The notes under the pieces: generated by a model
Seen by the model: the letters and a program-made list of their open reading frames with translations, nothing else
Database searches by the model: none
Told to the model about the DNA's origin: nothing
Position numbers and translations under genes: made by a program
Virus record (IMG/VR): IMGVR_UViG_3300045579_000023
Span: 1 to 26,993 of that record
DNA: 26,993 nt
Direction: 5' to 3' (one strand)
Source of the DNA: a virus
Shown: positions 1-26,993 of the stretch, one piece after another
How the letters are laid out: each line of letters opens with the position of its first letter
Numbering within the stretch: position 1 is the first letter of the stretch

Positions 1-3000
1 CGTCTATACCGTACCGCTGCTATCAGCACTACACAAGGTATGGGTCTTGCAGATGCGTGGGATGAAGCAAATGACAAGGGTGACAAAGTATTCAACCCTG
101 GTCGCATTGAAGATGCTCGTCGTAAGTTTGGCAATACTGCAGTTACTATCGCAATGCGTATTGCAGCAGGTGAAGAACCTGAAAAGATTGCCGCATCTGC
201 TACTCCAGAAGAAGCCAAGTATGTGCAACTTGCATACAAGAAGGCTGGAACTCAAGCAGAACAAGATTTGTTCCAAGATACTATTGATGCAGTCAACGCA
301 TCTAAGTACTCTCCAGGTCGTCAAGTAGCAAACCTAATCCTACCTAAGGCGTTAGAGGGATCAGGACTTGCATACAAACTTGTCTCTGGTGCTGTTGATG
401 CTGCATATCGAGTATTTGCAGACCCACTTATTATCGGTGGTAAAGTAGCAAATGCTTACAAAGTTTCTAAGTATTCTGTAGATGTGCTCTATGGAAACTT
501 TGCCAAGGGTGGTCAAAAACTACAAGACTACTTTGCATCTCCAACAGGCAAGGCTTTCTGGGATAACTACGGCGCAACCTTAGAGCGTTACACCACTGCT
601 AGAAAAGCAGGCGATGCCGAAGCAATGCGTGTAGCAAATGCTGAACTATCACGTTTGGCTCCAGAGTTTGGACCTGCCGTTGTTGATGATTTTCTCAAGG
701 CAGACCAACCAGTAACTAACGCTCTTACCGCACAGGCTTACTTTGAGAATGCAGATAATGCCCTCAAGATGATGAAGGGCCAACTAGGGCGCAAGCGCGT
801 AGTAATGCCAGTTCTAAATGCACAGCGTAAGGCTCGTATTGCTGTTGCTACTACAGCCAACAAAGTATTTGATATTGACAAGATGGGTTCTAAGTTTGTT
901 GAAGCAACCTATTTTGGTAACGCTACAACCACTGATGGAATCAAAAATACCATTATCAATGGCAAGAAGACCACAGTTGCAGATGTAGCAGCGGGAGATA
1001 ATCCTAAAGAAGTTGCCCGCTTCTCTACAGCAATGATTATGAAGCGCATTGACCGCGCTAAAGCAAAGTTTGCTATTGCTCCACTTTTCCGTGATGACAC
1101 ATTTGATGTCACAGCAAAAGATGCTCCAGAGCAGATGTATCGCCTTGCTCGTCTAGTTATGACTAAGCGCGACTCACAACTATTACAGCAGACATTTGCA
1201 TCTGTAGATGATGTTGGTGAGCGTAAAGAAATGTTTTATGGTTTATGGTCAACCATTGCTGATATGCGTGGCCTCAATACCACAGAGCCAGGACAGTTGA
1301 TTGTCCGTCGCTTGACTGGTAAAGGCGATGTCAAGTTCCAAGTAGGTCGCTTTGGTGATGAGTTTGAAGATATTGGAGCACTACCTTCAGACTTCAATAA
1401 CTTTGTATCTGCACCTAGCCTTGTTGACATAGATCGTGCAGCAGCACGCAGCACTATTGTCCAGAAAATGCTTGGCACTGCCAACAAAGACTGGGTAGAT
1501 AAGATGACTGGTGCTTGGTCATTCTTGACCCTTGCTGGTCCTCGTTATGCTATTCGTAACGCCACAGAAGATTTGATGGTTGCCTTGGCTGTTGGTCAAG
1601 CAACTCCTTGGGGATTGGCTAAATCTCGCTACCTTTCAACACGTGTCAATACTGCAATCGGTTTACGTAAAGGTCTAACTAAGGGCGAGAAAAGAGCAGA
1701 GAACCCATTAGGTTCTGTAATGCGTATCGTCAATAAAAAAGAAGCAGATAAATACGCTGCAGAAATTGCAAACATTGACCCAACAAAAGGCAGTGTTGTA
1801 GATCAAACACGTCAGATTCTAGCCAGAGCGCTTGACGAAGGTCGTGTCAATAGACTACGTGCCAAGTTGGGTGCTAGTTCTATAGACGACGAAGAGATAC
1901 AGTTACTCAAAGAACAGATTGAGTTCGGCAATATAGATAACAGCCTATCAGTAGTTTCTGAAGGTGGATTCAACTTTGTAACTGGTAATGACTACATTAC
2001 TCGTACGGTCAATTTCCAGAAGGCTACAGGCGTTCGTATGTCAGCCTTGGAAATCAACGTTCCTAATAACCTCTACGCTCGCGCACGTGGAGAACGTGGA
2101 TTCAAGAAGATTGCTTTAGGATCTGAAGACGAAGCCGCAATGATTGCGTGGCTAATGCGTATTTCCTACTTTGGAAACGATGAATTAGGCGCTATCGCTA
2201 TTGCAAACGCAGACCAGGCTAACGCTGTAGATTTAGTTTATGATTGGATTGTCAAGAATCCAAAGTTTAGAAAAGATGCTCGTTTAGCGGCAAAAGGTAT
2301 TGACGAAAGAACTCACGCAGAACTCGTTGTAAAGCGAGCCAAGGAGATTGTTTCCAAGCGCAAACTTGATGATTCTGGAAATGTCGTAGTCAATAGTCAG
2401 TTGCTTGATAAGATTCGCACCTTTGATGATAACAAAGGACAGTACATTGTCTCAGGTAAACTATCGTTAGATGATTTGCCAACAAATCCAGACGATTTGC
2501 CTGAGTATATTATTGGACCTACCCTTGTTCCAGTAGCAGATGCTGGTTCTTATACCGCATCTATTATGACAAAGGGCTGGACCTGGCTAGGTTTGGCTAA
2601 CGCACGTCTATCACGTGAACCTTTAGTCATCAATGAGATGGTCAAGATTCGCAAACAGATGAAGAAGTCTGGATTCTATGACGCTTACATCAACTCTTTC
2701 CTCAAGAATGTTGATCCTTCTGATGCTAAGAAGGTAGAAGCAGCAACAAAACTTGCTAAAAGTAAGTTGGCTGAGGCTATTGAAGAACGAGCAACATCGC
2801 AGATTCTACAGTATGTAGACAATCCGCTGGTTCGTTCACAGATTGCATTCTCCTCACGTAACTTTGCTCGTTTCTATCGCGCTACTGAAGACTTTTATCG
2901 CCGTGTTTACAGAGCAGTTCGCTACAATCCTGAAGCAATCGTCAAGGCAGGTCTTACCTATGAAGGTATTACCCACTCTGGATGGATTCAAAAGGACGAT

Positions 3001-4401
3001 CAAGGCGAACCGTACTTCGTTTATCCAGGAATTGAACCTGTATATCGTGCAGTACAAGGCGCACTACAGGCTTTAGGTGTAGGAGCAGAGTTCAAGACTC
3101 CATTACCTGTACAGTTCGGCGCACAGTTGAAGATGATTACACCATCTCTCAACCCAGATTCTTTAGCACCTACATTTGCTGGTCCACTATCTGGTGTATC
3201 AGTCAAGGTTGTATCAAACCTTGTAGGTATTTTCAGCCCAGGTGCTGCAGATACGATTACACAGTTGACACTTGGTAAGTATGCAGTAGATCAACCTATG
3301 GTTTCTGCCTTCTTGCCAGCACATATCAACCGTCTATACGCAGCAATGAACCAAGATGAGCGCGATAGCCAGTATGCCAGCGCTTGGCGTAAGGCTGTTA
3401 CCTATCTTGAGGCTGGCGGTCACGGTATTCCTAAGCGTTATGATGAGAATAACAACCTTATTCCACCATCAGCGCAAGAACTTGAAGAGTATCGTCTGCG
3501 TGTCAAGAACACAACGGTTGCAATTCTAGGAACTCGCTTCGTATTTGGTTTCTTTGCACCAGCATCACCACAAGTACAACTCAAGAGCGATATGGCTGAG
3601 TGGGTACGTGACAATGGACGCGCTAACTTCAAGCAACTCTGGAACAAACTACTTGACCAGTATCCAGGCGACTATGACGCTGCAATGGCTAAGTGGGTTG
3701 AACTATATCCAGACCAGATTCCATTCACAGTACCAGAATCAGAACGTTCTACAGTTGCATACTTCCGTTATGCTGAAGAATCAGGTGCATTCGTAGACCA
3801 GAACAAGGATTTGTTTGCACAGTTCCCACAAGGTGCAGCATTCTTGATTCCACATAAGGCTGGATTTTCGTGGGATGCGTACAAGACTATGAGTGATATG
3901 GGTCTAAAGCGCAACAAGCGCGTCACAGATTACCTTCGTGAGGTACAAACTGCAGCAGATCTACAGACTTACTACGCTAAGAAGAATGCTTACGAAGAGT
4001 CATTGACTCAGGTAGGTACAGACTTTGAGCGTAGCCAACTACGTAAGGACTTTAGCGACTGGAAGACGTTGTTCTTTGCAGGTCGTCCATTAGTTGCTGA
4101 AGAACTAGCACAAGGTAGCCAGAAGGCTATTGAACGCCTCAATGCAATAGACGATCTACGTCGTATGCTTCAGGCTAAGCCTAATGTAATGCTTGCTACA
4201 GAGAATGCTTTACGTGAAATGCTTGATTTGTATGATACATACAAGACAGAGCGTAAGTCACTTGATGTAATCAGCGGTGGTTCATTCTTATCCCAGAACC
4301 TCAAGGATGAAACAATCCTAAAGATGCGTCAATTATCAGAGTTCAACGAAAACACAAAGAGTGCATACAACGTATTGTTTGCCTCGCTGTTAGGAGACTA
4401 A
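1..4401 (+). CDS. Giant probable virion protein, 5' end outside window
   Basis: The frame is open from the first base, so the gene starts upstream. At least 1466 residues are encoded here. The first internal ATG (position 40) has no ribosome binding site and is not a credible start. The protein is mostly helical in character and rich in Ala, Lys, Arg and Asp, with a few hydrophobic stretches (for example around residues 510-550 and 1180-1200 of the visible part) but no clear membrane domain or catalytic motif. It is followed two bases later by the next gene and lies upstream of scaffold and capsid genes, so a virion role is likely. Its size and position would fit an internal or ejection protein of a short-tailed phage; a tape-measure or a capsid-associated enzyme are alternatives. 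I do not recognise a named family. Confidence 0.8.
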   Translation, partial: RLYRTAAISTTQGMGLADAWDEANDKGDKVFNPGRIEDARRKFGNTAVTIAMRIAAGEEPEKIAASATPEEAKYVQLAYKKAGTQAEQDLFQDTIDAVNASKYSPGRQVANLILPKALEGSGLAYKLVSGAVDAAYRVFADPLIIGGKVANAYKVSKYSVDVLYGNFAKGGQKLQDYFASPTGKAFWDNYGATLERYTTARKAGDAEAMRVANAELSRLAPEFGPAVVDDFLKADQPVTNALTAQAYFENADNALKMMKGQLGRKRVVMPVLNAQRKARIAVATTANKVFDIDKMGSKFVEATYFGNATTTDGIKNTIINGKKTTVADVAAGDNPKEVARFSTAMIMKRIDRAKAKFAIAPLFRDDTFDVTAKDAPEQMYRLARLVMTKRDSQLLQQTFASVDDVGERKEMFYGLWSTIADMRGLNTTEPGQLIVRRLTGKGDVKFQVGRFGDEFEDIGALPSDFNNFVSAPSLVDIDRAAARSTIVQKMLGTANKDWVDKMTGAWSFLTLAGPRYAIRNATEDLMVALAVGQATPWGLAKSRYLSTRVNTAIGLRKGLTKGEKRAENPLGSVMRIVNKKEADKYAAEIANIDPTKGSVVDQTRQILARALDEGRVNRLRAKLGASSIDDEEIQLLKEQIEFGNIDNSLSVVSEGGFNFVTGNDYITRTVNFQKATGVRMSALEINVPNNLYARARGERGFKKIALGSEDEAAMIAWLMRISYFGNDELGAIAIANADQANAVDLVYDWIVKNPKFRKDARLAAKGIDERTHAELVVKRAKEIVSKRKLDDSGNVVVNSQLLDKIRTFDDNKGQYIVSGKLSLDDLPTNPDDLPEYIIGPTLVPVADAGSYTASIMTKGWTWLGLANARLSREPLVINEMVKIRKQMKKSGFYDAYINSFLKNVDPSDAKKVEAATKLAKSKLAEAIEERATSQILQYVDNPLVRSQIAFSSRNFARFYRATEDFYRRVYRAVRYNPEAIVKAGLTYEGITHSGWIQKDDQGEPYFVYPGIEPVYRAVQGALQALGVGAEFKTPLPVQFGAQLKMITPSLNPDSLAPTFAGPLSGVSVKVVSNLVGIFSPGAADTITQLTLGKYAVDQPMVSAFLPAHINRLYAAMNQDERDSQYASAWRKAVTYLEAGGHGIPKRYDENNNLIPPSAQELEEYRLRVKNTTVAILGTRFVFGFFAPASPQVQLKSDMAEWVRDNGRANFKQLWNKLLDQYPGDYDAAMAKWVELYPDQIPFTVPESERSTVAYFRYAEESGAFVDQNKDLFAQFPQGAAFLIPHKAGFSWDAYKTMSDMGLKRNKRVTDYLREVQTAADLQTYYAKKNAYEESLTQVGTDFERSQLRKDFSDWKTLFFAGRPLVAEELAQGSQKAIERLNAIDDLRRMLQAKPNVMLATENALREMLDLYDTYKTERKSLDVISGGSFLSQNLKDETILKMRQLSEFNENTKSAYNVLFASLLGD

Positions 4402-4402
4402 A

Positions 4403-5080
4403 TTGGCAGAAACAGCAAAGACTGCTGACCAAGCAAGAGCGCAGGCTATAGCCTCTGCTACTGCTGGTCAACAACAGAATGCCACTGTTGCAGGTGAAGA
4501 CACATTTACAGCGTTTGCTAAGGGTCTAAGCCAAGCATCTCCTACTATTCGCGCCAAGATCGCACAGCAACTCAAGGATGCTGGTATCTATCGTGGCAAG
4601 GTAAGCGGAGACTTCAACAATCGTTTCTACGATGCCCTTGTTATTGCCGAAAAGAAACGCGCTGAATTAGCATCTGTTATAGATGTGCCTAATCGCTTTG
4701 ACTTTATTGCAGGACTTGCTATTGAAGGCGATGCAGGCGCTGGAGATGGCGGAGACGGTACATACGTATCAGAGAATATAACTGTCCTAACTAAGGACAA
4801 GGCTAGAACTATTATTGATGCTGTTATTCAAGACCAATTAGGTCGCAAGGCTAATGAAGCAGAAATCAAACGCTATACAAAATTAGTCAGAGAAGCACAA
4901 AAGGCAAAGCCTACAGTTACCACCACAGTACGTGCTGGGAAGAAAACTAGCACAACCACCACGGGTGGCTTTGATGCTGGACAGTATTTGATAGATCAAG
5001 TTTCAGGAACAGACGAGGCAAAGGCTAACAAAGTGCTTGGTTTTTACGAGACATTTATGAGAGCGTTGGGTGCTGACTAA
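4403..5080 (+). CDS. Unknown protein of the pre-capsid structural block
   Basis: This encodes 225 residues from a TTG start. The start is chosen because AGGAG at 4392-4396 lies six bases upstream and no ATG is better placed. The first 30 residues are Ala/Gln-rich and low complexity. Residues about 31-90 look like a compact helical segment. A Gly/Asp-rich linker (about 108-118) leads to a second segment with the pattern LTKDKARTIIDAVIQ and LGRKANEAEI, then a Thr-rich linker and a C-terminal helix. No catalytic motif is visible. It sits tightly between the giant virion protein and the next structural candidate, with TAATG overlap downstream, so co-translation is likely. A capsid-associated or connector role is inference only. 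Confidence 0.75.
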   Translation: MAETAKTADQARAQAIASATAGQQQNATVAGEDTFTAFAKGLSQASPTIRAKIAQQLKDAGIYRGKVSGDFNNRFYDALVIAEKKRAELASVIDVPNRFDFIAGLAIEGDAGAGDGGDGTYVSENITVLTKDKARTIIDAVIQDQLGRKANEAEIKRYTKLVREAQKAKPTVTTTVRAGKKTSTTTTGGFDAGQYLIDQVSGTDEAKANKVLGFYETFMRALGAD

Positions 5081-6651
5081 TGAGCGTTCAGACCGATATT
5101 GACAGAGCCAAGAATCAAGGCACCCAAGCCGAAACTGCTGCTTCCAACGAAAAGATTCTTTCCGCAATTAGAAAGCGTAACGCTGATTTAGCAGAGCGTC
5201 AGAAGCAAGCAAAGAAAGATGTAAAGTCTAAGAAAGAATTCTATGATATTTACATCAGAGAATTGGCAACGGGTAAAGGAATCCTTGGTAATAATAAGGG
5301 CAAGAAACTATCTACTGTTGAGTTGCAAAGAATTAGAGAGATTGCAGAAGGCCTCAATCAAGAAATTGCTGATCTCAATAAACTTATTGCACAAAAGCCA
5401 GAAGTAGTAAAACTACCTACTGCTACCAGACCTCAAGATGCCAAGTCTACCACTGCTGGCCCTACTGGTTCTGTTACTTTACAGGCTACCAAAACTGCTG
5501 AGCAGACTGCAAAAGATGAGGCTGATGCAGGAAAAGGTAAGAAAACCACAGGCAACAAACCTAAAGGCTCTATGCCTGAGTTCCCTACTGGCGGAGCAAC
5601 AAGTGTTGCAGGTCCTGGCTTTGACCCAGGTGTAGTTCGTGCTGGAGAAGAAGCATCTATGGGTGCTACTCCAAACATTCCACCAAAGTCGCAACGTGAT
5701 CTTGAATCAATCCTTCGTCAAACAGAATTCTGGTATGACCTACCTGACTATATCTTCAAGACAGTTCCTAAACTAGGAGAACTTCTTGTCAAGGCTGTCA
5801 ATGAAGGTTGGGATGATGAAAAGTTCTTATCGCAAGCCAAACTAACTACGTGGTGGCAGCAGAACTCAGCACCTATTCGTACTCGTATCATTGCTCGCGC
5901 TAAGTTCAATGAACTTCAATCTGGCGGTCAAGATACTTCTAAGACCGAATACGCTATGGATACTGCAACCATCAAGCGTCAAGTCCAGTCACGTGCTAGA
6001 GCAATGGGTGCAAATCTTGATGAGAATGCTATCAATCAAGTTGTTGCCCGTATCTATGATGGTTTCTTAGAGAACGATACTGTAGCAATAGATTCATTCA
6101 TTGCTCCATATATTGGCAAGGTATCTAGCATTGTAGGCAATGGAATGGGTATCCAACCAAGCGGTTATACAGGTCAAGCGCTACAGAATTATCAAGCGCT
6201 GCAGGCTGTGGCTAAAGCAAATGGTTTATCTATCAAGGATATTCTGCCTAAGTTATCAGTATTGCCAGGTCAGAATCTTGACGATGTTGTATTACAGAAA
6301 CTTGCTACTGGAGAACTAGACATCAATCGTCTTGCCCAAGATGCTCGCCTTATCGCAGCACAGGGAACTCCAGATTATGTCAAGAATTTATTACAGCAAG
6401 GTTATGACCTAGAGCAAATCTATGCTCCGTACAAGAATGTTATGTCTCAAATACTGGAACTCAATCCAGATGAGATTCAACTAAATGACGCAACCCTACG
6501 TGGTGCTATTGGTCAAGATAGAGAAATGAATATCTTTGATTTCAAGAAAGCGCTACGTAAAGATAGTCGTTGGCAGTATACAGAAGGTGCTCGTGAAGAA
6601 GTTGCCAATTCAGTTCTTGGCGTACTTCGTGACTTCGGATTCCAGGGGTAA
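5080..6651 (+). CDS. Unknown protein, probable virion structural
   Basis: The 523 residues begin at an ATG that overlaps the preceding stop (TAATG). Residues 1-120 are charged and probably coiled-coil (many Lys, Glu, Gln). Residues 120-205 are a Thr/Gly/Pro/Lys-rich, probably disordered linker. From about 210 onward lies a helical domain, starting near LRQTEFWYDLPDYI and ending in the motif YAPYKNVMSQIL, a stretch around FDFKKALRKD, then WQYTEGAREE. I know this C-terminal pattern from unassigned proteins encoded near capsid genes of actinobacterial phages; the function is unknown. Position in a run of four large genes before scaffold and capsid supports a structural or packaging role. Confidence 0.75.
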   Translation: MSVQTDIDRAKNQGTQAETAASNEKILSAIRKRNADLAERQKQAKKDVKSKKEFYDIYIRELATGKGILGNNKGKKLSTVELQRIREIAEGLNQEIADLNKLIAQKPEVVKLPTATRPQDAKSTTAGPTGSVTLQATKTAEQTAKDEADAGKGKKTTGNKPKGSMPEFPTGGATSVAGPGFDPGVVRAGEEASMGATPNIPPKSQRDLESILRQTEFWYDLPDYIFKTVPKLGELLVKAVNEGWDDEKFLSQAKLTTWWQQNSAPIRTRIIARAKFNELQSGGQDTSKTEYAMDTATIKRQVQSRARAMGANLDENAINQVVARIYDGFLENDTVAIDSFIAPYIGKVSSIVGNGMGIQPSGYTGQALQNYQALQAVAKANGLSIKDILPKLSVLPGQNLDDVVLQKLATGELDINRLAQDARLIAAQGTPDYVKNLLQQGYDLEQIYAPYKNVMSQILELNPDEIQLNDATLRGAIGQDREMNIFDFKKALRKDSRWQYTEGAREEVANSVLGVLRDFGFQG

Positions 6652-6653
6652 TA

Positions 6654-8072
6654 ATGGCAACGCCAGAAGACATTATTGAAGCAAAACGTATCGCTAATGT
6701 GCGAGCACAGGCTCAAGCATCTGCTCAAGGAAAAAATATAAGTACTTTAGATACAACACGGTACGTAATTGATCCAGACCTAATAAAGAATTCAACTCTC
6801 GGCAAGAGTGCTGCTCAGTTAGAAGCAGCATTCCTGCAACAACAAGCAGCAGATGCTGTCACTGCAGCAAAGGCAAGTGCTGTCCAAATTGCAAAAGAAA
6901 TCGGCGCGAATATCGACCCGAAGACTGGCAAGATTATTCCTAAAACTAGTGGAAAAACTGTTACTTCAGTTACCTATGAAGGCACTGGTAAGAACAGAAT
7001 AAAGATAACTAAGTATTCTGATGGTACTGAAACTAGAGAGGCTGCTCCTGAAGAAGTAGGCGGTGGCGGTAAAAAAGCAATAGGAACTGAAACCGATCCA
7101 GTAACTGGTGATGTTTATACAGTATACGATGATGGAACAAAAGTACTATTGTTCAAAGGAACTAAACAATCAGATGCTGCTAAGGCTAAAGCCGAAGCAG
7201 ATGCAGCAGCAAAGGCTGGTCGTCAGTCAGCATATGATTTGTTATTCCAGCAATTTGATGCCTATGGCCTTGGAGCGTTAGTAACGCCATTGAGAGGTCT
7301 GATTGAATCTGGTATCAACCCAGCAGAATTCACTCTCAAACTACGTGAGACAGATGCCTATAAGAAACGCTTTGCTGCTAATGCTCAGCGTATCAATAAG
7401 GGACTTCGTGCTTTGTCTGAGGCAGAATACATTGGCCTTGAAGACCAGTACCAAGATGTAATGCGTCGTTATGGATTACCTGACACCTATTACACACGTG
7501 GTGAGATGGGTCGTCAAGAAGGATTTGAGAAATTTATTGGTGGAGATGTATCGCCAGTAGAACTAGAAGATCGTATTCAGACTGCACAACGTCGCGTCAT
7601 CAACGCTGCTCCACAAATCAAGGATGCCTTGACTCAGTACTACGGCAATGAAATATCTAATGGAGATATCTTGGCTTACGTACTTGACCCAGAGAAGGCT
7701 ATTGAAAATATCAAGCGTAAGGTAACTGCCGCTGAAATTGGTGGCGCTGCATCTATCGCAGGCCTTAGTGCTTCACGTGCAAGAGCAGAAGAACTCGGAG
7801 CATTCGGAGTTACTGGCGAACGAGCACGTCAAGGATATACGCAGATTTCAGAATTCTTAGAACCTACTAAGAAACTTGGCGATATTTATCGCAGATCTGG
7901 TATGGGTCCATATAACCAAGCAATCGCAGAACAAGAAGTATTTGGTATAACAGGTGCAGCCGATGCTGCATCAAAGCGCCGCAAACTTGCTGAACTAGAG
8001 ACTGCACAGTTCTCTGGACAGACAGGTGTTACTGGTGGCGCACTAGGCCGCGAACGCGCAGGCCAATTCTAA
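6654..8072 (+). CDS. Unknown protein, probable virion structural
   Basis: This encodes 472 residues, starting two bases after the previous stop with only a weak GGGG upstream, so it is probably coupled. Residues 1-80 are Ala/Gln-rich. Residues 80-200 hold a Gly/Thr-rich section and an Ala/Lys/Asp-rich helix. From about residue 195 a conserved-looking helical domain runs through LRETDAYKKRFAANAQRI, then a YGLPDTYYTRGEMG segment and DVSPVELEDRIQ. The final 40 residues are Gly/Ala-rich. Phages of actinobacteria often carry this domain next to capsid genes, without a proven role. It is the last gene before the hairpin-bearing spacer that precedes scaffold and capsid. Confidence 0.75.
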   Translation: MATPEDIIEAKRIANVRAQAQASAQGKNISTLDTTRYVIDPDLIKNSTLGKSAAQLEAAFLQQQAADAVTAAKASAVQIAKEIGANIDPKTGKIIPKTSGKTVTSVTYEGTGKNRIKITKYSDGTETREAAPEEVGGGGKKAIGTETDPVTGDVYTVYDDGTKVLLFKGTKQSDAAKAKAEADAAAKAGRQSAYDLLFQQFDAYGLGALVTPLRGLIESGINPAEFTLKLRETDAYKKRFAANAQRINKGLRALSEAEYIGLEDQYQDVMRRYGLPDTYYTRGEMGRQEGFEKFIGGDVSPVELEDRIQTAQRRVINAAPQIKDALTQYYGNEISNGDILAYVLDPEKAIENIKRKVTAAEIGGAASIAGLSASRARAEELGAFGVTGERARQGYTQISEFLEPTKKLGDIYRRSGMGPYNQAIAEQEVFGITGAADAASKRRKLAELETAQFSGQTGVTGGALGRERAGQF

Positions 8073-8077
8073 GCCTG

Positions 8078-8101
8078 CTAACGGGACGACTGGTCCGTTA
8101 G
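8078..8101 (+). promoter_or_regulatory. Hairpin after the pre-capsid block
   Basis: The arms at 8078-8087 and 8093-8101 pair over nine base pairs with a single bulged G, around a five-base loop. It begins six bases after the stop of the upstream gene. There is no T-run behind it, so it is not a classic terminator. It may stabilise or process the transcript, or weakly separate the upstream genes from scaffold and capsid. Confidence 0.5.
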
Positions 8102-8128
8102 AGAGATATCAAAACCAGCAGTAGAAGC

Positions 8129-8155
8129 CATACAGAAAGCCCCCGAGTCTGTATG
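8129..8155 (+). promoter_or_regulatory. Inverted repeat upstream of the scaffold gene
   Basis: The arms CATACAGA (8129-8136) and TCTGTATG (8148-8155) are a perfect eight-base inverted repeat around an 11-base C-rich loop. It ends 37 bases before the scaffold start and before the GGGAGAAGGA ribosome binding site. It could be an RNA hairpin in the capsid leader or a DNA operator for a dimeric protein. The rest of the spacer 8073-8192 shows no convincing promoter or gene. Confidence 0.45.
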
Positions 8156-8192
8156 AGGTCTACGAAACCAACTAACAAAGGGAGAAGGACCT

Positions 8193-8657
8193 ATGTCCAA
8201 CTACGACTACGAAGATGATGACTTTGACACCAACGATGGTGGAGATCTCGTCAAGCAGTTGCGTAAAGCAACAAAAGCAAAAGACAAAGAACTGGCTGAA
8301 CTAAAGGCACAGTATGAGTCACTTGCAAAAGCAAATAGAGAACGAACAATCAAAGATGCCCTCGCTAGTCGCGGGGTAAATAGCAAAATTGCTTCATTTA
8401 TCCCACAGGATATAGACCCAACTGAAGAGTCTGTATCTAAATGGCTGGAAGATTATGCCGATGTATTCGGTGTAGATACCCAGTCAAGCCAGGCAACACC
8501 TAATGTAGATCCAAAGCAAGCGGCTGCATATCAACGGATGACCAATGCTGTAGAACAGGGAGTTACTCCTGAGTTCCAAGCAGACATTCATCGTAAGTTG
8601 ATGAACGCAAATAGCCGTGAAGAGTTGGATGAAATCATTAGACAGTCTGGACTCTAA
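8193..8657 (+). CDS. Scaffold-like capsid assembly protein
   Basis: The protein has 154 residues. The ATG at 8193 is preceded by GGGAGAAGGA at 8180-8189. The N-terminus is very acidic (residues 3-17, mostly Asp, Glu and Tyr). Residues about 18-50 form a Lys/Glu/Ala-rich predicted coiled coil. Then comes an IKDALASRG helix, a DPTEESV segment, and a short C-terminal helix. The small size, high charge, coiled coil and position directly before the major capsid gene fit a phage scaffold, which binds coat protein during procapsid assembly and then leaves. There is no sign of a protease domain. The assignment rests on position and composition rather than on a diagnostic motif. Confidence 0.7.
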   Translation: MSNYDYEDDDFDTNDGGDLVKQLRKATKAKDKELAELKAQYESLAKANRERTIKDALASRGVNSKIASFIPQDIDPTEESVSKWLEDYADVFGVDTQSSQATPNVDPKQAAAYQRMTNAVEQGVTPEFQADIHRKLMNANSREELDEIIRQSGL

Positions 8658-8686
8658 TTTCCGAACCTAACCCGAAAGGCAAGTAA

Positions 8687-9616
8687 ATGGCAATTCCTAC
8701 AGGTACGCTTACTTCGTCTTCGACAATCAGCAATCTAGTCCAAACAGCATACGATCAGTATGTACGTATGGCACTTCGCTCCATCCCAGTGATGCGTGCG
8801 TTGGCTGATGTCAAGCCAGTACAGCAAGCAATGCCAGGTTCGTCAGTTGTATTCTCCATCTACTCAGATCTCGCAACAGCGACTGGTACTTTGACAGAAA
8901 CTTCTGATGTTTCCTCAATCGCTCTTGGTAACCCATCACAGGTTACTGTTACCCTCAATGAATACGGCTCAGCCGTAACAACCACCAAGAAGTTGAACCT
9001 CACTTCTTTCAACGACGTTGATTCAGCACTCGCTGACATCATTGCTTACAACGCTGCCGATTCAATCGACACAGTTGTATCGTCTGTTCTTACTGGTGGA
9101 TCAAACGCCCTCTACGGCGGAACTGCATCAGGTACAGCATCTGTTACAGCATCTGGAACAATGACAACTGCTCTTATCCGTAAGGCTGTTGTTCAACTCC
9201 GCACCAACAAAGCAGTACCTCGCATTGGCGAACTCTATGCTGCTTACCTCCACCCACGTCAGTCTGCGGATCTCCGCGCTGAAGCGGGAACTGGTGGATT
9301 CCAGGAACTCACCAAGTACGTCGAGCGCACACCGTTCGTCGCTGGTGCAGTCGGAGCACTCGAAGGTGCTTACATCGTTGAGACACCACGTGTCCCATCT
9401 GAAACCAATGCTTCTTCTGTCGTTGTTTACAAGGCAGTTGTCGCTGGTCGTGAAGCACTTGCTGAGGCTCTTGCACAAGATACTTCAGTTGTCATCGGTC
9501 CAGAAATCGACGCTCTACGTCGTTTCCGTACCATCGGCTGGTACCTCTTCGGTGGCTGGAACCGCCTCCGCGAAGCGGCTCTATACCGCATCGAGACTGC
9601 AACAACTATCAACTAG
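8687..9616 (+). CDS. Major capsid protein, N4 gp56-like
   Basis: This encodes 309 residues, with AAAGG shortly before the ATG. The pattern from residue about 50 (PGSSVVFSIYSDLATATG, then a Thr-rich strand, NEYGSAVTTTKKL, LTSFNDVDSALADIIAYNAA, DTVVSSVLTGGSN) matches what I know of the N4 gp56-type coat family, which has the HK97 fold. Later segments (RKAVVQLRTNKAVPR, YAAYLHPRQSADLR, and a C-terminal RRFRTIGWYLFGGW) also suit a coat protein. Position right after the scaffold supports the call. Codon choice looks more C-ended than in neighbours, as expected for the most abundant phage protein. Major capsid is nearly certain; the exact family is less so. Confidence 0.87.
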   Translation: MAIPTGTLTSSSTISNLVQTAYDQYVRMALRSIPVMRALADVKPVQQAMPGSSVVFSIYSDLATATGTLTETSDVSSIALGNPSQVTVTLNEYGSAVTTTKKLNLTSFNDVDSALADIIAYNAADSIDTVVSSVLTGGSNALYGGTASGTASVTASGTMTTALIRKAVVQLRTNKAVPRIGELYAAYLHPRQSADLRAEAGTGGFQELTKYVERTPFVAGAVGALEGAYIVETPRVPSETNASSVVVYKAVVAGREALAEALAQDTSVVIGPEIDALRRFRTIGWYLFGGWNRLREAALYRIETATTIN

Positions 9617-9662
9617 TTGATTGTCTATCAAGCAGGGGCAACCCTGCTTGGTGGTGAATCAA
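9617..9662 (+). promoter_or_regulatory. Two-part hairpin just after the capsid gene
   Basis: The inner arms AAGCAGGG (9630-9637) and CCCTGCTT (9642-9649) pair perfectly over eight bases around a GCAA (GNRA-type) loop. Outer arms TTGATT (9617-9622) and AATCAA (9657-9662) can close a longer stem. No T-run follows. It lies between the capsid stop and the next ribosome binding site (AAAGGAAG). A role as an mRNA-stabilising element or partial attenuator, letting capsid transcript exceed downstream genes, is inference. Confidence 0.55.
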
Positions 9663-9677
9663 TTATGAAAGGAAGTT

Positions 9678-10001
9678 ATGCCTTACACATTGACAACACC
9701 GTGGCGTTGGGAAACTTGGGGTGCGACATTTGATGTCCACGATAAGTACTCTCGTCTTGCTGGTAAGCCAATTACTGGTGGTTCAATCACAGGTACAACT
9801 AATCCATTCCTGACAGATATCCCACGTGGTTATACATTCATTGTCAATGGCACAACCGTTACGGTAGAGCAGACTCCAAGTCAAGACACTCTGGCTGCTG
9901 CTGATTCATATTATCTCGGTGGTACCACAAGTACCATTAGTGATTCACAAGCACAGATATTCATTGATGCAGGATACGGAGATTACGTAACTCAAATATG
10001 A
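9678..10001 (+). CDS. Small probable virion protein after the capsid gene
   Basis: The 107 residues start at an ATG preceded by AAAGGAAG at 9668-9675. The sequence is Thr/Gly/Tyr-rich and looks beta-stranded, with a WRWETWGATFDVHDKYSR start, two Gly-rich turns, and a C-terminal helix ending QIFIDAGYGDYVTQI. There is no signal peptide, membrane segment or catalytic motif. Its position just after the major capsid protein would fit a capsid decoration protein or a small head-completion protein, but nothing in the sequence proves either. The stop overlaps the next start (ATGA). Confidence 0.7.
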   Translation: MPYTLTTPWRWETWGATFDVHDKYSRLAGKPITGGSITGTTNPFLTDIPRGYTFIVNGTTVTVEQTPSQDTLAAADSYYLGGTTSTISDSQAQIFIDAGYGDYVTQI

Positions 10002-10285
10002 CAAATCCAAACTGCCGTTCAGGTTGCAAGACACAAGATCACGATTCATATTCTGACTGCCTACAGTCAGCCAATTTCGGTTTTGCAGGGTGCTTCCCTA
10101 CCAGGCAACACTGGGATAAAGACAAAGAAAAGAAGTGGGATAAAGAAGTCAATTCCTACTATGACGCAACACGTCAAGGAATTGAACCACGCAGTACAAA
10201 GCAAAAAGATATAGACGCAGCAGTAAAACTTTCCAACGAGGCTGGCAAAGCCTTCGATGGAACCAAACTTACCTTCAAGGAGTAA
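9998..10285 (+). CDS. Small Cys-rich protein of unknown function
   Basis: This encodes 95 residues from an ATG overlapping the previous stop. The N-terminal third holds four cysteines (C6, C10, C21, C32) and the motif CKTQDHDSYSDC, which could bind zinc or form a small metal-stabilised fold. The rest is charged and helical, with WDKDKEKKWDKEVNSYYDA and a later KQKDIDAAVKLS segment. I recognise the CRSGCKTQDHDSY pattern from small proteins of actinobacterial phages that also sit near capsid genes, but no role is known to me. It heads a run of very small overlapping genes. Confidence 0.7.
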   Translation: MTNPNCRSGCKTQDHDSYSDCLQSANFGFAGCFPTRQHWDKDKEKKWDKEVNSYYDATRQGIEPRSTKQKDIDAAVKLSNEAGKAFDGTKLTFKE

Positions 10286-10287
10286 CA

Positions 10288-10431
10288 ATGCCAGCCAACG
10301 ATCCAGCACAATACGAGATGGAAGAAGACTTCCTACCTTGGCCTTCCGATACAAACGATAAGCCTTTTATGACCTACGACAAGTTGATGTCAGGTGCAAT
10401 GGGTAAGCCAGCACCAAAGCAGGGCAAGTAA
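10288..10431 (+). CDS. 47-residue hypothetical protein
   Basis: A short ORF of 47 residues starts at an ATG with a good ribosome binding site (AAGGAG at 10277-10282). It fills the gap between two other small genes exactly, and its stop overlaps the next start (TAATG). The peptide is acidic at first (EMEEDFLPWPSD) and ends in a Lys/Pro-rich tail (GKPAPKQGK). No motif is recognised. Support comes from the ribosome binding site and the perfect tiling with neighbours. Confidence 0.6.
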   Translation: MPANDPAQYEMEEDFLPWPSDTNDKPFMTYDKLMSGAMGKPAPKQGK

Positions 10432-10670
10432 TGAAAAAGAAAGCCCCTGCCAAGAAGGTTGCTAAAGTAATGCGCGAGTTCAAGAAGGGCGAACTTCACT
10501 CAGGCAAAAAAGGACCAGTAGTCAAGTCTAAGAAGCAGGCAGTAGCCATCGCTCTAAGCGAGGCTGGTATGTCTAAGAAAAAGAAGATGAATGCACTTGA
10601 CGCTGCCATTATGAAAGGCAAGCCACTAAAGTCCAAGAACAAAAACCCAGGAAGATACTTGGATAAGTAA
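10431..10670 (+). CDS. Lys-rich small protein, DUF6496-like
   Basis: The 79 residues begin at an ATG overlapping the previous stop. The core pattern KVMREFKKGELHSGKKG, then VVKSKKQAVAIALSEAG, matches my memory of the DUF6496 family, which is widespread in bacteria and phages and has no established function. About 23 lysines against five acidic residues make it extremely basic, and a nucleic-acid contact is plausible. Both ends overlap neighbours by stop-start contacts, so it is translated as part of the small-gene run. Confidence 0.75.
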   Translation: MKKKAPAKKVAKVMREFKKGELHSGKKGPVVKSKKQAVAIALSEAGMSKKKKMNALDAAIMKGKPLKSKNKNPGRYLDK

Positions 10671-10810
10671 TGTCATCTGGTAAGTACAAGATGCACAGAG
10701 GCTTCAACTCAGTCCAAATCAAGAATGGTTTGATAGTTAGACTCAATAAGAACGGCACCGTCCGAGCCGTCCTCGGAAAGTACGGAGAATATGGCAAAGA
10801 AAAAAAGTGA
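10670..10810 (+). CDS. 46-residue basic hypothetical protein
   Basis: This short ORF starts at an ATG overlapping the previous stop (TAATG) and overlaps the next gene by 20 bases. The peptide is basic and probably a small beta hairpin (FNSVQIKNGLIVRLNKNGTV) with a KEKK tail. The family is not recognised. It is supported by tiling between two credible genes; without it there would be an unexplained 120-base gap in an otherwise gapless run. Confidence 0.55.
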   Translation: MSSGKYKMHRGFNSVQIKNGLIVRLNKNGTVRAVLGKYGEYGKEKK

Positions 10811-11060
10811 TCCGCGTTTGGCACGTGCTGGCGTTGCGGGCTTCAACAAACCCAAGCGTACGCCTTCTCACCCAACTAAGAGCCACGTCGTTGTCGCCAA
10901 AGTCGGAGAACAAGTCAAGACAATCCGATTCGGACAACAAGGAGTAACTGGCGATAGACAACCTACCGCTAGACAAAAGTCATTCAAAGCCCGTCACGCT
11001 AAGAACATTGCTAAAGGCAAGATGTCTGCAGCGTATTGGGCAGATAAGGTGAAGTGGTGA
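10791..11060 (+). CDS. Small basic protein, widespread phage type
   Basis: The 89 residues start at an ATG with GGAG at 10784-10787 (CGGAGAAT) just upstream. The motifs LARAGVAGFNKPKRTPSHP, KSHVVVAKVGEQVKTIRFG, KSFKARHAKNIAKGKMSAA and the C-terminal YWADKVKW match a small basic protein I know from many marine and freshwater phages; its role is not established. The strong conservation of this pattern across distant phages, together with its position after the capsid gene, suggests a virion or DNA-contact function, which is inference. It overlaps the preceding gene by 20 bases and the following one by four. Confidence 0.8.
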   Translation: MAKKKSDPRLARAGVAGFNKPKRTPSHPTKSHVVVAKVGEQVKTIRFGQQGVTGDRQPTARQKSFKARHAKNIAKGKMSAAYWADKVKW

Positions 11061-11215
11061 AGAAGAAAGCATTCTGGGATACAAAGAACCCAAAGAAGAC
11101 ATCTAAGAAACTAACACCTGCTCAGAAGACTGCCGCTAAGAAGCGAGCAAAGGCAGCAGGTCGTCCCTATCCTAATTTGGTGGATAACGCAGCAGTAGCA
11201 AAAAAGAAGAAGTAA
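11057..11215 (+). CDS. 52-residue very basic protein
   Basis: A GTG start (11057) overlaps the previous stop by four bases (GTGA). The peptide has about 16 lysines and two arginines against two acidic residues, with an AQKTAAKKRAKAAG helix, a GRPYPNLVDN motif and a KKKK end. The GRPYPNLVDN pattern recurs in small proteins of actinobacterial phages as I remember them. The charge suggests binding to DNA or RNA, perhaps packaged DNA, but no family function is known. It closes the run of tiny genes. Confidence 0.65.
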   Translation: MKKKAFWDTKNPKKTSKKLTPAQKTAAKKRAKAAGRPYPNLVDNAAVAKKKK

Positions 11216-11225
11216 GGAGTAGATA

Positions 11226-11513
11226 GTGGCACTAGGAGTTTACGGCACAACTCTCAACGATGAGTTGAACCGCCTAGCAAATGGCGGAACCTATCGCTTG
11301 ATGAGCGAGATGGTTGATATGGCATTGGCTGCTCAGCAATGGGCTGCTGCTCGTACTGTCACTATTACTACTACAGATACGGTAGGAGTGTTGAATCAAA
11401 TTGCTGGGATTACTGATAAAAGTAAGTGGTTGGATTTTACTGGCGTATGTAACTACATCGCTACTACTTCTGGACTGGCTGCAGCGCAGGCTCTCAGAGG
11501 AATCTCTTCCTGA
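11226..11513 (+). CDS. Small probable virion protein
   Basis: This encodes 95 residues from a GTG start, with AAGGAG at 11214-11219 six bases upstream. The sequence starts MALGVYGTTLNDELNRLANGG and has an Ala-rich helix, a Thr-rich strand and a C-terminal LDFTGVCNYIA segment followed by an Ala-rich helix. The NDELNRLANGG and GVCN segments recall small unassigned proteins from the tail or neck region of actinobacterial phages. No catalytic motif is seen. The stop overlaps the next start (TGATG). Confidence 0.65.
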   Translation: MALGVYGTTLNDELNRLANGGTYRLMSEMVDMALAAQQWAAARTVTITTTDTVGVLNQIAGITDKSKWLDFTGVCNYIATTSGLAAAQALRGISS

Positions 11514-11862
11514 TGAGTGCGAAATATAATCTGGTCTGCGACCAGGCAACCACATTCAACTTCCAGTTCCAAGTGCAGAACAACATCAATGGAACTGCAA
11601 CTCCTTGGAACCTGACAGGATATACAGGGACAATGACAGTACGCCCATTCGTTGGCGCATCTACAACTACTGTCGTTGCATCTACTGCCAATGGTCGTAT
11701 GGTATTTGACGCTCTCAATGGACGCGTTACCGTCACCATTGATGCAACTACTACAGGTGATATTGCGGCAAGCCGCTATGCCTATGATTTAGTTTTAGAC
11801 TCTGGTTCAGAGATAACAAGAATTTTAGAAGGTAAGTTTATCGTGACGGGAGCGGTGACTAC

Positions 11863-11866
<4 letters not shown>
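11513..11866 (+). CDS. Small beta-rich tail or baseplate-like protein
   Basis: The 117 residues start at an ATG overlapping the previous stop. The order of segments ([65 protein letters not shown]) is typical of a small beta-sandwich protein found beside tail-fibre genes in many phages, reminiscent of the N-terminal domain of baseplate-upper-type proteins. It probably anchors or caps the following fibre protein. The collagen-like gene starts within its last codons (GTGA overlap), so the two are likely made together. Confidence 0.65.
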
Positions 11867-12771
<905 letters not shown>

Positions 12772-12781
12772 TAATCTCTCT

Positions 12782-13882
12782 ATGAGATTCCACGTAGTTT
12801 CCTTACCGCATACACAAACAACTAAAGATTTTGCAGGCTGTGCGTACACTGAAAAGGTACGCAGGTTCTGCAATATGATGAAGGGCTTAGGCCATACAGT
12901 CTATCTCTACGCAGGCGAAGAGAATGAAGCCGACGTAGATGAACTTATCCCTTGTATTACTGAAACACAACGACGAATCGTTGTAGGTAATAGACCGTAT
13001 GTAGAGGCTCCATTCAACTACAGACTACCTCACTGGGAAAAGTTCAACAAGAACGCTATCAAGGAAATACGCAAGCGAGCAGAACAGAAAGACTTTATCT
13101 GCGTCATTGCTGGTGGAAGCCATCAGCCAATCGCACTGGCATTTCCAAATATGATGACAGTTGAGTTTGGTGTTGGATACTCTGGAGTATTTTCTAACTA
13201 CAAAGTATTTGAGTCTTATGCTTGGATGCACTCAGTCTACGCTCAGCATAAAGATGCAGCGACAGTAGATGGTTCATTCTTTGATGCGGTAATTCCTGGT
13301 TACTTAGACCCAGATATGTTCCCGCTAGGTAAAGGCGATGGAGATTACTACCTGTATGTGGGCAGAATGATTGCTCGCAAAGGTGTAGATATTGCAGCGC
13401 ATATCTGTAAGACAATCGGAGCAAGGTTGATTCTTGCTGGTCCTGGTGATCATATCCCAAGTTATGGTGAATATATCGGACCAGTGGGACCTGAGAAACG
13501 CGCTGAACTTATGGGTGGAGCAATCGCAACATTTGTTCCAACTTTATACCTAGAACCATTTGGCAATGTGAACATTGAGTCACAGGCTTGTGGAACTCCA
13601 GTAATTACAACAGACTGGGGTGCATTTACAGAAACTGTTGTTGAAGGTGTGACAGGTTTTAGATGTCGCAATGTTGAAGAGTTTATCTTGGCTACACAGA
13701 ACGTCAAGAATCTAGACCGCAATGCAATACGGCAGCGAGCAATATCGCTTTACTCCGTAGATGTCATTGCAAAGAAATATGAGTACTACTTCCGCAGACT
13801 AGAGACGCTGTGGGGGGATGGCTGGTATACGGAAGGAAACAATGCCAACACTGTCGGAGATGATAGACGAGGTGAGAACTAA
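12782..13882 (+). CDS. Glycosyltransferase, GT-B fold (GT4-like)
   Basis: The protein has 366 residues. The ATG at 12782 has no clear ribosome binding site, and no other start is available in frame. The C-terminal half shows the donor-binding domain of GT-B retaining enzymes: YLYVGRMIARKGVD (R195 and K200 as likely phosphate ligands), RLILAGPG, and EPFGNVNIES with the E-x7-E pair E258 and E266, followed by QACGTPVITTDWGAFTETV. This transfers a sugar from a nucleotide-sugar donor to an acceptor in the cytoplasm. The N-terminal half, the acceptor domain, is less typical. It lies between the collagen-like gene and the tail genes, so virion protein threonines or serines are the likely acceptors; cell-wall sugars or modified phage DNA are alternatives. 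Confidence 0.85.
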   Translation: MRFHVVSLPHTQTTKDFAGCAYTEKVRRFCNMMKGLGHTVYLYAGEENEADVDELIPCITETQRRIVVGNRPYVEAPFNYRLPHWEKFNKNAIKEIRKRAEQKDFICVIAGGSHQPIALAFPNMMTVEFGVGYSGVFSNYKVFESYAWMHSVYAQHKDAATVDGSFFDAVIPGYLDPDMFPLGKGDGDYYLYVGRMIARKGVDIAAHICKTIGARLILAGPGDHIPSYGEYIGPVGPEKRAELMGGAIATFVPTLYLEPFGNVNIESQACGTPVITTDWGAFTETVVEGVTGFRCRNVEEFILATQNVKNLDRNAIRQRAISLYSVDVIAKKYEYYFRRLETLWGDGWYTEGNNANTVGDDRRGEN

Positions 13883-14756
13883 CCTACAGGGTTATTCTCT
13901 TCGTCAAGATCGCATCACTTATGTAAATAACTCGGCTGGTCTGACGACTTCTAGTTTGTCGATTCAGGTTGGTTCAGGAGATAACCTTGCTAAAGGTTTG
14001 ATTGAAATTGATGATGAGTTGATTTGGATTGATTCCTTCAACAAGACAAACAACACTCTCAATGTTATGGGTGCTCCGACTAACCCGATTGGTCGTGGGT
14101 TCCAAGGAACCACAGCAGCACCACACTCACAGTATGCTCAAGTAACACTAGCCCCGACCTTTCCACGTATCAGTATCAAGAAGGCTATCAACGATACTAT
14201 CAACAGTTACTATCCTAAATTATGGTCAGTAGCATCAACTACATTTACATTCAATGCAGCGCAGACAACGTATGCTCTGCCAGATGACCTAGAGAACATT
14301 CTGTATGTATCGTGGCAGACCACAGGTTCATCTGAAGAATGGCTACCAGTCAATCGCTGGAGAGCAGACCCGATGGCTAACGCTGCTACATTCAATACAA
14401 CTAACACCATCAATATCTATGAGAATATCCAGCCAGGACGTACTGTTCAGGTCTATTACACAACTACACCTAACACTCTAGATAACAGCACAGATGACTA
14501 TGAAGATGTCACAGGCTTGCCAGGTAGCACAGTTGATGTAACTATTCTAGGTGCCTGCTACAAACTTCTATCCTTTGTTGACACTGGTCGTATCAATCTC
14601 ACCAGTGCTGAGGCTGACCTCAATGACACCAAGAACCCATACAACTCTGGTGCTTCTGCTTCTCGTTATGTCTTTGCTCTGTATCAACAACGACTCCAGG
14701 AGGAAGCGTTGAAGTTAGCAGACAAGTATCCAATTCGTATCCACTACACCAAGTAA
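13842..14756 (+). CDS. Probable connector or tail structural protein
   Basis: This encodes 304 residues. The start at 13842 is preferred over an ATG at 13818 because GGAAGGAAA (13831-13839) precedes it; it overlaps the end of the glycosyltransferase gene by 41 bases. An N-terminal helix (LSEMIDEVRTNLQGYSL) leads to a beta module (LIEIDDELIWIDSF, GRGFQGTTAAPHSQYAQV) and then a helical and beta region (IKKAINDTINSYYPKLW, TYALPDDLENILYVSW, VQVYYTTTPNTL) with a C-terminal helix (YVFALYQQRLQEEALKLADK). This layout resembles phage neck or tail-adaptor proteins, but no diagnostic motif proves it. The beta module recurs in the next gene. Confidence 0.65.
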   Translation: MPTLSEMIDEVRTNLQGYSLRQDRITYVNNSAGLTTSSLSIQVGSGDNLAKGLIEIDDELIWIDSFNKTNNTLNVMGAPTNPIGRGFQGTTAAPHSQYAQVTLAPTFPRISIKKAINDTINSYYPKLWSVASTTFTFNAAQTTYALPDDLENILYVSWQTTGSSEEWLPVNRWRADPMANAATFNTTNTINIYENIQPGRTVQVYYTTTPNTLDNSTDDYEDVTGLPGSTVDVTILGACYKLLSFVDTGRINLTSAEADLNDTKNPYNSGASASRYVFALYQQRLQEEALKLADKYPIRIHYTK

Positions 14757-14765
14757 GGAAGGCTA

Positions 14766-15596
14766 ATGACCAGACAATACTCGTCGATTAGCGTTGAGAC
14801 GACACTAGCCTCAACAATATCGTCTAGCGCCACAACAATGACAGTGGCTTCAGGAACTGGCTCTGCCCTGCTTGGTGGAGTCACACTGGCTGCAGGTAAC
14901 GTTGACCAGTTCACCGTTGCTATTGACCCAGATACAACCAATGAAGAAATTGTATTTATCACAGCAGCATCTACCGATACTTTTACAATCACTAGAGCAC
15001 GTGCTGGAACATCTGGAGTGCAACACTCAGCAGGTGCAACAGTAAAGCACGTACTTACCTCAGATGATCTCAATGCTTTCAAGGCATCTATCTCACCTGT
15101 AACAAGCCTAGGCTTTGCTGGTTCTACCTCTGGTAGCACCACAGTACAGGCAACAGCGGTAGCAGGAACAACTACGCTAACACTACCTGCTGCTACAGAT
15201 ACACTCGTTGGTAGAGCAACTACAGATACGCTCACTAACAAGACTTTGACCAGTCCTACAATTACAGATGCTAAACAGAATGTTACTCTGAATGCACAGA
15301 CTGGAACTACATACACCTTTGTTCTTGCCGATAATGGCAAGTTGGTTACCTTGAGCAATGCTTCAGCCATAACAGCAACTGTGCCTACCAATGCCTCTGT
15401 TGCATACGCAACGGGAGCAATCATCAACATTCAACAGATTGGCGCAGGGCAGGTAACGATAGTCGGAGATACTGGTGTGACTATCACATCAACAGGAGCA
15501 ACTGCTACAACTCCTAAGACTAGAGCGCAATACTCTGCAGCGAGCATTATCAAGACTGGTACAGATTCCTGGACTGTGATTGGAGATATTGCCTAA
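14766..15596 (+). CDS. Tail fibre protein, two-module
   Basis: The 276 residues start at an ATG with AAGGAAGG at 14755-14762. Residues 1-100 form a beta module (SSATTMTVASGTG, EEIVFITAASTDTFTITRAR, GTSGVQHSAGATV) like the one in the preceding gene. Residues 100-190 include the LTNKTLTSPTI motif, common in phage tail fibres. Residues about 190-276 form a second domain (NAQTGTTYTFVLADNGKLV, IGAGQVTIVGDTGVTI, DSWTVIGDIA) that recurs as a separate gene at 15916-16278. The protein is Thr/Ser/Ala-rich with few charged residues, as in fibre shafts. The stop overlaps the next start (TAATG). Confidence 0.75.
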   Translation: MTRQYSSISVETTLASTISSSATTMTVASGTGSALLGGVTLAAGNVDQFTVAIDPDTTNEEIVFITAASTDTFTITRARAGTSGVQHSAGATVKHVLTSDDLNAFKASISPVTSLGFAGSTSGSTTVQATAVAGTTTLTLPAATDTLVGRATTDTLTNKTLTSPTITDAKQNVTLNAQTGTTYTFVLADNGKLVTLSNASAITATVPTNASVAYATGAIINIQQIGAGQVTIVGDTGVTITSTGATATTPKTRAQYSAASIIKTGTDSWTVIGDIA

Positions 15597-15916
15597 TGCC
15601 TACATATAAAGTCTTAGCACAATCAGCACCAACTGCTGCTACAGCAACAACGCTGTATACAGCAAGCAATGCTGTGATTGTCTCTACCTTGCAGATAGCC
15701 AATACTGGAGGAGCAGCCGATACAATCCGTATTGCAGTGCGTCCAGCAGGAGCAACCTTGGCTAACCAGCACTACATCGCATATGGCATACAGGTCCCAA
15801 GCGGTTCATTCTTATCGCTACAAGGTGGACTAACCCTTGCCAATACAGATGTTATTACAGTCTATTCGACAACTGGCACATCATCATTTAGTGCATTTGG
15901 AAGCGAGGCAAACTAA
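15596..15916 (+). CDS. Small tail-fibre-associated protein
   Basis: This encodes 106 residues from an ATG overlapping the previous stop. It reads as one beta-sandwich domain: TLYTASNAVIVSTLQIANTG, TIRIAVRPAGATLANQHYI, then SGSFLSLQGGLTLANTDVIT and SSFSAFGSEAN. Domains of this type occur in fibre and receptor-binding clusters of phages from aquatic bacteria in my experience. No catalytic motif is present. It is coupled on both sides by TAATG overlaps, so it is probably made in fixed ratio with the neighbouring fibre genes. Confidence 0.7.
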   Translation: MPTYKVLAQSAPTAATATTLYTASNAVIVSTLQIANTGGAADTIRIAVRPAGATLANQHYIAYGIQVPSGSFLSLQGGLTLANTDVITVYSTTGTSSFSAFGSEAN

Positions 15917-16278
15917 TGAGCGTAGCCCTCATCGGTGGAACCACATCAGCGAGCGCAGCGTTAGCGTTCAATGCTCAGACTGGTACCACATATACATTCG
16001 TCCTAGCAGATGCTGACAACAAGTTGGTTACAGCAAGCAATGCTTCTGCTCAGACCTACACAATTCCGTTGAACTCAACAACAGCATTTCCAACTGGAAC
16101 TCAACTCAACCTTATCCAAATCGGAGCAGGGCAGGTCACTGTTCAAGGAGCATCGGGTGTAACAGTAGTTTCTACTGGCGCTACCGCTGCTACTCCTAAA
16201 TGCCGAGCACAGTATTCTGCTTTGACCCTTATCAAGCGCGATACCGATTCTTGGTATGCAGTAGGAGATATCGCCTAA
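15916..16278 (+). CDS. Single-domain tail fibre protein, paralogue of upstream gene
   Basis: The 120 residues start at an ATG overlapping the previous stop. From about residue 17 to the end it parallels the C-terminal domain of the 14766-15596 product: NAQTGTTYTFVLADADNKLV, an IGAGQVTVQGASGVTVVSTG run, then TPKCRAQYSALTLIK and DSWYAVGDIA. The two copies have clearly diverged, so the duplication is not recent. It probably folds as a small beta-rich trimerising or receptor-contact domain. The stop overlaps the next start. Confidence 0.72.
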   Translation: MSVALIGGTTSASAALAFNAQTGTTYTFVLADADNKLVTASNASAQTYTIPLNSTTAFPTGTQLNLIQIGAGQVTVQGASGVTVVSTGATAATPKCRAQYSALTLIKRDTDSWYAVGDIA

Positions 16279-16844
16279 TGTCACCGATCCTTGGTATCTG
16301 GGCCTCATCTAAGGCAGTAGCAGCCGCCGACACTGGCGCAATGTTCCCATTGCAGGTAGTAACCGTTGGTGCCGCTGGTGCTTCGTCAGTTACTTTTACA
16401 AACATTCCTGCTACCTATAGTCATTTACAGATTAGGGGACTCAATAAAACAACTGCTGGAACTGGTAATGAATGGCTAAAATTTGAAGTAAATGGAGCAA
16501 CAACCAACATTGTCAGTCGACATACTTTATTGGGTGACGGTTCTAGTGCTACTGCCGAAGCCGACACTTCAACACAGACCAACTGGTTTGCTTTTGGTTC
16601 AGCAGATAGTACCGCTAGTGCTTTTGGTGTATTCGTTATGGATATTTTAGATTATGCAAATACCAATAAAAATAAAACATTTAGAACATTATCGGGATGG
16701 GATAAAAACGGCTCGGGCTATGTTGCTTTGAACTCTAATTTATGGAATAGCACATCTGCAATAACTTCTTTGAAAATTCTACCAAGAACAAATTCTTTTG
16801 CACAGTACAGCCAATTCGCATTATACGGGGTGAAAAATGCCTAA
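16278..16844 (+). CDS. Tail fibre or adhesin, short form
   Basis: The start at 16278 (188 residues) is preferred because it makes a TAATG contact with the previous stop; a longer frame upstream would lie inside the preceding gene. After a 25-residue N-terminus it carries the module SSVTFTNIPATYSHLQIRG up to YSQFALYGVKNA, which is also found in the genes at 17256 and 18574. Unlike those two it ends right after the module and has no glycine-rich domain. An HNH endonuclease gene begins within its last codons. It may be a natural short adhesin, or the remnant of a longer one cut by the arrival of the endonuclease. Confidence 0.72.
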   Translation: MSPILGIWASSKAVAAADTGAMFPLQVVTVGAAGASSVTFTNIPATYSHLQIRGLNKTTAGTGNEWLKFEVNGATTNIVSRHTLLGDGSSATAEADTSTQTNWFAFGSADSTASAFGVFVMDILDYANTNKNKTFRTLSGWDKNGSGYVALNSNLWNSTSAITSLKILPRTNSFAQYSQFALYGVKNA

Positions 16845-17256
16845 CTGCATAAAGTGGCATTTGTATATTCGTAACAATGGCTACGGTCAGGCAAATATAA
16901 ACAAGCGCCATATGATGGCCCATAAGTTAGTTTGGATTCAAGCCAACGGGCCAATTCCTAAAGGTATGGTTGTTGATCATATATGCCATACCGAAGCAGT
17001 AGCCAAGGGTGAATGCAAAGGTGGGTGGAGTTGTGAGCATCGTTCTTGCGTAAACTTAGAACATCTAAGACTTATCACTCAAAGAGAAAATGTTATGGCA
17101 GGAATTCATAATATTGATAATCGTAGTCATTGCAATCAGGGACATCCTTTTGTCAAGGAGAATATAATGGTTCGTAAGAATGGAAAGCGTGAATGCGCTG
17201 AGTGCAATAGAGAAAGAGCGCGTATGAATTACGCCAATAAGAAGGTGAACGCATAG
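16837..17256 (+). CDS. Free-standing HNH homing-type endonuclease
   Basis: The 139 residues start at an ATG overlapping the previous gene by eight bases. The HNH core is visible: a VDHICH motif (D47, H48), C60 and C66, then C71-V-N73-L-E-H76-L and the downstream ITQRENVMAG. A second zinc-binding segment follows: C99-x3-H103 and C120-x2-C123, the CxxGHPF...C-x2-C type that often trails HNH domains in actinobacterial phages. Such enzymes nick or cut DNA and spread by copying themselves into related genomes. It interrupts a row of paralogous adhesin genes, the usual setting for a mobile endonuclease. Base use appears more AT-rich than in neighbouring genes, judged by eye. Confidence 0.87.
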   Translation: MPNCIKWHLYIRNNGYGQANINKRHMMAHKLVWIQANGPIPKGMVVDHICHTEAVAKGECKGGWSCEHRSCVNLEHLRLITQRENVMAGIHNIDNRSHCNQGHPFVKENIMVRKNGKRECAECNRERARMNYANKKVNA

Positions 17257-18560
17257 TGAGTACCTATAGCCCAATAGCAAGCGTTACTCTTTCTAGCGCA
17301 CAATCCTCTGTCACCTTCAGTGGCATTCCACAGACATATACTGATTTGGTTGTAGTTCTTTCTGTTCGCGGTACTACAGCATCTAATGATATTGATGTGC
17401 AAGGACAATTCAATTCAGATACTGGAAGTAATTATTCTTGGACTCGTATTTATGGAACAGGTTCAACGGCTGGTTCTCAAAGAGGAACATCTCAGACAGT
17501 TTTACGAATTGGTAATATGGCAGGTAGCGGTTATACCGCTTACTCACCGATGATTTTGAATATACAAAATTATTCAAATACTACTACATACAAAACAATG
17601 TTAGGTAGGCCAAACAACCCAGATAGAATTGTTGATGCTTATGTAAATCTTTGGCGTTCAACATCCGCAGTTACTTCTTTTGTAATAACCCCTTCATCTG
17701 GAAACTTTGATACTGGCTCAACCTTCAACCTCTATGGCGTATCAACTGCCAATATCAATACAGGCAAGGCCATTGGCGGAGATAACGTTTATTCAGATGG
17801 CACATACTGGTATCACATATTTAGATCCTCAGGCACATTCACTCCTTTGCAAGCCCTTACTGCTGATTACTTAGTAGTTGCTGGTGGCGGTGCTGGTGGT
17901 TATCAGGGTGGTGGAGGTGGTGCAGGCGGTATGCGCTGCACAGTTACTGCAACAGGCGGTGGCGGATCTCTTGAATCTGCGTTATCACTCACAGCGCAGG
18001 CATACACAGTAACCGTTGGTGCAGGCGGTGCATCTGTCAATAGCGGAACTGTCTATCCTGGTTCCGATTCAGTCTTTTCTACAATCACATCCACTGGCGG
18101 TGGTGGCGGTGGTTCTGCTAATACAAGCGGTGGCAACGGTGGTTCTGGTGGTGGTGCTCCATCTACAGGTACTGGCAGTTTGACTGGTGGTACTGGTACT
18201 GCAAACCAAGGTTACGCTGGTGGTTCTTATAGCAACGCATCTCCTTATCCTAGCGGCGGTGGCGGTGGTGCAGGTGCAGTTGGTGGAAATGGATCAAGCA
18301 GTACTGCTGGTAGCGGTGGTGCAGGTGTTGCAACATCTATTACTGGTTCATCTGTAACTTATGCAGGCGGTGGCGGTGGAGGTATCTACGGCTCTGGTAC
18401 TGCTGGAACAGGTGGTTCTAGTATCGGTGGTAATGGTACTCAAGGAAGTAATACTCCAACTGCTGGTGCTGCTAATACTGGCTCTGGTGGTGGTGGCGGT
18501 GGCGCTGTTGCAGGCGGTCAAGGCGGCTCAGGAATTATTATTTTGCGGTACGCGGTATAA
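17256..18560 (+). CDS. Tail adhesin with glycine-rich C-terminal domain (copy 1)
   Basis: This encodes 434 residues from a GTG start overlapping the previous stop (TAGTG). Residues 1-170 are the shared beta module (SSVTFSGIPQTYTDLVVVLS up to FNLYGVST). A linker (SDGTYWYHIFRSSGTFTP, then LTADYLVVAGGG) leads into about 220 residues of glycine-rich sequence with GGGGAGG-type runs, the marker SLESALSLTA and the end motif GGSGIIILRY. Glycine-rich domains of this sort are known in phage tail adhesins, where they pack as polyglycine-II helices and display variable receptor-binding loops. It is most likely the receptor-recognition tip. Confidence 0.8.
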   Translation: MSTYSPIASVTLSSAQSSVTFSGIPQTYTDLVVVLSVRGTTASNDIDVQGQFNSDTGSNYSWTRIYGTGSTAGSQRGTSQTVLRIGNMAGSGYTAYSPMILNIQNYSNTTTYKTMLGRPNNPDRIVDAYVNLWRSTSAVTSFVITPSSGNFDTGSTFNLYGVSTANINTGKAIGGDNVYSDGTYWYHIFRSSGTFTPLQALTADYLVVAGGGAGGYQGGGGGAGGMRCTVTATGGGGSLESALSLTAQAYTVTVGAGGASVNSGTVYPGSDSVFSTITSTGGGGGGSANTSGGNGGSGGGAPSTGTGSLTGGTGTANQGYAGGSYSNASPYPSGGGGGAGAVGGNGSSSTAGSGGAGVATSITGSSVTYAGGGGGGIYGSGTAGTGGSSIGGNGTQGSNTPTAGAANTGSGGGGGGAVAGGQGGSGIIILRYAV

Positions 18561-18573
18561 AGGGGAGATCTAA

Positions 18574-19887
18574 ATGCCAACTAATCCAAATATGGTAGCA
18601 ATCCAAACCGTCACTGTCGGCAGCGGCGGTGCGGCTACGATTTCATTTACCTCTATTCCACAGACTTATACTGATTTGAAAATTGTTCTATCAGGTAGAA
18701 CTACTCAAGCATCATTAGCAGATAGCGTCTATTTTAGTTTCAATGGTTCAACAAGTAATTTTTCTGGAATTATTTTGTATGGTGATGGTGGTTCTGCATC
18801 ATCATTTACTCAAGCACGTTACGCTGGTTCACAACCAGGTTCTACTGCTACTGCCAGTACCTTTGCAAACATAGAAATGTATATTTCTAACTATACTTCT
18901 AGCAATAACAAGGCTTATAGCGTAGATGCTGTAACTGAAAATAATGCCACTACTGCATACGCATATACAGCAGGTGGTCTTTGGTCTAACAGCGCAGCAA
19001 TTACATCAATTACATTGACACCTAATGCTGGTTCATTCGTCCAACACTCCACAGCCACCTTGTATGGCGTTACCTCATCTGCCTATGGTGCAAAGGCTAC
19101 TGGTGGAATCATTACCTCTGATGCTAACTACTACTATCACACCTTCCTTGCTTCAGGAACATTTACGCCGACAAGCAATATCACTGCTGACTATCTTGTA
19201 GTCGCAGGTGGTGGTGGAAGTTATAGAGATGCTTCAGGTGGTGGTGCGGGTGGACTTCGATGCACTGTTGGTGCAACAGGTGGTGGTGGTTCTTTAGAGT
19301 CAGCACTATCGCTTACCGCTTCTACTAACTATACAGTCACTATTGGTGCTGGTGGTACTGGAGCAGCAAATGGTTCAAATTCAGTATTTTCAACCATTAC
19401 ATCCACAGGTGGTGGTTATGGAAATGATTACGAAGGAAATGGTGCTTCAGGAGGTTCTGGCGGAGGTGCTGGTTGGGACGCTGACGCACCCGATAATGCT
19501 GGCGGTGCTGGTACTACTAATCAAGGTTATGCTGGAACAAAAGGTTTCCGCGTAGGCGCTCCAACTTCATCTGGCGCTGCAGGTGGTGGTGGTGGTGCAG
19601 GTGCCGCAGCAGGTTCTGCATCTACTGGCACTGGCGGCGCTGGTGGCGCAGGTGTTCAAACCTCTATCTCAGGAATTGCTACCTATTACGCAGGTGGCGG
19701 TGGAGGTTGGGGTGGTACTAATGGCGGTGCTGGTGGTAACGGTGGTGGCGGTGCAGGTTACGGTGGTTCTGCTTCAACTGGCGCTGGTACTAATGGAACT
19801 GCTAACACTGGCGGCGGCGCTGGTGGCGCTCGTGGTCAAAACCAAAGTGGTGGTTCTGGAATTGTAATAGTTCGGTACGCAAAGTAA
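18574..19887 (+). CDS. Tail adhesin with glycine-rich C-terminal domain (copy 2)
   Basis: The 437 residues start at an ATG with AAAGGGGAG upstream. The layout repeats that of the preceding gene: shared beta module (ATISFTSIPQTYTDLKIVLS up to ATLYGVTS), linker (NYYYHTFLASGTFTPTSN, TADYLVVAGGGG), then a glycine-rich domain with the SLESALSLTA marker and the end GGSGIVIVRYAK. The frame keeps the same landmarks while loops between the Gly runs differ in length and sequence. This is a diverged tandem duplicate. Two tip proteins with different loops would widen or switch receptor range. Confidence 0.8.
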   Translation: MPTNPNMVAIQTVTVGSGGAATISFTSIPQTYTDLKIVLSGRTTQASLADSVYFSFNGSTSNFSGIILYGDGGSASSFTQARYAGSQPGSTATASTFANIEMYISNYTSSNNKAYSVDAVTENNATTAYAYTAGGLWSNSAAITSITLTPNAGSFVQHSTATLYGVTSSAYGAKATGGIITSDANYYYHTFLASGTFTPTSNITADYLVVAGGGGSYRDASGGGAGGLRCTVGATGGGGSLESALSLTASTNYTVTIGAGGTGAANGSNSVFSTITSTGGGYGNDYEGNGASGGSGGGAGWDADAPDNAGGAGTTNQGYAGTKGFRVGAPTSSGAAGGGGGAGAAAGSASTGTGGAGGAGVQTSISGIATYYAGGGGGWGGTNGGAGGNGGGGAGYGGSASTGAGTNGTANTGGGAGGARGQNQSGGSGIVIVRYAK

Positions 19888-19896
19888 AGGAAAACA

Positions 19897-20244
19897 ATGG
19901 CACACTTCGCAGAGATAGACAATGACGGTATCGTCAAGCAGGTACTTGTCGTACCTGACCAACAAGAACATCGTGGTCAAGATTACTTGGCTAACGATTT
20001 AGGACTAGGTGGAACCTGGATTCAGACATCCTACAACCACAATATCCGCAAGCAATATGCTGGCATTGGCTTCAAGTATGACGCTGCTGCCGATGTCTTT
20101 ATTGCACCACAACCCTTCCCATCGTGGAGCCTAGATGCTAACCACGACTGGCAAGCACCAACACCAAAGCCTGAAGATGGCTTGGTGTATTTCTGGAATG
20201 AAGAGAAACTAGATTGGGAGGCGTTCGTAAATGACGCAGTATAA
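19897..20244 (+). CDS. Small conserved phage tail-region protein
   Basis: This encodes 115 residues from an ATG preceded by AAAGGAAA. The pattern MAHFAEIDNDGIVKQVLVV, GGTWIQTSYNHNIRKQYAG, IGFKYDAAADVFI, and PFPSWSLDANHDWQAPTPKP matches a small protein that I know from many phages of marine and freshwater bacteria, including T4-like cyanophages, usually next to fibre genes. Its role is not established. It could be a fibre-associated or capsid-associated protein. The stop lies inside the next gene (14-base overlap). Confidence 0.75.
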   Translation: MAHFAEIDNDGIVKQVLVVPDQQEHRGQDYLANDLGLGGTWIQTSYNHNIRKQYAGIGFKYDAAADVFIAPQPFPSWSLDANHDWQAPTPKPEDGLVYFWNEEKLDWEAFVNDAV

Positions 20245-20458
20245 ACTCGTAGTTGATTGCACCACAGGCAAGCAAGAATACATTGCCCTTACCCCTGCTG
20301 AGATTGCAGAACGCGATCAGCAAGCAGCCGCTGCTGCCGAAGAGCAAGCAAAGCGCGATGCAGATAAGGCAGCACTAGATGCTGCTAGAGAAAGCGGGAA
20401 ACTCAAACTGTCATCAATCGGTTTGACTGAAGAAGAAATCAAAGCATTCGGATTCTAA
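20231..20458 (+). CDS. Small Ala/Glu-rich helical protein near tail genes
   Basis: The 75 residues start at an ATG inside the previous gene, with TGGGAGG at 20216-20222 upstream. After a short beta start (YKLVVDCTTGKQEYIALTP) most of the protein is a charged Ala-rich helix (residues about 22-55) likely to form a coiled coil, then KLSSIGLTEEEIKAFGF. Small proteins of this shape are common near fibre genes and are sometimes assembly helpers; that role is inference. A good ribosome binding site for the next gene (AAGGAG at 20461-20466) follows. Confidence 0.65.
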   Translation: MTQYKLVVDCTTGKQEYIALTPAEIAERDQQAAAAAEEQAKRDADKAALDAARESGKLKLSSIGLTEEEIKAFGF

Positions 20459-20472
20459 GTAAGGAGTAAGTC

Positions 20473-22704
20473 TTGGCACCATATGGTGACGACATTACCG
20501 AGGGCATTCCGTATGTCCTATCCAATCCCGCTGGCTCGACTAACTATCAAGCCACAGGAGTTGCCTACGATATAGCCATCAATGGGCTGCCATTCTTTCT
20601 GGCTGCCAGTGATGATTCACCCTATCGCCGTGTCACGGCGCAGTATCGTAAACAACAGTATGACCAGACCAGAGAAGCAGGCGAGCAATCGCTAACTGGC
20701 TGGTGGTTTAGATCTCAGTCGTCTTTCCATCTAGGTCAAGGTATCAAGTACTTTGAGCCTGCTCAAGATGAGTCACTGCGATTCCAGTACACAGAATCCA
20801 AAGGTCTAGATGTTTGGACTAAGGGTCAGGTATCACTCATCCTTGATGTTGATGCTACTCACTACACAACTGCAACTCTCAATACTAACCTTAGACCACA
20901 ACAGTTCCTGCGCTCTATCCAATGGGAGCAGTTGACTAATACTGGCTCATCTACCTATAACGAGTTCCTTGGCTGTCTAATGCTTGATGGTTTTGACATT
21001 GACAAGATATATCCAACCATCTCTGCAACTGTCACAAACAAGGCTCTGACTTCCAACGTGGCTACCCTGACAACTAGCGCTGCTCACGGCCTAGCCGTAG
21101 GTATGGAGATAGTTGTTGCTGGCGTAGATGCTACCTTCAATGGTACCTACACCATTGCAACTGTACCTACTACAACTACCTTGACCTATGCCAAGACTGC
21201 ATCTGATGTGCCTTCGGCTGCATCTACAGGAACCATCACCAGCAACGTTCAGCACTTTGTTGACTATAACTCTGGTACCGATGACAAGGTATATGCAATG
21301 TGTGACGATGGTGTCAATGCCTACTGGGTTACTAACGTAACCGCTGGTGGTGTCACCAAGTTGACTATGTACAAGAAGCCATTGACTGGCTACTCAACTG
21401 ACTCACCTACAAGCACCGTCAAGATGTTTGATACTACTGGTCTTACTGTTACCAACGCAGTAATGGAGTTCACCAAAGAGCGTATTGTTGCCTGTATCAA
21501 TAACAAGGTTTATGAGATTGCAACTACTGCAACTGCTTTACCTACTGCTGTCTATACCCACCCAGTAGATAACTTCGTATACACCAGCATCACTTCATCT
21601 GGTGCTGCTATCTATGTAACAGGATTCTCAGGCACACAGTCCAATATCCAGAAGTTTACTCTGGCATCTAACGGAACAATGCCTACCCTAACCAGCGCTA
21701 TCACCGCTGCTGAAATGCCAAGCGGTGAGCGCATCTACAAAATTGCTTACTACCTTGGCTATATGATGATTGGTACAACCAAAGGTATTCGTGCTGCTCA
21801 AGTAGCAGATGATGGATCTCTAGCCTATGGACCGCTTATCTGGGAGAACACCCAGCCTGTCTATGACTTTGCTTTCCGTGACAAGTTTGCGTGGGCTGCA
21901 ACTGGCGTAGAAGATGAGCCAGGAACTATCCGCCTTGACTTATCTACACAGATTGCTCCGCTGGTATTTCCCTATGCTTATGACACTTACTACGCATCAG
22001 GTGACACCACTCGTGAGACTACAGCCTGTGCCTTTATCAACGGTACAGACCGTCTAGCATTTACAACCAATGCCACTGCAACTAATGGCTCTGTCTATAT
22101 TGAGTCAGAAGATAGACTGGTTTCATCTGGCTATCTACAGACTGGCTATGTCCGTTACAACACTCTTGAAGGTAAGTTGTTCAAACTCCTTACCCCGCGT
22201 ATTGATACGACTCACGGTGGTTTGAATATCGCATCTATTTCTTACGATGGAACAGAGTATCCAATCGGATCATTCTCTCAGGAATCTGCAGTCCAAGAAA
22301 TCGGTATTCCATATCCAACTGGAGCACAAGAGTATCTTGGCTTCAAGTTTACCTTGACCCGTGATACTACAGATAACACTCTTGGACCATTGTTTACTGG
22401 ATACCAACTCAAGTCTTTGCCAGCAGTACCACGTCAGCGCTTGATTCAGTATCCGTTATTCTGCTACGACCACGAGAGCGATAAGTTCGGAGTGGAAGTA
22501 GGTTATGAAGGTTCTGCTTGGGACCGTATGCAACAACTCGAAGCAGTAGAAAACGCAGGCGATACCATCCGAATAGAGGACTTCCGTACAGGAGAATCCT
22601 TTATTGGCCTGATAGAAGAGATGGACTTTATCAACCGTACACCGCAGGATAAGAGATTCACAGGATTTGGTGGAACTCTTGTAGTGACAATCAGGAGCGT
22701 CTAA
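20473..22704 (+). CDS. Large tail protein, possible tail hub or tip
   Basis: This encodes 743 residues from a TTG start six bases after AAGGAG. The N-terminus (GDDITEGIPYVLSNPAGSTN) and residues 1-180 look like a beta-rich domain. Residues about 190-240 hold a repeat-like insertion (NVATLTTSAAHGLAVGMEIV up to TYTIATVPTTTTLTYAKTA), a motif I know from phage tail proteins. Residues 250-560 contain successive YxVT/KxYEIATT-type strands that would suit a beta-propeller. The C-terminal part ends GFGGTLVVTIRSV. It lies between adhesin and lysis genes and is coupled to the next gene (TAATG). A tail hub, nozzle or minor tail protein is the likely role. No enzymatic motif is seen. Confidence 0.75.
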   Translation: MAPYGDDITEGIPYVLSNPAGSTNYQATGVAYDIAINGLPFFLAASDDSPYRRVTAQYRKQQYDQTREAGEQSLTGWWFRSQSSFHLGQGIKYFEPAQDESLRFQYTESKGLDVWTKGQVSLILDVDATHYTTATLNTNLRPQQFLRSIQWEQLTNTGSSTYNEFLGCLMLDGFDIDKIYPTISATVTNKALTSNVATLTTSAAHGLAVGMEIVVAGVDATFNGTYTIATVPTTTTLTYAKTASDVPSAASTGTITSNVQHFVDYNSGTDDKVYAMCDDGVNAYWVTNVTAGGVTKLTMYKKPLTGYSTDSPTSTVKMFDTTGLTVTNAVMEFTKERIVACINNKVYEIATTATALPTAVYTHPVDNFVYTSITSSGAAIYVTGFSGTQSNIQKFTLASNGTMPTLTSAITAAEMPSGERIYKIAYYLGYMMIGTTKGIRAAQVADDGSLAYGPLIWENTQPVYDFAFRDKFAWAATGVEDEPGTIRLDLSTQIAPLVFPYAYDTYYASGDTTRETTACAFINGTDRLAFTTNATATNGSVYIESEDRLVSSGYLQTGYVRYNTLEGKLFKLLTPRIDTTHGGLNIASISYDGTEYPIGSFSQESAVQEIGIPYPTGAQEYLGFKFTLTRDTTDNTLGPLFTGYQLKSLPAVPRQRLIQYPLFCYDHESDKFGVEVGYEGSAWDRMQQLEAVENAGDTIRIEDFRTGESFIGLIEEMDFINRTPQDKRFTGFGGTLVVTIRSV

Positions 22705-22901
22705 TGACAATAGCAGACTGGGCAATGCTTATTGCCACCATACTTGGTATCACATCAACCCTATTTATGGGACTTCGTTGGATAGTCAAGTCATTTCTTA
22801 TGGAACTCAAGCCCAATGGCGGCTCTAGTATCAAGGACACAGTGGCTCGACTAGAGCAACGCGTCGATGAAATCTACAAGATTCTGGCAGAAAGAGGATG
22901 A
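22704..22901 (+). CDS. Small membrane protein, possibly holin-related
   Basis: The 65 residues start at an ATG overlapping the previous stop. Residues about 4-30 (WAMLIATILGITSTLFMGLRW) form one transmembrane segment. The rest is a charged helix (KDTVARLEQRVDEIYKILAE) that looks like a coiled coil. The layout, N-terminal membrane anchor plus short coiled coil, is common for small phage membrane proteins beside the endolysin. It may be a holin, a holin partner or a spanin-like factor. The endolysin gene begins three bases after its stop. Confidence 0.7.
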   Translation: MTIADWAMLIATILGITSTLFMGLRWIVKSFLMELKPNGGSSIKDTVARLEQRVDEIYKILAERG

Positions 22902-22904
22902 CAA

Positions 22905-23429
22905 GTGAAACCTGTTGCAAAACGTGCAACACCTGCTGCTATTGCCGTTCTTCGTCAGGCAACTGCGCTTGCACCAAAGCGCAAGAAGGTATCGGATGGA
23001 CTACTACCAAGCAAGGCTCACATCAAGGCAAGCCCTAACTCTGATCACAATACTGGGCTGGCAGTAGACCTGACTCACGACCCAGAGAATGGGATTGATT
23101 GTGCTGCGATTTTTGAAAAACTCAAGGAAGATGAGAGGGTTTCTTACCTTATCTTCAATAAGAAAATTTGGTCACGCCAGTATGCTAAGTCTGGCAATCG
23201 TTTTTACACTGGTAACAATCCTCACACTAAGCATCTTCATATCTCTATCAACGCTGATATGGCTAATGACACTAGCCCTTGGTTTTGGTGGATGAATCAA
23301 CCTACAGTTGTGAACCAAATCAAGGCTAAGATACAACCTCAGCCCAAGAAGAAGGTGGCAGAAGGTGTCACAGTGGCACCCGTATGTACCTGCTGTCAGG
23401 TTCACAAACCCAAGAGAAAGGCACGATAG
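22905..23429 (+). CDS. Endolysin, M15-type peptidase
   Basis: This encodes 174 residues from a GTG start. The Zn-binding motifs of M15 (LAS) peptidases are present: S46-D-H48-N-T-G-L-A-V-D55 and H110-L-H112, giving likely ligands H48, D55 and H112. These enzymes cut D-Ala-containing peptide bonds in peptidoglycan. There is no signal peptide, so release by a holin is expected. The C-terminal 40 residues are Lys/Pro-rich with a CTCC cluster and may bind the cell wall or a metal. It lies between two small membrane-protein genes, a typical lysis cassette. Confidence 0.85.
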   Translation: MKPVAKRATPAAIAVLRQATALAPKRKKVSDGLLPSKAHIKASPNSDHNTGLAVDLTHDPENGIDCAAIFEKLKEDERVSYLIFNKKIWSRQYAKSGNRFYTGNNPHTKHLHISINADMANDTSPWFWWMNQPTVVNQIKAKIQPQPKKKVAEGVTVAPVCTCCQVHKPKRKAR

Positions 23430-23614
23430 TGGAAACACTAAAGCAAATCTCTCTAACCTGGTTCCGCGCTGCAGCATCTGCTGCCATTGCGCTCTACCTT
23501 GCTGGAGAAACAGACCTCAAAACCCTTGGAGCAGCAGCACTTGCTGGCTTCCTTGGACCAGTTCTCAAGTGGCTAGATCCATCTGCCACAGAATTTGGAC
23601 GTGGTAAGAAGTAG
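23429..23614 (+). CDS. Holin-like membrane protein
   Basis: The GTG at 23429 overlaps the endolysin stop (TAGTG), giving 61 residues; a longer frame from 23384 lies inside the endolysin gene and is not preferred. Residues about 10-27 (TWFRAAASAAIALYLAG) and 32-46 (LGAAALAGFLGPVLKWL) are two hydrophobic segments joined by an acidic turn, and the C-terminus is charged (FGRGKK). This is the common layout of small holins, which open the membrane so the endolysin reaches the wall. The next element is a strong terminator. Confidence 0.75.
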   Translation: METLKQISLTWFRAAASAAIALYLAGETDLKTLGAAALAGFLGPVLKWLDPSATEFGRGKK

Positions 23615-23635
23615 TTTGTAAGAGCGCTGCGAGAA

Positions 23636-23672
23636 AGGCCCTTCAGGAGAAATCCTGAGGGGCTTCTTTTTT
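23636..23672 (+). terminator. Rho-independent terminator closing the late operon
   Basis: Arms at 23636-23648 and 23653-23665 pair over 13 positions (two G-T wobbles) around a GAAA loop. A C and six Ts follow (23666-23672). It lies 21 bases after the holin stop. On the minus strand the same stem is followed by a weaker T-rich stretch, so it may also stop transcripts from the convergent zinc-ribbon gene. Confidence 0.9.
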
Positions 23673-23677
23673 GTTGC

Positions 23678-23914
23678 CTAAAAACTTTCCTCTTTGTCCA
23701 CAGGACAGGGAACTTTGACTAGGTTGCCACAGTTTGCACATTGACCATCCAATGCCCACCAAGAAATTTCATAATCTTCAAACTGTGCAAAGATGTTGAA
23801 TACGGTAGAGCCGCAAGAACAGGCGTGGGTTGGACCTAGAGTGCGTAGATCAGCAGCAGTGATAGGAGGTAGAGGTGTGCTATATTTTAGCAGCCGAAGT
23901 AGACGGAACCACAT
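23678..23914 (-). CDS. Small zinc-ribbon protein, only minus-strand gene
   Basis: The likely start is the ATG at 23912-23914 (complement), giving 78 residues. A longer frame reaching 24124 would cover the hairpin-rich spacer and the start of the next gene, so it is rejected. The upstream AGGAGG (complement of 23930-23935) is 15 bases away, which is long, so the start is uncertain. The C-terminal part holds C-S-C-G and C-A-N-C-G (CxC...CxxC) around a beta core (VFNIFAQFEDYEISWWALDG), a zinc-ribbon. I know similar small proteins with THxCxCGS...FDDYEISWW from actinobacterial phages. The role is unknown; regulation or nucleic-acid contact are possible. Confidence 0.72.
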   Translation of the reverse strand: MWFRLLRLLKYSTPLPPITAADLRTLGPTHACSCGSTVFNIFAQFEDYEISWWALDGQCANCGNLVKVPCPVDKEESF

Positions 23915-23965
23915 TGCTCTGCACGGCTCCCTCCTAAGGTCGGTTCGCCTCTCGGCCTTCGGCCT

Positions 23966-23983
23966 CGGCACCGTGAGGTGCCG
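23966..23983. promoter_or_regulatory. Hairpin in the divergent spacer
   Basis: CGGCACC (23966-23972) pairs with GGTGCCG (23977-23983) around GTGA. On the plus strand TTTATT follows, a weak terminator-like tail. On the minus strand it would sit in the leader of the zinc-ribbon gene. Confidence 0.55.
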
Positions 23984-24022
23984 TTTATTCGCCTTCGGCT
24001 CATATTGTAATAATCCATCAGA

Positions 24023-24040
24023 GTGTCGCTGGCGCGACAC
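24023..24040. promoter_or_regulatory. Hairpin or operator-like dyad before the proteasome-like gene
   Basis: GTGTCGC (24023-24029) and GCGACAC (24034-24040) form a perfect seven-base inverted repeat around TGGC. It ends 26 bases before the GTG start at 24067, so it could be an operator overlapping the promoter. Confidence 0.5.
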
Positions 24041-24054
24041 GCCGTAGTATCCAT

Positions 24055-24060
24055 TACCAT
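24055..24060 (+). promoter_or_regulatory. Possible -10 box giving a leaderless transcript
   Basis: TACCAT fits the loose actinobacterial -10 pattern TANNNT and ends six bases before the GTG start at 24067. The gene lacks a ribosome binding site, so transcription starting at or near the G of the start codon would give a leaderless mRNA. No clear -35 is visible, so this is tentative. Confidence 0.3.
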
Positions 24061-24066
24061 TATCCA

Positions 24067-24630
24067 GTGACCACATTAGTAGCAGTCGAGTTAGACGATA
24101 GAGCAGTTCTAGCAGCAGACTCACAGATTACCGAAGATAACCTGCGAACTATTAGCAGTTCCACACCCAAGATAATTCACGTGGGTAAGTATCTATTAGG
24201 TCTTGTCGGTGATGCTAGGCCAGGAGATATCCTCGCCTATAACTGGACTCCGCCCGTGTATAAAGGCGCAGACCCGATTCAGTGGATGGGCAAGAAGGTA
24301 ATGCCGTCAATACTTACGGCGTTCAAAGAGAATGGATACGACCCGTATGAAGCGACGAAAGATAAAGACACAGGATTCGACTACATTGTCGCGTTTGATG
24401 GGAATGTATTCCATATCGCGACGGACTTATCGTTTATCAAATCTGACCACAAGATTTATGGAATCGGTAGTGGCGGCGCTTATGCTCTCGGTTATCTTTA
24501 TGATCGTTTGGGTCGTCTCACTGCTGGTAATGTAGAACCCATCGCCCGACGCGCCGTTGAAATCGCCAGCATACTTGATATAAACACTTGCCCTCCAATA
24601 CAATTAGTTACTCAACGACGGGAGTACTAA
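24067..24630 (+). CDS. Proteasome-beta / HslV-like Ntn hydrolase
   Basis: The 187 residues start at GTG (Met), followed directly by T-T-L-V-A-V. If the Met is removed, Thr becomes residue 1, the nucleophile of proteasome-family Ntn hydrolases. Numbering from that Thr, D17 (LAADSQIT) and K34 (STPKI, the Lys33 position with one extra residue) complete the catalytic set. A downstream GLVGDAR stretch matches the conserved Gly-rich segment near position 47. The C-terminal region (ARRAVEIASILD, CPPIQLV) fits the family helix and last strand. No propeptide is present, so it resembles HslV or an unprocessed proteasome beta subunit. No ATPase partner (HslU, Mpa) or alpha subunit is visible nearby. It could degrade host or phage proteins, or be a self-assembling peptidase. 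It is first in the rightward early-type block and its stop overlaps the next start. Confidence 0.82.
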   Translation: MTTLVAVELDDRAVLAADSQITEDNLRTISSSTPKIIHVGKYLLGLVGDARPGDILAYNWTPPVYKGADPIQWMGKKVMPSILTAFKENGYDPYEATKDKDTGFDYIVAFDGNVFHIATDLSFIKSDHKIYGIGSGGAYALGYLYDRLGRLTAGNVEPIARRAVEIASILDINTCPPIQLVTQRREY

Positions 24631-24818
24631 TGAGAAAAGACTGGTCCCACTGGACTATCTATTTCAATGCCAACCATTTGTATAACTGGGGCATTGGTAT
24701 CAACTATTACCACGAATACAATTACACACCATTTGAGATGCTTGCTAGAATTTGTCAGATAGACCTGTTATTCTTCAACATCACAATTACTCGATGGGAA
24801 AGTCGCCAGTGGATATAA
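24630..24818 (+). CDS. 62-residue hypothetical protein
   Basis: The ATG at 24630 overlaps the previous stop (TAATG) and is preceded by GGGAG at 24620-24624; a longer frame from 24588 lies inside the proteasome-like gene and is not preferred. The peptide is rich in aromatic residues (many Trp, Tyr, Phe) with WSHWTIYFNANHLYNWGI and a C-terminal IDLLFFNITITRWES. It may be a small beta protein. I do not recognise a family with a known role. The next gene starts within it. Confidence 0.6.
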   Translation: MRKDWSHWTIYFNANHLYNWGIGINYYHEYNYTPFEMLARICQIDLLFFNITITRWESRQWI

Positions 24819-25750
24819 AAGAATTACTTATCAAGGCGCTACACGATAAAGAGAACAAGCGCCCACGTTCTACTCAGGTTCAGGTAGGACCATCTGAACT
24901 AGGTGGTTGCCGTCGTAAAGTCTGGTACAAGTTACATAACCAGCCTGAGACTAACGAGAACGAGATGAAGTTAGCAGCGATTATGGGTACTGCTATTCAC
25001 GGTGCCATTGAAAAAGCAATGGCTGATAACAAAGAAGTTTTGATTGAGCAGACCGTAGAACATAACGGTATGAAAGCACACGTAGATCTCTACATCCCTG
25101 GGACAGGAGATGTAGTTGATTGGAAGACAGTCAAGGTGAAGAACCTTGCCTATTTTCCAAGCCAGCAGCAACGCTGGCAAGTACATACTTACGGATACCT
25201 CATAGAACAAAGTGGATTGGGGAAGGTCCACAATGTGCATCTTGTGGCTATTCCACGAGACGGTGACGAGCGCGATGTAAAGGTCCACTCAGAGAAGTAC
25301 GATTCTTCCATTGCGCTTGAAGCCCTATCTTGGTTGGAAGGTGTGAAGCAATCAGAGTTTCCACCAGAGCCTGAAAAGGATGAGAGTTACTGTAAGTTCT
25401 ACTGTAAATACTATGACGCATCAGGCGAGATGGGATGCGTTGGTCTAAAAAAAGAACGTACAAAAACTGAATTACCGCTTATTGAGAATTCAGATACTGC
25501 TACCAAAGCCTTGCAGTATCTACAACTAGATAACCAAATAAAGGATCTCACTACACAGAAAGATGCTTTGAAAGAAGAACTTGCTGGAGTAGTGGGTGTC
25601 ACCGATACAGGAGTAGAAGTTCGTTGGTCTTCTGTCGCTGGTGCTAAACAAGTGAATAAGGAAGTGGTCAAAGAACTTCTTGGCTTCGTTCCTACTATTG
25701 AAGGGAAAGAATCCCTTCGACTTTCTATCAAACATACTGGAGGTAAATAA
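24794..25750 (+). CDS. Cas4/RecB-like PD-(D/E)XK nuclease with Fe-S cysteines
   Basis: The ATG at 24794 gives 318 residues; a TTG at 24752 would add 14 residues deeper inside the preceding gene, and neither has a clear ribosome binding site. The nuclease core is visible: GTAIHGAIE (H69), HVDLYIPGTGDVVDWKT with D98, D109 and K111, and a QVHTYGYL segment that fits motif III. Cysteines C39 (GGCRRKVWY), C200, C204 and C215 (C-x3-C-x10-C) match the [4Fe-4S] ligands of Cas4 and AddB-type nucleases. Such enzymes resect DNA ends for recombination. The C-terminal 100 residues form a long charged helix region. There is no CRISPR array or other cas gene here, so a role in phage replication or recombination is more likely than spacer acquisition. 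Confidence 0.82.
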   Translation: MGKSPVDIKELLIKALHDKENKRPRSTQVQVGPSELGGCRRKVWYKLHNQPETNENEMKLAAIMGTAIHGAIEKAMADNKEVLIEQTVEHNGMKAHVDLYIPGTGDVVDWKTVKVKNLAYFPSQQQRWQVHTYGYLIEQSGLGKVHNVHLVAIPRDGDERDVKVHSEKYDSSIALEALSWLEGVKQSEFPPEPEKDESYCKFYCKYYDASGEMGCVGLKKERTKTELPLIENSDTATKALQYLQLDNQIKDLTTQKDALKEELAGVVGVTDTGVEVRWSSVAGAKQVNKEVVKELLGFVPTIEGKESLRLSIKHTGGK

Positions 25751-25753
25751 CAA

Positions 25754-26116
25754 GTGGCTGCGAATGAATCAACAAAGTTCCAAGTGAACTTCAAATCACC
25801 TGACGGAACTCTTATCAACCTTTACGCTTCAACAAAGGAGGAACTAGAATCGTTGCTAACTGCAGCGCAAGACTTTTCCGCCCTCATTGGAAGCGTTAGC
25901 CAATCTTTCTCAGGCGCTCGATCTGCTGCGCCCGTATCAAGTCCTGCTGCACCAGCAGCACCACGACCAGTCGTAGTTGAGGGTCAGACACCTGAATGTA
26001 AGCACGGTCAGATGCAATTTAGAACAGGTAACGGAGCCAAGGGACCTTGGAAGGCTTGGATGTGCGCTGCTCCTAAGGGTGCGCCAGACAAGTGCGACGC
26101 AATCTGGGTTCGATAA
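25754..26116 (+). CDS. Small protein with C-terminal Cys/His cluster
   Basis: This encodes 120 residues from a GTG start; GGAGG at 25739-25743 precedes it by ten bases. Residues 1-50 look like a small beta/alpha domain (KFQVNFKSPDGTLINLYAST, KEELESLLTAAQDF). Residues 53-77 are an Ala/Pro/Ser-rich flexible linker. The C-terminal 40 residues hold C82-x-H84 ... C104 ... C114, a likely zinc-binding fold with a basic, Trp-containing surface (GPWKAWMC). It lies between a Cas4-like nuclease and WhiB. A DNA-binding accessory role is inference. Confidence 0.7.
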   Translation: MAANESTKFQVNFKSPDGTLINLYASTKEELESLLTAAQDFSALIGSVSQSFSGARSAAPVSSPAAPAAPRPVVVEGQTPECKHGQMQFRTGNGAKGPWKAWMCAAPKGAPDKCDAIWVR

Positions 26117-26120
26117 CCAC

Positions 26121-26399
26121 GTGCGCGACCCACGAGAGTACGAGAGTCCTCTCTGTGCGGAAGTCGGTGGCGAGTACTGGTTCCCAGAAGATCTATCTGG
26201 TTTCGGAAAAAACGAAAACGTCAATCTCGCTAAGAGTATCTGTGGAAACTGTCGTCACCGAACTGAATGCGCCGAATGGGGAATTACTAGAGAACGCTAT
26301 GGTGTGTGGGGAGGACTTACTGCCAATCAGCGTAAATACATAAGGAGAAAACGAGGAATCATTCTTCCTCCAGAGGAAAGGGAAGGTAGAAGTGCTTAG
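26121..26399 (+). CDS. WhiB-family iron-sulfur transcription regulator
   Basis: The GTG at 26121 lies five bases after the upstream stop and gives 93 residues; a longer frame from 25977 overlaps the upstream gene heavily and is rejected. Four cysteines, C12, C41, C44 and C50 (C...C-x2-C-x5-C), are the [4Fe-4S] ligands of WhiB/Wbl proteins, followed by the diagnostic GVWGG turn (61-65) and a basic tail (KYIRRKRG) that contacts DNA in this family. Host Wbl proteins bind the housekeeping sigma factor and control development, stress and virulence genes. The phage copy may redirect host or phage promoters. It strongly supports an actinobacterial host. Confidence 0.92.
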   Translation: MRDPREYESPLCAEVGGEYWFPEDLSGFGKNENVNLAKSICGNCRHRTECAEWGITRERYGVWGGLTANQRKYIRRKRGIILPPEEREGRSA

Positions 26400-26993
26400 A
26401 CTTACACGTGCTTGGCAAGGCACGCAGATCAAAGCAACTCCACTTCCTGATGTCTGGAAAGATTTAGTAACAGGCGAGATAAGTGTACGCTTCAGACGAG
26501 GACAAGTCTGTATGGTTGCAGCAGCACCCAATGCAGGTAAGTCTATGTTCGCTCTAGTGTATGCAATCAAAGCAAAGATTCCAACGCTCTTCTTCTCAGC
26601 AGATACTGATACAACAACGGTAACTATCAGGGCTGCTGCTCATATGTCAGGTCATACACAACTGACAGTAGAAAAAAACCTTACTGAAAATCCTAACTTC
26701 TATAAAAAAGATTTAGGAGATATGCAACATATACAGTGGGTCTTTGACTCCAGTCCGTCACTCGATGATATCGAGATGGAGATAAAGGCTTACATAGAAC
26801 TGTATGGAATTGCACCTGAACTTATAGTGATAGATAATCTAATGAATGTAGCAGCCGAAACCGACAATGAGTGGGCAGGGCTGCGAGCAATTATGATGGA
26901 GTTACACGATATGGCACGCAAGACCGAAGCCTGTGTGCTAGTGCTTCATCACGTATCAGAACAGAGTGAGTATGGATCTCCCACGATGCCCCC
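26392..26993 (+). CDS. DnaB/RecA-like ATPase, 3' end outside window
   Basis: The GTG at 26392 overlaps the WhiB stop by eight bases; GGAAGG at 26381-26386 lies five bases upstream. About 200 residues are visible and the frame is open to the right edge. Walker A is A45-PNAGKS51 (MVAAAPNAGKS), Walker B is L145-IVID-N (hydrophobic strand ending in D148), and LVLHHVSE fits the later RecA-fold motif that senses nucleotide. This matches the RecA core of DnaB-type replicative helicases or related phage ATPases. Only about 40 residues precede the core, so there is no DnaB N-terminal or primase domain. It probably unwinds DNA in phage replication. Confidence 0.85.
   Translation, partial: MLRLTRAWQGTQIKATPLPDVWKDLVTGEISVRFRRGQVCMVAAAPNAGKSMFALVYAIKAKIPTLFFSADTDTTTVTIRAAAHMSGHTQLTVEKNLTENPNFYKKDLGDMQHIQWVFDSSPSLDDIEMEIKAYIELYGIAPELIVIDNLMNVAAETDNEWAGLRAIMMELHDMARKTEACVLVLHHVSEQSEYGSPTMP

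Follow-up and report, generated by a model that had tools for sequence, protein, structure and literature searches.

A predicted propeptide-free, BPH/HslV-like threonine peptidase as an optional accessory gene in phages with probable actinobacterial hosts

The stretch of DNA analysed here (the window), a 26,993-bp virus record that is part of a ~40-kb genome, carries on its plus strand a gene (24067-24630) for a threonine peptidase of the proteasome/HslV superfamily. We conclude, with a probability of roughly 0.6, that this gene encodes an active, propeptide-free peptidase of the BPH/HslV-like type (PHROG 1040), which has an accessory intracellular role and does not act in virion maturation. 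The role is most likely one in host takeover, counter-defence or proteostasis during replication.

The gene starts with GTG and encodes 187 aa with the N-terminus M-T-T, confirming the sequence-only reading, according to which Thr directly follows the initiator Met; residues are numbered with this Thr as 1. A family search with the Pfam Proteasome profile (PF00227) placed the protein inside the superfamily, as had been claimed (27.3 bits, cut-off 22.4), and PHROG 1040, 'peptidase HslV family', matched residues 1-186 with E = 5.3e-25. In the profile search, the BPHs were the nearest solved structures by sequence (match at 5e-10). An AlphaFold2 monomer model, for which a 30-row alignment of proteins from the window and the fetched loci served as input, had a mean pLDDT of 89.4 and a pTM of 0.85. 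When this model was compared to solved structures with Foldseek, BPH was at the top (TM 0.74), followed by HslV (TM ~0.72), with the 20S beta subunit also found, all at a probability of 1.00. By its profiles and its predicted fold, the protein is a propeptide-free Ntn threonine peptidase, placed within the proteasome superfamily on the BPH/HslV-like branch.

The residues D17 and K34, proposed earlier to complete the Ntn-hydrolase set, are present, together with the oxyanion-hole Gly47. We compared 30 diverse family members, including bacterial plasmid homologues and two BPHs, and found that Asp17 (codon 24118-24120) and the catalytic Lys (24169-24171; K34 here versus K33 in the proteasome, a one-residue offset) are invariant (30/30). 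The nucleophile (Thr1, 24070-24072) is Thr in 29 of the 30 and Ser in one, Tenacibaculum phage pT24, and does not vary in the phage alignments of 18 and 30 rows. At the position of Gly47 (24208-24210), the window's clade is invariant and the wider family also has Ser or Thr. The predicted Ntn fold is hence one with Thr1, Asp17, Lys and Gly47 in place, the active-site geometry being taken from the alignment, and, judged from these catalytic residues, the peptidase looks active. All 79 top relatives with the 5′ end in view begin directly with (M/V)TT and, therefore, a propeptide is absent in the window's clade, which bears out the claim that no propeptide removal is needed. Relatives of the peptidase are encoded in at least 595 IMG/VR stretches, and pairwise dN/dS between relatives in the window's clade is 0.07-0.19; this is a real conserved gene, far beyond chance, and is under purifying selection. 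Its identity to proteins outside its own clade is at most about 33%.

Read together with relatives of near-complete length, the record has the order terminase, portal, a ~1,500-aa protein, scaffold, MCP, tail fibres, endolysin and holin-like gene, and continues with the peptidase, a 62-aa ORF (24630-24818), a Cas4-like PD-(D/E)XK exonuclease (24752-25750, start uncertain), a gp49-like gene, a WhiB-like regulator (25977-26399) and a DnaB-like replicative helicase that is cut by the window end (26392-26991), all of the coordinates being on the plus strand. The names endolysin and holin-like were given by position or sequence appearance, the sole match of the endolysin being an uncharacterised PHROG. 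A terminator-like hairpin (23636-23665, plus strand) closes the upstream lysis module, with the exonuclease as the next gene of the replication block, so that the peptidase is indeed, as first described, the first gene of the regulation/DNA block. The WhiB-like regulator suggests an actinobacterial host, and together with the gp49-like gene and the closest isolates, which are Streptomyces phages, the sequence points to such a host. Several features of the locus vary among the relatives. The MCP of the window (8687-9616) is a short form of 309 aa, while the corresponding frames of G010-G016 and G019 have ~402-407 aa and contain an additional segment ahead of the final ~60 residues. In a few relatives, an extra ORF separates the coupled small gene from the peptidase; it is Cys-rich in L032 (719-1037) and possibly of the HNH type in L038 and L075.

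The region upstream of the peptidase gene contains an inverted repeat, GTGTCG-CTGGCG-CGACAC (24023-24040), a candidate operator of the peptidase promoter, which is found upstream of the gene in 18 of 18 dereplicated relatives. In the window, the exact repeat with its 6-bp arms has a single copy, and two 41-kb relatives have one copy each. Six nt before the start codon lies TACCAT (24055-24060, plus strand), a -10 element of the TANNNT type and part of a candidate leaderless promoter. A TANNNT element 5-9 nt before the start was present in all of the 18 dereplicated relatives (shuffled mean 1.5, maximum 6), and an SD-like motif at normal spacing was seen in one of the 18. These elements fit a leaderless promoter with its own operator. 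The peptidase gene would thus be an isolated transcription unit, with its candidate promoter behind the terminator-like hairpin, at the head of the replication block. Upstream of the operator, the intergenic stretch 23936-23990 holds GC-rich, UUCG-type hairpin-forming sequence (ggccttcggcc, cgccttcggct); Rfam gave zero matches in the window, including this sequence. A divergent ORF on the minus strand (23678-24124), which is kept in relatives (53% in G003) and has no family match, carries paired cysteines in its C-terminal part (zinc-ribbon-like), and may share the intergenic region and the inverted repeat with the peptidase.

Since it had been noted that no alpha subunit, HslU or proteasomal ATPase is encoded nearby, we searched for a partner in the window and ten relatives. 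These 11 records include five of the window's clade (27-41 kb), of which four are ~40 kb, and the control genomes were positive in 14 of 14 cases. No HslU/ClpX-type ATPase (PF07724, AAA_2) was detected in any of the 11 records. A single match to PF00004, in G007, proved to be a cousin's DnaB-like helicase. No alpha-like second subunit was found, each record having a single proteasome-type gene, and thus the earlier observation holds across the 11 records. The peptidase may be half of a two-component protease that is fed by an AAA+ unfoldase of the host, such as Mpa/ARC or a Clp-type ATPase. For folded substrates, HslV and the 20S proteasome depend on ATPases, the phage is without one and hosts always possess some; against this, the survey of new proteasome homologues reported no co-occurring AAA+ partner (PMC8665760), and we regard such feeding as possible but rather unlikely.

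The gene of the 62-aa protein overlaps the stop codon of the peptidase with its start (a stop/start overlap, translationally coupled) and is conserved in the clade, and this small protein could be the partner of the peptidase. It is present with the peptidase at all 81 loci, adjacent at 77 and nearby at four, and a search starting from the small protein found the peptidase upstream in all of the 71 testable loci. However, in loci anchored on the endolysin-like gene, the peptidase, the small ORF and the exonuclease are present together in 27 and absent together in 35, such that the exonuclease co-segregates equally and the genes form a syntenic block of one phage lineage. Moreover, similar small proteins were seen by eye in cousins without an adjacent peptidase, and in the DSL-LC01 and ct2KA10 groups the peptidase has other neighbours. 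Because of this block inheritance and the similar proteins in cousins, the 62-aa protein is not established as a dedicated partner, and we consider such a partnership improbable.

The sequence-only reading had also raised the processing of phage proteins, and the gene could in principle encode the capsid maturation (prohead) protease. Cousins were recruited via the endolysin-like gene and were of three types. In type 1 (the window, G003 and G017), the peptidase is of the window's clade and, for the window and G003, stands first in the replication block. In type 2 (ct2KA10, G010, G011, G015 and G016), a different exonuclease lies at the junction and the peptidase is found directly downstream of the portal gene. 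In type 3 (G012, G013 and G014; 39-41 kb), the same profile search found no peptidase, an absence that is not absolute as these near-complete genomes are metagenomic contigs. The portal and the MCP are ~50% and ~48% identical, respectively, to those of type 1 in types 2 and 3 alike. The peptidase is likewise missing from the Streptomyces phage Dennebes (Beephvirinae), whose terminase, portal, scaffold and MCP are homologous (MCP 45% identical). In the Microbacterium phage WaterT, the proteasome-like 'protease' gp15 occurs alongside another enzyme, a 'capsid maturation protease', whose gene lies between those of portal and MCP. In the ct2KA10 group, the peptidase gene immediately follows the portal gene, at the usual place of a prohead protease, which would fit a head-linked role there, but in the lineage of the window the peptidase lies far from the head genes. 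Since cousins with homologous head genes lack the peptidase and WaterT has a separate enzyme, the peptidase is most likely not the head protease. As an obligatory part of the head module it was rejected, and its identity as a prohead protease is very improbable. Hence, the peptidase is an optional accessory in this group of cousins, whose portal and capsid genes are homologous.

The replication module is swapped among these cousins, with different exonucleases (24752-25750 in the window versus L325, L341 and L388). In type 3 (L352, L368 and L377), the block is in the opposite orientation, beside the conserved endolysin-like and holin-like genes.

For the preferred reading, an accessory intracellular peptidase, we propose the following mechanism. 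Since Thr is the next residue, the host methionine aminopeptidase would remove the initiator Met and expose Thr1. By analogy with the nearest solved relatives, the subunits would self-assemble into a homo-oligomeric ring, which may be fed by a host unfoldase or may, with no phage ATPase dedicated to it, break down peptides or unfolded proteins; here we infer both the ATP independence and the nature of the substrates. The peptidase's own promoter would drive its synthesis at about the time when replication begins, with the early timing judged from the position of the gene only. An attack on host defence or regulatory proteins, as suggested earlier, is possible; PADLOC gave no defence match for the peptidase. 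More specifically, this could be an actinophage-specific branch, under its own operator-controlled leaderless promoter and swapped in and out at different loci, whose ATPase-independent protease clears away a single specific host protein, or a few of them, with a function in defence or regulation. This more specific proposal is tentative and rather improbable; if true, it would mean a phage-encoded 'mini-proteasome' used as a weapon.

We compared the peptidase with the known families of the superfamily. It is not HslV proper (33.7 bits against 137 and 32.7 bits against 157.75, the NCBIfam equivalog cut-offs), and HslU had no match in the 11 records. Neither is it a 20S proteasome beta subunit, for it reached 20.9 bits with the archaeal beta model, whose cut-off is 224, lacks a propeptide and is the one proteasome-type gene of each record. 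Actinobacterial hosts may encode a proteasome, and the sequence-only reading had considered that the phage protein could mix with its subunits, for instance joining or poisoning the 20S proteasome as a decoy beta subunit. Such mixing is unlikely because the match to the beta model is far below the cut-off, and a decoy, moreover, would be without the propeptide that guides the assembly of bacterial beta subunits (PMC8665760); we find the decoy hardly credible. Another alternative is a specialised Ntn hydrolase, an amidohydrolase or a protein ligase, and not a general peptidase. The Ntn fold is versatile, and connectase is a proteasome homologue that has become a ligase (PMC8665760). However, the AlphaFold2 model has no two-helix insertion between strands S3 (20-23) and S4 (26-29), the signature of connectase, and the predicted fold is compact and BPH-like; connectase was thus rejected and a specialised activity of this kind has little probability.

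Phage-carried proteasome homologues, PPH (~140 aa, without helix H2) and AAH, were described by Fuchs, Alva and Lupas in 2021 (PMC8665760). PPH was rejected as a match for the peptidase of 187 aa, and since H1 (50-59) and H2 (70-88) are both present in its model, AAH is more likely than PPH, as compared by published description. In a tree, the peptidase fell with DSL-LC01, ct2KA10, Microbacterium phage and Klebsiella phage KP13-26 proteins in an 'MTT' group whose support is weak (89/70) and in which KP13-26 and WaterT are long branches; the peptidase thus groups weakly with other actinophage proteins. A separate 'MTC' group (100/98) holds Rhizobium, Streptomyces and Bacillus plasmid proteins together with those of large phages, the Rhizobium and Streptomyces plasmid homologues being AAH by taxonomy only. 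The two BPHs form a branch of their own (100/100) outside the phage family, and the peptidase is not a BPH member. Distant homologues are present in plasmid records, and two scans of genome contigs for cellular relatives gave none that was confirmed.

Proteasome-like genes elsewhere show further arrangements. In unrelated phages and a phage-like plasmid (L188, L190, L191, L192, L182, L185 and L086), they seem often to adjoin nucleotide-metabolism or PhoH genes. The neighbours are thymidylate synthase, DHFR and RNR in Pantoea AAS21, TS and DHFR in Geobacillus E3, ThyX and MazG in Pumpernickel, ThyX on a B. licheniformis plasmid, MazG in Ochrobactrum OC and PhoH in J2-1 and KP13-26. The Aeromonas phage 2L372X (L189:1453-2415) has a tandem pair of such genes, 210 and 211, each of which carries the annotation 'peptidase HslV family' and has Thr after the initiator residue, which makes an active/active or an alpha/beta-like pair possible.

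That the peptidase stands solo in a phage, as first described, holds true, but it is less unusual than was thought. With homologues described in 2021 (PMC8665760), it is one more of that kind. Phage collections hold dozens of proteasome homologues, BFVD contains many phage proteins of the same fold, and public records already include actinophages with such genes, mostly annotated just as protease ('ATP-dependent protease subunit' in Actinomycetia phage DSL-LC01, 'protease' in the Microbacterium phages Pumpernickel and WaterT). The 2021 survey found no AAA+ partner and no telling context for the new proteasome homologues, and did not find AAH in actinobacterial phages (PMC8665760), to which the family is now extended. 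We found no phage proteasome homologue with a known function in the literature. What is new is that close cousins carry the peptidase elsewhere or not at all, together with the conserved inverted repeat and the candidate leaderless-type promoter, and the actinophage branch. Among phages whose head and lysis genes are homologous, the peptidase has one locus in some, a different locus in others and is missing from the rest; this natural comparison makes the function testable, and the series of presence, absence and position argues strongly against capsid maturation as its general role.

Compared to known systems, the peptidase shares with HslV (ClpQ) the fold, the TTxxxV start, the catalytic residues and the oxyanion Gly. 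With BPH (PDB 5OVS/5OVU), it has in common the compact subunit and the long segment linking helix 2 to strand 7, and no unfoldase partner is known for BPH either; BPH differs in that the identity is 23-24% and its gene is bacterial and not from a phage. The Group I-like compact form, the carriage by tailed phages and the lack of an AAA+ partner are shared with AAH and PPH. Finally, the PHROG 1040 phage proteins of DSL-LC01, Pumpernickel and WaterT belong to the same family by profile or alignment, with the same Thr1, Asp17 and Lys, likewise no propeptide and no ATPase neighbour seen, and the clade of the window differs from them by having its own locus and promoter arrangement.
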